Source of the DNA: Terriglobus aquaticus | GTDB taxonomy: Bacteria; Acidobacteriota; Terriglobia; Terriglobales; Acidobacteriaceae | NCBI RefSeq assembly: GCF_025685415.1 | Contig: NZ_JAGSYB010000001.1 | Coordinates: forward strand, 2,294,001 to 2,358,000 | Direction: 5' to 3' | DNA length: 64,000 nucleotides | Part shown: positions 1-64,000 of the stretch, in pieces | Layout of the letters: every line of letters begins with the position of its first letter | Numbering within the stretch: the first letter of the stretch is position 1 | Translations under genes and position numbers: made by a program | The notes under the pieces: generated by a model | Database searches by the model: none | What the model was told of the DNA's origin: nothing | Seen by the model: only the letters and a program-made list of their open reading frames with translations

Positions 1-1714
1 TGTAACTTAACGTGAGCACTTGGACCGATGTTGCGAGCCGCCACCCTTTTTGCCTTGCATACAAACCTCTAGCTTCTCCGGCCGATGCGAGAGTAGCTTC
101 GACCCTGAGCAGAGTAGAAACAACTGGATCCGATCGAAACTCTCCTTCTTGCACAAAGCGAAGGAAGTCCGATCGAGCGATGTCACGCGCGTAATACCGG
201 CGTAGTTCTCCTGCATTGCGACATCTCGTAGACTCTTCGCTCCACGCGAGCCATTGTTTGTGCAAGTCCAGTGGAGTGACTCGCCTGACGAGGGCGCACA
301 GCAGCCAACGGAAGTGTTCGGTGATCATGCTCAGCCATTCGCGAAGGTCAAAGAGCATCGTCCAATCAAGGTCGGGCGTGGGAATCCGGTAGAAATTCGA
401 GAAGATGTCCGGGTTCTCCCGGATCAGCGTGACTTCCATGTCGGCCTGGCTCAGGCCTTGGTGCGACATGCTCGAGTTGAAGTCCGTGAGGATTAGATCG
501 GCCGCATGCCTGGTCTGCAGCGGAGTGCCTGCCAACGGCGCCAACAAATTCAGTTGAGGATGGGAGCGCTTGCACCGAGCTGACCGCATATAGATCTGCA
601 ACGTGTCAGCTACATCTGCCCAGTTCTCTTCGGGAAAGCCGACGATCAGTGACGCCGTGGTACGGATACCAACGTCCTCACAGGCCTGCAGCATGGCTTC
701 CGCTTTCGCCGGATCCAGATCTTTATCGATAATCCGCTGCATGCGCGTCGAGCCGGACTCGATGCCGAAGAATAGTCCACGGCAGCCGCTGCTTGCCATC
801 TGCTGCAGCAACTCAGCATCAACGCAGTCCGTACGTGCGCTGCAGTCCCAAGTGAACGCTTCGCCCGACGCGCGCAGCGTTTCGCAAAAGGCAACTACTC
901 GCTTGCGATCCACGGTGAACATGTCGTGCACGAGCTCAAAATGGCTGATTCCATAGGTCTCCGCGATCTGCCGCATGTCCGCCAACACCCGCTCCGGCGA
1001 ACGAAGGCGGAAGCGTCGGCGAAAAAAGTCATTGGTCGAGCAGAAGCTGCAGGAGAACGGGCAGCCCCGACCCAATTCGATGGAGGCCGAGGTTGCATCC
1101 CGAAGATAACTGCTCAGGTGATACGCAGGAGAGGGCAGGGAATCCAGATCTTCGATGACGGGTGGACTAGCTGTTCGATACACCTGGTTGCCGTCGCGAA
1201 AACAGAGCCCAGGCACATCCGCGAAACGATAATTCCCGCAAAGTTCACGGAGAAAGATTGGCAAGGAGCGCTCAACTTCACCCCGCAGAACGAAACCGAC
1301 TGCGGGGAAGCGGCGAAGTACCGCCTCATCCACCACAGAAGCCTGGGGACCGCCAAAGAGGACCATCGCGTGCGGTCGAAGCCGTTTGATGGCATCTGCA
1401 ATCCTCAGGCTGAGAGGGAACGAGCTACAGATCGAACTCAGGCCGTACACATCCGCGTTAGAGCGGACCGCCAGCGCTCCCATGTAGTCCGCGAATTCGT
1501 CCATGCAGGGTTGTTCGCCATTCAACGCGAAGCGAAGGTACTCCGCATTCACATCGAACAGGTGCGGGAGGTCGCCCCACTGCTCCAGTACCGACGCGAC
1601 GGACAGGATGCCGAGCTGCGGCTGCAAGGCTGCCTGTTGCACGGCCCTGCTAAGGATCTCCTCGCGGGAGCGAAATTCCGTAATCGTCGGTGCAGTGACG
1701 AGAGCGAAATGCAT
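1..1714 (-). CDS. B12-binding domain radical SAM protein (3' end off the window)
   Basis: At least 571 residues are encoded and the frame is still open at base 1, so the C-terminus is missing. Residues about 25-190 look like a cobalamin-binding Rossmann domain, with a GGPQAS segment followed by RGEVE, as in B12-dependent radical SAM enzymes; I see no DxHxxG motif. The radical SAM core follows with CPFSCSFC (Cys218, Cys222, Cys225; CX3CX2C) to bind the 4Fe-4S cluster, then FFGIESGS and SLIVGFPEE segments typical of the TIM barrel. Such enzymes methylate or otherwise modify unactivated carbons; the substrate here is unknown. The start ATG at 1714 lies 33 bases after the stop of a small peptide gene on the same strand, suggesting one transcript and a possible peptide substrate. 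No strong Shine-Dalgarno is visible. The domain assignment is firm; the peptide link is inference. Confidence 0.85.
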   Translation of the reverse strand, partial: MHFALVTAPTITEFRSREEILSRAVQQAALQPQLGILSVASVLEQWGDLPHLFDVNAEYLRFALNGEQPCMDEFADYMGALAVRSNADVYGLSSICSSFPLSLRIADAIKRLRPHAMVLFGGPQASVVDEAVLRRFPAVGFVLRGEVERSLPIFLRELCGNYRFADVPGLCFRDGNQVYRTASPPVIEDLDSLPSPAYHLSSYLRDATSASIELGRGCPFSCSFCSTNDFFRRRFRLRSPERVLADMRQIAETYGISHFELVHDMFTVDRKRVVAFCETLRASGEAFTWDCSARTDCVDAELLQQMASSGCRGLFFGIESGSTRMQRIIDKDLDPAKAEAMLQACEDVGIRTTASLIVGFPEENWADVADTLQIYMRSARCKRSHPQLNLLAPLAGTPLQTRHAADLILTDFNSSMSHQGLSQADMEVTLIRENPDIFSNFYRIPTPDLDWTMLFDLREWLSMITEHFRWLLCALVRRVTPLDLHKQWLAWSEESTRCRNAGELRRYYARDIARSDFLRFVQEGEFRSDPVVSTLLRVEATLASAGEARGLYARQKGWRLATSVQVLTLSY

Positions 1715-1747
1715 TTGCGATCCGGGGCCCTAGCGTAGACCGACGAG

Positions 1748-2014
1748 CTACGGTGCCCAGCCTTCCTGCTCGAGGCGGAGGTCCAGACTATACGTTGTCG
1801 ATCCCGACGCTTCGGAAGAAGGCGCGGCGCTTGCATCGAGATATGTCGGACGCTGTGCGGTAGAGCAAACTTTCTGGAAGGGCAGATCCTCTACCTTCAA
1901 AAGCTGCTTCAGATCTTCCAGAAATCGCCTGCCCTCTTCGGTATCGGGAATTTTGATTTTCAACCCCGTGTCAGGCTGTACGGTTGGGCTAAGGATCTTC
2001 TCAGGCTTCTCCAT
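1748..2014 (-). CDS. Small 88-aa peptide, candidate substrate of the adjacent radical SAM enzyme
   Basis: This 88-residue ORF starts with ATG at 2014 behind a good ribosome-binding site (GAGAGGAG, about 6 bases upstream), which is why I prefer it to a start 30 codons earlier. It has no signal peptide or membrane segment. The first half is charged and could form an amphipathic helix (EEGRRFLEDLKQLLK, residues about 26-40). After one Cys (CSTAQRPTYL), the C-terminal half is rich in Ser, Thr, Ala and Tyr and ends in GWAP. A helical leader with a low-complexity tail, 33 bases ahead of a B12 radical SAM gene, is what a ribosomally made, post-translationally modified peptide precursor would look like, but I recognise no known precursor family. 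It could instead be an unrelated small protein. Confidence 0.6.
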   Translation of the reverse strand: MEKPEKILSPTVQPDTGLKIKIPDTEEGRRFLEDLKQLLKVEDLPFQKVCSTAQRPTYLDASAAPSSEASGSTTYSLDLRLEQEGWAP

Positions 2015-2151
2015 CCAAGTACTCCTCTCTGCGTTGTTGTGGATCGAGCTATCCGCACCTGCAGATCGCACGAGCGGACCGGCACCGTGTTCGTTATAAC
2101 GCATAGAACCGTGAAGCCAACAAAATGTTGACGCGGTCGCCTCCAGACGTC

Positions 2152-5001
2152 TTAGTGGACCTGAGCAAGGGTGCCGACCTGTATGGTCGAGCTCTGCTCG
2201 CCAAGATTGAGGAAGAGGCTATCGCCGTCAGTGGACAAGTTCAGCACGCGCGGCAAGACCTCGTCTATGGAGGCGCGCTGGTTATGGATGTGGGCTGCGA
2301 CGATGGGTTCGCCGAATCGTTGTTTAGCCACATCGAAGCGGCGACGATAAAGGCACATGAACCCGTCGCGATTGGAGGTGTACACGATGCCGGTTCCGTT
2401 GCCGTACCAGCGCGGGTGCAGTGGTGTGCCTGGCTCCTCCGGCATGAATACTGACCGTTGTGGATGGAGGTCGATGGAATTCAGGTGCACAACCTCGATT
2501 CGCTTGCGCGCCGGCGAAGACGCGACCAGAACCAGATTGCTCGTGGCGGCTGACCAACTCGCGTCCCCCAGCATGGCTTCTGTTTCACTCAAGACAGGCT
2601 GTTGCTGGCCGGTGCGTGGATCAGCGAGCGAGAGCGCCTTGAGTCCGCTTCGGAAAAAGAACATGTGGTCGTGCGCAAACCAACCGAAGGGCGCGCTGCA
2701 GTCTTCGCAGATACGCTTCATGCTGGTCCCGATGCGCCCTGCATATACCGCGGACCGGCCTGTCGGTTCTGCCTGCTGAAACGCTAGCCAGACCCCGTCG
2801 CGGTCGACTATAGGTGACTGCGCCGACAAGCCTTGGTTCCAGACCACGCGTTCCTGACCGCTTTGCAGGTCGCGCAGCACCACCACACGTTGTGCGCTTC
2901 GCCCGCGCGTAAAGACGAGATAGCGCCCTCCCTCCGCGACAAAGGGCTGACCATCTACCTCGGGATCCTCTGTCACCTTTTCCAGAGAAAGCTGCTTCTT
3001 TTCAAGGAGACCGTCCATTTTCCAAATGTGAAGAGCTCCGGTGATGCGAGTGAACGCGATCGATCCCCCTCCTGATATTGAAGGATCGAGCTCACCGGAA
3101 TCGGACGGGAGCAGCCATCGCGGCTGACCGATGGCGTGAGGATCACTGGGCGGCAACGAAATTTCGGCAAGATTCAGCCTGCCACTCGTGTTCATAGAGC
3201 TGTAGACGAGCTGATTCCCGCGCCACTCCAGAGAGTTGAGTCGGCCCGGCAGGAAGTTTTTCGCACGCAGAGAGAAAAAGGCGTGGGTGGGTGCGACTGT
3301 GCCAGTGCTGGCAGAGGCGATCCACCAATCCAGGCAATCGGGAAGAAGGCCCGGCGCCAAACAGCCTGTCAGCAGAATCGCCCGCCCGTTCGAATTCCAA
3401 ACGGGGTACCGTGCATCCTGGAACTGGGCTGCCACGAGCTGGGGAGCACCACCGGCCAAGGGCAGCAGAAATGCCCTTCCGGAAGGCGTGCTGGAATCCG
3501 GATCGCCGGTCCAGTAGAGGAGGCTCTTGCCGTCGGGTGAAAACTTGGGATCGCGGCCACCCCTGATCAGAAGACGAGGAGACTGTTCTGGCGCTTGTGT
3601 CGATGCCAGATAGATGCCGCCGCCGTCACGCTCCGATCGAAACGCCACCTGGCTTCCATCGGGAGAGATGCTTGGAACGGTGTCTCGTGCGCCGTCGCGG
3701 GTCAGCCGAATGACGGGTCCGGAGGGAAGCTTCTGCACAAAGATGTCCAGGTTGCCAGGCTCGGCGCGATCTGAGGAATATGCCACGAAGCGGCCGTCCT
3801 GCGAGAGGGAGGGTGTCTCCGACTTATCCACGTCTGGAGTTATCTGCACCGTATTGCAAATCACGCAGGCGACGGGAGGCACCCTGGCGTGACGTTTCCA
3901 GAGCAGTAGTCCTAAGCCCGCCGCTAGCAGGATTGCCGCCGCTTCAACCCAGATCATGCGCGTGCGCACGGGTGCGGGCAGAAGCGAGGACCTGACCGCA
4001 GCCATGTCGGGGAAGCGGTCGTCGGGTGCGGGTGCGGTGCAGCGTTGAATCACCCGCAGCCACGTCTTTGGATACGCGATGTTCCGTGAGTCGATGGACA
4101 GGTTACCCGTTGCTGGCGGCGTCTGACCCGTCATCATCTCCCACAGCACCACGCCGAATGCGTACTGGTCCGCCGCAGGTCCAACCACCTCACCGCGCTT
4201 CTGCTCGGGCGACATGTACCCCGGAGTTCCGCGTGCGATCAGGTCGCTTCCGTTCGTGACGCCCGGCGAATTCATAATGGCCAGACCGAAGTCGGTGATC
4301 ACGGCGCGCACCGGAGAGCCAGGCATGTCGAGCAGCATGACATTACCCGATTTGAAGTCCCGGTGAACCAGACCACGCGTGTGGGCGGCCTGCAGCCCCG
4401 AGAGCATGGCAACGGCAAGGTGCTCTGCAGCAGTGCGCAACAGCGGGCCGTGCTCACGAATGTGGGCCAGAAGAGTAGTCCCACGTAGCAGTTCCATGCT
4501 CAGGAACCAGATGGGTGGTCCCTCAGCCGGCTCCTCGCAGAAGAGCTCGTGCACGCGGCAAATGTTGGGGTGGGACACCTCGCGGGCAAGCCGCACCTCC
4601 TGCTTGAAGCGCTCAATGACCGCAGGATTCGCTGAGATGTGAGGAAGGATGGTTTTGAGGGCAACGGCTTGGTTCAGCTGGCTGTCCCACGCTTCGTATA
4701 CCTCGCCCATACCGCCGCGGTTGATGTAGGACCGTATTTCAAAGCGTCGAGCCAGAACGGCGCCCACCACGAATGCAGGTGAGCTGGAAGGCTGCTCCAG
4801 TAACTCGCCAAATAAGTTGCTGGCACCCGCTTCCAGGAAGTCGCTTAAAGCAGGGACAGCCCCCAGGAGGCGCAGTACTTCCGCTTCCAAGGCCAGGTCG
4901 CCGTCGCAGGCCGCATGCACAAGCGCCATGTGGCGAGATGCCGGCTCATCCGCGATCGAATCGAAGATTTCTTTGACCCGACTCCACCGGTCCGGGCTCA
5001 T
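2152..5001 (-). CDS. Membrane Ser/Thr protein kinase with C-terminal TolB/PD40 beta-propeller
   Basis: 949 residues. A short N-terminal helical region precedes a complete Hanks-type kinase domain (about 85-340): glycine loop NRGGMGEVY (94-102), Lys116 in VALK, catalytic HRDFKSGN (Asp215) and DFG (237-239), then GTPGYMSPEQ. One transmembrane helix follows (about 350-368). The remaining ~570 residues carry repeated PD40/TolB-like blades such as FVAYSSDRAEPGNLDIF and SPDGSQVAFRSERDGG, predicted to form an extracytoplasmic propeller that senses a ligand. Kinase-propeller proteins of this layout are abundant in Acidobacteria. The start overlaps the stop of the sigma-factor gene by four bases (ATGA), so the two are co-translated, and the sigma factor is the obvious candidate substrate. 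Confidence 0.93.
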   Translation of the reverse strand: MSPDRWSRVKEIFDSIADEPASRHMALVHAACDGDLALEAEVLRLLGAVPALSDFLEAGASNLFGELLEQPSSSPAFVVGAVLARRFEIRSYINRGGMGEVYEAWDSQLNQAVALKTILPHISANPAVIERFKQEVRLAREVSHPNICRVHELFCEEPAEGPPIWFLSMELLRGTTLLAHIREHGPLLRTAAEHLAVAMLSGLQAAHTRGLVHRDFKSGNVMLLDMPGSPVRAVITDFGLAIMNSPGVTNGSDLIARGTPGYMSPEQKRGEVVGPAADQYAFGVVLWEMMTGQTPPATGNLSIDSRNIAYPKTWLRVIQRCTAPAPDDRFPDMAAVRSSLLPAPVRTRMIWVEAAAILLAAGLGLLLWKRHARVPPVACVICNTVQITPDVDKSETPSLSQDGRFVAYSSDRAEPGNLDIFVQKLPSGPVIRLTRDGARDTVPSISPDGSQVAFRSERDGGGIYLASTQAPEQSPRLLIRGGRDPKFSPDGKSLLYWTGDPDSSTPSGRAFLLPLAGGAPQLVAAQFQDARYPVWNSNGRAILLTGCLAPGLLPDCLDWWIASASTGTVAPTHAFFSLRAKNFLPGRLNSLEWRGNQLVYSSMNTSGRLNLAEISLPPSDPHAIGQPRWLLPSDSGELDPSISGGGSIAFTRITGALHIWKMDGLLEKKQLSLEKVTEDPEVDGQPFVAEGGRYLVFTRGRSAQRVVVLRDLQSGQERVVWNQGLSAQSPIVDRDGVWLAFQQAEPTGRSAVYAGRIGTSMKRICEDCSAPFGWFAHDHMFFFRSGLKALSLADPRTGQQQPVLSETEAMLGDASWSAATSNLVLVASSPARKRIEVVHLNSIDLHPQRSVFMPEEPGTPLHPRWYGNGTGIVYTSNRDGFMCLYRRRFDVAKQRFGEPIVAAHIHNQRASIDEVLPRVLNLSTDGDSLFLNLGEQSSTIQVGTLAQVH

Positions 5002-5600
5002 GTCTCAGCGGAGCCGCGCGCCAATTCCGTGTAGAGCCAGCTTTTTGCCAAGACCCAGTCGCGCTTCGCGGTTCGGAGCGAAATACCTTGCGCTTGCGCG
5101 ATCTCTTCAAACGAAAGCCCGCCGAAAAATCGCATCTCCACGGCTTGCGCCAGACGCGGATCAAAGGCGGCCAGCTTGTCCATCGCTTCGTTCAGAGAGA
5201 GGACATCGATCTGCTGTTCGAACACCTGCACGCGCGAGTTGAGTTCCACCTGCTCATGCCCGCCGGGACGTTTCTGAGCTTTCGCCGCCCTCGCATGGTC
5301 GACCAGCACACGCCGCATCGTGTTTGCGGCAAGAGCAAGAAAATGGGCTGTGCTCTGCCAATCGATCCGTTCTGTTTGCAACAGTTGCAGGTAGGCTTCG
5401 TGCACCAGAACCGTCGGCTGCAACGTATGACCTGGGCGCTCGCGGCGCATGGCGGCCTCTGCCAGGCGGTGCAGCTCGCGATAGAGGAGAGGCACCAGTT
5501 CTGACGCAGCATGCTGGTCACCCGCATGCACCTGATGAAGGAGCTGCGTAACCAGATGCTGTTCCGCACCGAATTGCGATTGAGGGGACGACAAAGCCAT
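4998..5600 (-). CDS. ECF-type RNA polymerase sigma factor (ECF43/TIGR02999-like)
   Basis: 200 residues with sigma-70 region 2 (about 15-110) and region 4 (about 130-195; FFGGLSFEEIAQAQGISLRT is the helix-turn-helix). Where ordinary ECF factors have an acidic DAED motif in region 2.2, this protein has QPTVLVHEAYLQLL with Thr63 in the middle. That is characteristic of the group in which a partner kinase phosphorylates this threonine to allow RNA polymerase binding (known for EcfP/PknT of Vibrio). There is no anti-sigma gene beside it; the next gene, overlapping by four bases, is a Ser/Thr kinase. Phosphorylation control is therefore inferred from motif and context. The start ATG at 5600 has AGGCTGA just upstream. 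Target promoters are unknown. Confidence 0.92.
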   Translation of the reverse strand: MALSSPQSQFGAEQHLVTQLLHQVHAGDQHAASELVPLLYRELHRLAEAAMRRERPGHTLQPTVLVHEAYLQLLQTERIDWQSTAHFLALAANTMRRVLVDHARAAKAQKRPGGHEQVELNSRVQVFEQQIDVLSLNEAMDKLAAFDPRLAQAVEMRFFGGLSFEEIAQAQGISLRTAKRDWVLAKSWLYTELARGSAET

Positions 5601-5748
5601 ATCGTTCAGCCTTTGCGTGTCGGCAACAGTTTAGCCGGTGAGTTCGTGTTCATGGCAGCACAAATTCTTTTTTTGTGATGGCACTTTGTCCGGCGCGTTT
5701 CCGCCTTATCCAGTGAGGGCTGAAAAAGCCCCAAACCAAGGACAAAGT

Positions 5749-6219
5749 ATGAACAACTCTCTTCTCCCAGGTCTGATGGCGCGCCGAAACATGGCACGCC
5801 TTGGTTCTCTCGTTCTAAAACTCGCGATTTTCCTTCCGCTGCCGGCATTTTGCCAGGGCAGGACGGTTTCCGTCGCGAAAATCCCCTTCCGATTTGCGGC
5901 GAATGGCCACATTCTGCCTGCTGGCGAATACTTCCTTCACCGCGACAGCGAAAACATCTACTCCCTGCGAACGCGAAGCGGCGCAACGGCCAGCAGGTTC
6001 ATGGTCTATGGGGATACCTCTTCCACAAGCCAGCAGAGGAGCAAGCTCGTCTTTCGCGTCAGCGCGACCGGCTACTACCTCGATAGCGCATGGACCGAGG
6101 GCTCACGCGATGGCATTCGAGTGGTGAATCCGCGGCCCAAGAAAGAAGTGGCCGCCGTGCCAACCGGGAACGATACCGCCATGGTCGCCTCGGAAGTACA
6201 AATCCCGCTGGAAAAGTGA
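5749..6219 (+). CDS. Small secreted protein of unknown function
   Basis: 156 residues from ATG at 5749, preceded by AAGGA; an in-frame start 37 codons earlier would add an unlikely leader. A signal peptide is visible (hydrophobic LGSLVLKLAIFLPLPAFCQG, cleavage near residue 35). The mature part contains IPFRFAANGHILPAGEYFLH, a pattern I associate with small acidobacterial exported proteins of unknown role, predicted to be mostly beta strands. No catalytic motif was recognised. It is divergent from the sigma/kinase pair, about 150 bases apart, so the two could share a control region, but nothing in the sequence proves this. Confidence 0.7.
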   Translation: MNNSLLPGLMARRNMARLGSLVLKLAIFLPLPAFCQGRTVSVAKIPFRFAANGHILPAGEYFLHRDSENIYSLRTRSGATASRFMVYGDTSSTSQQRSKLVFRVSATGYYLDSAWTEGSRDGIRVVNPRPKKEVAAVPTGNDTAMVASEVQIPLEK

Positions 6220-7134
6220 TCGCATCTGCATTGCCGGCATCGCCGGCAGGTTAGGTCGCGGCGCCACCCAAACTCTATCGGGCGAACGCCTTCCCCGCAT
6301 CCGCGCCACAGAAAGAGGGGCTCCACATGTACATGTCAATGAAGGAAGGTATTCGGCAAGGGATTCCGCCGTTTGCGTTGTGTCGGTTGCTTGCCCGCCA
6401 GAAGCGCATTCTTCACGCCTGTTCGCGAGAGGTCAGGGCCTCCCAGCGGATTGTCGGGAGCCGCGGCTTTACTCAGCCATATGGGGCGCGAGTTCCAAGG
6501 TTCGAACTTCTGTCGAGTGGGCCGGGGAGGTTGCTGGAGAATGCTTCACCTGCGGCAACGCTAAGTTCGGCTACCCAGCCCTTGTCCCAAGCTGAAGTGA
6601 GCAGATCACTGGACCTTGTCGCTATGCCGAATATTTCGAACTGAAGTAAGCGAAGCTTCGAAAGAACAGGCAAGGCAAGCGCGTGCGCACCCTGGCTGTC
6701 CCCACCAGGGTGAAGCACGGCGTCGGCGCCCGGCACACTGCAGCGGAGATAGAAGAGGCTGTGAGCCAGATCAGTCACTAGGGCTCGAGTGCATACGGCG
6801 CGTCAATCAAAAGTTGGAGGAGGCCGAAGGCGCCCTTGGTCTCCTGCTGCATTGGGCAGTCTTGAACAGCGTGCTGCCTCGGCTCTACGCACGGATAATC
6901 AGTAGCTTCCGGGCAGATGTGACCTCACGGCGCTCGCGAGTTCATTCGACTCCAAAATCTTGTCAGGATCAGAACGAGATGTCAGCGACCAACTTCCACA
7001 ACGTCTCGGTCTCAGCTTGCACTGCATGCTGTGTTGACGATTGCTGTATACGGCATTGATACTCGCTCGCAACTCAAACTAACTGCTTCGGGGCGCTCTG
7101 AAATCTCCGGGCAGCATTGCTTTTTGCGAGGCTT
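6220..7134 (+). other. Long intergenic stretch without a supported gene
   Basis: About 900 bases between the secreted protein and the TonB receptor. Several ORFs of 60-147 codons exist on both strands, but none shows a convincing ribosome-binding site together with a protein-like sequence. A perfect 7-base hairpin with a 3-base loop (TGCCGGC/GCCGGCA, 6232-6248) lies just after the upstream gene but has no T-run. Around 6650-6780 one plus frame reads a plausible protein tail (KRVRTLAVPTRVKHGVGA, ending VSQISH and a stop); it may be a gene remnant. The last few hundred bases presumably hold the receptor promoter, which I could not place. Confidence 0.45.
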
Positions 7135-10100
7135 ATGCGTCGATCGTTACTGTGCATTGCGGCACTCACAGCTATTCCGGCTGCGGTGCTCGTCCATCCG
7201 TTGGCGGCACAAACCATTTTTGGCCAGATCTCCGGCACCATTTCGGACCCGAGTGGGGCAGCTGTTCCGAACGCGACCGTAACCTTGACCAACACGGGCA
7301 AGCAGTTGACGCGCACGGTCACGACTGACAGCAGCGGCAACTACACTGCAACAACCCTGCCGCTGGGCACGTACACCGTTGCGGTCACCGCGCCTGGCTT
7401 CAGCACGGCTCAGCAGCAGAACGTGGAAGTGACGGCCGACGCCAGAGTCACCTCGAACCTGACGCTGCAGGTAGGCCAGAGCAGCGAAGTGGTCGAGGTG
7501 CAGGGCGGTGCCGTTGAATCGCTGAACACGACCAATGGTTCTCTGGAACGCGTGATCGATGCACGGCAGGTTGATAATCTGGCCCTGAACGGCCGCAATT
7601 ACACGCAGTTGCTGACGCTGGTGCCGGGCGCGGTGGTGACCAATCCGGACATCTTCTCTGTTACCACCTCGCTTGCCTCGAACAACCAGACCATCAACGG
7701 TAATCGCAGCGACACCAACAACCTGACCGTGGACGGCGCCTACAACCAGGTAGCCGGTTCTAACGGCTCGCTGATGAACAACGTGGGGCCGGACTTCATC
7801 GCCGAGGTAAAGATTGATACTTCGAACGCTTCGGCAGAATTTGGCCGCACTTCGGGGCCGACCTTCAATATCGTCACCAAAAGCGGCACCAACCAATTCC
7901 ATGGCGGCGCATTCGAGTTCCTGCGCAACAGCTACCTGGACGCGACGAACTACATTGCGCGCCGCAAGACCCAGTTGATCTACAACGACTTCGGCTTCTT
8001 CGTTGGCGGCCCGATCATCAAGGAGAAGCTGTTCTTCTTCGTTGGTGAAGAGTGGAAGCGGCTGCGCCAGCAGGCAACGGCCCAGACCTTTACGGTGCCT
8101 ACGAGCGCGATGCTGGCGGGTGACTTCTCTGGCCTCTGCACGGCAGGCTTCGTCAACGGTGTGTGCACCAACGCCACACAGCAGTTGTATATCCCGGGCA
8201 CCAGCACCCCCATCGCCAACAACAACATCGCCAGCCGCATTACACCTGACGGTCGCGCGATCGCGAACGTTTACCAGACGATCATCAAGGGTGGCCTGAG
8301 CTATCGCGATGGGCAAACGGGTACACCCAGCAACAACCTGACCCTGGCGCCCTCGAACCCGCTGAACTTTCATCAGGACCTGGTGCGCTTCGATTATGTC
8401 ATCAATCAGAAGCATTCTCTGTTCGGTCGCTGGATTCACGATCAGAACTCACTCATCGATCCTTTCGGCACCTTCTCCAACAGCGGCATCCTGAACACGA
8501 CGCCAACGCAGCGCAACCGTCCCGGACAGAGCTATCTGCTCTCGGAGACCTGGCTGATCCACCCCAACCTGATCAACCAGGTACAGGGCAATGCAAGCTG
8601 GGCAGCGCAGCGCATTCCACCCGTTGGAAACAACTGGAAGCGTGAGACCTACAACTTCCAGTACCAGAAGCTGTACCCGGGCGTGGGTACGTACCCGAAC
8701 GGCATTCCGATCGTGAACGTCACGAATTTCGCCGGCTTCCAGGGACCGAACTTCGGGCTGCTGTCGCCGTCGACGGACATCCAGGTCGCGGACAACATCA
8801 CCTGGGTCAAGGGTGACCACAACTTCAAGTTTGGCGCTGCGTACATCCGCGATCGCGTGGACCAGAACGGTCGCTCGAACTACACGGGTACTGCGACTTT
8901 CAACTCTCTGCCGACAACCAGTAACTGCCGCAGCGCTACGGGCAACACCACCTGCTACTCACTGGCCGACGCGTTCCTGGGTAACTTCCAGAGCTACTCG
9001 GAAGCGAGCGCCGATCCTGTGGGTCACTTCCGCTTCAACCAGATTGAAGGGTACGCGCAGGATAGCTGGCGCGCCACGCGCAAGCTGAGCCTGGAGTACG
9101 GTCTGCGCTACCAGTGGATCCAGCCGTTCTACCTGCAGGGAAACAACGCGACCAACTTTGACCCATCGGTTTACAACGCGGCAAACGCGGTGACCGTGAC
9201 GCCGAGCGGCGGCCTGGTGGCTAACTCCGGCAACCTGTACACCGGTCTGATCCGTGCCGGCAACGGCGTTCCGAGCGATCAGCAGATCCGGGTGCCGAAC
9301 GTGAACACGGCGCTGTTCCCGCTGATTCCAACTGGCGCACCGCGCGGCTTTTACAAGATGAACGGAGCCGTTGGACCACGCTTCGGCTTCGCCTATGCTG
9401 CCAATGACAAGACGTCCGTGCGCGGCGGCATCGGTATGTACTACTACCGTCCACAGGGCAACCTGATCTTCAGCCAGTTGAACCTGCCGCCCTTCCTGAA
9501 CAACACCCAGCTCGGCATCGGCAACCTGGGCACCATCTCAACGCAGGCTGCCGCGGCTCCGGGACTGCAGGGAGGAATCAGCGCGATCGATCCGCGAAAC
9601 AAGAACCCCTATACGCTGCAGTACAGCTTCGGATTCCAGCGCCAGTTGCCATCGAGCGTGCTGCTTGAGGTGAACTACGTCGGCAACGTAGCGCACCACC
9701 AGTTGCGCCAGCCCAACATCAACTTCCCTGACCTGGTCAGCACCGTCACCAATCAGAACTCGGCAACTCCGTACTCGTCCACGGCCATCTTCAACCCGTA
9801 CCGCGGCTATAACGCGATCAGCAGCAACCGGTTTGATTCCAACTACAACTACAACGCTCTGCAAGTCTTCGCTTCCAAGCGCAAAGGCGTAGTGACGGCG
9901 ACCCTGGCATACACCTATTCCAAGGCGCTTGGTGATTCGTCCGTGAACAACATCACGCTCGAGAACTGGCAGAACCTGCAGTACAACTACGGTCCCCTTT
10001 CGAACGACCGACGCCACGCCTTTGTAGCCAGCTTCGTCATCCAGGCACCGGAACTTCGCGGCCACAACTTCGCTGTCCGCGAAGGCATCGGTGGCTGGCA

Positions 10101-10593
10101 GGTGAGTGGTGTAGCCCGGCTGCAGAGCGGTGCCTACTACAACGTTCAGGCAAGCTCGCCAGTGCAGTTCGGAACCGTTCGCGCGGATCAACTGCCTGGC
10201 ACGAAGATCTACGGCAACGGCCACGCCGGTCTGAACGGGTACCTGAACAACACGGCGGGTAATGTGCAGACCATCAACCCGGTCACGGGCGCGGTGGTCA
10301 ACACGCCGACGCGCGGCGCGTTCCTTGCACCGCCGAAGACGGTGTACCGGTTCGGCAACTCGGGCTATGGCGCAATCGTCGGCCCGGGGCTCGCACAGAC
10401 GGACATGACCCTGTCGAAGTTCTTCCCAATCCACGAGAGCGTCCGGCTCAAGTTCCAGTGGGATGTCTTCAACGTCCTCAACCGCACCAACTTCAACGGC
10501 ATCAACCTGAACGCAAGCAACAGCAACTTCGGCACCTTCTCCTCGGCCTTCCCACCGCGGCAGATGCAGTTCGGTCTGAAGCTGCTGTTCTAA
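7135..10593 (+). CDS. TonB-dependent receptor with carboxypeptidase-regulatory N-terminal domain (Oar-like)
   Basis: 1152 residues. A signal peptide (LLCIAALTAIPAAVLVHPLAAQ) is followed by a carboxypeptidase-regulatory-like beta-sandwich (about 25-110; ISGTISDPSGAAVPNATVTL), a plug domain (about 115-240, with LALNGRNYTQL and the NGNRSDTNNLTVDGA segment), then a long outer-membrane beta-barrel ending in an aromatic residue (GLKLLF). This is the CarboxypepD_reg/Oar-type receptor expanded in Acidobacteria, thought to import glycans or other large nutrients using TonB energy; the ligand cannot be told from sequence. The ATG at 7135 is chosen because GCGAGG precedes it and the signal peptide begins there; a TTG six codons earlier is the alternative. 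A strong terminator follows, so it is probably monocistronic. Confidence 0.95.
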   Translation: MRRSLLCIAALTAIPAAVLVHPLAAQTIFGQISGTISDPSGAAVPNATVTLTNTGKQLTRTVTTDSSGNYTATTLPLGTYTVAVTAPGFSTAQQQNVEVTADARVTSNLTLQVGQSSEVVEVQGGAVESLNTTNGSLERVIDARQVDNLALNGRNYTQLLTLVPGAVVTNPDIFSVTTSLASNNQTINGNRSDTNNLTVDGAYNQVAGSNGSLMNNVGPDFIAEVKIDTSNASAEFGRTSGPTFNIVTKSGTNQFHGGAFEFLRNSYLDATNYIARRKTQLIYNDFGFFVGGPIIKEKLFFFVGEEWKRLRQQATAQTFTVPTSAMLAGDFSGLCTAGFVNGVCTNATQQLYIPGTSTPIANNNIASRITPDGRAIANVYQTIIKGGLSYRDGQTGTPSNNLTLAPSNPLNFHQDLVRFDYVINQKHSLFGRWIHDQNSLIDPFGTFSNSGILNTTPTQRNRPGQSYLLSETWLIHPNLINQVQGNASWAAQRIPPVGNNWKRETYNFQYQKLYPGVGTYPNGIPIVNVTNFAGFQGPNFGLLSPSTDIQVADNITWVKGDHNFKFGAAYIRDRVDQNGRSNYTGTATFNSLPTTSNCRSATGNTTCYSLADAFLGNFQSYSEASADPVGHFRFNQIEGYAQDSWRATRKLSLEYGLRYQWIQPFYLQGNNATNFDPSVYNAANAVTVTPSGGLVANSGNLYTGLIRAGNGVPSDQQIRVPNVNTALFPLIPTGAPRGFYKMNGAVGPRFGFAYAANDKTSVRGGIGMYYYRPQGNLIFSQLNLPPFLNNTQLGIGNLGTISTQAAAAPGLQGGISAIDPRNKNPYTLQYSFGFQRQLPSSVLLEVNYVGNVAHHQLRQPNINFPDLVSTVTNQNSATPYSSTAIFNPYRGYNAISSNRFDSNYNYNALQVFASKRKGVVTATLAYTYSKALGDSSVNNITLENWQNLQYNYGPLSNDRRHAFVASFVIQAPELRGHNFAVREGIGGWQVSGVARLQSGAYYNVQASSPVQFGTVRADQLPGTKIYGNGHAGLNGYLNNTAGNVQTINPVTGAVVNTPTRGAFLAPPKTVYRFGNSGYGAIVGPGLAQTDMTLSKFFPIHESVRLKFQWDVFNVLNRTNFNGINLNASNSNFGTFSSAFPPRQMQFGLKLLF

Positions 10594-10610
10594 CCACCAG
10601 CAAGCAAGCG

Positions 10611-10648
10611 GGCCCACCTTCTCGCATTGAGAGGGTGGGCCGTTTCTT
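10611..10648 (+). terminator. Rho-independent terminator after the TonB receptor
   Basis: GGCCCACC at 10611-10618 pairs with GGTGGGCC at 10634-10641, the stem is extended inward by CTC/GAG, and CGTTTCTTT follows. It lies 18 bases after the receptor stop codon. Confidence 0.85.
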
Positions 10649-10680
10649 TGCTAGCCACGAGGATGGGTTGTGCGGATCAG

Positions 10681-12543
10681 CTACTCCGCTTTGACCGGCG
10701 GGTTCTCGGTATACGTCTTGCGGACCAGCTCCACACTTTGCTTCGGCTGCATCGTTTCAGAAAACAGGCCTTTGCGGTTATACCCGTTCTGCAGCTTAGG
10801 AATGTTCCGCGTGGACGACCGGAAATCCATCAACACCCATGGCGTGGTTCCCCGCATCTGCGGAATGCGACGGATCATGGCGAACTGATGCTGTAGAACG
10901 TTCACTTGCTGCTCTTCCGTCCAGCGATCGTGCGCTCCGCCGTGATTGCCGGGCGTCGCCTCGGCGCCGAACTCCGACATGATGAACGGCTTTTGTGGTA
11001 GCACCCAGGTCTTCCGGTCGGCGTCTTCCGCCGTGCCTTCGTACCAGCCGATGTATTCGTTCTGACCTACAACATCCAGCGCCGGCATCAACGGATCATC
11101 CTGCACGATGCGATCTTCACTTACGCGCGGACCGATCAGAGCGCTGGTGATCAGGCGCGTGGAATCGGTGTGGCGCGCTTCGTTCGCAAGGTTCGTCAGA
11201 AAGCGTGTCCGGTCGGCGTTGTTCGGCGTTTCGTTCGACACAGACCAGAAGATTACCGACGCTTTGTTCTGATCGCGACGGATCATCTCGTGCAGCATGG
11301 TCACGGCCTTGGCGTAGACCTCCGGACTGCTGAAGGTGATGCGCTGCCACAGTGGGATCTCCGACCACGCCAGGATGCCTGCAGCGTCCGTCGCGCGGGT
11401 CATCCGCTCGTCATGCGGATAGTGGCACAGCCGCACGAAATTCGCGTTGATGGCATGCAGCATCTTGACGATGTTCTGCATATCGGCATCGCTGTATGCT
11501 CGGCCACCGCGCACAGGAGCCTCCGCGTGCATGTTGGCACCGAGCAGCGCTATCGGTTTGCCGTTGAGCAGGATGCGTGTGCCGTCCACACGAACGTCGC
11601 GGAAGCCGATCTGGTCTGCCACGTGATCAGCCCCCGCGCTGATCTGAACGGCATACAGCTTTGGATTGGTGGTGGACCACAGGTCGAGGCGTTTCGCCTC
11701 TGCCTGGAAGGACGCCTGACCGTTGCCGTCTGTCGTCGCCGTGGCGTCAACACCCGCTTCCGGAATGCGGATATTCACCTTGGTTCCGGCTGCGGCGCCT
11801 TCCACGTGAACATAACCGGCAACGGTGCGCGCCGCGGCAGATCCAGGAGCGAAGCTGGCTCCGTGCTGCAGTTGAACGCGGTAGTCGTCGATGAACTCCG
11901 TTGGCACCGTGATCAGCGACACGTCACGTGTGAGGCCGCCATAGTCGTAGAAGTCGTAGAGCAGCGATGGAATGTCGTCCTGGTGACGCGTTGAGTCCAC
12001 CGCCGCCACGACGAAGTTGCTGCCCGGGTGCAGCAGCGCGGTCGCGTCACAATCGAATGGCGTGAAGCCACCCTCGTGCTCACACAGGCGCTTGCCGTTC
12101 ACCCAGAACACCGAACGGTAGTTGGCCGCGCCAATGTGCAGGAAAGTGCGCTGGCCCGGCTGTGGCGTGTAGTCGAAGTCGCGCTGATACCAGACCACGC
12201 CTTCAAAGCGCAGCAGCGTCGGATCCTGCGTGTTCCAGTCGCCCGGCACTTTCAGCGTAGGCGCGGTGCTGAAGTCATACTCGGAGTTGTGCGGTCCACT
12301 GCTGATGTTGGGATGCGTGTTCAGGGCATAGCCCGTGTCGCGAATCTTGCCTTGCGAGTCATAGAGCTCACGCGCGGGCGGCTGCTCCACCAGGTAGTGC
12401 CAGTCTCCATCTAGAGACTGTGCCGGCCGGCGGTCGGCACCCACCAGCAACGTTCGAAGTGGTGTCTGTTGAGCGGCGGCACTGGCGGTCAACACAAGGC
12501 AGGCAACGGCGGCAAGCGGCTTGCTGCAGGAACGAAGGCGCAC
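10681..12543 (-). CDS. Secreted glycoside hydrolase family 2 (beta-glucuronidase/beta-galactosidase-like)
   Basis: 620 residues with a signal peptide (about 1-24, ending SAAAQ). Domains run in the usual GH2 order: sugar-binding jelly roll (about 40-215; LDGDWHYL, FEGVVWYQRDF), immunoglobulin-like middle (about 215-320) and TIM barrel (about 320-600). The acid/base is Glu438 in WSVSNE and the nucleophile is Glu524 in IMSEFGAE, both at expected positions. The GANMHAE and RLCHYPHDE segments match the active-site region of beta-glucuronidases. It cleaves beta-linked sugars in the periplasm or outside; exact specificity is uncertain. It faces the TonB receptor tail to tail, and a membrane protein and a putative glycosidase gene lie beyond its start, so the group may act on one glycan. 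Confidence 0.93.
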   Translation of the reverse strand: MRLRSCSKPLAAVACLVLTASAAAQQTPLRTLLVGADRRPAQSLDGDWHYLVEQPPARELYDSQGKIRDTGYALNTHPNISSGPHNSEYDFSTAPTLKVPGDWNTQDPTLLRFEGVVWYQRDFDYTPQPGQRTFLHIGAANYRSVFWVNGKRLCEHEGGFTPFDCDATALLHPGSNFVVAAVDSTRHQDDIPSLLYDFYDYGGLTRDVSLITVPTEFIDDYRVQLQHGASFAPGSAAARTVAGYVHVEGAAAGTKVNIRIPEAGVDATATTDGNGQASFQAEAKRLDLWSTTNPKLYAVQISAGADHVADQIGFRDVRVDGTRILLNGKPIALLGANMHAEAPVRGGRAYSDADMQNIVKMLHAINANFVRLCHYPHDERMTRATDAAGILAWSEIPLWQRITFSSPEVYAKAVTMLHEMIRRDQNKASVIFWSVSNETPNNADRTRFLTNLANEARHTDSTRLITSALIGPRVSEDRIVQDDPLMPALDVVGQNEYIGWYEGTAEDADRKTWVLPQKPFIMSEFGAEATPGNHGGAHDRWTEEQQVNVLQHQFAMIRRIPQMRGTTPWVLMDFRSSTRNIPKLQNGYNRKGLFSETMQPKQSVELVRKTYTENPPVKAE

Positions 12544-12664
12544 TGGCAGAATCCTCGCGACAACTCTATCGCACGCACAATACCTTCGGCTTAGGACTGC
12601 GGTCCCATTCGTTAGCGCCAGGCGTCATCCTTGCAAGAAAAGGCCGTGCGAATCTCCCCCAATC

Positions 12665-13714
12665 TCAGGCGGCGACCTTGCTCACCAGGCCACTGGCATG
12701 CACGTGCTGCGGGTTCGTGGATCGGTCGGCCAGACGTTCTGCGAGCAGGATGATGCACACCGCCGTGTAAGGGCATAGCTCTCCGTAGATCCGCGTCTCC
12801 AGAATGACGCCCGTATAGAACATGATGGCAAACCACGGAACGACGATCCAGATGTAGTTACCGAAGCGGACCGGCTCGATGCGTCGCCAGAAAAGAAGCA
12901 CGATCGGGAACAGGTAGCCGCAGATGTTGAGCAGAGCCGGAACCAACCGGATTTTAAGCCTGCCCGCGTTCTCGGCGATGCGAATGTAGTTCTCGGATTC
13001 GTCGTTGCCGTTGAAGTGGTAGGACAGCCACAGCTTGATGGCGAGCCAAACCGCACAGAGCAATCCTGCCCGCAGCCACGGGATGCGACGCCAGTCGAAT
13101 CGCTCCTGCAAGGGCGCGTCCGCTTCCGGGTTCCTGCTTACAGCATCCAGCACAAAGATGCCCGCAAGAAACAGCGTCGTTTCACGGTTCCACGTCCCGA
13201 CGGCAACAGTCAGCAGCAGTGGGAGAAAACGCCTGGTGTAGACGCAGACCAGGCCCACGGTGAAAAACGCGAGGCTGATCATGTCATACGGGTAGGAGTA
13301 GTTCGCTTCCACGTGAATGGTGTACGTCCACATCACCGTGAACAGAAAGAATGGGAAGACGAACATCGACAGGGAGCGCCGGGGGCTGACGGCTCGGTAC
13401 AGCAGTTGGGTAAAGACGGCGGCCACTGCGAACGCGACCAGGCTGACAAGAAAGAACGGAGCGCGCGACCACGGGATAACGCCGTTTGCATGCGAAAGAC
13501 GATGCATCAGCCACGGCGATGCATAGATAGGTTTCAGTAGAAAGATCGGCAGGACCCGCTCCTGAAACGGCAAGCGTTCGTGACCGGAGAGATAAGCCGG
13601 CAATCGAAGATAGAAGTCCGTGCTTCGCGCATAGAACCGCACGAACTGCAGACCCGCGCAGGCGTACAGCAGCACAATAACTGCGCGAGAGATGCGGTGG
13701 CGAACAGCGGTCAT
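12665..13714 (-). CDS. Polytopic membrane protein of unknown function
   Basis: 349 residues from ATG at 13714; the frame extends 24 codons further, but the added stretch is Cys/Ser-rich and unlike protein. At least eight hydrophobic segments are visible, for example APFFLVSLVAFAVAAVFTQL and LLCAVWLAIKLWLSYHF, with short loops. The WNRETTLFLAGIFVLDAVS segment resembles families of uncharacterised bacterial membrane proteins. There is no recognisable transporter or glycosyltransferase signature, although multi-spanning proteins of this style can be lipid-linked-sugar transferases. It lies about 120 bases upstream of the GH2 gene on the same strand and could be cotranscribed with it. Confidence 0.75.
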   Translation of the reverse strand: MTAVRHRISRAVIVLLYACAGLQFVRFYARSTDFYLRLPAYLSGHERLPFQERVLPIFLLKPIYASPWLMHRLSHANGVIPWSRAPFFLVSLVAFAVAAVFTQLLYRAVSPRRSLSMFVFPFFLFTVMWTYTIHVEANYSYPYDMISLAFFTVGLVCVYTRRFLPLLLTVAVGTWNRETTLFLAGIFVLDAVSRNPEADAPLQERFDWRRIPWLRAGLLCAVWLAIKLWLSYHFNGNDESENYIRIAENAGRLKIRLVPALLNICGYLFPIVLLFWRRIEPVRFGNYIWIVVPWFAIMFYTGVILETRIYGELCPYTAVCIILLAERLADRSTNPQHVHASGLVSKVAA

Positions 13715-13889
13715 TGCGGAAAGTATGAGCGACGAAGCGGACCTCGACACGCTACACATCGACTGGCAGCGACAGCATCGGCACAAGTGGCAGAGAACGA
13801 CATCCGAACGTTAGGGACGGCAGCGGCGGGCAACGAACTTTGCCGGGCGCGGCAGGAGAGCTTCGGTCTTAACTACGTAGAGGAGAAAC

Positions 13890-15692
13890 ATGCCACGCCT
13901 GCCGTTCATGCAGCACAATGCGCTTTCTGAAATCATTCGTGGTCTTCTGCTGTGTCTCGCAAGTTCCGCCGGGCCGCTGTTTGCGCAGGACGGGTTGCGG
14001 ATCACGTATGGCCAGCAAGGCATACAGACCCTGGCTTACCGCGGCCAGGTACTCGAAGACGTAGGCCGCTATCCCGAAGACGCTTTTCACATCTGGCACA
14101 TGAAGAGCACGGACCTGGCGGGCCGCCCATTGAGCGACGGCGAGCATGGCTGGGGAGAAGCGACCAAGCGGCGCACCTGGAATGCAGCCACGCACACCTC
14201 CACCTATGAGTTCGGCTGGGGAACCATCGTTACTGAGTTCAACCAACAGGGCGACACGCTCAACGTGACCGTAACGGAGGTGAACCACACCGGGAGTGGC
14301 ATCCGCTTCGCCGGCGCCACGCTGTATCCGTTTGCGTTGCATTTTCCGCGGCTGCCGGCGGGCTTTGCAGACGCACGCAGTCACCAGTTCGCATTCAACA
14401 CGACAGGTCCGAGCGTCACCGTCGCGGACTTCGGTGACGGTGAGGTTGCCGCCGTTGTTCCCGAGGTGACGAAGCCCCTGTACAGCGGCTTTCAGCCCCT
14501 TGCTACACCCAACGCATACACCGCGCTTGTCAGTTCCACCGCCCCGGATTCGTTGGCTGTGTTTGAACCTCACCGGGACAGGTCCATCGAACCCGGGCAG
14601 ACGGATCGGTTCACCGTTTCGTTCCGCTTCGCACCCTCGGGAACGCCCCGGGCGACGATCGGTGCTGACGCGTATGCGGCATGGGCGGCGCATTGGCCAG
14701 CCCGCCTGCACTGGAGCGATCGCCGCATCGTTGGAACGGCGTACTTGGCAAGCTCAGCGCCCGGCGACCGCAGTCGACCGGCTGGGTACGCCAACAACCC
14801 CCGTCGCTACTTCAACACCGGCGACAGTCATGACTTCGACATTCGATCTGCTGACGGCATCGTCAAGTTTCAGCGCAGAGTTCTGCAACAGGCGGCCGAC
14901 ATCGTCACCAATCTCCGCCGGCTACACGCACAAGGTGTCATCACCTGGGACGTGGAGGGCGAAGAGTACCCCATGAACACTAGCTATGTGTGCGCTCCCG
15001 ATCAGATCGCGACGATCGCGCCGGAGATGGAAGCCGTCGTCCAGGATCCACAATCGAAGTTCCAGGGTATGCGGCTGGACGATGCCTACTTCCGAACCAT
15101 TCGAGACGCAGGCTTCCGAGTGGGTGTGTGCGTTCGACCGCAGAACTTTGTGCGGAGCGCTGCCGGTTCGGCGGAACAGGTCTCGCTTTCGAGCCGGGCA
15201 GACATTGCTGCTTTGCTGATCCGCAAAATGCGCTTCGCCCACGATCGCTGGGGTGCGACGCTCTTCTATCTCGACTCCACGGTGGATCCGCGTGGAGCTG
15301 TACTAGACGCGTCCATTGTGCAGCAAGCCGCGGCGGCCATGCCCGATTCCCTGCTGATTCCGGAAGAAAGCACGCCTGCCTTCTACGCGGACACCGCGCC
15401 GTTTCAGAGCTTTTTGTTCCACGGCGACCTGGGCACACCCGCGGACATTTACGCGATGTATCCATCGGCGTTCAGTGCCAACCTGGTGAACGACGTTGGC
15501 GCCGCGCAGCTCGAGGCACATCGCGCGGAGCTAACCGAAGCGATCCGCCGCGGCGACATCCTCATGGTGCACGCGGACTCCTGGCACCCCAACAACGATG
15601 TGGTGCTCCGCATGGTTGCGGACGCGGCGGACAGCGGAAAGCGGCATCGCGCAGGAGCGGCACCACACAGCACCGGCGCGCCTGCGAAATGA
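13890..15692 (+). CDS. Secreted putative glycosidase, unclassified
   Basis: 600 residues starting at ATG 13890 behind an excellent site (GAGGAGAAAC). A signal peptide ends near residue 33 (GPLFAQDG). Residues about 35-275 look like an all-beta N-terminal domain. From about residue 330 a TIM-barrel-like part contains VITWDVEGEEYPMN, GMRLDDAYFRTIRDAGFRVG, ATLFYLDSTVDPRGAV and SLLIPEEST. Acidic residues at the ends of these predicted strands are as expected for a retaining or inverting glycosidase, and the Asp in FYLDS is a plausible catalytic residue. I cannot assign a named GH family. It is next to a GH2 enzyme and a TonB receptor, supporting a role in glycan breakdown. Function is inferred. 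Confidence 0.72.
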   Translation: MPRLPFMQHNALSEIIRGLLLCLASSAGPLFAQDGLRITYGQQGIQTLAYRGQVLEDVGRYPEDAFHIWHMKSTDLAGRPLSDGEHGWGEATKRRTWNAATHTSTYEFGWGTIVTEFNQQGDTLNVTVTEVNHTGSGIRFAGATLYPFALHFPRLPAGFADARSHQFAFNTTGPSVTVADFGDGEVAAVVPEVTKPLYSGFQPLATPNAYTALVSSTAPDSLAVFEPHRDRSIEPGQTDRFTVSFRFAPSGTPRATIGADAYAAWAAHWPARLHWSDRRIVGTAYLASSAPGDRSRPAGYANNPRRYFNTGDSHDFDIRSADGIVKFQRRVLQQAADIVTNLRRLHAQGVITWDVEGEEYPMNTSYVCAPDQIATIAPEMEAVVQDPQSKFQGMRLDDAYFRTIRDAGFRVGVCVRPQNFVRSAAGSAEQVSLSSRADIAALLIRKMRFAHDRWGATLFYLDSTVDPRGAVLDASIVQQAAAAMPDSLLIPEESTPAFYADTAPFQSFLFHGDLGTPADIYAMYPSAFSANLVNDVGAAQLEAHRAELTEAIRRGDILMVHADSWHPNNDVVLRMVADAADSGKRHRAGAAPHSTGAPAK

Positions 15693-15710
15693 ACGGAACG
15701 CACGCGTCAC

Positions 15711-16898
15711 TTAGCGTTCCGGCACGGCTGGCAATCGCCGTTCCAGAGCGGTCTGCATGGTCTGCGCGCGAACCTGCCACGTGTTGCGGTAGCTCTCTTT
15801 CCACCGCAGCGCCTCGTGGCCGTCGCAGAATCCAGATGCACGCAACACTTGCAATGCAGCGACCAGGTCGTTCGCATCAGAGACGAGCCGAACCAGCGGT
15901 TCCTTGCGCAGCAGTTCCGCGAATCCGCGAGTGGCAATAATGGGCCGACACGACGCCAGGTGCTCGTAAAAGCGCGTGCTGGAGCCAGAGAAGGTAGGTT
16001 CCCGCTGAAAGTATGGCAGGACGGCAACGTCTATGGCGCGCGCGTAGTGCACCAGATCGCCATACGGCTTAGCCCCGACAAAGCACGCGTTGCGGCAGTA
16101 CTGCACCTCCTGCCGAGCGTGCAGGTGCTCCGGGTCGTCCACGTCGTTGCCCACCGGACCCACAAAGAGCCACGTGAGCCAAGGCGTTCGCTGCACGGCT
16201 TGCAACAGCAGCAGCCAATTCACATTGCTTCCCATGTTGCCCAGCACACCAGCCACTGGCCGCTTGCGATGCGATGCCGCCTGTGGCAGCTCGCGAGCCT
16301 GCAGCAAGGGTGCAGGCAGCAGGTGGGCCGCACGCACTCCGTTGGGCAGCACCTGGATTTTAGCGGTGTCGCATCCAGCGTCCTCCACCAGGTAATCCCG
16401 CAGCCGATCGGAATTAGGGCAGACAAGGTCGGCCCTGCGGCACAGCCGTCGATCCAGACCGCGAACATCAATGCGACCCGCACTGGTGTAATCGGCGATG
16501 CGGTCAGTGAGCCAGTACACCACTGGCCCTTGCCAGCGCTCCGCCACGGGTGCCAGGAACGGTGTGGTGCAGACAAGAACGTCACGCTGCGCATCGGTGG
16601 CGTGTGAAGCGATTCTGCGGCACACGCTGGGTCCGAGCCGTGCCAGCGCGGACAGATGGGGCCTCGCATAGCCGGGCATGCGGCCGAAGTGTTGAATGTG
16701 GAACGTCGGTGTACGGCGCACCGCGGGCTTTTTGGGCAAGTCGATCCATCCCGCCAGCCAGCGCGCTTCAGGCTTCCACCCAAGAACCGGGACATACTCC
16801 GAAAGCGCACACGCGAGTTCCTCGTCCAACGCCGCGGAGAGTTGCAGCAGGTGCCAGGTGCGGCATGCCTGCCGGGGCGCAAGCGTTTCAAGCTGCAT
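15711..16898 (-). CDS. Glycosyltransferase, GT-B fold, exopolysaccharide cluster
   Basis: 395 residues from ATG 16898; a start at 16922 is also possible. The C-terminal half carries the GT-B nucleotide-sugar-binding pattern, with GVLGNMGSNVNWLLLL, VAVLPYFQREPTFSGSSTRFYEHLASCRPI and a following ATRGF. The N-terminal half has the YWLTDRIADYTSAG and LVCPNSDRLRDYL segments of retaining transferases. It probably adds a sugar to the lipid-linked repeat unit in the cytoplasm. It is the last gene of the minus-strand polysaccharide operon and its start overlaps the end of the WecA-like gene by 11 bases. Donor and acceptor are unknown. Confidence 0.85.
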   Translation of the reverse strand: MQLETLAPRQACRTWHLLQLSAALDEELACALSEYVPVLGWKPEARWLAGWIDLPKKPAVRRTPTFHIQHFGRMPGYARPHLSALARLGPSVCRRIASHATDAQRDVLVCTTPFLAPVAERWQGPVVYWLTDRIADYTSAGRIDVRGLDRRLCRRADLVCPNSDRLRDYLVEDAGCDTAKIQVLPNGVRAAHLLPAPLLQARELPQAASHRKRPVAGVLGNMGSNVNWLLLLQAVQRTPWLTWLFVGPVGNDVDDPEHLHARQEVQYCRNACFVGAKPYGDLVHYARAIDVAVLPYFQREPTFSGSSTRFYEHLASCRPIIATRGFAELLRKEPLVRLVSDANDLVAALQVLRASGFCDGHEALRWKESYRNTWQVRAQTMQTALERRLPAVPER

Positions 16899-18300
16899 CG
16901 CGATACGCCACCGGCTCTGCATCCAGTTGCAGGCGTTGCGTGTCGTACCTGCGAAGTGGCGCCAGCGCCCTGGTCAGGGCCTCGGGTGCAATATTGATTG
17001 ACCCGATGAGCACGATCCAGCACTCTTCGCCCAATCGCACGTGCATGGTGCACCCCGGATCATTCAGGACGCGAAAGCGATGCGTTGCGAAGCGGCGTTC
17101 TCCCAGCTTCAACTGCACGCTCGCGATGTCGAGCTGATCGCACGCTCGGCGAACCAGCTTCCAGCAATCTTCGGCGTTCGCAGCACGCATCAGACCCCGG
17201 TGCATGTCTTCCAGGTGAATCTGCTGACGAACCGCGCGGCGTATTAGCGTGTGCGAGAGCATGCGCTGCGCTACGCGAAACTCCACGTATTTCAACTGGT
17301 GCACACCGGCCCCGACCATGGCCACGAACAGCACCAGAAAGACAAGCGCGGGCCAGTGCGGCAGTTGAGACTGGACGACTGCAAGGCATGCGAACAAGGC
17401 GCAGCAGCCGTACAGCAGAAGCGCGGCATGCCGCGTAGAAAGGCCCAGGTCCTGCACGCGGTGATGGATGTGGCCATGATCACCCTGCGTGATCGGGGCT
17501 TCGCGCAGCAGCCGCCGGCCAATGGCAAGTGTTACGTCCACCAGCGGCAGACCCAGCGTGAACAGCGGCCCCAGCATGCCCCAGCCGCCTAGATGCCCGC
17601 TCCACACCAGCCCCAGACATCCCAGCAGAAAGCCGATCGTCAGGCTGCCGCTGTCGCCAAGAAATACCGATGCCGGCGCAAAGTTGAATCGCAAGAACGC
17701 CAGCAGCGCTCCGGCAAGTGGTGCGGTCGCAATGGCAAGCCCGGTGTTTCCGGTCAGTAGCGCCACGCTCAGCGTCGTGAATGTAGCGGTCAGGCCAACG
17801 CCGGTCGCCAGACCGTCCATGCCGTCAATCAGGTTCACGGCGTTGGTGCAGGCCAAGAGCCAGATCACGCTCAGGACCCATCCGATCCACACCGGTCCGT
17901 GGTGCAGCGTGAGCCGCGCACCCAGGCTGACGGCAAGCACCGCAGCCACCGTCTGCCCCATGAACTTCTGCCGCGCCCTCAGGTTCAGCAGGTCATCTGC
18001 CAGCCCCACCAGGAAAATGAGCAGGGTTGCGGGAAGCAGTGCCGTGAACAACGGCCGATGCTGCACATACAGCGAATAGCCACGCGGCAGCAGCAGGTAC
18101 GCAGCACCCAACGCCGCAAAGTAGGAAAGGACCACGCCGATGCCTCCGCACCGCGGCACCGGAACCGCGTGCAGCTTGCGGTCCGTATCAGGCTCGTCGA
18201 CCAGACCCTTGCGCAAGAACAGGTCCCGGCACGACGGTGTGAGCACGATACAGAAGACAAAGGCGAGCACAGCGAGCACAACGAGCATTCCGAAATTCAT
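16888..18300 (-). CDS. Polyprenyl-phosphate sugar-1-phosphate transferase, MraY/WecA family
   Basis: 470 residues, about ten transmembrane helices. The family motifs are all present: DDLLNLRARQKFMGQ, NAVNLIDGMDGLATG, GDSGSLTIGFLLG and the HIHH loop in GDHGHIHHRVQDLG. These enzymes transfer a sugar phosphate, commonly GlcNAc-1-P, from UDP-sugar to undecaprenyl phosphate and so start repeat-unit synthesis. About 110 extra residues after the last helix form a soluble cytoplasmic tail (LEDMHRGLMRAANAEDCWKL onward) not found in WecA; its role is unknown. It overlaps both neighbours (four bases upstream, 11 downstream) in the exopolysaccharide operon. The actual sugar is not determined. Confidence 0.92.
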   Translation of the reverse strand: MNFGMLVVLAVLAFVFCIVLTPSCRDLFLRKGLVDEPDTDRKLHAVPVPRCGGIGVVLSYFAALGAAYLLLPRGYSLYVQHRPLFTALLPATLLIFLVGLADDLLNLRARQKFMGQTVAAVLAVSLGARLTLHHGPVWIGWVLSVIWLLACTNAVNLIDGMDGLATGVGLTATFTTLSVALLTGNTGLAIATAPLAGALLAFLRFNFAPASVFLGDSGSLTIGFLLGCLGLVWSGHLGGWGMLGPLFTLGLPLVDVTLAIGRRLLREAPITQGDHGHIHHRVQDLGLSTRHAALLLYGCCALFACLAVVQSQLPHWPALVFLVLFVAMVGAGVHQLKYVEFRVAQRMLSHTLIRRAVRQQIHLEDMHRGLMRAANAEDCWKLVRRACDQLDIASVQLKLGERRFATHRFRVLNDPGCTMHVRLGEECWIVLIGSINIAPEALTRALAPLRRYDTQRLQLDAEPVAYRDAA

Positions 18301-19571
18301 GCATGCTCTCCTTCGCAGGCGCGCGCCACCGCAGGCAAGGAAACCTCAGACAGGCTTACCTCAGACAGGCGAGAGTTCTTTGCCTTGCTGGTGGCCGTCG
18401 CTTTGACAGGCTGTTGTTCCAGAATGCGCGCGATGCGTTCCGTCCCCTGCGGCAGGTCATAGTGCTGCAGTAGCGCGGCCCGTGCACGCCTGCCTGCTTC
18501 GAGTACTTCGTCGCGATGTTCCGCCAAGTGAAGCAGGAGGCGTGTCAGCCCGGCGTGGTCGCCGCCGTCCACCTGCCAACCGCAGCCATGTTCGCGAATG
18601 TGCAGCGCCGGTGTGGCATCAGGCGGTCCCACAAACAGGATGGGCCGCCCGGACGCCATGATGCCGTACACCTTGCTCGGCACCACCAGGCCCGAACATG
18701 CGCTGTCCTGTAGCACCAGCCCGATGTCGCCCAGCGCAAGGCCTTCGCTCAGCCGGTCGCGCGGCACATAGCCGCGTTCCTCCAGCGAGTGAATGTCGTA
18801 CACCGCGAGGTATTGCTTCAGCTCTTGGCGACGTCCTCCACCACCGACAAAGATGAAGCGAAAACGCGGATCCCCGCTCAGCGTCAACATGCTTTGCTGC
18901 AGCGTCTTCACTTCGTGCGCCAGGCCCAGATTTCCTGAGTACAGCAGGACCAGTTCCCGCGACGACCCGGGCCGTTCCATGGGCATAATCGCCGCGCTGT
19001 TGGACCAGTTCTCTGCGATGTGGATGTGCTCGGCAGGAATGCCACGGCGCACCAGCCGCAGCTTCATGCACCGGCCCAGGGAAACAATGCCGTCCGCGTG
19101 CCTGCGCGCGCTGTCCGCGACCGCTCCCACAACGCGGTCGATCACGCCGCCTGGCGCTACCTTGCCCAGCTCGGTTGCAACATCGGGATAGATGTCCTGC
19201 TCCCAGATGTAGTGCCGCGATCCACGCAGGGTCTTGGTCACCTGCCCGACCATTGCGATCAGCGGCGGTGTCGTCAGCGATACCACTACGTCCATGCGCG
19301 GCAGGCTGAGAACGCGAAGAAAGGCGAGCGGATAAAAGCTGACGTAAGAGAAGAAGCGCTGCAGCTTTCCGCGCGAAAACGCCAGGCTGCTCAACCGGTG
19401 GACCGTTACGGGAGGCGCGTCCGTCGCAGCCGCCTCGGCATACCCGCCACGGCTGGAGACCACGTGGACCTCGTGCCCGCGATGCGCCAGCGCGGTAGTC
19501 AGATCGGTGAGCTGCTGGCTCGTCGCGGAGGAGTCGGGCCAGAAGAATTGATTGATGAACAGCATCTTCAT
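18297..19571 (-). CDS. Glycosyltransferase family 4 (WcaI/WbuB-like)
   Basis: 424 residues from ATG 19571, preceded by GAGGTGG and overlapping the acetyltransferase stop by four bases; the frame is open further upstream, but that part only shadows the preceding gene. MLFINQFFWPDSSATSQQLTDL is split here only by position: FINQFFWPDSSATSQQL at the N-terminus is typical of the WbuB/WcaI type. LLYSGNLGLAHEVKTL and SKVYGIMASGRPILFVG supply the C-terminal donor site. A predicted amphipathic stretch near YIWEQDIYPDVA is also characteristic. It probably adds a sugar to the lipid-linked intermediate. The Lys/Ser-rich C-terminal tail, including a LSEVSLSEVSL direct repeat, is unusual. Confidence 0.9.
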   Translation of the reverse strand: MKMLFINQFFWPDSSATSQQLTDLTTALAHRGHEVHVVSSRGGYAEAAATDAPPVTVHRLSSLAFSRGKLQRFFSYVSFYPLAFLRVLSLPRMDVVVSLTTPPLIAMVGQVTKTLRGSRHYIWEQDIYPDVATELGKVAPGGVIDRVVGAVADSARRHADGIVSLGRCMKLRLVRRGIPAEHIHIAENWSNSAAIMPMERPGSSRELVLLYSGNLGLAHEVKTLQQSMLTLSGDPRFRFIFVGGGGRRQELKQYLAVYDIHSLEERGYVPRDRLSEGLALGDIGLVLQDSACSGLVVPSKVYGIMASGRPILFVGPPDATPALHIREHGCGWQVDGGDHAGLTRLLLHLAEHRDEVLEAGRRARAALLQHYDLPQGTERIARILEQQPVKATATSKAKNSRLSEVSLSEVSLPAVARACEGEHA

Positions 19572-20152
19572 CGCGCCACCTCGTTTCGGGCCGGAACGGT
19601 TTGCTTCAGCACACGCCGCCGGACAAACGTAGCTGGGTTGCCGGCAAAGATTTGGTAATCCGGCACAACGCCAGTGACCACTGCTCCGGCAGCAGCCACG
19701 GCACACACACCGAGCGTTGCGCCGGGACCGAGAACGCTCTTCGCCCCTGCCCACGACCCATCCATACAGAGCACAGGAGCGATACGCAGGCCAAACGCCG
19801 GGTCGCTCCAGTCGTGATTGCCGGTGCAAAGATACGTGCCCTGCGATAGGCAAACGTTGCTGCCGATGCGCACCGTGGTCAGATTGTCGATCCAGCAGTC
19901 CTCGCCGATCCAGGTGTGGTCTCCGACCACCAGAAACCAGGGATACTTCACGCGCACGCCTGGCTTGATCACCACGCCGTTGCCGATCACCGCACCGAAT
20001 AGGCGCAGCAGACTTACCCGGAGTCCGGAGCTCGGCAGGCCCGATCGAGTAGCTCGATAGCCCACCATCAACCACAGAGCGCGCTTCCAAAACGGTCCAG
20101 GCTCGTACCAGGCGTTGTCGTAGCTCGAGAGTCGAACATCGCAAAGGTTCAC
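19568..20152 (-). CDS. Hexapeptide-repeat acetyltransferase (WcaF-like)
   Basis: 194 residues starting with GTG at 20152, which overlaps the stop of the upstream gene (GTGA) and has GGAGG six bases ahead. The protein begins VNLCDVRLSSYDNAWYEPG, the usual start of WcaF-type enzymes. A left-handed parallel beta-helix follows (about 65-175: IGNGVVIKPGVRVKYPWFL, IGEDCWIDNLTTVRIGSNVC) with the LCTGNHDWSDPAF active-site loop that carries the catalytic His. It would O-acetylate a sugar of the polysaccharide repeat using acetyl-CoA. It sits between two glycosyltransferases with overlaps on both sides. Confidence 0.9.
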   Translation of the reverse strand: MNLCDVRLSSYDNAWYEPGPFWKRALWLMVGYRATRSGLPSSGLRVSLLRLFGAVIGNGVVIKPGVRVKYPWFLVVGDHTWIGEDCWIDNLTTVRIGSNVCLSQGTYLCTGNHDWSDPAFGLRIAPVLCMDGSWAGAKSVLGPGATLGVCAVAAAGAVVTGVVPDYQIFAGNPATFVRRRVLKQTVPARNEVAR

Positions 20153-21378
20153 TGCAGCACCTCCACGCTGGCCGGCAGGGAGGCCCCGCCCAGCCACAGG
20201 TACACTTCGGCCATCTGGCGCGCGATCGCAGACCACGCGTACCGCCGCAGCACCAGGTCACGGCCGCGTTGACCGGCTTGCGCGTTCATCGATCTCGTCT
20301 GGCTAAGCACGGATCTCAGGACGTCGCTCAAGACGTCTTTACGCGGCTCTGTCAGCCATCCACACTGGCCGGTTTCGATCTCCGGCATGTTGCACTGCGG
20401 AGTTGCAATCACGGGCGTGCCAGAGCCCAACGCTTCCAGGATAGCCACGCTGAAGCCTTCGGAATGCGACGGCAGAACGAAGCATTCCGCGGCGCAGAGA
20501 GCCGCCCACTTCAGCCGGCCCTGCAGCATGCCGGTGAACGTGACGGAACCGCGCGCGCACTGTGCCGCCGCAAGAGCGTGCAGCGCGAGTTCATATCCGG
20601 GCTCGCCCGCACCAGCGATCACCAGGTGAGCGTCGGGACATTCGGCCTGCACCCGCGGCCACGCACGCAGCAACACGTCCGCGGCTTTCTTCGGGTGCAG
20701 CCGGCTTAGAAAGAGCACAATGCGCCTGTCCCGCAGTTCCGGATAAATCGCGAAAAAGTGCGCTGCCGCAACATCGCCTGGAACTTCCACTCCATTGGGC
20801 ACAACGATAACCGGCACATCTCGGGTGATGGCGCGGTAGCTTTCCGCCTCAGACCGTGTCAGCGCATGCAGGCACGCGGCTCCTCGCAGCACGCGGTGTT
20901 CGATCAGCGCGGCATAGCACTGTTTGCGGAATCGATGCTGCCGCAGCGACCACGGCTCCAGCATGCCGTGCGCGGCCACACACAACGGTTTGCCGGCGTA
21001 GCGGGCTGCACGCAATGCAACGTGCGACGCCGCAGTCCACAAGCCGTGTACGTGCGCACCGTCGCAGAATCGCATCAGCTCCCGCATGTCCGCGTCGTGC
21101 CTGCCGCCCGGCAACCACGCTCCGCGCGCCCGGGGAAAGAAGTGGATCTGATCCGGTTCTGTCTGCCAAGGCACGGTTTGCTCATCCGCCCGGCACAGCG
21201 CGGCGATGGGAGCGTCCAGCCCGCTCCAGCGCAACGCGCGCGACAGCTCCGGAACGGCCGCGCTCACACCGCCATAGCGAGGATGGATATCGGTGAGCAC
21301 CTGCAGCCATGTGGCAGCTGTCGGGGCCGCGTCCGGAGCTTCGCAGGCATGGAGCCCGGTCTCGACCACGGCGTTCAT
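20149..21378 (-). CDS. Glycosyltransferase family 4
   Basis: 409 residues. N-terminal LQVLTDIHPRYGGVSAAVPEL carries the acceptor-side glycine loop (HPRYGGVS), CVAAHGMLEPWSLRQHRFRK is characteristic of a WcaL/PslH-like subgroup, and FLSRLHPKKAADVLLRAWP plus PSHSEGFSVAILEALGSGTP supply the donor-binding half with the EX7E pattern (E-GFSVAIL-E). It is predicted to be a cytoplasmic, retaining transferase for repeat-unit assembly. The start overlaps the previous gene by four bases (ATGA) and the end overlaps the acetyltransferase start, showing translational coupling. The sugar is unknown. Confidence 0.9.
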   Translation of the reverse strand: MNAVVETGLHACEAPDAAPTAATWLQVLTDIHPRYGGVSAAVPELSRALRWSGLDAPIAALCRADEQTVPWQTEPDQIHFFPRARGAWLPGGRHDADMRELMRFCDGAHVHGLWTAASHVALRAARYAGKPLCVAAHGMLEPWSLRQHRFRKQCYAALIEHRVLRGAACLHALTRSEAESYRAITRDVPVIVVPNGVEVPGDVAAAHFFAIYPELRDRRIVLFLSRLHPKKAADVLLRAWPRVQAECPDAHLVIAGAGEPGYELALHALAAAQCARGSVTFTGMLQGRLKWAALCAAECFVLPSHSEGFSVAILEALGSGTPVIATPQCNMPEIETGQCGWLTEPRKDVLSDVLRSVLSQTRSMNAQAGQRGRDLVLRRYAWSAIARQMAEVYLWLGGASLPASVEVLQ

Positions 21379-22586
21379 AGCGCCTCCTCCTGCGGCCAGC
21401 GCTGAGCGTGTGCCTGGATGCGATCGACCACGCTCGCAACTTCAAGCCCAAAACGCCATGGGCTGAAGTCCCGGATACGCTCGCGCGCTGCCCGCGCCAT
21501 CGCTGCACGGGTTGCCGGCGTATGCTGCGCCATGCGGTGCAACGCCAGGGTGAGCGCAGGCTCGTTCCCGACGGGAACGATCTCGCCACATCCGCTATCC
21601 CGCAGCAGGTCGTTAGCGCATCCGCAATGGTCGGTCGCGATCACCGGCAGCCCGGATGCCATCGCCTCGTTGACAACCAGTCCCCACGGCTCGCGCGTGC
21701 TTGCCAGAACGAATGCACTCGCAAACGCATACAGCGGCAGGAGCTGCTTTGCAGTACAAAGTCCGGTGATGCGGACAGAGTCCCCGATCTCCGAACGGGA
21801 GAGCGTCTCTTCCAGCAAGAGGCGCTCCGGCCCATCACCCGCCAACACCAGGTCCCACGTGCCGCCCTCTGCACGGTACTGCAGCCACGCTCGCAACAGG
21901 CCCGCCACGTTCTTCTCGGGTGCGAGCCGGCCGACGTAGAGAAAGTAGCGTTCCCGCAGATTGTGCTGCTGCGCGGACGAGGCACGGCGTGCCTCCGCCG
22001 CTCCCGCTGCGAAGTAGTCGTTGTCCACTACGTCATAGAAGCGTGAAACACTCTCCGGCGCGAAGCCAAGCTGCCGCAGGTATTCCGCGTGGTCGCGCCC
22101 TCCAACCACGGCACGATCAAACAGGGCGCGCAGCATAAGGCGTTTCAGCAGTTCCCGACCCGGACGCCGCGCGTGGTCATAGGCCGCACTCTCCGTCATC
22201 AGGATGCTGATACGACCGTGCAGGCGCGCCCACAGCGCCGCTGCGATGCCAGGCAGCGTGTAGTATCCGGGCACCAACACCGCCTCCGGGTTCAGCCGGT
22301 CCAGTTGACGCCACAGCATCCACGCCAGCTTCCAGTGGTTCGCGGTCGACCAGTTCCCTTCCGGCATCAGTGTGGTCACCGGCAGGTCGCCGGGCAGATC
22401 GGCGCGGAACTTCAATCCCGCATGCACACCTACGCCACCGACCAGTTCCACTCCACTCACGCGTCCGCTGAGGGTAGGTGCAGAACACAGGCCCTGCATT
22501 CGCGCCACGTGGTAGGGGTACCAATCGATCCAGATCACCGCGACGCGGCACGCCCCGCCACCGCCGCTCTGTTTGAGATCAGGCAT
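21375..22586 (-). CDS. Glycosyltransferase family 4
   Basis: 403 residues from ATG 22586, chosen because GAGGAGG lies seven bases upstream; the frame could begin ten codons earlier. N-terminal VAVIWIDWYPYHVARMQGL is followed by LVPGYYTLPGIAAALWARL, and the C-terminal half has LYVGRLAPEKNVAGLLRAW and ASTREPWGLVVNEAMASGLP, the EX7E donor-site motif. It resembles GT4 enzymes that act on glucuronic acid- or mannose-containing intermediates, but specificity cannot be read. It overlaps the polymerase gene by eight bases and the next transferase by four. Confidence 0.9.
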   Translation of the reverse strand: MPDLKQSGGGGACRVAVIWIDWYPYHVARMQGLCSAPTLSGRVSGVELVGGVGVHAGLKFRADLPGDLPVTTLMPEGNWSTANHWKLAWMLWRQLDRLNPEAVLVPGYYTLPGIAAALWARLHGRISILMTESAAYDHARRPGRELLKRLMLRALFDRAVVGGRDHAEYLRQLGFAPESVSRFYDVVDNDYFAAGAAEARRASSAQQHNLRERYFLYVGRLAPEKNVAGLLRAWLQYRAEGGTWDLVLAGDGPERLLLEETLSRSEIGDSVRITGLCTAKQLLPLYAFASAFVLASTREPWGLVVNEAMASGLPVIATDHCGCANDLLRDSGCGEIVPVGNEPALTLALHRMAQHTPATRAAMARAARERIRDFSPWRFGLEVASVVDRIQAHAQRWPQEEAL

Positions 22587-23934
22587 GCTGGACCTCCTCA
22601 TGCCTGATCGCCGCAAGGCGACTGCGAGTTCCCGGGGCGGGTTCGCCGGCGGAGCGGTCTTCGCGAGCTGCCCAGCGCCACGCCAGCCATGAAGGAATGA
22701 CCAATTCCAGCGTGCGAAAGATCACGGCTTCCATCGTTTGCATCACCAGGTAAATCGACAACGCGGCAAGCGCGGTGTAGAACCCCATCCAAGGTCCCTG
22801 CTCCGTGATCGATTTATGCCAGACCGCACCGTAGCACCAGCCGATCAGGCCAAAGAGCGGAACCGCCAGCCACCAAACCTCCAGCCACAGATCGGCGATG
22901 ATGCCGGGTGCCGAACCCGGAGCGCCATTCCATCCCAGCGCATCGCCGAAGCCTTCGCCTGTGCCGGCGTTGTACAACAGTTCCGGCACACCGAAATCCG
23001 CGTACTTGTTGGGCCAGATCGAGGTAGGCACCGGACGCACAAAGATTTGTGCAAGATACCGGCGCATCCAGAAGTAGTGGTCGCGCTGCTCCGCGCTCAA
23101 CACGGCACCGCTGCCGTAGATGTACTCGTTCCCGGACTGCGGCTTTTCGAGGATGTCACTGACATCGCTGGTCATCTCGCGATCCGACCCGAGATAGATG
23201 TTCTGGCGATTGGTGACCAGCAGAAGCACAAAGAAAGCAAGAGTTCCTGCAATCGCAGCGGACGCCAGAATGGGCGGTCGCGTGCCGCGTGGAAGATACC
23301 AACTGAGCAGCGCAATGACCGCCAGGCCAAACGTGGGGCCGCGCCGCCCCATCAGCAGCGCGCTCGCCAACCATGGCAGGGCGAAGCCGGCGATCAGCAG
23401 GAACGACGGCAGCCGTGGAGCTCCGCTCGCTCGCGCCATCACCGCTAACGAAACACCGATCAGCAGCAGCATTGCGCCATCGCGCACATACCCGTTGTCA
23501 TCCCAGCCGCCGCTGTAGGCCGCACTGAAGGCATTGCGAAAGCCGCCCACGTTGATGATCGTGACCATCCAGCACGACAGGCCGACCGTCCCCAGCACCC
23601 CAGAGGAAATGAGTAACCGCTTCTGCATGCGAGTTGGTATCGGCGCCGATGCAGGATCCGCTGGCCGTGCGCGCGTGCCGGCCAGCAGACATCCGCATAT
23701 GCACGCCACGGTGCCCAGCAGGTACAGCGTTTGCACATGGACCAACTGGTCGCGGTCAAAGAACGCATCCAGGCCGCCGCTGCTCAGCAGCTTGAACGGC
23801 ATCCACGCATACAGCACGCCCATCATCGGCGCCAGCAGAAACATGGGGTGCAGGATGTCGCGACTACCGTCGTAGGCAACGGCCATGCCGAGCACCAGCA
23901 CAACTGCGGTACAGCACAGCAGAAGCTCAAACAT
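22579..23934 (-). CDS. Polysaccharide repeat-unit polymerase (Wzy-like membrane protein)
   Basis: 451 residues with about ten to twelve hydrophobic segments (for example LLCCTAVVLVLGMAVAY at the start and SAAIAGTLAFFVLLLVTN in the middle). A large extracytoplasmic region (about 270-340) contains SAEQRDHYFWMRRYLAQIF and RPVPTSIWPNKYADFG. The PxxxWPxKY-like element and late GxxxGY/W region resemble O-antigen and exopolysaccharide polymerases. Wzy-type proteins join lipid-linked repeat units in the periplasm. Sequence conservation in this family is low, so the call leans on topology and on position between flippase and glycosyltransferases; it overlaps both neighbours by eight bases. Confidence 0.8.
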   Translation of the reverse strand: MFELLLCCTAVVLVLGMAVAYDGSRDILHPMFLLAPMMGVLYAWMPFKLLSSGGLDAFFDRDQLVHVQTLYLLGTVACICGCLLAGTRARPADPASAPIPTRMQKRLLISSGVLGTVGLSCWMVTIINVGGFRNAFSAAYSGGWDDNGYVRDGAMLLLIGVSLAVMARASGAPRLPSFLLIAGFALPWLASALLMGRRGPTFGLAVIALLSWYLPRGTRPPILASAAIAGTLAFFVLLLVTNRQNIYLGSDREMTSDVSDILEKPQSGNEYIYGSGAVLSAEQRDHYFWMRRYLAQIFVRPVPTSIWPNKYADFGVPELLYNAGTGEGFGDALGWNGAPGSAPGIIADLWLEVWWLAVPLFGLIGWCYGAVWHKSITEQGPWMGFYTALAALSIYLVMQTMEAVIFRTLELVIPSWLAWRWAAREDRSAGEPAPGTRSRLAAIRHEEVQHA

Positions 23935-25567
23935 GCGCGCGCTCCTTCTGCCGGATGCGAAACACGCGATCCCGCACTTCCAGCAGTGCCGACCGGGATG
24001 GAATCCAGTGATGCCGTTTGCCTAGTGCCGCCAGCCATAACAGTTGCATTGCCGCCAGCAGGATCATGCAAACCGTGAGCGGACCGGTGTACCGCGGCTG
24101 CCACGCGCGAAGCAGCGCCAAGCCTGCTAGAACGCTGGCGCCAAGAGACCCGAGATAATACGCGGTACGCATCCCCGCTGGAACATGATCCTTGCGCTGC
24201 AGCGAAGTGAGAACCAGCGTGGCCGAAATCAGGTGCGCCGCCAGCAGGATCGCCAAGCCTTGCCACGCTCCGCCTCCATGGAAGAGCAGCAGCGTCGCAG
24301 CAGCTCCCACGCACACCGCCCAAGCCGTGTTGATCAGGCCGGCCCACCGAATGTCCACAATGGTCAGCCGCGCCGAAGCGGGAGCGTTGCTCATGTGTGC
24401 CACCGCCAAGGCCAGCGCCACCGCCAACGCACCCTGCGCGGAAACATACGTGCGGCCATACAACAGCCGGAGCGCCCACGGAGCGATCACAATTCCAACA
24501 CACGCGATGCCGAGCCCGACCGCACTGGAAGCGAAGCTGGCCAGCGCCATGACGCGATGCTGTGATCGCTGCTGCGCCGCAGAATCCATCTCTTCCGGCG
24601 CAGCCATCACGGCATAGCTGCCCTCGGTGAGCAGGCCCGGCACCACGCCTGCCAGGTTGCGCATCTGGCTGGCAATGGCGAAGAACCCCACCTGCACCAG
24701 AGTGCGGTCCGAGCGCGCGATCAGCGTAGTCAGCCACCAGCCCGCCAGGTTCGCCGCGACCATGCCGGAAAGCTGCACCGTGCCGAAGCCCCACACCTCC
24801 CGCAGCATAGTGCATAGCCGGCCTCGCCGGCTCACTTTGCCACGCAAAGCGAGCGTTCTGTTCAGCAAGAGGCACACGGCAACCGCCGCGAAACATACAC
24901 CTGCCTGCAACAGCACCATGCGTGCAGCGCTGCCCTGCCGCGCAGCCATCGGCAGAGCCAACAGAAGGCCTGCCCCTACCAGTACCGACAGCAGCAGCAG
25001 CGCGGCCACACGCCGCTGGCCTACAAAGAAACCCCGCGCGCACTCCAGAACAATCATGCCCGCGGCAGACAACGAAGCCCACCGCAACAGCCCCGCAAGG
25101 CCGGGCTTTTGCAACAGGTGTGCCAACGGCACCGCGCCCGCCCACAATGCAGCGGTCGCCATCGCGGCCGAAACCAGCGCCACAACCGCCAGCGCGCGAG
25201 CGAGCGATCCGTACTCGTGCGAGCTATGGGGATATTTGCCGGAGAAACGCGTCGCGGTGGCACCTATGCCGCCCGCCGCATAGGTGCTCACGTTATTCGC
25301 TGTGCTGATCGCCAGCGAGTACGAACCGAACACCGCCGCGCCGCCCAGGCGTGCCGCCAACACGTTGGCTAGCAGACCGGTTCCGCGCTCGACCATCAAG
25401 GCGGTGGTCAGAGCTGCTGTGCCTTCTACCCAGTGCTGCTTGGTAGCTGCCGACAGCGCGGGCACTGCCGGCATGGCAGCCGCCGGTTGCACAGCGCCGA
25501 TCGCCACGCCCGGACCCAACAACGGCTCGCTGACCGTTGCCTCCGCTACCGCTGCGCCGCCGATCAT
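23927..25567 (-). CDS. Repeat-unit flippase (Wzx/MurJ-type oligosaccharide exporter)
   Basis: 546 residues. After about 45 Ala/Pro/Val-rich residues there are twelve to fourteen hydrophobic helices; LTTALMVERGTGLLANVLAARLGGAAVFGSY covers the first helices with the RLGGAAVFGSYSLA pattern usual for Wzx, and later VAANLAGWWLTTLIARSDR and VGFFAIASQMRNLAGVVPG are typical MATE/MOP-superfamily segments. It would flip the lipid-linked repeat unit from cytoplasm to periplasm. The start overlaps the tyrosine-kinase stop by four bases, the end overlaps the polymerase by eight. The N-terminal Ala-rich extension is longer than usual. Confidence 0.87.
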   Translation of the reverse strand: MIGGAAVAEATVSEPLLGPGVAIGAVQPAAAMPAVPALSAATKQHWVEGTAALTTALMVERGTGLLANVLAARLGGAAVFGSYSLAISTANNVSTYAAGGIGATATRFSGKYPHSSHEYGSLARALAVVALVSAAMATAALWAGAVPLAHLLQKPGLAGLLRWASLSAAGMIVLECARGFFVGQRRVAALLLLSVLVGAGLLLALPMAARQGSAARMVLLQAGVCFAAVAVCLLLNRTLALRGKVSRRGRLCTMLREVWGFGTVQLSGMVAANLAGWWLTTLIARSDRTLVQVGFFAIASQMRNLAGVVPGLLTEGSYAVMAAPEEMDSAAQQRSQHRVMALASFASSAVGLGIACVGIVIAPWALRLLYGRTYVSAQGALAVALALAVAHMSNAPASARLTIVDIRWAGLINTAWAVCVGAAATLLLFHGGGAWQGLAILLAAHLISATLVLTSLQRKDHVPAGMRTAYYLGSLGASVLAGLALLRAWQPRYTGPLTVCMILLAAMQLLWLAALGKRHHWIPSRSALLEVRDRVFRIRQKERAHV

Positions 25568-27897
25568 GCGGCCGCCACCTTGCTGCCGTCCTCGTCACCT
25601 TGATAGCGCTCGTAGGACTTGTAATAGTCACGAAGACCTTCGCGCGTCGGCGTAAAGCTATTCAGGATGGTGCCCACGATCGGGATGCCGTCGCTGTCGA
25701 AGATGTCGCGAGCCGCCTGCGCTTGATCCACATCAGTTTCATGCGCGCGTACCACCAAGATGCCTCCGTCGCAACGGACCGCAAGCACGCGCGCATCGGC
25801 CATGTGCAGCATCGGCGGCGTGTCGACCAGGATGATGTCAAATTCAGTCCTTAGCCGGTTCAGCAGCTTCTCCACATTGGGCGAGTGCAACAGCTCCACG
25901 CTGTCTTCCGAGCCGCCGCCCGCCGGAATGATCGAGAGATTGTGGATCGGTGTTTGCCGGTACAAACTTCCTGGCGCGGCCTCCGTAACATCGATCTCGC
26001 CGCGCAAGAGGTTCCGCAGACCAAAGTCCATGCGCATGCCGAAGGACGCGTGCAACCTGGGCTTACGCAGATCGCCATCGATCAGCAGAATGCGCAGCCG
26101 TGTGCGACTCAACGCAACGCCCAGGTTCGACACCACGGTCGTTTTTCCTTCACCATCGCTTGCGCTGGACACCGCGTAGACCTTGCTCTTCTTCTGTGCG
26201 TCCGCCAGCAGCAGCGAGAATCCCGTGCTGCGGTAAGCCTCCGCGGTGATGGACGAGCGGTCCTCCCATCGTGTCAGCGCGACCGCTTCGCCCACCTGCG
26301 GCATAGCTGTGTCCGCAGTGCGCAGCGATGGCACTAGGCCGTACGACGGGCGCGTTCCCGCCACCGTGGTCCGCGTCGCGTGCGGAATCACGCCCAGTTC
26401 CTGCACCTGCAGCAGGGCCTGGGTTTCGCCCGGCAACCGGAACACGCGGCGTGTCCGGTCTCGGTACAGAAACATGCCCGCGCCCAACACACCCGCCAAG
26501 GCGAACCCGGCTGCTCCATCTGCGGTACGGTTCGGCGAAGCAGGATTTAAGGACGGGCGCGCCGGATCCACGATACGCACCGTAGAGCCCTGCATCGCCG
26601 AAGCGAAACCTGCCTCTTTCGCGCGCTGCAGCATGGTCTGGTACAACTGCTGCTCGCTCTCGAGCTCCCGCCGCAGCAGGCTCACTTGCGCAGCCTTTTG
26701 CAGGTCTGTCGAAACCGTCGCGAGTTGTGCGTTGTAGGCGGCCCTCAGCAGGTTCTCCCGATGCTGTGCCGCGGTCAGCTCGCTGCTTTCGCGGCTGGTG
26801 CTGCTGGACCGCGACGCCGCAAGGCCTTCCTCCGCTTCCTGGATCTGCGACCGCAAATGAATCACCTTCGGATTCTGTTCGGTCAAGGGCGGAACGATCT
26901 CCGCCAGCTTTCCGCGCAGCTCTGCCAAGCGCGTTTCGTATTGCCGATAGGTAGGGCTGTCCTGCACGCCGGGCAGGCTGTCGATGGCTGCCGTGTGTGC
27001 AACCGCGATGTTCGCTTCGCGCTGCATACGATCTGCCTGCGCCTTGACCAGCTCCTCTTGCAGCTCGCGCAGCCGCTCTTCACCTGTGCTGGAAGTCTCC
27101 TGGCTTAACATCAGGCCGTTGCCGCCCACGGCTGCTTGCAGCTTGCGTTGCGATTCCTCTGCCTTTGCTTTCACGTCAGCCAGTTGACGGGTCAGCCACG
27201 CGCTGGTCTTCTGTGCCTCCTCGGCCCGGGTCTCGATGTCTTCGGTCTCGAATTCGCGGATCATCTGGTTGCAGAAACGCGCAGCAATATCGGGCCGGGT
27301 GGATTCACAGGAGAGCTCGACCAATCGCGTCATGCCCAGCGGCTTCACCTTGACCCGTTTGGAGGTGTCGCGAACCACATCTTCAAACCGCAGTTGCGAA
27401 TGTCCAGGTACGTGCAGGCGCTGCGCCGTTCGTTGCAGCACATCGGAGTTGGTTGGCGTGACACTCTCACCCTGCGCGAGCAGACTCTGAATGGTGCTGT
27501 CGATCAGCGTGTCGCTCTGCAGCAGCTTGATCTCCGTCTGCTGCTTCACCTCATTCGGCTCAGCGGTGCTTCCATCCGTGCGCGCCACGGCACGCATGTT
27601 CATAAAGTCGCCGTTCAATCCCTCGATGTCGACCGATGCGCGTGTGCGGTAGAGCGGCCGCTGCAGAAGCGAAAGCGCGAGCGCCACCACGCACCCGGCG
27701 ACTGCGCAGCTGAGAATCGCCATCCAGTGGCGACGCAGCACCTGCACGTACTCCATCAGAAGGCTCGACTTAGGATCTGCCGAGGGTACCGGGATTGCGC
27801 GTGCCGGTGCGGCGTCGCGGATCCGCGACGTGGGCGACAGAACAACGTGATTGGATTCTGAGGTAATGATCTCGCCCATCCTTGAGTTCCGCTTCAA
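25564..27897 (-). CDS. Polysaccharide co-polymerase with tyrosine autokinase (Wzc-type)
   Basis: 777 residues in one chain, as in proteobacterial Wzc. A Wzz domain begins near residue 48 (EYVQVLRRHWMAILSCAVAG, first membrane helix), followed by a long coiled-coil periplasmic part (about 180-430) and a second membrane helix near 470. The cytoplasmic BY-kinase has Walker A SDGEGKTT (about 578-585), Walker A' LLIDGDLRKP and Walker B IILVDTPP. The C-terminus carries a tyrosine cluster YYKSYERY, the usual autophosphorylation sites. It controls chain length and export. Start at 27897 is used; an ATG six codons later (27879) is equally possible. It overlaps the flippase by four bases. Confidence 0.94.
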   Translation of the reverse strand: MKRNSRMGEIITSESNHVVLSPTSRIRDAAPARAIPVPSADPKSSLLMEYVQVLRRHWMAILSCAVAGCVVALALSLLQRPLYRTRASVDIEGLNGDFMNMRAVARTDGSTAEPNEVKQQTEIKLLQSDTLIDSTIQSLLAQGESVTPTNSDVLQRTAQRLHVPGHSQLRFEDVVRDTSKRVKVKPLGMTRLVELSCESTRPDIAARFCNQMIREFETEDIETRAEEAQKTSAWLTRQLADVKAKAEESQRKLQAAVGGNGLMLSQETSSTGEERLRELQEELVKAQADRMQREANIAVAHTAAIDSLPGVQDSPTYRQYETRLAELRGKLAEIVPPLTEQNPKVIHLRSQIQEAEEGLAASRSSSTSRESSELTAAQHRENLLRAAYNAQLATVSTDLQKAAQVSLLRRELESEQQLYQTMLQRAKEAGFASAMQGSTVRIVDPARPSLNPASPNRTADGAAGFALAGVLGAGMFLYRDRTRRVFRLPGETQALLQVQELGVIPHATRTTVAGTRPSYGLVPSLRTADTAMPQVGEAVALTRWEDRSSITAEAYRSTGFSLLLADAQKKSKVYAVSSASDGEGKTTVVSNLGVALSRTRLRILLIDGDLRKPRLHASFGMRMDFGLRNLLRGEIDVTEAAPGSLYRQTPIHNLSIIPAGGGSEDSVELLHSPNVEKLLNRLRTEFDIILVDTPPMLHMADARVLAVRCDGGILVVRAHETDVDQAQAARDIFDSDGIPIVGTILNSFTPTREGLRDYYKSYERYQGDEDGSKVAAA

Positions 27898-27941
27898 TGT
27901 GTCGTCAGTTCAACGCCGTCTGTGCAACACCGCAAGGCGCA

Positions 27942-28931
27942 TCAGCGGTAAATCAGCATGCCCGTCGAGATTCCGATTGCCGCTTCGATCACCCGCTTGG
28001 ACGAAGCCTTCATCGCGCTGTTCGGAATGAACAGAATGTCGTTTGCCATGAGTGGCTGATCCGCAGCTTTGCCAGCCAGAATGCGGTTCGCGTCCACTTT
28101 GATTTCGAGCGGCGTTGCATTGTTCTCCACGCGTCGGAGAATGCGGGCGTGGCTGGCCGCGGCATCCGGCGTAAACCCCTGGGCCAGTGACACAGCCTGC
28201 GCCACCGTGAGCGCACTGTTCTGGTTCAGCGCAAACGCGCCGGCGTGGCGAACATTGCCGACGACATATACCAATTCGGCACGGGGCACTGCGATCACAT
28301 CGTCCGGCATCACCAGGATGTTGTCGCCCGGAACCTTCCCGGACATGATGTTGTTGATCGGGATCGAAACGCTGCTGTCGCCACCGGCGAGCGAGGTACT
28401 GGCACCCGGCGCGCTCACCTTACCCCACTGCTGTTTTCGGGTCACCACCACATCTGGCCCCGCATCCACCGCGGCGCCTCCCGCCAGCGACAACACCTCT
28501 GCGAGTCGTTTCGGACCCTGCATCTGGTACACGCCCGCGTGAGCCACAGATCCCAGCACCGAAACCGGGCGGCTCTGGTACTCCGTCACGTTCAGCGTGA
28601 CCTCTGGCGACTGGATGTACTTGCTATAAGCCGCGGTCAGCTTTGCCTTGATCTCTGTAGCGGTCATACCGGCCACATGAGTTGTGCCGATCATGGGCAG
28701 ATCCAGGTTGCCGTTCGGGTCGATGCGGATCGGCTCTTTAGGCAGCTCGTCCAATTCACTCACGCGCAGCACAATCTGATCTCCCGAACCTAACGCCACT
28801 TCGGGCTCAGGAGCATCGCGGCGTTGCAGCGCCGGCTGCGCCATCGCACTAGGCAACAAGCACAGGAGAAGGAGTGAAGCAGAGATGCGGAGCAGCCTGG
28901 TAGTTATCCCAGGTAGGTTTCTATCCTGCAT
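27942..28931 (-). CDS. Polysaccharide export protein (Wza/GumB-type, SLBB domains)
   Basis: 329 residues with an N-terminal signal peptide (LLRISASLLLLCLLPSAMAQ). The Poly_export domain begins with LGSGDQIVLRVSELDELP, and DPNGNLDLPMIGTTHVAGMT continues the pattern; two SLBB-like modules follow (VSVLGSVAHAGVYQM and VYVVGNVRHAGAFALN). It should form the periplasmic/outer-membrane export channel for the polymer. There is no lipobox Cys, unlike Escherichia coli Wza. It is the first gene of the minus-strand operon and is followed after 44 bases by the tyrosine autokinase, its expected partner. The IPNSAMKASSKRVIEAAIG tail differs from Wza and has one weak hydrophobic stretch at the very end. Confidence 0.92.
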   Translation of the reverse strand: MQDRNLPGITTRLLRISASLLLLCLLPSAMAQPALQRRDAPEPEVALGSGDQIVLRVSELDELPKEPIRIDPNGNLDLPMIGTTHVAGMTATEIKAKLTAAYSKYIQSPEVTLNVTEYQSRPVSVLGSVAHAGVYQMQGPKRLAEVLSLAGGAAVDAGPDVVVTRKQQWGKVSAPGASTSLAGGDSSVSIPINNIMSGKVPGDNILVMPDDVIAVPRAELVYVVGNVRHAGAFALNQNSALTVAQAVSLAQGFTPDAAASHARILRRVENNATPLEIKVDANRILAGKAADQPLMANDILFIPNSAMKASSKRVIEAAIGISTGMLIYR

Positions 28932-29065
28932 ATGGTCCTTATACCTACATCGGCTTTCTACTTATGTCGCCCACGTCCATCGTGCGTGTGGCCATCAGCG
29001 ACAGCGTTGTAGGCACACACCGCGCATAGTTATGGATAAGTTGTGCACTTCACTCTGGAGCGGGA
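28932..29065. promoter_or_regulatory. Divergent intergenic region of the exopolysaccharide cluster
   Basis: These 134 bases separate the divergent starts of the export-protein gene (minus) and the first glycosyltransferase gene (plus). It must contain promoters or at least the leader regions for both arms. It is more AT-rich than its surroundings, with a TATGGATAAG stretch near 29031, but I cannot place a -35/-10 pair with confidence. GGAG at 29057-29060 is the ribosome-binding site of the plus-strand gene. Confidence 0.5.
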
Positions 29066-30283
29066 ATGATCGGATCGACCCTGGAGTTATCTGGTGACGA
29101 CAGAACCTCGACCGGCACACTATCACCGTCGGTCCAGCCGGATCACACGAGGCCGCTGAAGCTGCTCGCGTACGTACACCTCCGCAACATTCACGGGTCT
29201 ACCGGCGCCGGACGCACCGCGCGACAGATCGTGGAGCACCTGGCCGTGCGCAACGACACAGAGTTGCGCGTGCTGGCAGACGCAAATGACGCGAAGCGCA
29301 TTCTGCCGCTGGTGCAGAAGCCCTGGACCGAATACAGCTATTCCCTCTTTTCCGCGGACACTAGCCGTCAACAGGCGCGTTGGTTCTTCCTGGACCGCCC
29401 GAGAGCCGAGGCGTACTGGCCCGATGCCGACGTGGTGTTCTGCACAGGCGAATCGTATGTGCCGGCCACAAAGACTAAGCTCGCCATGACCGCGCACGAT
29501 GCCGGATACTTCGAATCGGCAGCGCACATCCGCGACTGGACTTACTGGAAGACACGCCTCAAATGGGAACTGCTGTACAAGAAGCTCGAGCGGCGGGTCG
29601 ATATGTTTCACACCGTGTCCGCTTTCTCAGCGGAGCGACTGGCGCACTATTTTCCCCAGATCAAGTCACGCATCCGCTGGGTTTACAACGGTGTAACTCC
29701 TCACTTCTTCGAGCCGGTGACCTCCGCTGGCCGCGCCTACATGGAACAGAGCGGGCTGCTTGATGACACCTATTTGCTTATCCCTGGCGGACTGCATTTT
29801 CGCAAGAACGCCGAGCTGATTCTGCAAGCTGCTCCGCTTCTGCTCAAGCGCTTTCCTCGCCTGACGATCGCGGTGGTGAACCACACCAACCCCGTCTACG
29901 CACAACGCAGCCAGAGCCTAGGACCTCGCTTCCGCCTGCTCGGCTTCGTTTCCGACGACGCTCTGAAGGCGCTGTATTCGTGTGCCGGCGCAGTCTGGTA
30001 CCCCTCGCGGTACGAGGGTTTCGGGTTGCCCATTGTGGAGGCCATGGCATGCGGCGCGCCGGTGGTTGCCAGCAACAGCACGTGCATCCCAGAGATTGCT
30101 GGCGACGCCGCGTTACTTGCCGACCCGGCCTCTCCGGCAGCGCATGTGAAATCTATCAGCCAACTGCTCACCGACGAACGGGCACGTCTCCAGTTTGCGC
30201 ACGCGGGCATTGCACGCGCTCAGCAGTTCACCTGGCAGAAGTGTGCGCGTGAACTTCGGGGCCACTTCGCGTCGCTTCTCTAA
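29066..30283 (+). CDS. Glycosyltransferase family 4
   Basis: 405 residues, ATG 29066 with GGAG five bases upstream. After about 30 polar residues, LLAYVHLRNIHGSTGAGRTA gives the N-terminal acceptor loop; the middle has TAHDAGYFESAAH and HTVSAFSAERLAHYFPQIK; the donor half has LIPGGLHFRKNAELILQAAP and PSRYEGFGLPIVEAMACGAP, the EX7E motif. The TVSAFSAERL and SRYEGFGLP segments are typical of mannosyl- or rhamnosyltransferase relatives. It is predicted to extend the exopolysaccharide repeat unit. The next transferase gene begins eight bases after its stop. Confidence 0.9.
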   Translation: MIGSTLELSGDDRTSTGTLSPSVQPDHTRPLKLLAYVHLRNIHGSTGAGRTARQIVEHLAVRNDTELRVLADANDAKRILPLVQKPWTEYSYSLFSADTSRQQARWFFLDRPRAEAYWPDADVVFCTGESYVPATKTKLAMTAHDAGYFESAAHIRDWTYWKTRLKWELLYKKLERRVDMFHTVSAFSAERLAHYFPQIKSRIRWVYNGVTPHFFEPVTSAGRAYMEQSGLLDDTYLLIPGGLHFRKNAELILQAAPLLLKRFPRLTIAVVNHTNPVYAQRSQSLGPRFRLLGFVSDDALKALYSCAGAVWYPSRYEGFGLPIVEAMACGAPVVASNSTCIPEIAGDAALLADPASPAAHVKSISQLLTDERARLQFAHAGIARAQQFTWQKCARELRGHFASLL

Positions 30284-30291
30284 TTCGAGCC

Positions 30292-31587
30292 ATGCAAACT
30301 CACCCATCCAACCAGTGGCAGTTCGTACTTGTCCACGGCGGCGCCCGCGACAGCTACCAGGTCGCCCTCGCGCTCCATGAGGCAGGCCTGCTGCGAACGC
30401 TCGTTACCGATCTGTTTGCTTCAGAAACGGCTCTGCAGCGTTGGTCCAGGTTCATCCCTCCAGGACTCCGCTCGCTGCTGGAGGCGCGCTCCGCTCCGCT
30501 GCCGTCCACACACGTTCAGCAGCACGCGATCGCAGGGCTGCTGGCGGTCGCGCTCGAACGTTGGCGGCACGTTCCGTTCGCATTGCGGCGTTCGGCTCGC
30601 CGGCTCTCAGACCGCCGTCTTGGAAGAGCGGCGGGTCACCTCGCCGCCAGCACCGGGTCTCGCCTGCTGGCGTACAGCTACTTTGCCGCGCCCGCCTTTA
30701 GCGCGGCTGGCAGCGCCCCCTTGCTGTTCCAGGTGCATCCGCATCCACTCACCGTCCGTCGCATCCTGCACGACGAACGCGCGCTGCATCCGCAATGTGC
30801 ATCCTCGCTAGATCAGGAGTGGGAGCTTGCATTACCCGAGCACGATCTAAAAACTCTGATTCGCGAATCGGAAACGGCGCACGCGTATATCGTTGCCTCC
30901 AGCTTCACCCAGAACAGCCTGATTGAGCACGGCGTACCAGCACACCGCATCACGGTCGTGCCCTACGGTGTCGATCTGCAACGCTTCCATCCCCGGCCCG
31001 CGCCTCGACTGCACGACGGTATCCTGCGCCTGCTCTTCGTCGGGCGCATAAATCAACGCAAGGGCCTGCTGTACCTTCTGCAAGCGCTGTCTCAACTGAG
31101 CGATGTCAATCTGCACCTGACCATCTGTGGCCGCGTCGTAGATGATCTTCAGCTCTTCCGCCCCTTCGCCGACCGCATCACCCTGCGTCCGTCCGTTTCG
31201 GCAAAAGAGCTCGCGGCCGCCTACCAGCAGGCGGACCTCTTCGTTTTCCCCTCTCTTGCAGAGGGCTTCGGCCAGGTGCTTCTGGAAGCGCTCGCCAGCG
31301 GCCTGCCCATCCTTTCCACTACTCACACCGCAGCTCCCGATCTGATCGAAGACGGTGTACATGGATGGATCGTTCCACCTCGTGACGTCGATCAACTGGC
31401 CCATCGGATCCGCTGGGCAAGCGAACATCGTGACGATCTTCATACCATGGCTGCGGCCGCGCGGAGCCGAGCGGAACTCTACACCTGGCAGCGCTTTCGC
31501 GCGGGCGTAGTTCAGTTCGCCCTGCAGCATGCAAGGGCAACGGTCGCCACATCTCCTGCTTCCGATGCGGAACTGGTGCAAGTATGA
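30292..31587 (+). CDS. Glycosyltransferase family 4
   Basis: 431 residues beginning eight bases after the previous stop; the ribosome-binding site is weak, so coupling is likely. N-terminal FVLVHGGARDSYQVALAL replaces the usual glycine loop, and SYFAAPAFSAAGSAPLLFQVHPHP is followed by ASSFTQNSLIEHGVP. The donor half is clear: LRLLFVGRINQRKGLLYLLQAL and PSLAEGFGQVLLEALASGLP (EX7E). It has about 70 more residues between the two halves than a compact GT4. Likely a cytoplasmic transferase for the same polymer. The stop overlaps the start of the oxidoreductase by four bases. Confidence 0.88.
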   Translation: MQTHPSNQWQFVLVHGGARDSYQVALALHEAGLLRTLVTDLFASETALQRWSRFIPPGLRSLLEARSAPLPSTHVQQHAIAGLLAVALERWRHVPFALRRSARRLSDRRLGRAAGHLAASTGSRLLAYSYFAAPAFSAAGSAPLLFQVHPHPLTVRRILHDERALHPQCASSLDQEWELALPEHDLKTLIRESETAHAYIVASSFTQNSLIEHGVPAHRITVVPYGVDLQRFHPRPAPRLHDGILRLLFVGRINQRKGLLYLLQALSQLSDVNLHLTICGRVVDDLQLFRPFADRITLRPSVSAKELAAAYQQADLFVFPSLAEGFGQVLLEALASGLPILSTTHTAAPDLIEDGVHGWIVPPRDVDQLAHRIRWASEHRDDLHTMAAAARSRAELYTWQRFRAGVVQFALQHARATVATSPASDAELVQV

Positions 31588-33125
31588 TCTACGACCTGCT
31601 GCAGCAATCGCCGGCAGCAGCGCCGCACCGCAGCGACGTGTGCATCGTGGGTGCCGGCGCGGCGGGCATCAGCCTCGCCGTGCTGCTGAGCCGCGCTGGC
31701 AAACAGGTCACCCTTCTGGAAGGAGGCGGCATAGCGCCAGACTCCGAGAACGACTGCTTCCAAGCAGGCGTGAGCGGCCTAGCCTATCGCGGCATCCGAG
31801 AGGGCAGAACTCAAGGGCTCGGCGGAACGACCGCGTTGTGGGGCGGTCAGATCCTGCCCCTGGGCGACATCGACTTCGAGCATCGACCTTGGATTGCCGG
31901 TAGTGGATGGCCTATTTGCAAGGCAGACCTATTGCGCTTCTACCAGCAGGCCCTTGAACTCGAAGGGTTGGCGAACACCGTCGCCCCGGATGCTGCAGTC
32001 TGGGCCCGCATCGGTGCGCAGCCACCCGCTTACCCCGGCATGCGCACATATCTTTCGCGCTGGTGCCCGGAACCCGACTTCGCCGTGTTGCATGCCGATG
32101 CTCTGCGGCACGATCGCATCCGCGTCTGGATGAATGCCCGCGCCGTCAGTCTTCATCGTTGCGGCGAAGCAGTGCGCGGAGTTACTGTCCGCACACCGGC
32201 AGGCGCCGAGCATACCTTCCGAGCCGAGCAGTTCATCTTCTGCCTTGGAGCGATCGAATCCTCTCGCTTCTTCCTGCAGGAGCAAGAGGGATCGTTACCG
32301 TGGAATCAGAGCGGTCTGTTGGGACGGCACTTCCAGGATCATGTCGATTGCGACGCCGCAACCCTGGTACCCCGCGACCCCGCCGCACTCAGCCGATCGT
32401 TCGACGCCATCTATGTGCAGCGCCAGAAGTATCTTCCCAAGCTGCGGCTTTCCGAGTCCGAGCAGATGCGTCGCTCTTTGCTCAACGTCGGTGGCACCGT
32501 CTACACGCCACAACAGCAGGACTCTTCGCAGCCGTTGCGACAAGCGGCGGGAAGTCTCCTTCGCGGCAAGTCACCCAAGGAAGGTCTGCTCTTCTCCGTA
32601 CGCCACCTGGGCCAAGCTCCATCTCTCGCCCGCCAATCGTTTCGCTATCTCGTGCAGCATCGGGGATCGCTGCAGACCCGGAGGCCGCTTACTTTGCGGG
32701 TTCACTGCGAACAGGAGCCATGCGGCAACAGCACCATTCGCCTTGCGCACACGAAAGATCGGCTCGGCATGCAGCAGGTTGAGGTGCATTGGGTCATTGC
32801 CGATCGAGAGTTGCAAACAATCCGAGGCTTTGTGCAGACGGTTGCGCAGGCGCTCGCGCCGATCGCGATTGTGGAACCTCATCGCGACCTTTTGCGGAAG
32901 ACGGCGGATTTCCGTACCCACTGCCAGGACAGCTTTCATCACATGGGCGGCATGCGCATGAACGCCTCCGCGCACGCGGGCGTGGTGGACACCGACCTGC
33001 GCCTGCACGGAACGGCGAACTGCTTCGTCTGCAGCACGGCCGTGTTTCCAACCTCTGGATTTTCCAATCCCACTCACACACTGCTCGCGCTGACCGCCCG
33101 TCTCGCCGAGCACATCTCGCGGTGA
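31584..33125 (+). CDS. GMC-family FAD-dependent oxidoreductase
   Basis: 513 residues. The FAD-binding Rossmann motif is near the start (VCIVGAGAAGISLAVLLS, about 14-31), followed by LGGTTALWGGQILPLGDIDF (about 81-100). C-terminal GMC elements are present: FHHMGGMRMN with the catalytic-site His pair and VVDTDLRLHGTANCFVCST followed by FPTSGFSNPTHTLLALT. There is no signal peptide, so it is cytoplasmic. It overlaps the glycosyltransferase gene by four bases and is followed after two bases by an aldo/keto reductase. In this setting it could oxidise a sugar or an alcohol group of a nucleotide sugar or lipid-linked sugar, but the substrate is inferred only from position. Confidence 0.9.
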   Translation: MIYDLLQQSPAAAPHRSDVCIVGAGAAGISLAVLLSRAGKQVTLLEGGGIAPDSENDCFQAGVSGLAYRGIREGRTQGLGGTTALWGGQILPLGDIDFEHRPWIAGSGWPICKADLLRFYQQALELEGLANTVAPDAAVWARIGAQPPAYPGMRTYLSRWCPEPDFAVLHADALRHDRIRVWMNARAVSLHRCGEAVRGVTVRTPAGAEHTFRAEQFIFCLGAIESSRFFLQEQEGSLPWNQSGLLGRHFQDHVDCDAATLVPRDPAALSRSFDAIYVQRQKYLPKLRLSESEQMRRSLLNVGGTVYTPQQQDSSQPLRQAAGSLLRGKSPKEGLLFSVRHLGQAPSLARQSFRYLVQHRGSLQTRRPLTLRVHCEQEPCGNSTIRLAHTKDRLGMQQVEVHWVIADRELQTIRGFVQTVAQALAPIAIVEPHRDLLRKTADFRTHCQDSFHHMGGMRMNASAHAGVVDTDLRLHGTANCFVCSTAVFPTSGFSNPTHTLLALTARLAEHISR

Positions 33126-33127
33126 CC

Positions 33128-34135
33128 ATGCAGACGCTTGCGCTCCCGGGGACCGGCCAGCAAACCACGCGCCTAGGCTTCGGGTGTTCGGGGATCGCCG
33201 GCGGCACGGATCGTCGGCATTCCCTGCTGCTGCTTGAAACAGCATTCGACGCGGGCATCAGGCACTTCGACTGCGCTCCCATGTACGGATTCGGAACCGC
33301 CGAGGGGGTTCTCGGCGAGTTCCTGCAGCGCCATCCGGGCTGCGTCACCGTCACCACCAAATTCGGCCTCCTGCCAGGCCGCCAGCATTCCCCTGCCCGC
33401 ATCGCGCGCTCTGTTGCACGGCGGGCATCGCGCGTGCTGGGCGGGTCCAAGTCATCGCAAAGATTCGCAGAGCCCTTGCGCAAGGCACGGTTCAATGGAG
33501 AAGCAGCCGCTCGCGCGCTCGCCACCAGCCTGCGGCAGCTCCGTGCGGAACACATCAATCTCTATCTGCTGCACGAAGCGACATCCGATGATTTGCGCGA
33601 CGAGTCTCTCCTTCACTTCCTGCAGGAACAGGTGCGACAAGGCTCTATTGGCGCCTTCGGTGTGGGGAGTGCGCGATCCGAGCTCAATGCACTGCAGTCC
33701 CAGCAGCCCCACTACTGTGCCGTTGTGCAGTCGGAATGGTGCCCGGGCGAGCCAGCCACCGTTGCCGACGGCTCGTTTCGCATCACACACCGTGGTCTAC
33801 AAGGCAGCTGGCAAGATATCTATCGCCGGCTGGTTCAATCGCCGCGAACACTCTCCGCCTGGTCCATTGCGGTGGGCATCGATCTGGCCGAGCAGGCAGT
33901 CTGGCCCCGCCTACTTCTGCGTGCCTGCCTGGCGGTCAACCCTTCTACTCTTGTCCTCTTCTCCACTCGATCGCCATCTCATCTGCTCGCAAATGTTGCC
34001 GCTGCGCAGGACTCCTCATTGACACGGCCCGCCACTTGCTTGCATCGGCTTCTGCAAAGTAACCGGGGTGACTTACTCACAATAGTAGATAGTCGGCAGG
34101 CTACAGTGTCGCTCGCGAGCGGAAGAACCCCATAA
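33128..34135 (+). CDS. Aldo/keto reductase family protein
   Basis: 335 residues from ATG 33128, two bases after the oxidoreductase stop; an in-frame extension to 32789 lies inside the previous gene and is not used. The AKR tetrad is visible: Asp and Tyr in FDCAPMYGFGTAEGVLGEF, Lys in TTKFGLL and His in LYLLHEATSDD. The barrel continues with GSIGAFGVGSARSEL. NADPH-dependent AKRs reduce aldehydes and ketones; next to a GMC oxidase it may reduce a keto-sugar, making an oxidation-reduction pair that epimerises a sugar. That pairing is inference. The C-terminal NADP-site (normally near SxxxRxxxN) is less clear here. Confidence 0.87.
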   Translation: MQTLALPGTGQQTTRLGFGCSGIAGGTDRRHSLLLLETAFDAGIRHFDCAPMYGFGTAEGVLGEFLQRHPGCVTVTTKFGLLPGRQHSPARIARSVARRASRVLGGSKSSQRFAEPLRKARFNGEAAARALATSLRQLRAEHINLYLLHEATSDDLRDESLLHFLQEQVRQGSIGAFGVGSARSELNALQSQQPHYCAVVQSEWCPGEPATVADGSFRITHRGLQGSWQDIYRRLVQSPRTLSAWSIAVGIDLAEQAVWPRLLLRACLAVNPSTLVLFSTRSPSHLLANVAAAQDSSLTRPATCLHRLLQSNRGDLLTIVDSRQATVSLASGRTP

Positions 34136-34216
34136 CTTCACCAGGCGGCGGGTCTAATATGAGAGTCCTTATTAGCTCTGACTGGCTTCCGCCACATCCC
34201 TTCCGGAGATACGTCC

Positions 34217-35344
34217 ATGACGATCACCTCTTCTCTCCCTGCTTTTATCCCAGTAATCCTCGCGGGTGGCAGCGGCACGCGGTTCTGGCCCCGCAGCCGT
34301 CGTGCTCGCGCCAAGCAGGTGCTTGCCCTGGATGGCGAGCGCACAATGATCCAGCAGACAGTAGATCGCCTGCTGCCTTTGGCTTCGCCTGATCGTATGT
34401 GGGTCGTCGCCAACAACGGCGTTGCAGAGGCGATCAGCACGCAGTTGCCTGACCTTCCAAGGACGCGGCTGCTATGTGAACCAGTCGCCCGGAACACCGC
34501 ACCGGCTTGTGGCTTGATGGCTTTTATTGCGCTGCGCGAAGATCCCGATGCAGTCCTCGGCGTTTTTCCGTCCGACCAGGTTATTCGCGGAGAAGCTGAC
34601 TTCGTGAACACCCTTAAACGGGGGATCGCACTTGCAAGCTCCGGGCCTAACATCGTCGTTCTTGGGATTGATCCAACTCATCCGGAAACCGGCTATGGTT
34701 ACATCGAGCTCGGCTCAGCGCAGGACCTCCACATTTCGGGAGCGCGCCCCGTCCGTTCCTTCACTGAAAAGCCGGATCTCGCCTCCGCACAGCAGATGCT
34801 CGCCAGCGGACGCTACGCCTGGAACAGCGGAATGTTTGTTGCGCGGGCTCAAACGCTGTGCCAGGCGATCGACGAGCATGCTCCGCATATCTCCGCTACG
34901 CTCCAGGCGATCGCCGATGCATACGGCTCTGCCGAGTTCCCGGAGATATTCGCCGCGCTCTATCCTTCCTGCCAAAACATCAGCATCGACTTCGCGGTCC
35001 TCGAACCGCAGTCCCGCAAGCGCGACCACTCACACATGTACTGCTTCCCCGCGAGCTTTGAGTGGAAGGACCTGGGTTCGTGGTCTGCACTGCATGAGCA
35101 CCGCAGCGCCTGTGCCTGGGGCGACGCCGACCACAACGTCGTAGAAAGCCCAGCAACCAGCGCCTTTCAGTCCCGGGGTAACTACGTCTATGCACCCGGG
35201 CGCCATGTTGCCCTGCTTGGGGTGCAAAACCTTGTCGTTGTACTTACCGACGACGCCGTACTCGTGACGACCAGGGAACGTTCTCAGGATGTCGCCAGTG
35301 TGGTTCGGAGTCTGTCCGAGGCTGGACATACCAATCTCTTGTAA
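34217..35344 (+). CDS. manC: Mannose-1-phosphate guanylyltransferase
   Basis: 375 residues, ATG 34217 with GGAG nine bases upstream. The pyrophosphorylase signature VILAGGSGTRFWPRSR sits at about 13-28, with GVFPSDQVI and GYGYIELG following, and FTEKPDLASAQQML and WNSGMFVARAQTL completing the sugar-nucleotide-binding core. It makes GDP-mannose from mannose-1-phosphate and GTP. It is a single-domain form, lacking the C-terminal phosphomannose isomerase domain of many ManC/XanB proteins, so isomerase must be elsewhere. It closes the plus-strand arm of the polysaccharide cluster, indicating that the polymer contains mannose or a GDP-mannose-derived sugar. Confidence 0.93.
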   Translation: MTITSSLPAFIPVILAGGSGTRFWPRSRRARAKQVLALDGERTMIQQTVDRLLPLASPDRMWVVANNGVAEAISTQLPDLPRTRLLCEPVARNTAPACGLMAFIALREDPDAVLGVFPSDQVIRGEADFVNTLKRGIALASSGPNIVVLGIDPTHPETGYGYIELGSAQDLHISGARPVRSFTEKPDLASAQQMLASGRYAWNSGMFVARAQTLCQAIDEHAPHISATLQAIADAYGSAEFPEIFAALYPSCQNISIDFAVLEPQSRKRDHSHMYCFPASFEWKDLGSWSALHEHRSACAWGDADHNVVESPATSAFQSRGNYVYAPGRHVALLGVQNLVVVLTDDAVLVTTRERSQDVASVVRSLSEAGHTNLL

Positions 35345-35381
35345 CTCTGCGGATCAGAAAAAAGTCAACTTGTAACAAAGA

Positions 35382-35399
35382 ACTAGGTGATTACCTAGT
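35382..35399. promoter_or_regulatory. Perfect palindrome, possible operator upstream of the XRE gene
   Basis: ACTAGGT at 35382-35388 and ACCTAGT at 35393-35399 form a perfect 7-base inverted repeat around GATT. It lies 84 bases before the XRE regulator start and 37 bases after manC. It shares an ATTxCCTAG core with a longer imperfect palindrome upstream of the NarL-type gene (39109-39130), so both may be bound by one protein. Confidence 0.45.
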
Positions 35400-35483
35400 C
35401 GTGGGATCGACAAAACGTGGTCTACTCTTTTCACTCAGGCAAAAGATATTCCAGAACAAGCCTACTTCCAAAGGAGATGATGA

Positions 35484-35810
35484 ATGCCGATCCCCCGTCT
35501 GCCCTATCCTCCACCAAGTGGCCGCCCCAACGGGCTACCACCCACAATGGTGCCGACCTTCACACCGCAGCCATCTACTGTCCTTGAAAGGCCGCTTCCG
35601 CGCGATGTTAGTTCTCGCTTCGGGGTCCGGCTACGGGAACTCCGCCGTCAACACAACATGACGCAGTTGCGGATGGCTACCGTCTTTGGCATCGACCGCA
35701 GCTTCATCAGCGACGTTGAGCGTGGCAGAAAGTCGATCTCGCTCCCCATGCTGGAAGTGATTGCATTGGGAATGCGCATCTCTCTGTCTGACTTGCTCCG
35801 CGACCTGTAA
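35484..35810 (+). CDS. XRE-family helix-turn-helix regulator
   Basis: 108 residues from ATG 35484 with AAGGAGATGATGA directly upstream. The first ~42 residues are Pro-rich and probably disordered. Residues about 43-105 form a Cro/C1-type HTH: FGVRLRELRRQHNMTQLRMA, then FGIDRSFISDVERGRKSISL and LPMLEVIALGMRISLSDLL. It binds DNA, most likely as a dimer, and may regulate itself or the polysaccharide genes just upstream; the palindrome at 35382-35399 is a candidate site. No ligand-binding domain is attached. Confidence 0.92.
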   Translation: MPIPRLPYPPPSGRPNGLPPTMVPTFTPQPSTVLERPLPRDVSSRFGVRLRELRRQHNMTQLRMATVFGIDRSFISDVERGRKSISLPMLEVIALGMRISLSDLLRDL

Positions 35811-35820
35811 ATCCCCTATG

Positions 35821-35858
35821 CAAAGGGCATCCCTGCACCAGGGCTGCCCTTTGCTGTT
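35821..35858 (+). terminator. Hairpin terminator after the XRE gene
   Basis: CAAAGGGCA (35821-35829) pairs perfectly with TGCCCTTTG (35845-35853), and the inner CCCTG/CAGGG continues the stem around CAC. Only a weak T-rich stretch follows (CTGTTCC), so termination efficiency is uncertain. Confidence 0.6.
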
Positions 35859-35859
35859 C

Positions 35860-36286
35860 CGCCACCATCCATCGGCCCTCCCGGATGAGCTACAAAATTG
35901 CAAGCTCTTAGAAGAGCTTCTGGCCTGCCCGTCCTAGCGTCCGCAATTAAACCACCTCCCCTCTGTGGGGAGGGTAAGTGCCAGCTGCGATACTTACTCG
36001 AATTCGCCAGGCGTATCTAGTGCGAGTTACTGCGCGAGTGATTGCATCGCTGAAGCGTTTTTAGCGGATCTGCAAATCTCCAACGAGTGGACCTGACTTG
36101 GCCTTTCAAGAGCTAACATCATCGTCTAACGCCGATCTTGCATGGGCGTTTTTATGGCTCACCCTAGAGACAACTCCAGTGCCCACGCACGACAAATCCC
36201 GCTAACTTTGAATTGTGTCTCTGGTATCGGCGATGGTTCCACTCGCCGAGCTTTCACCAACGAACCATCGCATCAGGCGGGGCCCT
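35860..36286. other. Intergenic region between the XRE gene and the receiver-like gene
   Basis: About 430 bases with no convincing gene. It holds a perfect hairpin CCTCCCC-TCTGT-GGGGAGG (35955-35973) without a T-run, and a second stem with T-run listed separately. An 87-codon plus ORF from 36142 starts inside that stem and is not protein-like. Confidence 0.5.
36128..36154 (+). terminator. Possible rho-independent terminator
   Basis: AACGCC at 36128-36133 pairs with GGCGTT at 36145-36150, followed by TTTT. The stem is short (six pairs) and no gene ends nearby on the plus strand, so it may serve a long read-through transcript or be chance. Confidence 0.4.
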
Positions 36287-36778
36287 ATGAGCACAGCAGA
36301 CGCAATTTCTCCATCGACGATCCTGCAGGTGTCCAACGATGCTGCGCTTGCGGAGAGCCGGTGCCTCCTTCTGCGATCCGCAGGCTGGAGCCCCGAGACG
36401 CGTAGCTCCCAGAGCTTCAACCCCACGGACCTCAGCCGCTGTCACGTTCTGCTTCTGTGCCAAACCGTGTCTTTGCAGACGCTCGGTGCGATCACTCGAT
36501 CGATAGACGCGTGCAGTCAACTCAGGCCGGCGGTCGTACGCATCGCGTGGGGCAGCGAAGCAACCTACGACGTCCGCTACACGACCCTGCTGGCACCGGT
36601 CGCACCCGCTGAGTTGCTCGATGTCATCCAAAGGGCACTGGCCGCAGGTGGACGTTCCACGATCCTTCTGCCGCGGCCGTCGCAAGCTCTGGCCCAGGCA
36701 CGTGCCTTGGCGTCCGCTCTGGTCGAAGTCTCAACCGGCCCTCCAGCGGCTCACAACCACTCAGCGTGGTTGGGTTGA
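36287..36778 (+). CDS. Degenerate receiver-like protein
   Basis: 163 residues from ATG 36287 (GGCGGGG upstream). Residues 10-130 follow the receiver (REC) fold: ILQVSNDAALAESRCLLLRS at the start, CHVLLLCQTVSLQTLG where the phosphoacceptor strand would be, VVRIAWGS, and LAPVAPAELLDVIQRALAAG at the end as in REC alpha5. The acidic pocket and acceptor Asp are missing (VLLLCQT replaces the usual LxLxD), and no conserved Lys is seen, so it is probably not phosphorylated. The remaining 30 residues are Ala/Ser-rich. It converges with the histidine kinase gene, overlapping its 3' end by 18 bases. Assignment to the REC fold is by eye and moderate. Confidence 0.65.
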   Translation: MSTADAISPSTILQVSNDAALAESRCLLLRSAGWSPETRSSQSFNPTDLSRCHVLLLCQTVSLQTLGAITRSIDACSQLRPAVVRIAWGSEATYDVRYTTLLAPVAPAELLDVIQRALAAGGRSTILLPRPSQALAQARALASALVEVSTGPPAAHNHSAWLG

Positions 36779-38281
36779 AACAGGAACCCGGACCACCACG
36801 GTGGTCCCCTGGCCCGCTCGCGACACCAGTTCCAACGATCCGCCGACCAGGCGTGCCCGTTCCTGCATGCTGATCAAGCCCAGCCCACCCCGGCCACGAA
36901 CGTCCTGCACAGAGAAGCCCGGTCCATCATCCCGCAGATGCATCAGCAAGCGGTCAGTCCCCTGCAGCAGTTTCAAGCACACCGAAGCCTCCGGCGCGTG
37001 CTTCAGGACGTTTTGCAGTGCCTCCTGCGCAATGCGGTACAACGACGTTGCCACATCCTGCGAAAGCCCCGTCGCCGGAGCCACGTGAGCTCGGATGGTC
37101 AGACCCAGTTCTCTGTATTCACTGATCAAGGATTGCAGTGCCTCCGCCAGACCCAGGTCCGACAGGATCGACGGATGGAGCCGATGAGAAATGCCGCGCA
37201 TCTCGCTCGCCAGATCCTGCAGGGCATCCCGCATGGCCTGAACTTTCGCCTGCGCTTCCGGCGGTACCATGTCCGGCAGCTCCGACATCTTCCAGCTCAG
37301 CAGCGCCACGCGCTGCCCGAAGTCGTCGTGCAGTTCTCGGGCGATCCGTCCGCGCTCTTCTTCCTGGGCCACCAGCAGGTGACGCGAGAGCGCCTGCAAC
37401 TCCTCCCGCGTCTGTCCCAGGGCTTGGCTGGTCATCTCAACCTTGGCCTGCAGAGCTTCCTGCTGCTCCTGGACCATCTGTTCGGTCTGCAGCAGCGCGC
37501 TGATCTCCACAAATGTCGTGACTGCCCCCAGAATCTGCCCTCGCTCCATGATGGGTGAGGCTGCGTCCTCCACCGGCAGCATCCGTCCATCTTGCGTCGC
37601 CAGCAGAAAACGCCGTTTCGGAATGGACGAACGCTCGTGAATCGCCTTCCGAAGCTGGCATTCTTCCAGCGCCTTGCCGTCCATGCTCGATAACGGATAG
37701 ATCTCCTCGATGTCGCGCCCCAGAGCCTCAGCTTTCGTCCATCCTGTCATCCGCTCCGCCGCTGGGTTCAGGAACCGGACCCGACCTTCCGGATCCGTCG
37801 CGATGACACCATCGCTCAAGCTGCACATCGTCGTGGAGAACCAACTGCGTTCCGCAAACAGAGCCCTCGTCAGGTTGTGCTGATTCAGGGCGATGCTTAC
37901 GGCGGCATCCAGCTCTTTCGGACGGAACGGCTTATTCAGAAACCCATACGCACCCGACGCTTTCGCCCGGATCAACGTCTCGGTATTGGTATTGGCCGTG
38001 ATGAAGATGACCGGAGTCCCCCACCGTTGCCGGACTTGATCCGCCGCCCACAAACCGTCTCGGTCGCCGCGCAATTGAATGTCCATGAGCACCAGGTCAG
38101 GCTGGTGACGCTCTGCCTCCCGCAACGCTACATCTGCGGAATCCGCAACGGAGGTCACGATGTAGCCCAGTTCCTGCAAGCTGCTCTCGATATCCATGGC
38201 GATCACACCCTCATCCTCCACGATCAGGATTCGCGCGCCGGCGTCGTCGTCCGTGTGTCGGGTGATGTGTGTTCGTACCAT
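36761..38281 (-). CDS. REC-PAS-histidine kinase (HisKA_3/NarX type)
   Basis: 506 residues, no membrane segment. An N-terminal receiver domain (about 17-135) has Asp67 in LVLMDIQL and Lys117 in FLNKPF. A PAS domain follows (about 145-265; GVIATDPEGRVRFLNPAAER). After a coiled coil, the HisKA_3 dimerisation domain has His318 in ARELHDDFGQRVALLS, and the HATPase_c domain carries HLRDDGPGFS and GGLGLISMQERARLVGG. Receiver first then kinase means it can be fed by another kinase and pass phosphate to a NarL-type regulator. The gene just upstream on the same strand (38377-39015) encodes such a regulator. No PAS cofactor ligand is evident. Confidence 0.93.
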   Translation of the reverse strand: MVRTHITRHTDDDAGARILIVEDEGVIAMDIESSLQELGYIVTSVADSADVALREAERHQPDLVLMDIQLRGDRDGLWAADQVRQRWGTPVIFITANTNTETLIRAKASGAYGFLNKPFRPKELDAAVSIALNQHNLTRALFAERSWFSTTMCSLSDGVIATDPEGRVRFLNPAAERMTGWTKAEALGRDIEEIYPLSSMDGKALEECQLRKAIHERSSIPKRRFLLATQDGRMLPVEDAASPIMERGQILGAVTTFVEISALLQTEQMVQEQQEALQAKVEMTSQALGQTREELQALSRHLLVAQEEERGRIARELHDDFGQRVALLSWKMSELPDMVPPEAQAKVQAMRDALQDLASEMRGISHRLHPSILSDLGLAEALQSLISEYRELGLTIRAHVAPATGLSQDVATSLYRIAQEALQNVLKHAPEASVCLKLLQGTDRLLMHLRDDGPGFSVQDVRGRGGLGLISMQERARLVGGSLELVSRAGQGTTVVVRVPVSTQPR

Positions 38282-38376
38282 GTCTCTTGCTTACTCCTGG
38301 CGCTCGGCTGCCGACGTGGGTGCATTCACCGAAGGGTCAATGCCCGCACCTTTTCATATGCCCATCTAGGCACCCG

Positions 38377-39015
38377 CTACAGTGAGACGATTCCGTGCGC
38401 GATCGCATACCGAGTCAGCTCCGCCGTCGTGCGAAGGCCGATTTCATTCATCAACGCCGTCTTGTGGAACTCCACGGTCTTGGGCGAAATGTTCAGCGCC
38501 ATTGAGATTTGCCGCGTCGTTTTCCCTTCTGCGACCAGTTGCAGCACCTCGCGCTGCCGCGCCGTCAGACCGTCAGTCCTCTGGCGCTTCTCCTCGCGCA
38601 ATTCGGAAACGGGTGCAAAGCCCACCAGCGCCTCCAACGCCGGAGTCACATAGGTCAGCCCTACGGCAGCACGGCGGATCGCAATCAGCAGTTCATCACT
38701 GGCCGACTGCTTTGATACGTACGCCGAAGCACCGGCCCGAAAAGCCGCTCGCAGGTACTGCGGATCGACCTGTTGCGTCACAAACACAAGCTTTGTTTGC
38801 GGCAGCGCCCGGTGAATTTGTGTAGCCGCCTCGATTCCGTTGAGTTCGGGCATGCTGATGTCCAACACGACCAGCTCCGGGCGCTGCCTCATGGCCTCTT
38901 CCACCAGTTGCCTGCCGTTCGACACCAGGCCGATCACGTCATACTCGGCACGCAACAGGCCCGCTATCCCCTTGGCCAGCAGAGCATGGTCATCCGCAAT
39001 CAGAACACGCTTCAT
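38377..39015 (-). CDS. NarL/FixJ-family response regulator
   Basis: 212 residues. Receiver domain: IADDHALLAKGI at the start with the acidic pair, Asp52 in LVVLDISMPE, and Thr/Lys segments FVTQQ and AYVSKQSA. A LuxR-type HTH (about 148-208) has LTARQREVLQLVAEGKTTRQ and SPKTVEFHKTALMNEIG. It should be phosphorylated by the downstream histidine kinase and activate or repress promoters. The kinase gene starts about 95 bases after its stop on the same strand, so the pair may form an operon. A palindrome 94 bases upstream of the start may be its own binding site. Confidence 0.94.
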   Translation of the reverse strand: MKRVLIADDHALLAKGIAGLLRAEYDVIGLVSNGRQLVEEAMRQRPELVVLDISMPELNGIEAATQIHRALPQTKLVFVTQQVDPQYLRAAFRAGASAYVSKQSASDELLIAIRRAAVGLTYVTPALEALVGFAPVSELREEKRQRTDGLTARQREVLQLVAEGKTTRQISMALNISPKTVEFHKTALMNEIGLRTTAELTRYAIAHGIVSL

Positions 39016-39108
39016 CGCCGGATCCCCCGCGCAGCGCTTCAGTGTCTGTCAGCAGTCGTACATAGCTGTGCGCGCGTACCCTTATGTATCAGCAATCCAG
39101 CAAAGAAG

Positions 39109-39130
39109 AACCTGGGAAATTCCCTAGGTT
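39109..39130. promoter_or_regulatory. 22-base imperfect palindrome upstream of the response regulator
   Basis: AACCTGGG at the left and CCCTAGGTT at the right surround AAATT; 18 of 22 positions match the reverse complement. It lies 94 bases upstream of the NarL-type regulator start and shares an ATTxCCTAG core with the palindrome at 35382-35399. Autoregulation is an inference. Confidence 0.45.
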
Positions 39131-39149
39131 ACCCCGGCCGCCATGACCG

Positions 39150-39190
39150 GAGCTCTGATCCTTGATTGAGGACAGCTCTACCACTGCGCC
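39150..39190 (-). other. tRNA-like relic (D-arm and anticodon-arm-like hairpin)
   Basis: On the minus strand GCGCAGTGGTAGAGC (39189-39175) is a perfect tRNA D-arm, and the next 30 bases form a hairpin (stem including TCCT/AGGA and CTG/CAG) where an anticodon arm would be. The loop has six rather than seven bases and no T-arm or matching acceptor follows, so it is not a working tRNA. It may be a fragment left by recombination or integration, or chance similarity. Confidence 0.35.
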
Positions 39191-39239
39191 ACGCTGGGCA
39201 CGGCGTCCGGGCAGACCCTGCCCGCGGAGGTTCCGCCTC

Positions 39240-39276
39240 AAAAAAGGCCGCCGCCCCGTACGCACTGGGCAGCGGC
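39240..39276 (-). terminator. Rho-independent terminator of the aldehyde oxidoreductase operon
   Basis: Read on the minus strand, GCCGCTGCCC (39276-39267) pairs with GGGCGGCGGC (39256-39247) with one G-U, followed by C and six Ts (39245-39240). It lies about 55 bases after the stop codon of the large molybdenum subunit gene. Confidence 0.85.
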
Positions 39277-39330
39277 TTTCACACCGGACCGCGTCAGAGA
39301 GACGCGGTCCAGCATCGACTTGAATCTTGC

Positions 39331-41583
39331 TCAGGCTAGCAGCAGCTTGTCCGGCGTAATCGGATATTCCCGTACACGCTTTCCTGTGGCGTTATAGATA
39401 GCGTTTGCCACGGCCGCGGCCGCACCGGTGATGCCAATCTCGCCCACCCCGCGCGCCCCCGTCGGCGCAAACTTCGTATCCGGAATACCCACAACACTAA
39501 CGTCCATCGCAGGTACATCCAGATTCACTGGCACGTGGTACTCCGCCAGGTTCGAGTTCACGATACGACCGTTCCTGCCGTCCGGGATCCCGTGCTCGTG
39601 CGTCGCAAATCCGATGCCCCAGGTAAGACCACCCATCAACTGGTTCATGCCCGTCTTCTGGTTCAGCAGAACGCCCACGTCGTACACCGCAACCATCCGG
39701 CGCACCTTGACCATGCCGGTGTAGCGATTCACCGCCGCCTCTACAAAGACGGCGCCCCAGGACTGAGTCGTCATAGCATCGTGGCTTTCGCCCGGCTCTG
39801 CGGAGCCCTGCGCTTCTACGGGCTTGTTGCCGTTGCGGGCAATCAGAGCCGTAAGGTCGTCGGTCTTGCCCGGCTGGGACTTCGAGACCAGCTTACCGTT
39901 CTTCACGTCGCAATCCGCGGCCTGAAGCCCGTGCATAGGCGATTTCGGATCCTGCAACGCCAGATCAACCAACTTCAGCTTCAACTGCGTCGTAGCGTCC
40001 TGAATCGCCGGCAGCACCGAAGCCGCCGATTGCGATCCACCCGAGACCGGCGCCTTGGGCAGCGTGGAATCGCCCAGCTTCACTTCCACCAGCTTCGGAT
40101 CGATGCCCAGACCTGCCGCCGCCTGCTGCGCCATGATCGTGTAGGTTCCGGTGCCCAGATCCTGTGAGCCAGAGCCGACAAACATCTTACCGCCGGGTAG
40201 CAGCCGCACCACAGCCTGAGCCGCGCTCCGGTTGGCCGGGTAGGTTGCAGTTGCCATGCCTTGGCCGATCAGCCACTCGCCTTCAGCACGGCTTCCGGGC
40301 TTCGTGTTACGGCTCGCCCAGCCGAACTTCTCCGCACCCTGGGCATAGCACTCTTTCAGGTGCTTGCTCGACCACGGACGGTGGCTTTCTGCCGGATCAT
40401 CTTCCGCATAGTTCTTTAAACGGAATTCGATCGGGTCCATCTTCAGCTTTTCCGCCATCTCGTCCATGGCGATCTCGAACACTGCAGTGCCAGACGACTC
40501 ACCCGGAGCGCGCATGAACGTGCTCACACCCAGGTTCGCCTCCACTACCTTGGCCGTTACGGAGTTCGCTCCGCTCTGGTACAGCTTCTTGGCGACGTCT
40601 TCCGTGTGCTCCACGAAGTCTTCCAGCACCGAGGCGTTCATCACGTTGTCGTGCTGAATACCCAGCAGCGTTCCGTCCTTGGCCGCTGCCAACCGGATGT
40701 GGTTGATCGTGGATGGCCGGTTCCCCACCAATCCAAACATCTGCTCGCGCTCCAGCACCAGCTTGACGGGCCGGTTTGTAGCCTTCGCCGCCATAGCGCA
40801 CAGCGGCACATGCGACCACATGGAACCCTTGCTGCCGAAGCCACCACCCACTACCGGGTTGATCACGCGAACGTAGTCCGTAGGAATGTTCAGGGTCTTG
40901 GCCAGCGACATCTTCACGCCGGAGATGTACTGCGTGGCGTCGTACACCGTAACTTTGTCGCCTTCCCACCAGGCGATGGTGGCGTGCGGCTCCATCGGGT
41001 TGTGGAACTGGATAGGCGTCACATAGGTGTTGTCCACGACCACCGAGGCCTTCTTGAAGGCTGCCTGGATATCGCCGCGGTGATTGTCCGCCGGATCTTT
41101 GCCCGGGTTCTTGGGCCAGCGTGCCTCGCCCAGCCGTTTCTCCCATTGCAGCTTCGGCGGCTGCGGAGCGTAGGTGGTCTTCACCAACGACGCCGCCTCC
41201 CTGGCCTGATCCAGCGTCTTCGCAATCACCAGCGCAATCGGCTGCCCGTTGTAGGCCACGTCCTTGTTTTGCAGCAGCGTCAGGCTGCGGCGTGCCGGCG
41301 GTTGCGGCGGTCCCTGGTTCAGCTTCGGCGCGTTGAAAGGCGTCATCACCGCGATTACGCCCGGTGCCTTGCTTGCCGCCGCAATGTCCATGCTCTCGAC
41401 CGTGCCGGCCGGGATCGTCGCCTGCACGATGTACGCATACGCCAGGTCCGCCTTTGGAAACGGTCCGTCGAACTCGGCGGCGTACTTGGCCTTGCCGGTC
41501 ACCTTGGCGATGCCCTCGTAGCGATAGTCAAGCTGCGGGCTCAGCTTTGGAGCCTGGTCCTGTTCCTGCTCAATGCCGATCAT
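39331..41583 (-). CDS. paoC: Aldehyde oxidoreductase, molybdenum-cofactor-binding subunit
   Basis: 750 residues, the length of the PaoC/YagR large subunit. Family segments are visible: LDYRYEGIAKVTGKAKYAAE at the start, GGGFGSKGSMWSHVP (Moco domain), FMRAPGESSGTAVFEIAMDE and GSGSQDLGTGTYTIMAQQ. The catalytic glutamate is in GARGVGEIGITGAA near the C-terminus. In E. coli the PaoABC enzyme oxidises aromatic aldehydes in the periplasm using a cytosine-dinucleotide molybdenum cofactor. Here the chain has no signal peptide, as expected, since it is exported with the Tat-signal-bearing small subunit. Its start overlaps the FAD-subunit stop by four bases. Substrate range is by homology only. Confidence 0.94.
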   Translation of the reverse strand: MIGIEQEQDQAPKLSPQLDYRYEGIAKVTGKAKYAAEFDGPFPKADLAYAYIVQATIPAGTVESMDIAAASKAPGVIAVMTPFNAPKLNQGPPQPPARRSLTLLQNKDVAYNGQPIALVIAKTLDQAREAASLVKTTYAPQPPKLQWEKRLGEARWPKNPGKDPADNHRGDIQAAFKKASVVVDNTYVTPIQFHNPMEPHATIAWWEGDKVTVYDATQYISGVKMSLAKTLNIPTDYVRVINPVVGGGFGSKGSMWSHVPLCAMAAKATNRPVKLVLEREQMFGLVGNRPSTINHIRLAAAKDGTLLGIQHDNVMNASVLEDFVEHTEDVAKKLYQSGANSVTAKVVEANLGVSTFMRAPGESSGTAVFEIAMDEMAEKLKMDPIEFRLKNYAEDDPAESHRPWSSKHLKECYAQGAEKFGWASRNTKPGSRAEGEWLIGQGMATATYPANRSAAQAVVRLLPGGKMFVGSGSQDLGTGTYTIMAQQAAAGLGIDPKLVEVKLGDSTLPKAPVSGGSQSAASVLPAIQDATTQLKLKLVDLALQDPKSPMHGLQAADCDVKNGKLVSKSQPGKTDDLTALIARNGNKPVEAQGSAEPGESHDAMTTQSWGAVFVEAAVNRYTGMVKVRRMVAVYDVGVLLNQKTGMNQLMGGLTWGIGFATHEHGIPDGRNGRIVNSNLAEYHVPVNLDVPAMDVSVVGIPDTKFAPTGARGVGEIGITGAAAAVANAIYNATGKRVREYPITPDKLLLA

Positions 41584-42599
41584 GCGATCTCCGACGTGCC
41601 CTGGCTGGCAAGCGTAAGCGCGCGAACGATCGTCTGCTTCGCAAGCTCTACCTTGAACTGGTTGTATTCATAGCCGTGCGCTCCACGCAGCAGCACCTCC
41701 GCCGCGCGTCCGAACGACGCAGCATCTGCAGGTTTGCCCGCAAGCGCCGCCTCTGCCTCCGGCACGCGCCACGGCTTATGGGCCACGCCACCCATCGCGA
41801 TACCGGCCGAGCGGATCGTGCCACCCTCCATCTCGAGCCCGGCCGCAACAGAAACCAGCGCGAACGCATAGCTGTTGCGATCGCGCGCCTTCAGGTAAAA
41901 GGCATTCTTTGCAAAGCGTGGCTTGGGCAGCGTCACCGCCGTGATTAGTTCGCCCGGGCGCAAGGTCGTGTCCAACTGCGGCTCGCTGCCCGGCAGGCGA
42001 TGGAACTCCGCAAACGGGATCGACCGCTTGCCCTGCGCGCTCTGCACCTCGACCGTCGCCTCCAGCGCGGCCATCGCAACGTTCATGTCCGACGGGTTCG
42101 TCGCGATGCACGTCTCGCCGCTCTCCGGCCCCTTGTCGGTCTGCCCCACGATGGCGTGAATGCGGTTGTACCCCTGCAGAGCGTCGCAACCCGAACCGGG
42201 CTGCCGCTTGTTGCAGTGCGCAAAGCTCACGTCCATAAAGTAGTAGCAACGCGTGCGCTGCAGCAGGTTGCCACCCGTGGTCGCCATGTTCCGCAACTGC
42301 GGCGAAGCTCCGCTCAGCAGCGCCTGCGACAACAGCGGGTAATTCGTCCGGATCAGCTCATGGTTCGCCAGGTCGCTGTTGCGAACCAGCGCGCCGATCG
42401 ACACACCGCCGTCCGGAGTCTGCGTCACCTGCGCCAGCGGCAGGTGGTTGATGTCGACCAGCTCCGTGGGCTGTTCGACACGGTACTTCATCAGGTCGAC
42501 AAGGTTCGTTCCGCCCGCCAAGAAGCTGGCATTGGGCGCTTTCACTTCATCCAGCGCCTGCGCGCTTGACGTGGCGCGGCGATACGCGAAGCTGTTCAT
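41580..42599 (-). CDS. paoB: Aldehyde oxidoreductase, FAD- and 4Fe-4S-binding subunit
   Basis: 339 residues from ATG 42599, which overlaps the preceding stop (ATGA). The FAD-binding N-terminal part has FLAGGTNLVDLMKYRVEQP; SPQLRNMATTGGNLLQRTRC follows. The insertion that binds a 4Fe-4S cluster in PaoB is present with Cys118, Cys129, Cys138 and Cys164, a feature that separates this type from ordinary xanthine dehydrogenase FAD subunits. It passes electrons between the 2Fe-2S subunit and FAD. The second domain (CO_deh_flav_C) begins near residue 235. The longer frame back to 42659 overlaps the upstream gene and lacks support. Confidence 0.93.
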   Translation of the reverse strand: MNSFAYRRATSSAQALDEVKAPNASFLAGGTNLVDLMKYRVEQPTELVDINHLPLAQVTQTPDGGVSIGALVRNSDLANHELIRTNYPLLSQALLSGASPQLRNMATTGGNLLQRTRCYYFMDVSFAHCNKRQPGSGCDALQGYNRIHAIVGQTDKGPESGETCIATNPSDMNVAMAALEATVEVQSAQGKRSIPFAEFHRLPGSEPQLDTTLRPGELITAVTLPKPRFAKNAFYLKARDRNSYAFALVSVAAGLEMEGGTIRSAGIAMGGVAHKPWRVPEAEAALAGKPADAASFGRAAEVLLRGAHGYEYNQFKVELAKQTIVRALTLASQGTSEIA

Positions 42600-43408
42600 G
42601 CGGACGCTCCTCTGGCCGCGGCACGCACGGCTGCAACAATGTTGGGGTAGGCGCCGCAACGACAGATGTTGCCGCTCATGCGTTCGCGAATTTCGTCGTC
42701 GGAAAGCTCCGGACGATCCGAGTGGCCGCTCTGCCAGCTCACCTGCGACAGCTCACCCTTGGCGTGCTCGGTCAGCACCGCGGTTGCAGACATAATCTGA
42801 CCCGGCGTGCAGTAACCGCACTGGTAGCCGTCGTGCAGCAGAAATGCCGCCTGCACTGGGCTCAAATCGTCGACCGTCTTCGGATCGGCATTCTTCGCCA
42901 GTCCCTCGATCGTGGTGATTTCGGAACCTTCCGCCGCCATCGCCAGCGTCAGGCAGCTGTTCACGCGTCGGCCGTCCTGCAGCACCGTGCAGGCGCCGCA
43001 CTGGCCGTGGTCGCAGCCCTTCTTGGTGCCGGTCATGTCCAGCGTTTCGCGCAATGCATCCAGCAACGAGGTCCGCGGATCCAGCGTCAGCGCGTGCGAC
43101 TTGCCATTGATCCGCAACGTAACCGGTCGCGAGTTCGGCGCGACCGTCCCCTGCGCCATCGCCGGTGCATCCAGCGCCGCAGCCGCGGCCAGGGCACTCG
43201 TACCCTGCAGGAAGCGCCGCCGGCTCACCTCGGCTGTCAGGCCAAAGCGCTGCAGCAGACCCGACTCCTCATCGGCATCCTCCCGCAGGTTCGAGCCGCA
43301 TGGTGCGCCACCGCGTCCCAGGTTCACCGGCTCAGAAGCTACGGCAGCCCCGCCGGAGCTTTCCTCGATTTCGCTGTCAAAACAAGCCCTTTTGTGCGTC
43401 GAGCTCAT
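42596..43408 (-). CDS. paoA: Aldehyde oxidoreductase, 2Fe-2S subunit with Tat signal
   Basis: 270 residues from ATG 43408 with GTGAGGGAC just upstream. A twin-arginine signal is seen (SRRRFLQGTSALAAAAALDA, about 62-81), preceded by an unusually long 60-residue N-region, longer than in E. coli PaoA. Two 2Fe-2S centres follow: GCDHGQCGACTVLQ with a further Cys in VNSCLTLA, and GYQCGYCTPGQI with GNICRCGAYPN. It should carry the whole complex through the Tat system and relay electrons. It is the first gene of the operon and is divergent from an XdhC-type gene 127 bases away. Confidence 0.93.
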   Translation of the reverse strand: MSSTHKRACFDSEIEESSGGAAVASEPVNLGRGGAPCGSNLREDADEESGLLQRFGLTAEVSRRRFLQGTSALAAAAALDAPAMAQGTVAPNSRPVTLRINGKSHALTLDPRTSLLDALRETLDMTGTKKGCDHGQCGACTVLQDGRRVNSCLTLAMAAEGSEITTIEGLAKNADPKTVDDLSPVQAAFLLHDGYQCGYCTPGQIMSATAVLTEHAKGELSQVSWQSGHSDRPELSDDEIRERMSGNICRCGAYPNIVAAVRAAARGASA

Positions 43409-43535
43409 GCTGTCCCTCACCCTCACATCGTATGCCCGGCGTACTTGGACAAATCTGTGCAGTTCAAATCGTTACGCCATACCAGGACGGATCGCGTCCA
43501 TAGTAGTAAGTAGCAAACGGTAGGATGCAGCAAAC

Positions 43536-44579
43536 ATGTGGCGTGAGCGACGAGATCTGATCGAGATGTGGCGGGCCGGTCGCGCTGCCGCTTTGGCAAC
43601 ACTTGTCGCCATCGATGGCTCAAGTTATCGCAGGCCCGGAGCCCGGCTCATGATCGCGACCGACGGTGGCTTTGCCGGCTCCATCTCCGGCGGCTGCCTG
43701 GAAACCGAGATCGCCCGCAAGGCCCGGTGGCTGGTGCGTGACGGTGCCACCGTCGAACGCTACTCCACCGCTCTCGACGAGAACGACATCCCATTCGGCC
43801 TGGGCTGCGGCGGCACCGTGCACGTGCTTCTGGAGCCGGCCGGCACACCGGAGTTTGAGTCGCTCATGCTTGCCCTTGAGGGCACGCTCCAAGGGCAGGC
43901 CGCAGATGTGTACACCACGCTGCCGAGCGAGGGCCGCGCCTTTTCCCGCATCGTCCTGCCGCAGACCGGCATGCCGCTGCAACACCCGGCCGATCCGCTG
44001 GCCCATCATGAACATCTCGCTTCGCCGCCGCGCCTGCTGATCTTCGGTGCCGGGAACGACGCGCAGCCGCTGGTAAACATGGCGGCCCTGCTTGGCTGGC
44101 GCGTGGTGGTGATTGATGGCCGTGCGCAGTGGGCCAGGCCCGAGCGGTTTCCCGCGGCCGAGCGCGTCGTGGTCGCCAGCCCGACCTCGCTGTCGTTCGC
44201 GATCGCGCCTGACGACTTCGCCGTCGTGATGACCCACAGCTTTGACCAGGATCGCGACTGGCTTCAGGCGCTGCTGCCGCTGCACCTGCCCTACCTCGGT
44301 CTCCTGGGCGCTCGCCATCGCAGCGCACGCCTTGCCGGCGATCTCGCCACCTTGTTGCAGTGGCCGCTCGATACGGTATGTGCATCGCTTCGCGCGCCAG
44401 TCGGCCTTGATCTCGGGGGCGACGGTGCCGAGGCCATCGCTCTATCCGTAATAGCGGAGATACAGGCCTGCGCCGCCAACAAGTCTTCTCTCTCCCGTCG
44501 CATGAGCGCCGACGCCGCGCTCCAGGAGATCGCCCGTCCCGACCGTGCAGCCTTCATTCCTTCTTCCTGCGCGATCTAA
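43536..44579 (+). CDS. XdhC/CoxI-family molybdenum-cofactor insertion protein (PaoD-like)
   Basis: 347 residues. The N-terminal XdhC_CoxI domain has IDGSSYRRPGARLMIATDGG and GSISGGCLETEIARKARW; the C-terminal Rossmann part has RLLIFGAGNDAQPLVNMAAL and FAVVMTHSFDQDRDWLQALL with YLGLLGARHRSARL and GLDLGGDGAEAIALSVIAEI. Such proteins bind Moco, help sulfurate it and insert it into enzymes of the xanthine oxidase family. Its position back to back with paoABC makes that complex the likely client. PaoD in E. coli lies in the same operon as paoABC, so the divergent layout differs. Confidence 0.92.
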   Translation: MWRERRDLIEMWRAGRAAALATLVAIDGSSYRRPGARLMIATDGGFAGSISGGCLETEIARKARWLVRDGATVERYSTALDENDIPFGLGCGGTVHVLLEPAGTPEFESLMLALEGTLQGQAADVYTTLPSEGRAFSRIVLPQTGMPLQHPADPLAHHEHLASPPRLLIFGAGNDAQPLVNMAALLGWRVVVIDGRAQWARPERFPAAERVVVASPTSLSFAIAPDDFAVVMTHSFDQDRDWLQALLPLHLPYLGLLGARHRSARLAGDLATLLQWPLDTVCASLRAPVGLDLGGDGAEAIALSVIAEIQACAANKSSLSRRMSADAALQEIARPDRAAFIPSSCAI

Positions 44580-44793
44580 GCTGCGCGTCTCGCGTAGATA
44601 TGCCGGGGGGCAGACTACGCTTCAGCGCGTCAACGGTCCGTCGCGGATGCTTAGCCCACCGCGCCTCGGCATTCGCTAAACCCCGACGCCGGCGCAGGGT
44701 TGACGCCAGTTCAAGCAACCCGCCTTATCGCGCATCTCGTCGCAATGGTCTTACCCCGCATCAGAGTTCAGAGTTCGTCAGGATAAAAGGCAT
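44580..44793 (+). other. Leader region of the KimA-like transporter gene
   Basis: 214 bases with no convincing gene. It is G+C-rich with several potential stems, including pieces such as GCTTAGCCC and CGCTAAACCCCGACGCC. Leaders of KimA-type transporters carry cyclic-di-AMP (ydaO) riboswitches in other bacteria, but I cannot align this leader to that motif with confidence. AGGATAAAAGG just before the ATG is the ribosome-binding site. Confidence 0.35.
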
Positions 44794-46665
44794 ATGAAAG
44801 TCGCAGACGTACTGCTAGGCAGGCCTTTGGCAACCGCAGCAGAGCACGACGAACACATCGGCGTCGCTGCCGGCATTCCCATCTTCGGCCTGGACGGCTT
44901 GACCAGCGCGGCATATGGCCCGGAAGCCGCCATGACGCTGCTGATCCCGCTCGGCTTTGTCGCCGGCGTTCAGCACTGGTTGCTGCCCATCTTCGCCGCG
45001 ATTCTCACACTGCTGGTCATCCTCTATTTCAGCTACCGCCAAACAATTGAGGCTTATCCCAATGGCGGCGGGTCGTTCACTGTCGCTAGTGAAAACCTGG
45101 GCGACGGTGCCGGCCTGCTGGCCGCCGCGGCGCTCATGATCGACTACATCCTGACCGCGGCGGTCGGCATCTCCGCTGGCGTTACCGCGCTGGTCAGTGC
45201 GCTACCGGCGCTGCATCCGCACCAGCTCCTGTTGTGCCTGCTCATCCTGATGTTGATCGCCCTGATCAATTTGCGCGGCGTGAAGGAGTCGGGCTTCGCG
45301 TTCATGCTGCCGACGTTTTTGTTCGTCGGTACGCTGATCGCAACCATTGGCGTGGGCGTCTTTCAATACTTCACCACCGGCGGCCATCCCGTTCCGGTGT
45401 CGGCCCCGCCACCGGCCATTCCCGCGACCATGCAGTTTATGACCTTGTGGCTGCTGATGAAAGCCTTTGCCAGCGGTTGCGCGGCCATGACCGGCGTTGA
45501 GGCCGTTTCCAACGGTGTGACGGCATTCAAGGAGCCGAAGTCGAAGCACGCCAACCAGGCGCTCACCATCATCATCGGCATCCTGATCGTTCTTCTGTTC
45601 GGCCTCTCCTTCGTGGCCAAGGCGTACGGCGTCAGCGCCATGGATCCCGACGCCAGCAACTACCAGAGCGTCTTATCCATCGCGGTGGCCGCCGTGTTCG
45701 GCCGCGGCTGGTTCTACTTCCTCACCATGGGCTCAGTGCTCGCTGCCCTTTCGTTCAGCGCCAATACCGCCTTTGCCGACTTCCCGCGCATGGCCCGCGC
45801 TATCGCGCTCAAAGATTACTTCCCGCACGTCTTCATCCTGCGCGGCCGCCGTCTGCTCTTCTCGCACGGCGTCTACGCGCTCACCGGCTTTACCGCGATC
45901 ATCCTCATCATCTTCAAGGGAGTTACCGATCGCCTCATCCCGCTTTATGCCATCGGAGCGTTCCTTGCCTTTACGCTGAGCCAGGCCGGCATGGTGCGGC
46001 ACTGGATGAAGTGCCCCGACGAACGTGGCCGCAGTCTGAAGCTCTTCCTCAACGGGCTCGGAGCCATCGCCACCGGCACCACGCTTGTGGTCGTCCTGGT
46101 TGCCAAGTTCACCGCGGGCGCATGGCTCACCGCCCTGCTGGTTCCGCTGCTTATCGCGATCATGCTCAGCATCAAGAAGCACTACACCCGCGTTCGCGCC
46201 GAAACGGCAGATCCAACGCCGCTGCGCACCACTGGCCTGCAGGACCCGATCGTTGTCATTCCCATGGCCCGCTGGGACAAGATCAGCGAAAAGGCCATGC
46301 GCTTCGGCATGATCATGAGCAAAAACATCAAGGTCGTCCACGTGGCCAGCGACGAGCCCAACCTGTTGGAACCGGCCTGGGAATCGCAGGTGCTCACCCC
46401 GGTGCGCGCCAGCAACCTGCCGGAACCGGAGCTGGTCAACATCGCAAGCGATTACCGCTATGTGGTGTCGCCCATCATGGACTACCTCCTCAAGCTGCAG
46501 CAGAAAAACCCTGGATGCAAGATCGCCGTTCTTCTTCCGGAACTTGTGGTCGATCACTGGTGGTGGAATTTCCTGCACAACCAGCGCGTCTCCATCCTGA
46601 AGCTCCTGCTCCTGGTCCGGGGAAATCAACGCATCGTAGTCGTCAGCATCCCCTGGTATCTCTAG
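44794..46665 (+). CDS. APC-superfamily permease, KimA/YdaO-like (probable potassium or amino acid transporter)
   Basis: 623 residues. Twelve membrane helices are predicted in residues about 25-455, beginning FGLDGLTSAAYGPEAAMTLL, which corresponds to the unwound substrate-binding helix 1 of APC proteins (GLTSAAYGPEA). SYRQTIEAYPNGGGSFTVAS is the helix-3 region, and MKAFASGCAAMTGVEAVSNG is a further conserved stretch. A cytoplasmic C-terminal domain of about 160 residues follows (PIVVIPMARWDKISEKAMRF), as in the KimA high-affinity potassium importer. The family also contains amino acid carriers, so potassium is likely but not certain. ATG 44794 is preceded by AAAAGG. Confidence 0.85.
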   Translation: MKVADVLLGRPLATAAEHDEHIGVAAGIPIFGLDGLTSAAYGPEAAMTLLIPLGFVAGVQHWLLPIFAAILTLLVILYFSYRQTIEAYPNGGGSFTVASENLGDGAGLLAAAALMIDYILTAAVGISAGVTALVSALPALHPHQLLLCLLILMLIALINLRGVKESGFAFMLPTFLFVGTLIATIGVGVFQYFTTGGHPVPVSAPPPAIPATMQFMTLWLLMKAFASGCAAMTGVEAVSNGVTAFKEPKSKHANQALTIIIGILIVLLFGLSFVAKAYGVSAMDPDASNYQSVLSIAVAAVFGRGWFYFLTMGSVLAALSFSANTAFADFPRMARAIALKDYFPHVFILRGRRLLFSHGVYALTGFTAIILIIFKGVTDRLIPLYAIGAFLAFTLSQAGMVRHWMKCPDERGRSLKLFLNGLGAIATGTTLVVVLVAKFTAGAWLTALLVPLLIAIMLSIKKHYTRVRAETADPTPLRTTGLQDPIVVIPMARWDKISEKAMRFGMIMSKNIKVVHVASDEPNLLEPAWESQVLTPVRASNLPEPELVNIASDYRYVVSPIMDYLLKLQQKNPGCKIAVLLPELVVDHWWWNFLHNQRVSILKLLLLVRGNQRIVVVSIPWYL

Positions 46666-46683
46666 TCACGGCTCCACAAAGAG

Positions 46684-46713
46684 AAACGCCCTGCCATGAA
46701 CGGCAGGGCGTTT
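46684..46713. terminator. Bidirectional terminator between the transporter gene and pdxH
   Basis: AAACGCCCTGCC (46684-46695) pairs with GGCAGGGCGTTT (46702-46713), a perfect 12-base stem with a 6-base loop. A-runs and T-runs flank it on both strands, so it can end both converging genes. Confidence 0.85.
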
Positions 46714-46735
46714 GCTCATCCGTGTTCGGGCAGCA

Positions 46736-47332
46736 TCACGGATACAGCCGCTCCGTTTTCCAACCATCCCCATCCCGCAAGAAGACCACTCGATCGTGCA
46801 GCCGGTCCTTACCATCGCTCCAGAACTCCACCCGTCGCGGCACCAGCAGAAATCCTACCCAACGCTCGGGTAACGGCACCTCCGCTCCGCCCAGCTCCTG
46901 TTCGTATTGCTTCACCGCTGTGTCCAGCTCCGCTCGCGATGCGAGAGGTTCGCTCTGGTGAGACACCGCTGCCGCGATCTGGCTTCCACGGCTCCTGCTG
47001 TGGAAGTACCGCTCGGACTCCTCCCGGCTCAACGGCTCCATGCGTCCGGCAAAGCGCACCTGGCGTCGCTGCGATTTCCAATGTAGGCACAGCGCCACCT
47101 CAGGGTTGCCGGCGATCTCCCGCCCCTTCTGACTATCGCGATCAGTGAAAATACTCAGGCCGCGATCTTCCGCTCCTTTCACCAGCACCATTCGCACGCT
47201 GGGCAAGCCGTCTCGCGTTGCGGTGGCCAGCGCTGCTGCGTTGGCGTCGTTCGGCTCCGAGGTCTCCGCCACGGTCAGCCACTCTCGAAACATCGGCATC
47301 GGTTCGTTCGGCAGATTTGCAAACAGGTCCAT
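46736..47332 (-). CDS. pdxH: Pyridoxamine/pyridoxine 5'-phosphate oxidase
   Basis: 198 residues from ATG 47332; the frame is open further upstream but that extension is not protein-like. Conserved PNPOx segments: NAAALATATRDGLPSVRMVL near the start, LCLHWKSQRRQVRFAGRMEP (FMN- and PLP-site Arg/Lys), YFHSRSRGSQIAAAVSHQS and the C-terminal WVGFLLVPRRVEFW and RLHDRVVFLRD, ending RLYP as in E. coli PdxH. It makes pyridoxal 5'-phosphate from the pyridoxamine or pyridoxine form with FMN and oxygen. No strong ribosome-binding site precedes the chosen ATG, so a slightly longer start is possible. Confidence 0.94.
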   Translation of the reverse strand: MDLFANLPNEPMPMFREWLTVAETSEPNDANAAALATATRDGLPSVRMVLVKGAEDRGLSIFTDRDSQKGREIAGNPEVALCLHWKSQRRQVRFAGRMEPLSREESERYFHSRSRGSQIAAAVSHQSEPLASRAELDTAVKQYEQELGGAEVPLPERWVGFLLVPRRVEFWSDGKDRLHDRVVFLRDGDGWKTERLYP

Positions 47333-47640
47333 GGCGGGTAGGACGGCGGCTGCGGCCCGCCTTCCGTTCGAGCAAATGGCACACTGTGGCGAAGTCAAAG
47401 AGTCTTCGCCGTACTGTTGAGCAGAGTAATCCGGATCGCACAGGTCTATCCCGACGCGCCATCCCGCCTCGGTTCCGTCTACCACCCGGGCGAGAGATAA
47501 CAGAGGTTGCCTTCGCCGCCCCGCTTCGTCTCACCTTCGGCGTCACACTCCTCGCTGCCGCTCTCGCGGCTACCCGAAGCACGCCCGTGTGCGCCACAGC
47601 GCATAAGGATGTCATAAGGAATTTACCCGCTTGCCAGCGG
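47333..47640. other. Intergenic region between pdxH and the efflux operon
   Basis: About 308 bases separating divergent pdxH and the efflux adaptor gene. Both flanking frames remain open into it, but neither extension looks protein-like, so it is most likely control DNA. No promoter pair or metal-regulator box could be placed with confidence. Confidence 0.45.
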
Positions 47641-48858
47641 ATGGGGCATCATTACAAAGTGGAACAGATTCGACCCGTACCTCTCTCCGGGAGTGCGCTG
47701 CGCCGGAAAATTGCGCCGCCATGGCTTGCGTGCATCACAGCGGCGGCGATGCTCCTGCCCGTCTCGGGCTGCCACAAGGACGAGGAAAAGCGCGAGGCCG
47801 CAGAGGCTCCGCCTGCCACGCCACAGGTCGTGCCCAGCGGGTCGGACAACCTGATCCAGGTCCCCACGCCGAAACAGTTTCCGCTCGTCGCAGTTCGCCT
47901 TCAGCAGGTCTACGACACGCTCAACGTGACCGGCTCCGTGCAGCCCGACGTTTCGCGCGAGGTTCCCGTTCTTTCCATCGCCAATGGCCGCGTCGTTTCC
48001 CTTCACGTGGGTCTGGGCCAGACTGTGCATAAGGGCCAGCTCATCATGGACGTGCAGTCGCCCGACGTGGCCCAGGCATTCCTCGCTTACACCACTGCGC
48101 TTTCGAACGAAAACCTCACCAACACCACGCTCACCCGCGACAAGCTTCTGTACGACAAGGGAGCTATCGCGCAAAGTCAATTGCAGATCGCGCAAAATGG
48201 CGAGGAGGATGCGCGCGCTGCCCTGGTGGCCGCCCAGCAGCAGCTTCGCATCCTCGGGGTCGACAAGAACCACCCCAGCGACACCGTGCACGTGTACGCT
48301 CCCATATCCGGCATTATCGTCGCGCAGAACACCACCGCCTCCGGAGCCGCCGGCATCAACCTCGCCGGCGTGGGCGGATCGTTCACCATCGCCGACCTTT
48401 CGCACGTCTGGGTCATCTGCGACGTCTACGAGAATGACCTCGCCCAGGTGCATCTCGGCGAACAGGCCGAGATCCGCCTCAACGCATTTTCTGGCAACGT
48501 CCGCACAGGCACCGTGTCAGACATCGGTGCCATCCTCGACCCCTCGCTGCGCACCGCCAAGGTCCGCATCCAGGTCAACAATCCGGACAATCTTCTGCGC
48601 ATCGGCATGTTTGCCACTGCGACCTTCCACGGTAAAAACGCCCATGCCGCGGCAGTGATTCCGAGCACGGCCGTGCTTCACCTGCATGACCGCGACTTCG
48701 TCTACATGCCGTCCAATGCGTCGGGCACCTACCGCCGCGTCAACGTACACGTCGCACAAACCATGCCGGACGGCAATGTTGAAATCTCCAGCAGCCTTAA
48801 CGCCGGAGACCAGGTTGTCAGCAATCCACTGGAATTGCAGAACACGGCGGCACAGTAA
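47641..48858 (+). CDS. Efflux RND transporter periplasmic adaptor, lipoprotein (CzcB/CusB-like)
   Basis: 405 residues from ATG 47641; a much longer open frame begins at 47218 but its first 141 codons are Arg-rich and not protein-like. A lipoprotein signal ends LLPVSGC (Cys about 43). The adaptor follows the HlyD order: barrel-sandwich/lipoyl half (VPVLSIANGRVVSLHVGLGQ), an alpha-helical hairpin (about 145-215), the second lipoyl half (VYAPISGIIVAQ) and a beta-barrel (IADLSHVWVICDVYENDLAQ). It joins the inner-membrane pump to the outer-membrane channel. No His/Met-rich metal-binding tail is present. Its stop overlaps the pump start (TAATG). Confidence 0.92.
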   Translation: MGHHYKVEQIRPVPLSGSALRRKIAPPWLACITAAAMLLPVSGCHKDEEKREAAEAPPATPQVVPSGSDNLIQVPTPKQFPLVAVRLQQVYDTLNVTGSVQPDVSREVPVLSIANGRVVSLHVGLGQTVHKGQLIMDVQSPDVAQAFLAYTTALSNENLTNTTLTRDKLLYDKGAIAQSQLQIAQNGEEDARAALVAAQQQLRILGVDKNHPSDTVHVYAPISGIIVAQNTTASGAAGINLAGVGGSFTIADLSHVWVICDVYENDLAQVHLGEQAEIRLNAFSGNVRTGTVSDIGAILDPSLRTAKVRIQVNNPDNLLRIGMFATATFHGKNAHAAAVIPSTAVLHLHDRDFVYMPSNASGTYRRVNVHVAQTMPDGNVEISSSLNAGDQVVSNPLELQNTAAQ

Positions 48859-51800
48859 TGATTCGCAGGCTCGTCGACTTCGCGCTCGACAACCCCTTCA
48901 TCATCGCCGTCGTCGCCATCCTGCTATTTGGCTGGGGCATCATCTCGTTCCACAACCTGCCGGTTGAGGCGTACCCGGACGTCGCCAACAACTACGTCAA
49001 TGTCATCACGCAGTGGCCCGGCCGCGCCGCCGAAGAGGTCGAGCAGCAGGTAACCGTTCCGCTGGAGATCGCCTTCGCCGGCATCCCGCACATGACCAGC
49101 CTGCGGTCCACCTCGCTGGCCGGCCTGTCCAGCGTCACCATGATCTTCGACGACGACAGCGTGAACGACTGGAACCGCGAAAAGGTCGTGGAGCGCCTGA
49201 CCCAGGTCACGCTACCCAACAGCCTGCAGCCGCAGATCGGGACGGACTGGAGCCCGGTCGGCCAGATCTACTGGTACACGCTGCAAAGCACCAATCCCGC
49301 CTACGACACCATGGCGCTCAAGAGCATTGAGGACTGGACGCTCGAAAAAGACCTGCGCACCGTGCCCGGCGTCGTCGATGTCTCCAGCTTCGGCGGCCCC
49401 ACGCGCGAGTACCAGGTCCGCCTCGACCCCGACAAGCTCATCGCGTACGGCCTGAACATCGCGCAGGTGAAGCAGGCGCTCGCTGCCAACAACACTAACG
49501 CCGGCGGCAGCTTCATCGAGCAGGGCGCGCAGCAGATCAACGTGCGCGAAGTCGGCCTCTATCAATCCGTCGACGACATCGGCAACACGCCCATCAAGGC
49601 GCAGAACGGAACGCCGCTCCGCGTCCGCGACATCGCCACCGTCCTGCAGGCACCCAAGATTCGGCTCGGCCAGATCGGCCAGACCGTTCGCCGGCCAGAC
49701 GGCAAGCTGGCCGACAACGTCGATGCAGTTGAAGGCATTGTCGAACTGCAAAAGGGTGCGAACTCCGACGAAACGCTCGAAGGCATTCACGATAAGGTCA
49801 ACGAACTGAACACCCGCGTTCTGCCCAAGGGTGTCAAGCTGGTACCGTTCCTCGACCGTTCCAACCTCTTGCACCTGACCACGCACACGGTGCTGCACAA
49901 CCTGACCGAGGGAATCATCCTCGTCGTCATCATCCTCTTTCTGTTTCTTGGTAACCTGCGCGGCGCGCTCATCGTTGCGCTCACCATCCCGTTCTCGCTG
50001 CTCTTCGCTTCCATCTGCCTCGACCTGCGCCACATCCCTGCAAACCTGCTCTCACTTGGCGCGCTCGACTTCGGCATGGTGGTCGACGGCGCCGTGGTCA
50101 TGGTCGAAAACATCGTTCGCCACCTGAGCCACAATCGCCGCCACGACATGACGGTGCGCGAACAGATCCGTATGGCTGCGCACGAAGTCCAGCGGCCCGT
50201 CTTCTACGCCATCGGCATCATCATCACCACGTACCTGCCCATCTTTACGCTGCAGTCCGTAGAAGGCCGCCTGTTCAAGCCCATGAGCTGGACCGTCGCC
50301 TTTGCTCTGCTGGGCGCCCTCATCTTCTCCATGCTGCTGGCACCCATGCTCGCCAGCTTCCTGTTCCGGAACGGCACCTCCGAGTGGGAGAATCCGATCC
50401 TGCACTGGGTCACCCAGCGCTATCGTCACGCTGTGCAGTGGGCCATCGAACATCGCCGCATCACTGTGGGCGCCGGCGTGCTCGTCCTCGTCACCTCGGC
50501 GATCATCCTCTTCACCGGTGTGGTCGGTTCGGAGTTTCTGCCCCACCTCGACGAAGGCGCAATCTGGGTGCGCGGCACGCTCGCGCCCTCCACCGGGCCA
50601 GAAGAAAGCCTGAAGGTCGCAAATCGCACACGTGTCCTGCTCTCGTCCTTCCCGGAGGTCAATCAGGTCGTCAGCCAGATTGGTCGCCCCGACGACGGCA
50701 CCGATACCACCGGCTTCTTCAACACCGAGTACTACGTCGATCTGAAGCCCAAGAACGAATGGCGCCCCGTCTTCCGCGAGAACAAGGAAGAGCTCATCGG
50801 CGCGATGAACCGCGACCTGAGCCAGCTTCCTGGCGTTATCTGGAACTTCTCCCAGCCCATCTCCGACAACGTCGAAGAAGCGGTCAGCGGCGTTAAAGGC
50901 GAGCTCGCCGTGAAGCTCTACGGAACCGATCTGAAAGAGTTGGAAGCCAAAGGCGACCAGATCGTGCAGGCGATGAGCACCGTTCGCGGCATTCATGACC
51001 TTGGCCTCTTCCGCGTCATCGGCCAGCCAAACCTCAACTTCGTCGTGGACCGCGATGCGGCCGCCCGCTTCGGCATCAACGTAGCCGACGTGCAGGACGC
51101 CATCGAAACCGCTGTCGGCGGCGCGGTGACCACGCAAGTGCTCGACGGCGAAGCCCGCTACGACGTCACTACCCGCTACACCGTGCCCTACCGCTCCACG
51201 CCGGAAGCGATCGAAAACATCCGCGTCGTTGCGCCCTCAGGCGAACGCGTCTCGCTCGCGCAGATCACGAAACTCGAAACCCGCGACGGCGCCGAAGAGA
51301 TCTACCGCGAAAACGGACTGCGCTATGTGGCGATCAAGTACTCCGTGCGCGACCGCGATCTCGGCTCCACCGTCGAAGAAGCCATCCGCAAGGTGAACCG
51401 CCAGGTGCAACTGCCGCCCGGCTACAAGCTGGACTGGGCCGGTGAATACGAAAGCCAGAAGCGTTCCTCGCGCCGTCTGCTCATCGTTCTGCCCATCACG
51501 CTACTCCTCATCTTCATCATCCTGTACACCATGTTCGGATCGCCGAAGTGGGCGTCCCTGATCCTGGCGAACCTTTCCATGGCGCCCATCGGCGGCCTGC
51601 TCGCGTTGTTGATCACCGGAACGCACTTCTCCGTCTCTTCCGGTGTCGGTTTTCTCGCGCTCTTTGGTGTGTCGGTGCAAACGGGCATCATCATGATCGA
51701 GTACATGAACCAGTTGCGCTCCAACGGCAAGCCGCCCGAAGAGGCTGCCATTGAAGGTGCCGTGCTTCGACTTCGCCCCATCCTCATGACCATGCTGGTG

Positions 51801-51995
51801 GCCACGCTGGGCCTATTGCCCGCGGCGCTTTCACACGGTATCGGTTCTGACTCGCAGCGCCCGTTCGCCATCGTCATCGTCGGCGGCCTGGTGGGCGCGC
51901 TCATCATCAACGTTTTCCTGCTGCCTACGCTTTACGTGTGGCTCGCCAGTAACGAAGACCAGCTTCCCGCGCCGGACGAGGAGTTCGCAGCATGA
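48858..51995 (+). CDS. Heavy-metal efflux RND pump (CzcA/CusA family)
   Basis: 1045 residues, typical RND size. Twelve membrane helices with two large periplasmic loops. The HME signature in helix 4, LDFGMVVDGAVVMVENI, has the three acidic residues (Asp, Asp +6, Glu +13) essential for proton coupling in CzcA-type divalent-cation pumps. N-terminal LPVEAYPDVANNYVNVITQW and WPGRAAEEVEQQVTVPLE are the usual start. A later GVGFLALFGVSVQTGIIMIE is the repeat partner of helix 4. It should export a metal ion such as Zn, Co, Cd or Ni driven by protons; the acidic signature favours these over Cu/Ag, but specificity is not proven. Genes on each side overlap by 1 and 4 bases. Confidence 0.94.
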   Translation: MIRRLVDFALDNPFIIAVVAILLFGWGIISFHNLPVEAYPDVANNYVNVITQWPGRAAEEVEQQVTVPLEIAFAGIPHMTSLRSTSLAGLSSVTMIFDDDSVNDWNREKVVERLTQVTLPNSLQPQIGTDWSPVGQIYWYTLQSTNPAYDTMALKSIEDWTLEKDLRTVPGVVDVSSFGGPTREYQVRLDPDKLIAYGLNIAQVKQALAANNTNAGGSFIEQGAQQINVREVGLYQSVDDIGNTPIKAQNGTPLRVRDIATVLQAPKIRLGQIGQTVRRPDGKLADNVDAVEGIVELQKGANSDETLEGIHDKVNELNTRVLPKGVKLVPFLDRSNLLHLTTHTVLHNLTEGIILVVIILFLFLGNLRGALIVALTIPFSLLFASICLDLRHIPANLLSLGALDFGMVVDGAVVMVENIVRHLSHNRRHDMTVREQIRMAAHEVQRPVFYAIGIIITTYLPIFTLQSVEGRLFKPMSWTVAFALLGALIFSMLLAPMLASFLFRNGTSEWENPILHWVTQRYRHAVQWAIEHRRITVGAGVLVLVTSAIILFTGVVGSEFLPHLDEGAIWVRGTLAPSTGPEESLKVANRTRVLLSSFPEVNQVVSQIGRPDDGTDTTGFFNTEYYVDLKPKNEWRPVFRENKEELIGAMNRDLSQLPGVIWNFSQPISDNVEEAVSGVKGELAVKLYGTDLKELEAKGDQIVQAMSTVRGIHDLGLFRVIGQPNLNFVVDRDAAARFGINVADVQDAIETAVGGAVTTQVLDGEARYDVTTRYTVPYRSTPEAIENIRVVAPSGERVSLAQITKLETRDGAEEIYRENGLRYVAIKYSVRDRDLGSTVEEAIRKVNRQVQLPPGYKLDWAGEYESQKRSSRRLLIVLPITLLLIFIILYTMFGSPKWASLILANLSMAPIGGLLALLITGTHFSVSSGVGFLALFGVSVQTGIIMIEYMNQLRSNGKPPEEAAIEGAVLRLRPILMTMLVATLGLLPAALSHGIGSDSQRPFAIVIVGGLVGALIINVFLLPTLYVWLASNEDQLPAPDEEFAA

Positions 51996-53536
51996 GTCGT
52001 TTCCGCTCACTCTCCCGCCTCGCCCTCGCTGCCGTCCTCATCGCGACGGCTCCTCTAGCCTGCGCGCCCGCATGGGCCCAGGCAGGGGGTGCCGGCGGAG
52101 CGGGTGGTGGCGCAGGGTCAGGTGGTGGTGCAGGCTCTGGCGGCGCTAGCGGCGCAGGCAGCGGTGCCGGAGCGGGTGGTTCCGCCACCACCGGAACCAC
52201 AGGCGCAGCCACCGCGGGCGGCAACGCAACAGGACAGGGTGCCAGCGCCGCTGGCAGCCGCGGCACGGGCGCCAGCAACACACAATCCAACGCCGCCCAG
52301 TCCCCGCAAAGCTACGCAGCCTCCGCCGCTCCCGGTGCCGATCCACGCAAGACGCCGCCCGCCAAACCGGGCGCGCTCACCCTGCAACAGGTGCTGGAAT
52401 CCGCACGCCTTCACAATCCCACTCTCGCTGCGGCCGAGCAGAACCTCCGCGCTGTTCGCGCCCAAGAGATCCAGGCCGGCGTTCGCGCCAACCCCTACAT
52501 CGGCATCTCGGCCAACAACGTTTCCAACGGCGCCAGTTCCAACAACCCCTACTTCTACGCCGCGCAGGTATCGCGCCTTTTTGAGCGCGGCAACAAGCGC
52601 GAGTACCGCCTGGACGCCGCCCGCTCCACCACGGCTCAAACCGCGGCACAACTCGCCGACAGCATCCGCCAGACTGAGCTCAGCGTCCGTCAGGCCTTCA
52701 CCACCATGCTGATCGCCAAGGCCGCCGCGGATCTTTCGCGCGCGCAGCTCGCCGACTTCCGTCATGAGGTCGAGCTCAGCTTCGACCGGTACCAGGCCGG
52801 CGACCTTGGCAAGCTGGATTACGAGCGGCTCGATCTGCAGCTCGGCTCCTTCGAGTCCGACGAACAGAACGCAGAGATCGCCTTGGGCCAGGCTTCCGAT
52901 CGGCTCCAGACCCTCATGGGTCGGGCGTCCGCCTCCCCAGACTTCGACATCACCGGTCCTATCGTTCCGATAGCTATCACGCAAACCCGTGAAGCCCTGA
53001 CCGCTCTCGCGCTGCAGCAGCGGCCGGACGTACGCGCCGCAGATGAGGGCGTCCGCGCGGCCGAAGCCAACGCCCGCCTCGCCATTGCGAACGGCACCGC
53101 CGACCCGACCCTGGAAGCCGAGTATGACCGCGCCGGCACGGAAAACTCAGTCGGCTTCAACGTCAACCTGCCGATCCGCATCTTCGACCGCAACCAGGGC
53201 AACAAGGAGACTGCACGGTACCAGGCGCAGTCTGCGCGCCTGTCTGCCATTGCCGCGCGCAACCAGGTCACATCCGATGTGAACCAGGCCTGGATCGGGT
53301 ATGAGCATGCGTTCGCCATCTCCGACCGGTTCACGCAGCACTACCTGGATGAATCGGCAGACGTGCTTTCCATCGCGCGCTTCGCCTTTGAACACGGCGG
53401 CCTGGCCCTCATCGACTATCTCGACGCTCTGCGCGATGCACGCTCCGCCACCAGTGACGCGTTGAACGCCTACTCGCAAAGCTGGATGGCGCTGCACGCC
53501 CTCAGCGCCGCGGCCGGTACAGACCTCACTCCATAG
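51992..53536 (+). CDS. Outer-membrane efflux channel (TolC/CzcC family)
   Basis: 514 residues. Signal peptide about 1-29 (APAWAQ). Residues about 30-105 are an unusual low-complexity segment of Gly, Ala, Ser and Thr (AGGAGGAGGGAGSGGGAGSG onward) before the channel itself. Two OEP domains follow (about 127-310 and 330-510): LTLQQVLESARLHNPTLAAA, SRLFERGNKREYRLDAARS and EADANARLA-type helices, with a coiled-coil pattern. It forms the trimeric outer-membrane exit of the tripartite pump. The stop-start overlap with the pump gene is four bases. The Gly/Ala linker may span peptidoglycan; I know no role for it. Confidence 0.92.
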   Translation: MSRFRSLSRLALAAVLIATAPLACAPAWAQAGGAGGAGGGAGSGGGAGSGGASGAGSGAGAGGSATTGTTGAATAGGNATGQGASAAGSRGTGASNTQSNAAQSPQSYAASAAPGADPRKTPPAKPGALTLQQVLESARLHNPTLAAAEQNLRAVRAQEIQAGVRANPYIGISANNVSNGASSNNPYFYAAQVSRLFERGNKREYRLDAARSTTAQTAAQLADSIRQTELSVRQAFTTMLIAKAAADLSRAQLADFRHEVELSFDRYQAGDLGKLDYERLDLQLGSFESDEQNAEIALGQASDRLQTLMGRASASPDFDITGPIVPIAITQTREALTALALQQRPDVRAADEGVRAAEANARLAIANGTADPTLEAEYDRAGTENSVGFNVNLPIRIFDRNQGNKETARYQAQSARLSAIAARNQVTSDVNQAWIGYEHAFAISDRFTQHYLDESADVLSIARFAFEHGGLALIDYLDALRDARSATSDALNAYSQSWMALHALSAAAGTDLTP

Positions 53537-53767
53537 CGTCTCAGGCCAACGGATCCCATCAACGAACGTTCCGCTCACGCTGCCCACAACGGCTCGGGGA
53601 AGTGTCGCCGCGACATCACCGCTACGCTCCGACCTGAACCTCTCGTGTAGTCAATCGACTACCACAAAGTTTCCGTCGCTCACCCCAAGGTGGAAGTGTG
53701 CCGTGTCGCATTCCGGGTCAAGATTCCTATGTAACTGTCGATGATGTTCAAAGGTGAGGCAATAACT

Positions 53768-54094
53768 ATGCGCCATCTCAGCATTACATTTCTGTTACTG
53801 ACTCTGTGCGCGATCTTCCCTTGGCGCACGGTTGGAGCTTTTCCCGACTCGCACCTTCAACATCAAGATGCCAGCGCTCCTCATGCTGAATCCGTGCGCG
53901 AACCGAACTCTTTCCCGCTCCGCACACAGGCCTCACCCGTTCGTACGTTTCACACGGTCTCCGTGCATTCTGTTGCAGTTACCGGCAGCAGATTAGGAGC
54001 GGTTCATACACAAGCAGTGCGAACGGTAGTCGAAGTGCCACATTCCACTACAGCCAGCCCGTCCGGCTCAGAACAATTCGCCCTTCAGCAGTAA
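53768..54094 (+). CDS. Small secreted protein, unknown
   Basis: 108 residues from ATG 53768, with GGTGAGG about nine bases upstream; an in-frame ATG nine codons earlier is less likely. A signal peptide is evident (MRHLSITFLLLTLCAIFPWR, cleavage near AFP). The mature part is about 80 residues, rich in His, Ser, Thr and Val (for example FHTVSVHSVAVTGSRLGAVH), with no Cys. A His-rich exported protein just after a metal-efflux operon could bind metal, but this is only suggestion. No family recognised; coding status is moderately sure from signal peptide and ribosome-binding site. Confidence 0.55.
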   Translation: MRHLSITFLLLTLCAIFPWRTVGAFPDSHLQHQDASAPHAESVREPNSFPLRTQASPVRTFHTVSVHSVAVTGSRLGAVHTQAVRTVVEVPHSTTASPSGSEQFALQQ

Positions 54095-54419
54095 AAACGC
54101 CTCACCCGATGCAGAAAGTTGTTCCGTTGTAGATGTAGTCCAAGACCAATACAGTAGGAGTTGTACGAGTAAACCTGTACGTCCTTCTCTCATCTGCTGT
54201 GTAGGTGCCGCCCAAGTTAGAAACAGCGGCTGCGCCTCCAAGACAATTTGCACGCGCCGTACCTGACCTGTTCTACGCCAGGCCCATGAGACCTGGCCAA
54301 ACAGCAACGTCCCCGGCTGCGCTTACCGCATTTCGATTCGGAAATGTGCGCCCATTTGTGCGCTCTTTTTCCGAGATCGACAGCCCGCGCAGCCCAAACA
54401 CGATGGAGAGAAAAAACTG
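54095..54419 (+). other. Intergenic region before the Ig-repeat protein gene
   Basis: 325 bases with no convincing gene. A 71-codon ORF starting with GTG at 54205 ends in a TGATG overlap with the next gene, but its sequence is not protein-like and it lacks a ribosome-binding site. GGAGAG about ten bases before 54420 is the site for the next gene. Confidence 0.45.
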
Positions 54420-57400
54420 ATGTTCAACCGGAATAGGAACACGTTGTTCGGAGCAAGTGCTGTGCTGTTGCTCGCCGTGCTCCAGGGATGTGGCGCCGGA
54501 ATGCCGAATGTCGTGGAAGCCGCGGAGCAGACCGCGTCCTCAACCGCCCTCACGGTGCAAACCCCAAATACCGTTCCCGGCGTGCAGCTCGGTAGTGGTT
54601 CGATCACGGTCACTGCCATGGCGGGCCAGAGCTTTGCGTTCCCAATGCAAGTCATCGGCGGCAAGAGCCCGTACCAGTGGAGTGTCATCTCCGGCTCTCT
54701 GCCGACCGGCATTTCCCTCACCAGCAGCGGCAACGTCAGCGGAACTCTCGCCGCTCCGGGCACCTGGACCGCGACCATCCAGGTCAGCGACAGTGCCAAG
54801 CCGCCCAAGGTGCAGCAGGAAATCGTCACCTTTAAGGTAGCGCCCCGCGCGCTTGCCGTGACGACCACTTCCGTCCCGGGTGGACAGGTGAACTCTGCCT
54901 ACAACGCGCCTCTGAAGGCCGATGGCGGTACCCCGAACTTTACATGGTCCCTTGAGTCGGGCAGCCTGCCCACAGGTCTCTCGGTCAGCCCCAGCGGAGC
55001 CATCATCGGAACCCCGACCAAGGCGATGACCACCACCTTCTCCGTTGCGGTATCGGACTCCGGCTCGCCCGCGCAGAGAAAGTCGCAGAGCATGACCCTC
55101 GCGGTCACAGAGGCTCCGATCGTGGTCACCTCCACCAGCCTGGGCAACGCGCAACAGAACTCCGCGTTCAGCGCCACGCTGCATGCCACCGGTGGCGACG
55201 GCACCTTCGCATGGTCACTCAACTCTGGTTCTTTGCCCGCCGGTCTCGTCCTGAATAGCAACGGCACCATCACCGGCACGCCCACCAGCTCCGGCCCGTC
55301 CAACTTCTCCGTCGCGGTACGCGACGCGGCGCAGCGCACCACGGCCAACCTGTCGCTGGTCGTCGCACCGGCCCCGCCGCCGCTCACGGTCACAACGTCC
55401 AGCCTCAGCTCTGCCACCAACGGCAACGCGTACAACGCCGCCCTGGCAGCCACCGGCGGAACGCCCTCGTATACCTGGAGCCTCGGCTCCGGCAGCCTGC
55501 CTGCGGGCGTCACCCTCAGCAGCTCCGGCGTGCTCAGCGGAACTCCGACCGTTTCGGGCAACTTCACCTTCACCGCTGCCGTAGCCGATCAGAGCTCGCC
55601 AGCCCTCCACACCTCCAAAGCGTTCACCTTGGCTGTCGCCAATACTCCGCTCACCATCAACACCGGCAGCTTCACTGCAGCACAAAACAACGTCAGCTAT
55701 GCCGCTCAACTGTCCGCCACCGGTGGCACCCAGGGTTACACCTGGTCCATCAAGTCCGGCAGCCTGCCCGCAGGCCTCACGCTGCAAGCCACCACGGGCG
55801 CCATCACCGGCACCCCGTCCAGCAATGGCAGCTACACCTTCACCTACCAGGTAGCCGACAGCGGAAGCCCGCAGCAGACCGCCTCCGCCAGCGCCACCAT
55901 CACCGTGGGTGCAGCACCCGCCGCACTGACCGCCGGCACCACTTGGTTCGTTCGCCCCGATGGCGGCAACCGCTACGACGCCTCGCTTTATACCCTTGGC
56001 CAGTGCGACGGCAAGGCCGACGCTCCGTACCCTGGACACGGCTATAACCAGCACTGCGCTTTCTCTGACCTCCGCTACATGTGGATGGTTGGCACCTACG
56101 GCAACGCCGGATGGGTCATGCAGGGCGGAGACACCCTGGTGATCGAAGGCTGCAATGCCCTTCCCTCTCAGCAGAACCCGGACGGGACTCACTGCCGCAT
56201 CGGCTGGGACAAAGCAACCGGCAACGATTCACAGAACTTCTGGGGCGCCGGCGTCAGCGCATGGTGGGGTCTCTCCATGCCGCCACCGCCCAGCGGTACG
56301 GCCACGCAACACACCCGCATCCTGGGTGCCTGCGCCTACGGCAACTACTCCTGTAACCCGGTCAACACCTACCCGTACACCAACAACAACCTGACCCAGA
56401 TCTACGCCAGCTTCGGGTCCAACATCGCCATCTTTCTGACCGGCTCGCAGTATGTCGATCTTGAAGGCCTGGAGATCACGACCCACAACGGCACATGCGC
56501 CCGCTACGGCACTACCAATCCGCTGCCCGGCTGCAATACTGGCGCCAACCGGCCGCTGAGCGATCAGGCAGACCAGGCAATCGCGACCGACAACACCAGC
56601 GCCAACATCTTGTTGCAGGACATTTACATCCACGGCTTCAGTTCCAACGGCATCGGCGGTCCCATCGGCGGCAAGATCGTTGCCAACCGCGTCAACATCT
56701 CCTTCAACGCCTTCGCCGGCTGGAACTTCGACGACGGGCACTCCACCAACAACGCTCCCGGTTCCTCGCTGGAACAGCACTACGTCACCATGGTCGGTAA
56801 CGGCTGCCAGGAGGAATACCCTATCGTTCACACTCAGTTCCCTGCGAAGGGTTGCTGGGACACCACCAGCGGAGGCTTCGGCGATAGCTGGTCCGGTCAG
56901 CAGGGTGGCATGGATTCCTTCTCCTGCGACCACTGCTACATCGCGTACAACAGCAAAGACGGCGCGATGGGACCGCATACCCTGATCGGAAATCTCTCGC
57001 TCACGAACTCGGCTTGGATCGGCAACATGGGTCAGAGCGGAAAGTGGGGGCAGGGTTCGAACGCAACCTTCCTCTTCCAGAACAACGTCGTGATCGGCAA
57101 CTGCATGCGAATGTCTCAATACCTACCGGGAGCGGCTCAGAACTTCGACTCGCGGACAGGACTTACTGGGTCTGGGCTGTCGGGCTACTGCCGCGCAGCA
57201 GGACCGCTCATCGACTACTTCTCGGGCGCCAACTCGACGGTGCAGTTCGATCACAACACGGTGGTCACCTATCAGCCGACGATCTTTGAGCCTGGCTGCT
57301 TGAACCCGGGAACCTGCGGCACCTCGCCGATCAACTTCACCAACAACATCGTTCTGGCTTACACCAGCAGCTACGGCATCTCGCCCTTCAACCCCGGCCA

Positions 57401-57713
57401 GCAGCCTGGACTCTTCTACAAGGACGACAGCAGCGTGCCGATCCAGTCCTCTCACAACATCTGGTACGGCATCAAGAACGACTACAGCACCTGCGGCAAC
57501 AACGGAACGCTTTGCACCGATCCGATGCTCGCCGGCGAACTGCCCCAGGGTGGCTTCACCACGGTTGAATCGGCCCTGGACAACTTCAATTTCCGCCCCG
57601 CTCCTGGCAGCCCGGCGATCGCTCAGGGCGTCATGAATGCGCTCACACCGTTGCTCGACTTCTTCGGTGTGCAACAGACGGCAACGCCAACCATCGGCGC
57701 GGCAGTGCAGTAA
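54420..57713 (+). CDS. Lipoprotein with five Ig-like repeats and a Cys-rich parallel-beta-helix-like domain
   Basis: 1097 residues. Lipoprotein signal with lipobox LQGC (Cys24). Residues about 55-500 are five He_PIG/Ig-like repeats of roughly 88 residues, each with a core such as GGTPNFTWSLESGSLPTGLS and a following GTPT/VSGT element. From about residue 507 (TWFVRPDGGNRYDA) to the end lies a ~590-residue module with many Cys and repeated short strands (VDLEGLEITTHNGTCARYG, ANILLQDIYIHGFSSNG, NNVVIGNCMRM), which looks like a right-handed beta-helix of pectate-lyase type. The same module forms the whole mature part of the protein at 58747-60567. Function unknown; surface glycan binding or cleavage is a guess. 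Preceded by GGAGAG. Confidence 0.85.
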   Translation: MFNRNRNTLFGASAVLLLAVLQGCGAGMPNVVEAAEQTASSTALTVQTPNTVPGVQLGSGSITVTAMAGQSFAFPMQVIGGKSPYQWSVISGSLPTGISLTSSGNVSGTLAAPGTWTATIQVSDSAKPPKVQQEIVTFKVAPRALAVTTTSVPGGQVNSAYNAPLKADGGTPNFTWSLESGSLPTGLSVSPSGAIIGTPTKAMTTTFSVAVSDSGSPAQRKSQSMTLAVTEAPIVVTSTSLGNAQQNSAFSATLHATGGDGTFAWSLNSGSLPAGLVLNSNGTITGTPTSSGPSNFSVAVRDAAQRTTANLSLVVAPAPPPLTVTTSSLSSATNGNAYNAALAATGGTPSYTWSLGSGSLPAGVTLSSSGVLSGTPTVSGNFTFTAAVADQSSPALHTSKAFTLAVANTPLTINTGSFTAAQNNVSYAAQLSATGGTQGYTWSIKSGSLPAGLTLQATTGAITGTPSSNGSYTFTYQVADSGSPQQTASASATITVGAAPAALTAGTTWFVRPDGGNRYDASLYTLGQCDGKADAPYPGHGYNQHCAFSDLRYMWMVGTYGNAGWVMQGGDTLVIEGCNALPSQQNPDGTHCRIGWDKATGNDSQNFWGAGVSAWWGLSMPPPPSGTATQHTRILGACAYGNYSCNPVNTYPYTNNNLTQIYASFGSNIAIFLTGSQYVDLEGLEITTHNGTCARYGTTNPLPGCNTGANRPLSDQADQAIATDNTSANILLQDIYIHGFSSNGIGGPIGGKIVANRVNISFNAFAGWNFDDGHSTNNAPGSSLEQHYVTMVGNGCQEEYPIVHTQFPAKGCWDTTSGGFGDSWSGQQGGMDSFSCDHCYIAYNSKDGAMGPHTLIGNLSLTNSAWIGNMGQSGKWGQGSNATFLFQNNVVIGNCMRMSQYLPGAAQNFDSRTGLTGSGLSGYCRAAGPLIDYFSGANSTVQFDHNTVVTYQPTIFEPGCLNPGTCGTSPINFTNNIVLAYTSSYGISPFNPGQQPGLFYKDDSSVPIQSSHNIWYGIKNDYSTCGNNGTLCTDPMLAGELPQGGFTTVESALDNFNFRPAPGSPAIAQGVMNALTPLLDFFGVQQTATPTIGAAVQ

Positions 57714-57757
57714 AGCTCCACCGATTTCGCCCAGCAACGGGCCTGTATATACCATTG

Positions 57758-57792
57758 GCCTCGGGATCCTAAACGATCCCGAGGCTTTTCCT
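57758..57792 (+). terminator. Rho-independent terminator after the Ig-repeat lipoprotein
   Basis: GCCTCGGGATC (57758-57768) pairs perfectly with GATCCCGAGGC (57775-57785) around a 6-base loop, followed by TTTTCCTTTT. It ends transcription about 45 bases after the stop codon, before the next gene. Confidence 0.9.
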
Positions 57793-57823
57793 TTTCCGAG
57801 TCACACCCGAACTTGCTCAGCCC

Positions 57824-58696
57824 ATGAATCTGTCTGGCCTCAAATCTGTCTTCCTCAGAAGCTCGCCGCTCACCCGTGCGGCCGTGCGCCTCATGGCTGG
57901 CCCCGGCCCCATCACCATGCTGCTTCTGGTGCGTGATGAATCCGACATCATCGCCGAGAACATCCAGTTTCACCTGGGCCGCGGCATCCAGACGTTCGTG
58001 GTCACCGACAACGGGTCCACCGACGGAACGCGCGACATCCTCCGCGATTTTGAACAGAGTCTCGGCAGTTCCTTTCTCGTCCTCGACGATCCGGAACTCG
58101 CGCATCTGCAGGCGCAGCGCGTCAACCGCATGATCGGCCTTGCCCGCGAACGCTTTCATCCCCGCTGGATTCTTTCGGCGGATGCGGACGAATTCTGGTT
58201 TCCTGCCAGCGGCAGTTATGCCTCCGAGTTCGACGGCCGGGCAAACATCCTCGACTGCTACTGGCACAACTTCCTGCCGCGGCCAAACACCGCATGGCAG
58301 GACTTCTCCGACATCGGGGAGATGCCCGGCTATCATGGCCGCATGAAGAAGACGCTCTGCCTGGCTCGTGGCCTGCTCGGCATGTACGCCGGCAATCATG
58401 AGGCACGCACCATTCCGCACGTCGAGGCGCGATCGGAAAACATTCGCGTCTACCACTATCCCGTCCGCAGCTACCAGCAGTTCGAACGCAAGGTCATCCA
58501 TGGACATCGCGCCACCGTGAGAGCCGCCGAGCATCAGAACGTCGCGTGGCATTGGCGCGAGTACTACCAGGCCTGGCAGGAGGGCCGGCTCCCCGAGATG
58601 TACGCGAGCCTCGCCGCGAACAACCGTGTAGCGGAAGACAGCACGATGGCTGAGCTCTTCGGCAAACTCAAGCCAGGCGGACACCCAAAGGCCTAA
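57824..58696 (+). CDS. Glycosyltransferase family 2-like
   Basis: 290 residues. ITMLLLVRDESDIIAENIQF opens the GT-A fold, VTDNGSTDGTRDILRDFE gives the nucleotide-binding DNGS motif, and LSADADEFWFPASGSYASEF has the DxD-like DADEFW motif for metal and nucleotide sugar. Later HEARTIPHVEARSENIRVYH contains conserved acid/His residues. This is the glyco_tranf_2_4 branch, enzymes often adding sugars to surface glycans. No signal peptide, so cytoplasmic. It sits alone between two paralogous secreted proteins with no overlap; the ribosome-binding site is weak. Acceptor unknown. Confidence 0.88.
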   Translation: MNLSGLKSVFLRSSPLTRAAVRLMAGPGPITMLLLVRDESDIIAENIQFHLGRGIQTFVVTDNGSTDGTRDILRDFEQSLGSSFLVLDDPELAHLQAQRVNRMIGLARERFHPRWILSADADEFWFPASGSYASEFDGRANILDCYWHNFLPRPNTAWQDFSDIGEMPGYHGRMKKTLCLARGLLGMYAGNHEARTIPHVEARSENIRVYHYPVRSYQQFERKVIHGHRATVRAAEHQNVAWHWREYYQAWQEGRLPEMYASLAANNRVAEDSTMAELFGKLKPGGHPKA

Positions 58697-58746
58697 ATGC
58701 CGGGCTGATACGCTTGGTACGTTCTTCACTCAGGAGTTGCACCTTC

Positions 58747-60567
58747 ATGGGGTCAGCGCGGCGCATTCTTCTTGTCAGCCTTTTCTCGCTTTTCGCCCTG
58801 CCGGCTTTCGCCAAGACCTGGTTCGTCCGGCCCGACGGAGGCAATCGCTACGACGCGAAGGAGTACACAGCAGGCCAGTGTGATGGCAGGGCCGACGCGC
58901 CGTATTCCGGGCACGGCACGAATCAGCACTGCGCCTTTAGCGATGTACGTTACATGTACATGGTCGGCACACCGGGCAACGTTGGGTGGGTAATGGACGG
59001 CGGAGACACGGTTGTCATTCACGGTTGCCGCGCCCTCAAGTCCCAGGAGCACGGCGATGCTCCTCACTGCCGCATCGGGACGGACACGGACAGGCTCTCC
59101 CGCGATCCGGACGATTTCTGGTGCAACAACACCCAGACCTGCTCGATCCCGTCGCCACCCAGTGGCACACCGGCTCAACACACACGCATCCTTGGCGACT
59201 GTGCCTACGGAACGTATCGCTGTCATCCCGTCGACAAGTACCCCTACACCGACAACAATCTCACGCAGCTCTTCGGTGGTTATGGCCTGGGTGTCACCTT
59301 CTACCTGAATGGAAGCAAGTACATCGACATCGAAGGCATCGAGGTGACCACGCACAACGGGAAATGCGCCCGGTATGGCACGATGCACCCGTTGCCGGGC
59401 TGTGTTCGCAATCCTCCCTACAGCGATCAGGCCGACCAGGGAATTACCACGGACGAGAAAACTTCCAACATCCTGCTGCAGGATGTCTACGTGCACGGAT
59501 TCAGCAGCAATGGAATGACCGGCGCGATCGGTGGCCCGATCACGCTCAACCGCGTCAACATTTCGTTCAACGCCTTCGCTGGCTGGAACTTCGATGATGG
59601 CAAGCCCACTCCAAATGGCCCGCACTCCTCCGTCGAGCAGCACTACGTGACCATGGTTGGCAATGGTTGCCAGGAGGAATATCCCATCGTGCATCCGCAG
59701 TTCCCGGCAAAGGGCTGCTGGGACTCACAGACCGGCGGCTTCGGTGATGCCTGGTCCGGGCAGCAGAGCGGAATGGATTCCTTTACCTGTGATCACTGCT
59801 ACATCGCCTACAACACCAAAGACGGTGCCATGGGTCCACATACGCAGATCAAACAGATCGCTCTGACAAACTCTGTTTGGATCGGCAACATGGGCCAGTC
59901 AGGCAAATGGGGACAGATCGACGACTCATCGTTCCTGTTCCAGAACAACCTCATGGTCGGCAACTGCATGCGAATGGCGGAGCAGTTGCCGGGTGCGCCG
60001 CAAAACTATGACCACAACACCAACCTTCCTGGTTCGGGCCTCAGTGGCTATTGCCGGGCCGCGGGACCCCTCTTCGACTACTTCTCTGGCTCACACTCGA
60101 GCGTGCACTTCAACAACAACTCCATCGTCACCTACCAGCCAGTCGTCTTTGAGCCTGGATGCCACGATGCCAAACATTGCGGCACCTCTCCTCTGTATTT
60201 CACGAACAATATCGTTCTCGGTCTGATCGGATCGGCGCCATTCGGTAGCGGAGAATCGCCCTCCCTGTTCTACAAAGACGATGACAGCGTCACCGTGATC
60301 GGCTCTCACAACATCTGGGATGGTGTGCGAAACGACCTTGGCACCTGCGGTAAGGGCGGAACTCTATGCAACACCGATCCGCAGTGGGTCAACCAGCCAA
60401 AGACGCTCAAGCTTGCTCGGCAGACTCTGCTGGACAACTTCGACTTTCGGCCATCTGCCACCAGCCCTGCGAATCGCCGTGGCGTACCGGTCCCCGGTCT
60501 CACGACAGACATCCTGGGAAAACCTCGTCCAAATCCGCCTTCCATCGGCGCAATCGAGAGCCACTAA
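58747..60567 (+). CDS. Secreted Cys-rich beta-helix-like protein, paralogue of the upstream Ig-repeat lipoprotein
   Basis: 606 residues from ATG 58747, with AGGAG about ten bases upstream. Signal peptide LLVSLFSLFALPAFA. The mature chain starts TWFVRPDGGNRYDAKEYTAG and is collinear along its whole length with residues ~507-1097 of the protein encoded at 54420-57713, sharing long near-identical stretches such as HYVTMVGNGCQEEYPIVH and DAWSGQQSGMDSFTCDHCYI. The conserved Cys residues suggest disulfides. Repeated strand/Asn patterns (NILLQDVYVHGFSSNG, SFLFQNNLMVGNCMRM) fit a right-handed parallel beta-helix as in pectate lyases. No catalytic triad could be named. Function unknown. Confidence 0.85.
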   Translation: MGSARRILLVSLFSLFALPAFAKTWFVRPDGGNRYDAKEYTAGQCDGRADAPYSGHGTNQHCAFSDVRYMYMVGTPGNVGWVMDGGDTVVIHGCRALKSQEHGDAPHCRIGTDTDRLSRDPDDFWCNNTQTCSIPSPPSGTPAQHTRILGDCAYGTYRCHPVDKYPYTDNNLTQLFGGYGLGVTFYLNGSKYIDIEGIEVTTHNGKCARYGTMHPLPGCVRNPPYSDQADQGITTDEKTSNILLQDVYVHGFSSNGMTGAIGGPITLNRVNISFNAFAGWNFDDGKPTPNGPHSSVEQHYVTMVGNGCQEEYPIVHPQFPAKGCWDSQTGGFGDAWSGQQSGMDSFTCDHCYIAYNTKDGAMGPHTQIKQIALTNSVWIGNMGQSGKWGQIDDSSFLFQNNLMVGNCMRMAEQLPGAPQNYDHNTNLPGSGLSGYCRAAGPLFDYFSGSHSSVHFNNNSIVTYQPVVFEPGCHDAKHCGTSPLYFTNNIVLGLIGSAPFGSGESPSLFYKDDDSVTVIGSHNIWDGVRNDLGTCGKGGTLCNTDPQWVNQPKTLKLARQTLLDNFDFRPSATSPANRRGVPVPGLTTDILGKPRPNPPSIGAIESH

Positions 60568-60673
60568 CCTGAAAGTGGCAGGGTTCGCTGCCGCGCGCTC
60601 GTCCACAATGGATTGGACTTCCCGCTCCAGCGATGCTGGGTGCGCACGCGATCATTGGTAGATTGGATAGAGC

Positions 60674-61528
60674 ATGACTGCAGATAACTCCCAGCTCGGC
60701 AAAGGCAACTGGGCTAACTTCTCCATTCCCATGGAACAGATCCAGACTGCCGCCCAGGAGTGGCGCGAAACGCTGAAGGACACTCCCAAGCCATGGCTCT
60801 GCTGGCACGTCAGCGATCGTTGGTGCGCTCTGCAGCAGAACCTGATTCAGTACGTCGGCTGGACCCCGGTCATTGGCTTCGACCCCCGCATGGGCCCGCC
60901 CAAGACAGTACTGCCGGGCTCCATCGTCATCAACTTCAATGAGCATTTCGGGCTCGACGTCATGTGGCCCCACTTCCCCATGGAGTTCGCTCACCTATTT
61001 ACGGAGCGACTTGCCTTCTGGCATGCCGACCTGCTCTGCAGGCTACCTGTCATGGAGAAGCTCCGCGACATCTTCAATGCACTTCCCGACGGTGCCATCG
61101 CCGCCGTGCCCGACTACGGTGGCCGTCGCAACTGGCTGCGCTTCAAGCACCATCGCTATTGGGAACTGGCCGGATGCACGACTCGGGGTGCCAGCCAATC
61201 GCAGTTTGACCACGGCACCGGCTGGTGGAGGCACATGGCCGAGCACCCAAGCGTTCCGAATGAGGCTGAGCGGAAGCGCAGACGCACCTACTACTACGAC
61301 TCCGGCGTGGGCATCATGTTCTGGAAGCGCAAGTTCGGCGGCAAGGTCGTAGACATCCCGAACAGCCTCGTGAACGAAGGCCACTGCACCTCGATCAACC
61401 GCAAGAACTATAAGCAGGTGCAGCCCGGCGGTCCGCGCAATTTAGGTGCGGAGATCGACATGAACTTCGACATTGAAGAAGTCGCGAGGCAGCTCGGCAT
61501 CGCGCACCTGCTCCCAGCATCCGCATGA
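60674..61528 (+). CDS. Conserved-looking protein of unknown function next to glycosyltransferases
   Basis: 284 residues, no signal peptide or membrane helix. It is rich in Trp, His and Tyr: KPWLCWHVSDRWCALQQNLI, HFGLDVMWPHFPMEFAHLF, GCTTRGASQSQFDHGTGWWR and YYYDSGVGIMFWKRKFGGKV. The last two, with VDIPNSLVNEGHCTSINRKN, resemble the DxD/DSGV region and His-containing end of GT-A transferases, so a divergent glycosyltransferase is possible but unproven. Its stop overlaps the start of a GT4 gene by four bases, placing it in the same unit. The ribosome-binding site is weak. Confidence 0.7.
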   Translation: MTADNSQLGKGNWANFSIPMEQIQTAAQEWRETLKDTPKPWLCWHVSDRWCALQQNLIQYVGWTPVIGFDPRMGPPKTVLPGSIVINFNEHFGLDVMWPHFPMEFAHLFTERLAFWHADLLCRLPVMEKLRDIFNALPDGAIAAVPDYGGRRNWLRFKHHRYWELAGCTTRGASQSQFDHGTGWWRHMAEHPSVPNEAERKRRRTYYYDSGVGIMFWKRKFGGKVVDIPNSLVNEGHCTSINRKNYKQVQPGGPRNLGAEIDMNFDIEEVARQLGIAHLLPASA

Positions 61529-62697
61529 CGTCTAGCGAACAATCGAGTTCCCCCGGGCTTAGGGTTGCGCACATCATGCCCTGGGCTGGCATCGGCGGCG
61601 TCGAGATTGCCACACTTCGCCTTGTTGACGCGACGAGGCACCAAATCGATCATGTCGCGTTCTGCATGCAGGACGCCAACGTTGCTCCCGCCTTTGCGGA
61701 ACGCGGCATTGAGACGGTCCTGTACCAGCAGCCCGTACCGAGCCTGCGCCACTTCGGCCGCTTCTATCAGCAGTCCAAACTGGTTGCGTCCAAACTCCGC
61801 GACGCCGGTGCTGACATCGTTCATTTCGCTGAAATCAACGGTGCGATCACCTGCGGCTTTGCCGCAATGCTTGCAGGGGCCAAGCGCGTCAGCCATGTGC
61901 GCAACGTGTATCCGACTCGCCCGTTGTGGAAAGACTGGCTCATCCTTCGCACGGTTCAGGCATTCATCTTCGTGTCCAAACAGGCGAGGGACTTCTCACC
62001 GATACCAGGCGGCAAGCGCAAAGCGCGAGTCATCTACGACGCGGTAACTGTTCCAGCCCCCAATGCTGACCAGCAAACCTCTGCACAGCTCCGCAGCGAT
62101 CTTGGCATTCCGGAGGGTGCGCCTGTGGTCGGCATGGTCGCCCGCGTCAACCCGCAGAAGGACTACCCGACTCTGGCCCATGCGGCCGCACTCGTGCTGC
62201 AGCAACGCCCCGACACACGCTTCCTCATCGTTGGCGACAAGAGTATGGTCGACGTGAATCGCGCGCACTACGAGGAAGTCTCCGCGCTGCTTCACAAGCT
62301 CGGCATCGCGAGCAGCTTCGTGTTTGCGGGGCATCGCGAAGACGTCAAGCCGCTCATCGGCATCATGGACTTTTGCGTCCTGTCGACGCATCGCGAGGGC
62401 TTCCCTCTCTCGATCCTCGAAACCATGGCACAACGCAAGCCCGTCATCGCTACCGAGGTAGGTGGCATCCCCGAGATCATTCGTCCTGGCGAGAACGGCT
62501 ATCTGGTCCCGCACGGCGACGCGCAGGCCCTGGCGGACCGCATCCTCTCGCTGATCAACGAACCCGCACTCGCACAACGCATGGGCCAACAGGCCGCTGC
62601 CCTGGTCCAGCGGGATTACTCCCCGGAACACTTCGCCGAAGAGATCATTGCGGTATACCGCAGCTTGGTTCCGCGAGGCGTGCAGACTGCTTCATGA
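61525..62697 (+). CDS. Glycosyltransferase family 4
   Basis: 390 residues. VAHIMPWAGIGGVEIATLRL gives the N-terminal glycine loop (WAGIGGVE); VHFAEINGAITCGFAAMLAG is the core of the first domain; VGMVARVNPQKDYPTLAHAA and FCVLSTHREGFPLSILETMA, then VGGIPEIIRPGENGYLV, supply the donor half with the EX7E pattern (E-GFPLSIL-E). A retaining cytoplasmic transferase, probably for surface glycan. The start overlaps the previous gene by four bases (ATGA) and the stop overlaps the next by four, so the three genes are translationally coupled. Confidence 0.92.
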   Translation: MTSSEQSSSPGLRVAHIMPWAGIGGVEIATLRLVDATRHQIDHVAFCMQDANVAPAFAERGIETVLYQQPVPSLRHFGRFYQQSKLVASKLRDAGADIVHFAEINGAITCGFAAMLAGAKRVSHVRNVYPTRPLWKDWLILRTVQAFIFVSKQARDFSPIPGGKRKARVIYDAVTVPAPNADQQTSAQLRSDLGIPEGAPVVGMVARVNPQKDYPTLAHAAALVLQQRPDTRFLIVGDKSMVDVNRAHYEEVSALLHKLGIASSFVFAGHREDVKPLIGIMDFCVLSTHREGFPLSILETMAQRKPVIATEVGGIPEIIRPGENGYLVPHGDAQALADRILSLINEPALAQRMGQQAAALVQRDYSPEHFAEEIIAVYRSLVPRGVQTAS

Positions 62698-64000
62698 AGC
62701 CGCCCATCGGTTTCGTACTCGTCACGCATACGGCTCCCGCTCAGGCGATTCGACTGTGTCACCGGTTGAATCACATGTTCGGCGATCCGCCGATCGCTAT
62801 CCATCATGACTTCGGCAAAGCCGCACTCAATCGGGCAGACTTTCCTGCTAACGTTCGCTTCGTTGACCAGTGGGTCAACAGCGGCTGGGGCACCATCGGC
62901 GTCGTCGATTCGCTCATGGCCGCCCTCCGTCTGCTGTACACAGATCGCAACGACGGCTGGGGCGACCCCGACTGGTTCGTCTCACTCAGCGCCGCCGATT
63001 ACCCGATCCAAACCGCGGAGCACATCCTCCACCAGCTTCAGAACAGCAGCGTCGACGGCTACCTCGACAATCGCGAAATCACCTATGCCTCGTCTGCATA
63101 CTCGTCGGAGCGGCCAGGCGGAGCCTTCCCCTTCGCGCAGCCACGCTACCAGCAGCTTGCGTTTCGCCGCTACGTGGCCATCCCGTACCTGCCGTATACC
63201 ATCGCCCGCCGCTTCGACGTGCCTGCGGAACGGTACTGCTTCACGGCGCCCTGGCTGATCCGGCGGTTCACACCCTTCCACGATGGCCTGCGTTGCTTCG
63301 CCGGCGATGCCTGGATGACCATGCGTCGCAAGGTCGCCCACCTTCTGCTGGCGAACGATCCGACGTGGCAGCGATTGCATCGCCATTTCGCATCGCGCCC
63401 CTCCCCAGAGGAGGCGATCTATCACACTTTCCTGCTCAATCGAGCAGACGTGCGCCTCGATGCAAAGAACCTGCGCTACACCGATTGGCGCGGCCAGCAC
63501 GCACATCCGCGCACCTTGGGCGAACACGACGTCCCTCTTCTGCTGCGCTCAGCCGATCACTTTGCCCGCAAATTTCCCGATGACGCGGCGCTACTGCAAC
63601 GGCTCGATCAGCAGGTCGAGCAACACTCCACCTCCAGGGCCTACGGCATGCACCCCAGCGTCTCCGTCATCATTCCCAGCTACAACTGCGCTCGCTACCT
63701 TCCGCGCGCCATCGAAAGTGCTCTCGCGCAAACCTATACCGATCTCGAAGTCATCGTGGTTGACGATGGCTCCACCGACAACACCGCCGAGGTAATACAG
63801 CCCTACCTCGACCGCATTCGCTACATCCGCCAGGCGAACAAGGGCCTGCCCGGCGCTCGCAACACCGGCATCCGCGCGTCGCAGTCGGAGTTCGTCGCTC
63901 TACTGGATGCCGATGACGCCTGGCTTCCGGACAAGCTGGAACGCCAGATGCCGCGTTTTCAGGATCCGGCCGTGACCATCGTCTTCACGGACCTGAGCGT
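62694..64000 (+). CDS. Two-domain glycosyltransferase, GT14-like plus GT2 (3' end off the window)
   Basis: At least 435 residues, frame still open at the right edge. The start ATG overlaps the GT4 stop (ATGA). Residues about 1-310 look like a core-2/I-branching beta-1,6-GlcNAc-transferase (GT14) domain: VDQWVNSGWGTIGVVDSLMA, DWFVSLSAADYPIQTAEHIL (the S-x-x-DYP element of that family), FTAPWLIRRF and PEEAIYHTFLLNRADVRLD. From residue about 322 a GT2 domain begins with VSVIIPSYNCARYLPRAIES, then VVDDGSTDN (about 355) and LLDADDAW (about 403), the DxD motif. Both catalytic domains lie in one uninterrupted frame, suggesting consecutive sugar additions. The C-terminus is missing. Confidence 0.85.
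   Translation, partial: MKPPIGFVLVTHTAPAQAIRLCHRLNHMFGDPPIAIHHDFGKAALNRADFPANVRFVDQWVNSGWGTIGVVDSLMAALRLLYTDRNDGWGDPDWFVSLSAADYPIQTAEHILHQLQNSSVDGYLDNREITYASSAYSSERPGGAFPFAQPRYQQLAFRRYVAIPYLPYTIARRFDVPAERYCFTAPWLIRRFTPFHDGLRCFAGDAWMTMRRKVAHLLLANDPTWQRLHRHFASRPSPEEAIYHTFLLNRADVRLDAKNLRYTDWRGQHAHPRTLGEHDVPLLLRSADHFARKFPDDAALLQRLDQQVEQHSTSRAYGMHPSVSVIIPSYNCARYLPRAIESALAQTYTDLEVIVVDDGSTDNTAEVIQPYLDRIRYIRQANKGLPGARNTGIRASQSEFVALLDADDAWLPDKLERQMPRFQDPAVTIVFTDLS

Follow-up and report, generated by a model that had tools for sequence, protein, structure and literature searches.

The NGO1945/HvfC/TglI-type RREs are separate proteins, the partners of MNIO enzymes. ApyD, which is RRE-containing, methylates the C-beta of the penultimate Tyr in ApyA; an MNIO is reported in all aminopyruvatide clusters, and the precursor has a C-terminal Asp and a CBX2-3G motif (PMC10635010). 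PbsB is a B12-radical SAM enzyme that crosslinks two ortho-Tyr residues, and also Tyr in a YTY variant (PMC12257519).

The locus described here lies at the left edge of the window (the whole 64,000-nucleotide stretch of DNA that was analysed, G000:C1:2294001-2358000, in a genome of 4.16 Mb). It comprises a small open reading frame (ORF) and, immediately downstream, the gene of a B12-binding radical SAM enzyme. We infer that the small protein is the substrate of this enzyme, divided into a leader and a core, and that the two constitute a minimal RiPP-type pathway in which the enzyme C-methylates or crosslinks the tail of the peptide. (The probability of this reading is roughly 0.77.) An undescribed pathway for the chemical modification of a ribosomal peptide is very probable, because the peptide adjoins the enzyme, the enzyme has a predicted RRE-like tail, and a kinase and a sigma factor accompany the two genes; most likely the pathway is new.

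1748..2014, minus strand: candidate precursor peptide gene (group A), 88 residues (ORF and translation; orthologues beside the enzyme in G002, G007 and G013)
2022..2030, minus strand: AGAGAGGAG, ribosome-binding site of the candidate precursor gene (from the sequence), 7 bases 5' of the ATG
1..1714, minus strand: B12-binding radical SAM enzyme, 667 residues, extending 290 bp beyond the left window edge (L002:13711-15714) (ORF, Pfam, NCBIfam)
1259..1621, minus strand: B12-binding domain of the enzyme, residues 32-152 (PF02310, 38.9 bits, cut-off 32.1)
596..1081, minus strand: radical SAM core of the enzyme, residues 212-373 (PF04055, 72 bits, cut-off 29.5)

Between the stop of the peptide gene and the enzyme's ATG (1714) lie 33 bases, and a strong ribosome-binding site precedes the peptide gene, just as an earlier note on this DNA had described the 88-residue ORF. 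An alternative in-frame ATG at window 2104 would yield a peptide of 118 residues, near the 121-126 residues of the orthologues; a ribosome-binding site is not evident at that position. The start at 2014 is retained with slight reservation. The ORF is more than a chance one, since peptides 47-53% identical to it occupy the same place in three other genomes of the genus and two of its parts are under purifying selection (see below). The peptide ends in ...EQEGWAP, and its sole Cys precedes STAQRP. No precursor family in Pfam or NCBIfam matched it, in keeping with the earlier note, which had recognised none. (Phage_Bbp19, at E 0.089 in Pfam, is under the cut-off and was rejected as a family for the peptide; the single PDB match of the peptide profile, at E 0.22, was discarded.)

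By domain and motif content the enzyme is assigned to the B12-dependent radical SAM class, with cofactor binding predicted: PF02310 and PF04055 both match above cut-off, and the CX3CX2C motif is C218-x3-C222-x2-C225 (window 1040-1063), which bears out the cobalamin-binding domain and radical SAM core of the earlier note. The best NCBIfam match is NF050148 rSAM_ApyD (E 2.5e-107, 359.9 bits); since this is far below the family's cut-off of 750, the enzyme is related to the ApyD equivalog without belonging to it. All seven enzyme homologues tested likewise have ApyD as their top family. The next matches are HpnJ (136 bits), BchE (120) and rSAM_ocin_1 (TIGR03975; 119.9, short of its cut-off of 281.85). 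Sequence comparison with solved structures gives remote matches (E 9.9e-22 for the nearest, which spans residues 88-374), and a comparison of the enzyme with plasmids gave eight records, all below 60% identity and none covering 80%.

HpnJ, BchE and HpnR are small-molecule families, and their scores of 82 to 136 bits would accord with an enzyme that modifies a lipid or other small molecule and has the peptide gene as an accidental neighbour. This is very improbable: ApyD is ahead by more than 200 bits (360 against 136 for the next best, so that the placement in a small-molecule clade for which the earlier note had allowed was not found), the peptide is co-conserved with the enzyme and under selection, and the enzyme has, in its model, a C-terminal RRE-like domain.

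1..43, minus strand: first residues of the putative C-terminal RRE-like domain of the enzyme, about residues 558-663, the remainder lying outside the window (L002 about 13726-14043) (AlphaFold2, VIA-align)

This domain was modelled with AlphaFold2 from enzyme residues 545-667 together with 10 homologous C-termini (11 rows). The model (pLDDT 84, pTM 0.74) begins with two short strands and a helix, continues with two longer strands and three helices, and closes with a short strand; this agrees with the described RRE fold except for the helix amid the strands. Foldseek gave no match to the model at E <= 0.001; its first five ranks are TglHI, NGO1945, TglHI again, a ribosomal complex chain and TbiB1. 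On rescoring of the Foldseek rows with VIA-align, TbiB1 with leader peptide is at the top (Z 7.8, rmsd 2.7, 82 aligned), followed by NGO1945 (7.4), TbiB1 (7.3), lasso B1 (7.2), TbtB (6.8), PKMT2 (6.3), PqqD (6.1) and GdmN (6.0); these Z values are middling, and Z below 8 can reflect a mere common arrangement. Judged by their titles, five of the best seven rows belong to RiPP proteins (TbiB1 in two rows, lasso B1, TbtB and PqqD) and one is NGO1945; the unrelated PKMT2 outranks PqqD, and GdmN stands just beneath it. The sequence signal for an RRE is weak: HvfC (NF050145) scores 19.8 bits over residues 517-659 against a cut-off of 142, and PqqD has E 0.19. As modelled, the C-terminal domain of the enzyme is probably an RRE, that is, a fused leader-binding domain. 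The earlier note, which had no leader-binding protein in view, is superseded on this point: the probable domain is part of the enzyme itself and lies, but for its first residues, outside the window.

A search for the peptide among 101 relatives (E <= 0.1) gave 10 matches in 9 genomes. The real ones are four (G000, G002, G007 and G013, all at E <= 4e-16), and the four-row profile built on them (E <= 0.01) finds the same 4 in 300 family genomes. The six weak matches (G015, G012, two in G086, G004 and G036; E 5e-4 to 0.097) were dropped after inspection. Read in frame, two of these lie in a longer NUDIX hydrolase-like ORF, one lies in a DnaJ C-terminus-like ORF and three contain stops; the four-row profile recovers none of them, and none of their host genomes has the enzyme at E <= 1e-60. 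At that threshold the enzyme is present in 5 of the 101 relatives and, within the genus, in 4 of 19 genomes, the four with the peptide (the other 15 are without the enzyme). The proposal that the peptide gene stays adjacent in related genomes holds at all four of these loci (group A), where the peptide lies directly 5' of the orthologous enzyme at a distance of 25-33 bases. Two parts of the peptide are conserved.

1865..1990, minus strand: residues 9-50 of the peptide, the conserved putative leader, SPTV...LKIKIPxTEEGxxFLxxLxxLL...LPFxxxC (the four orthologues agree in 20 of 42 aligned columns)
1751..1804, minus strand: residues 71-88 of the peptide (GSTTYSLDLRLEQEGWAP), the conserved C-terminal tail and candidate core (the orthologues agree in 11 of 19 aligned columns)

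The hinge between them has no invariant position in 20 aligned columns; the borders of leader, hinge and tail were set after the alignment was viewed, and the sample is small, four orthologues of which three are mutually close. The tail consensus in the orthologues is TTYxLxxRxEQEG[W/F]xP. In a codon comparison the tails of G007 and G013 differ by 8 synonymous and 0 nonsynonymous changes, and for this pair nonsynonymous change differs between tail and hinge with p about 1.5e-5 (counts rounded). The other five pairs have 4 to 11 nonsynonymous changes in the tail, at a rate below that of the hinge in every pair. At the level of codons, this comparison shows leader and tail to be under purifying selection and the hinge to be free. 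(What had been expected was a conserved leader and a variable tail; instead the tail is as much conserved as the leader is expected to be, and variation is confined to the hinge between them.) A Lys/Ser/Pro-rich N-terminal extension in three of the orthologues is under little constraint (dN 0.18-0.33 vs dS 0.29-0.32). The N-terminal part of the peptide in L026, L027 and L028, and in ORF 2903-3334 of L048, is Lys/Ala/Ser/Pro-rich and histone-tail-like; in the window's genome this part is absent or degraded. A kinase gene adjoins the peptide.

In the wider family the enzyme is present at E <= 1e-80 in 15 of 398 genomes. With G738 left out (its contig starts about 390 bases upstream of the enzyme gene), each of the 14 remaining loci has a small ORF 25-201 bases upstream of the enzyme; distant enzymes in G425, G350 and G159 are outside these adjacency counts. 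Four of the loci are group A, eight are group B (G047, G348, G506, G524, G534, G573, G588 and the diverged G557), and G539 and G570 are singles. Group B has 13 mutually homologous peptides of 62-110 residues, with two tandem copies in five of the eight genomes and a conserved body ending ...MGC (MGEDSDETP in G557, whose enzyme of 536 residues is without the RRE-like part). The longer group B peptides have a twin-arginine-like start (the one tested scores 15.9 bits with TIGR01409, cut-off 16.7). Four of the five tandem pairs (L030, L049, L050, L053 and L047) have one twin-arginine-like copy and another copy without that start; both copies share the body and the ...MGC end.

The enzyme tree (15 rows, without G524, whose enzyme holds a run of N, and G588, whose enzyme is interrupted) has A and B each as one starred clade, with G557 joining B, also starred. 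Since these are separate starred clades with different peptide sets, the peptides track the enzymes. Three of the four group A enzymes lie near one another; G539 is attached to A at 84/76, unstarred, G570 is unplaced, and the outgroup branches are long. The single 73-residue ORF of G539 resembles group A in its tail to a degree reached by 17 of 2000 shuffles (367 of 2000 for the whole peptide), which is suggestive of homology for the tail alone. The G570 peptide has no similarity to group A above chance (877 and 828 of 2000 shuffles). These two loci weigh little, because single small ORFs can arise by chance, whereas A and B are homologous sets. Among 100 relatives of G539, four have the enzyme and none has a further group A-like locus. 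A different arrangement is seen in L031 (G425:C26) at about 11441-14473. There, 3' of an enzyme distantly like ApyD, small ORFs of 77 and 66 residues, the first with a ITIDELEDRLEMQLLG stretch, are followed by a 453-residue ORF and by a CxxxCxxC ORF resembling a radical SAM protein. This is possibly another ribosomal-peptide cluster.

A tail that is conserved rather than variable might also belong to a folded accessory or regulatory partner of the enzyme or kinase, in which case the small protein is no substrate and the enzyme has a different target. The AlphaFold2 model of the peptide, strand-helix-strand...strand (the leader being the strand-helix-strand), with pLDDT near 80 at residues 21-40 only, is in line with such a partner, as is the Lys/Ser/Pro-rich extension of three orthologues. 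The overall confidence of that model is low, however (pLDDT 56, pTM 0.36, hinge under 50). Moreover, the RRE-like domain predicted on the enzyme points to peptide binding, and the occurrence of unrelated peptides, and of tandem copies, beside related enzymes fits precursors better than subunits. A folded partner is accordingly judged unlikely, and a precursor is the reading kept here.

In the proposed pathway the small gene would encode the precursor, the conserved N-terminal part of which (the LKIKIP strand and the helix) would be bound by the RRE-like domain at the C-terminus of the enzyme. The enzyme would then modify the conserved tail. The likeliest reaction is the radical C-methylation of one side chain, with a carbon-carbon crosslink as the alternative; C-methylation is put first because ApyD methylates. 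The candidates for methylation are Tyr75, Gln83 and the aromatic residue 86 (Trp86 in G000). Gln83 may be included besides Tyr75 and Trp86 because E82, Q83 and G85 are common to the tails of group A and G539. A crosslink or rearrangement instead of methylation would be a sub-case of the same RiPP-type explanation, conceivable in that PbsB crosslinks an ortho-Tyr pair, and Tyr in its YTY variant, and the tail holds Tyr75 and Trp/Phe86. It is possible but rather doubtful: these aromatic residues are 11 apart, unlike the three-residue rings described in PMC12257519, and the nearest family, ApyD, is one that methylates (PMC10635010). C-methylation of the tail therefore keeps its place as the likelier chemistry.

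2152..5001, minus strand: 949-residue Ser/Thr protein kinase that carries PD40 beta-propeller repeats (PF00069 and PF07676), upstream of the peptide and in the same direction
4998..5600, minus strand: ECF sigma factor of the TIGR02999 family (206 bits, cut-off 126), overlapping the kinase gene by 4 bases

The earlier note proposed a search to the left of base 1 for further maturation genes or exporters. In this direction nothing RiPP-like is seen in 14 kb, which hold a polyketide-cyclase-like ORF (Pfam), two zinc alcohol dehydrogenase-like ORFs and a UvrA-like ORF (by eye). Genes that co-occur with the pair do exist, to the right. Four genomes of the genus share a gene order in which the ECF sigma factor comes first, then the Ser/Thr kinase, the peptide and the enzyme. 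Of the 19 genus genomes, a kinase orthologue (E <= 1e-120) is present in precisely the 4 that have peptide and enzyme; the chance of so perfect a coincidence, 1/3876, assumes independent genomes, which these are not. The kinase has HRD and DFG. The ECF gene adjoins it in G002, G007 and G013 (tblastn), where the gap from kinase to peptide is 64-67 bases (137 in G000). In G539 the kinase lies 50 bases before the peptide, with no ECF match within the stretch examined; G570 has only a weaker kinase match, on the opposite strand, and the group B loci examined have neither kinase nor ECF at E <= 1e-5. Most likely the kinase, with its beta-propeller sensor, would act on its sigma factor and the operon would thereby be switched on. 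A block 5' of the ECF gene, at window about 5601-5860, with CCCTCAC and GTGCCA, is kept in the four genomes (L026, L027 and L028 besides the window) and could be the sigma factor's own promoter region. Downstream of the enzyme, inspection of the ORFs by eye over about 14 kb in G000 and 7-9 kb at the three further group A loci showed no conserved protease or exporter. An ABC-type permease-like ORF follows the enzyme in G013 only (by eye).

PQQ and mycofactocin are RiPP products of an internal cofactor or signal type. The strong purifying selection on the tail, the lack of a conserved exporter or protease seen nearby, and the co-inheritance of the precursor with its own kinase and ECF factor would all accord with a kinase/sigma-controlled acidobacterial RiPP class, the core of which would be conserved on account of a product that acts as an internal cofactor or signal and is not an antibiotic for export. 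This extension of the proposal is tentative and on the whole doubtful.

Acidobacteria have few characterised peptides. The present loci would add at least two candidate precursor families (A and B) to the ApyD-like branch of RiPP B12-radical SAM enzymes; where tested in Pfam and NCBIfam, the peptides of both groups match nothing above cut-off. The link to kinase and ECF sigma factor points to a ribosomal peptide made under the control of a signal. Since the system is small (a single peptide and an enzyme that has a predicted leader-binding domain of its own), substrate and chemistry are directly testable. No description of it was found in the titles and opening abstracts of literature on Acidobacteria RiPPs, radical SAM, precursor peptides and B12, and a body of mostly open-licence literature with few subscription papers yielded none that connects an ECF factor and a kinase with RiPPs or with Acidobacteria.

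The enzyme is like ApyD (NF050148) in uniting B12-binding, radical SAM and (here predicted) RRE parts in one protein with a short precursor gene (here a candidate) adjoining, and unlike it in its score, 360 bits against the cut-off of 750. The pathway is not an aminopyruvatide pathway, since the whole of its own genome has no match to the MNIO family (PF05114; the control search was positive in 2 of 14 genomes), the peptide has neither a C-terminal Asp nor a CBX2-3G motif, and no conserved protease or exporter is seen nearby. (Near the locus, no P450 or methyltransferase ORF was noticed by eye.) The likeness to PbsB of the biphenomycin-like peptides is by description and not by sequence: PbsB is also a B12-radical SAM enzyme, and its substrate is a ribosomal peptide, but it acts after an MNIO and an arginase, and it crosslinks. 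The rSAM_ocin_1 RiPP C-methyltransferases (TIGR03975) are also B12-radical SAM enzymes of RiPP pathways, with a cut-off (281.85) that the enzyme's 119.9 bits do not reach. In predicted fold, the C-terminal domain is like the NGO1945/HvfC/TglI-type RRE proteins; unlike them it is fused to a radical SAM enzyme, and its sequence score is under the cut-off. Finally, pairs of a TIGR02999 ECF sigma factor and a Ser/Thr kinase are common in acidobacteria, and the present pair shares that family membership; it is distinguished by the genes that come next and co-occur with it, one for a peptide and one for a B12-radical SAM enzyme.
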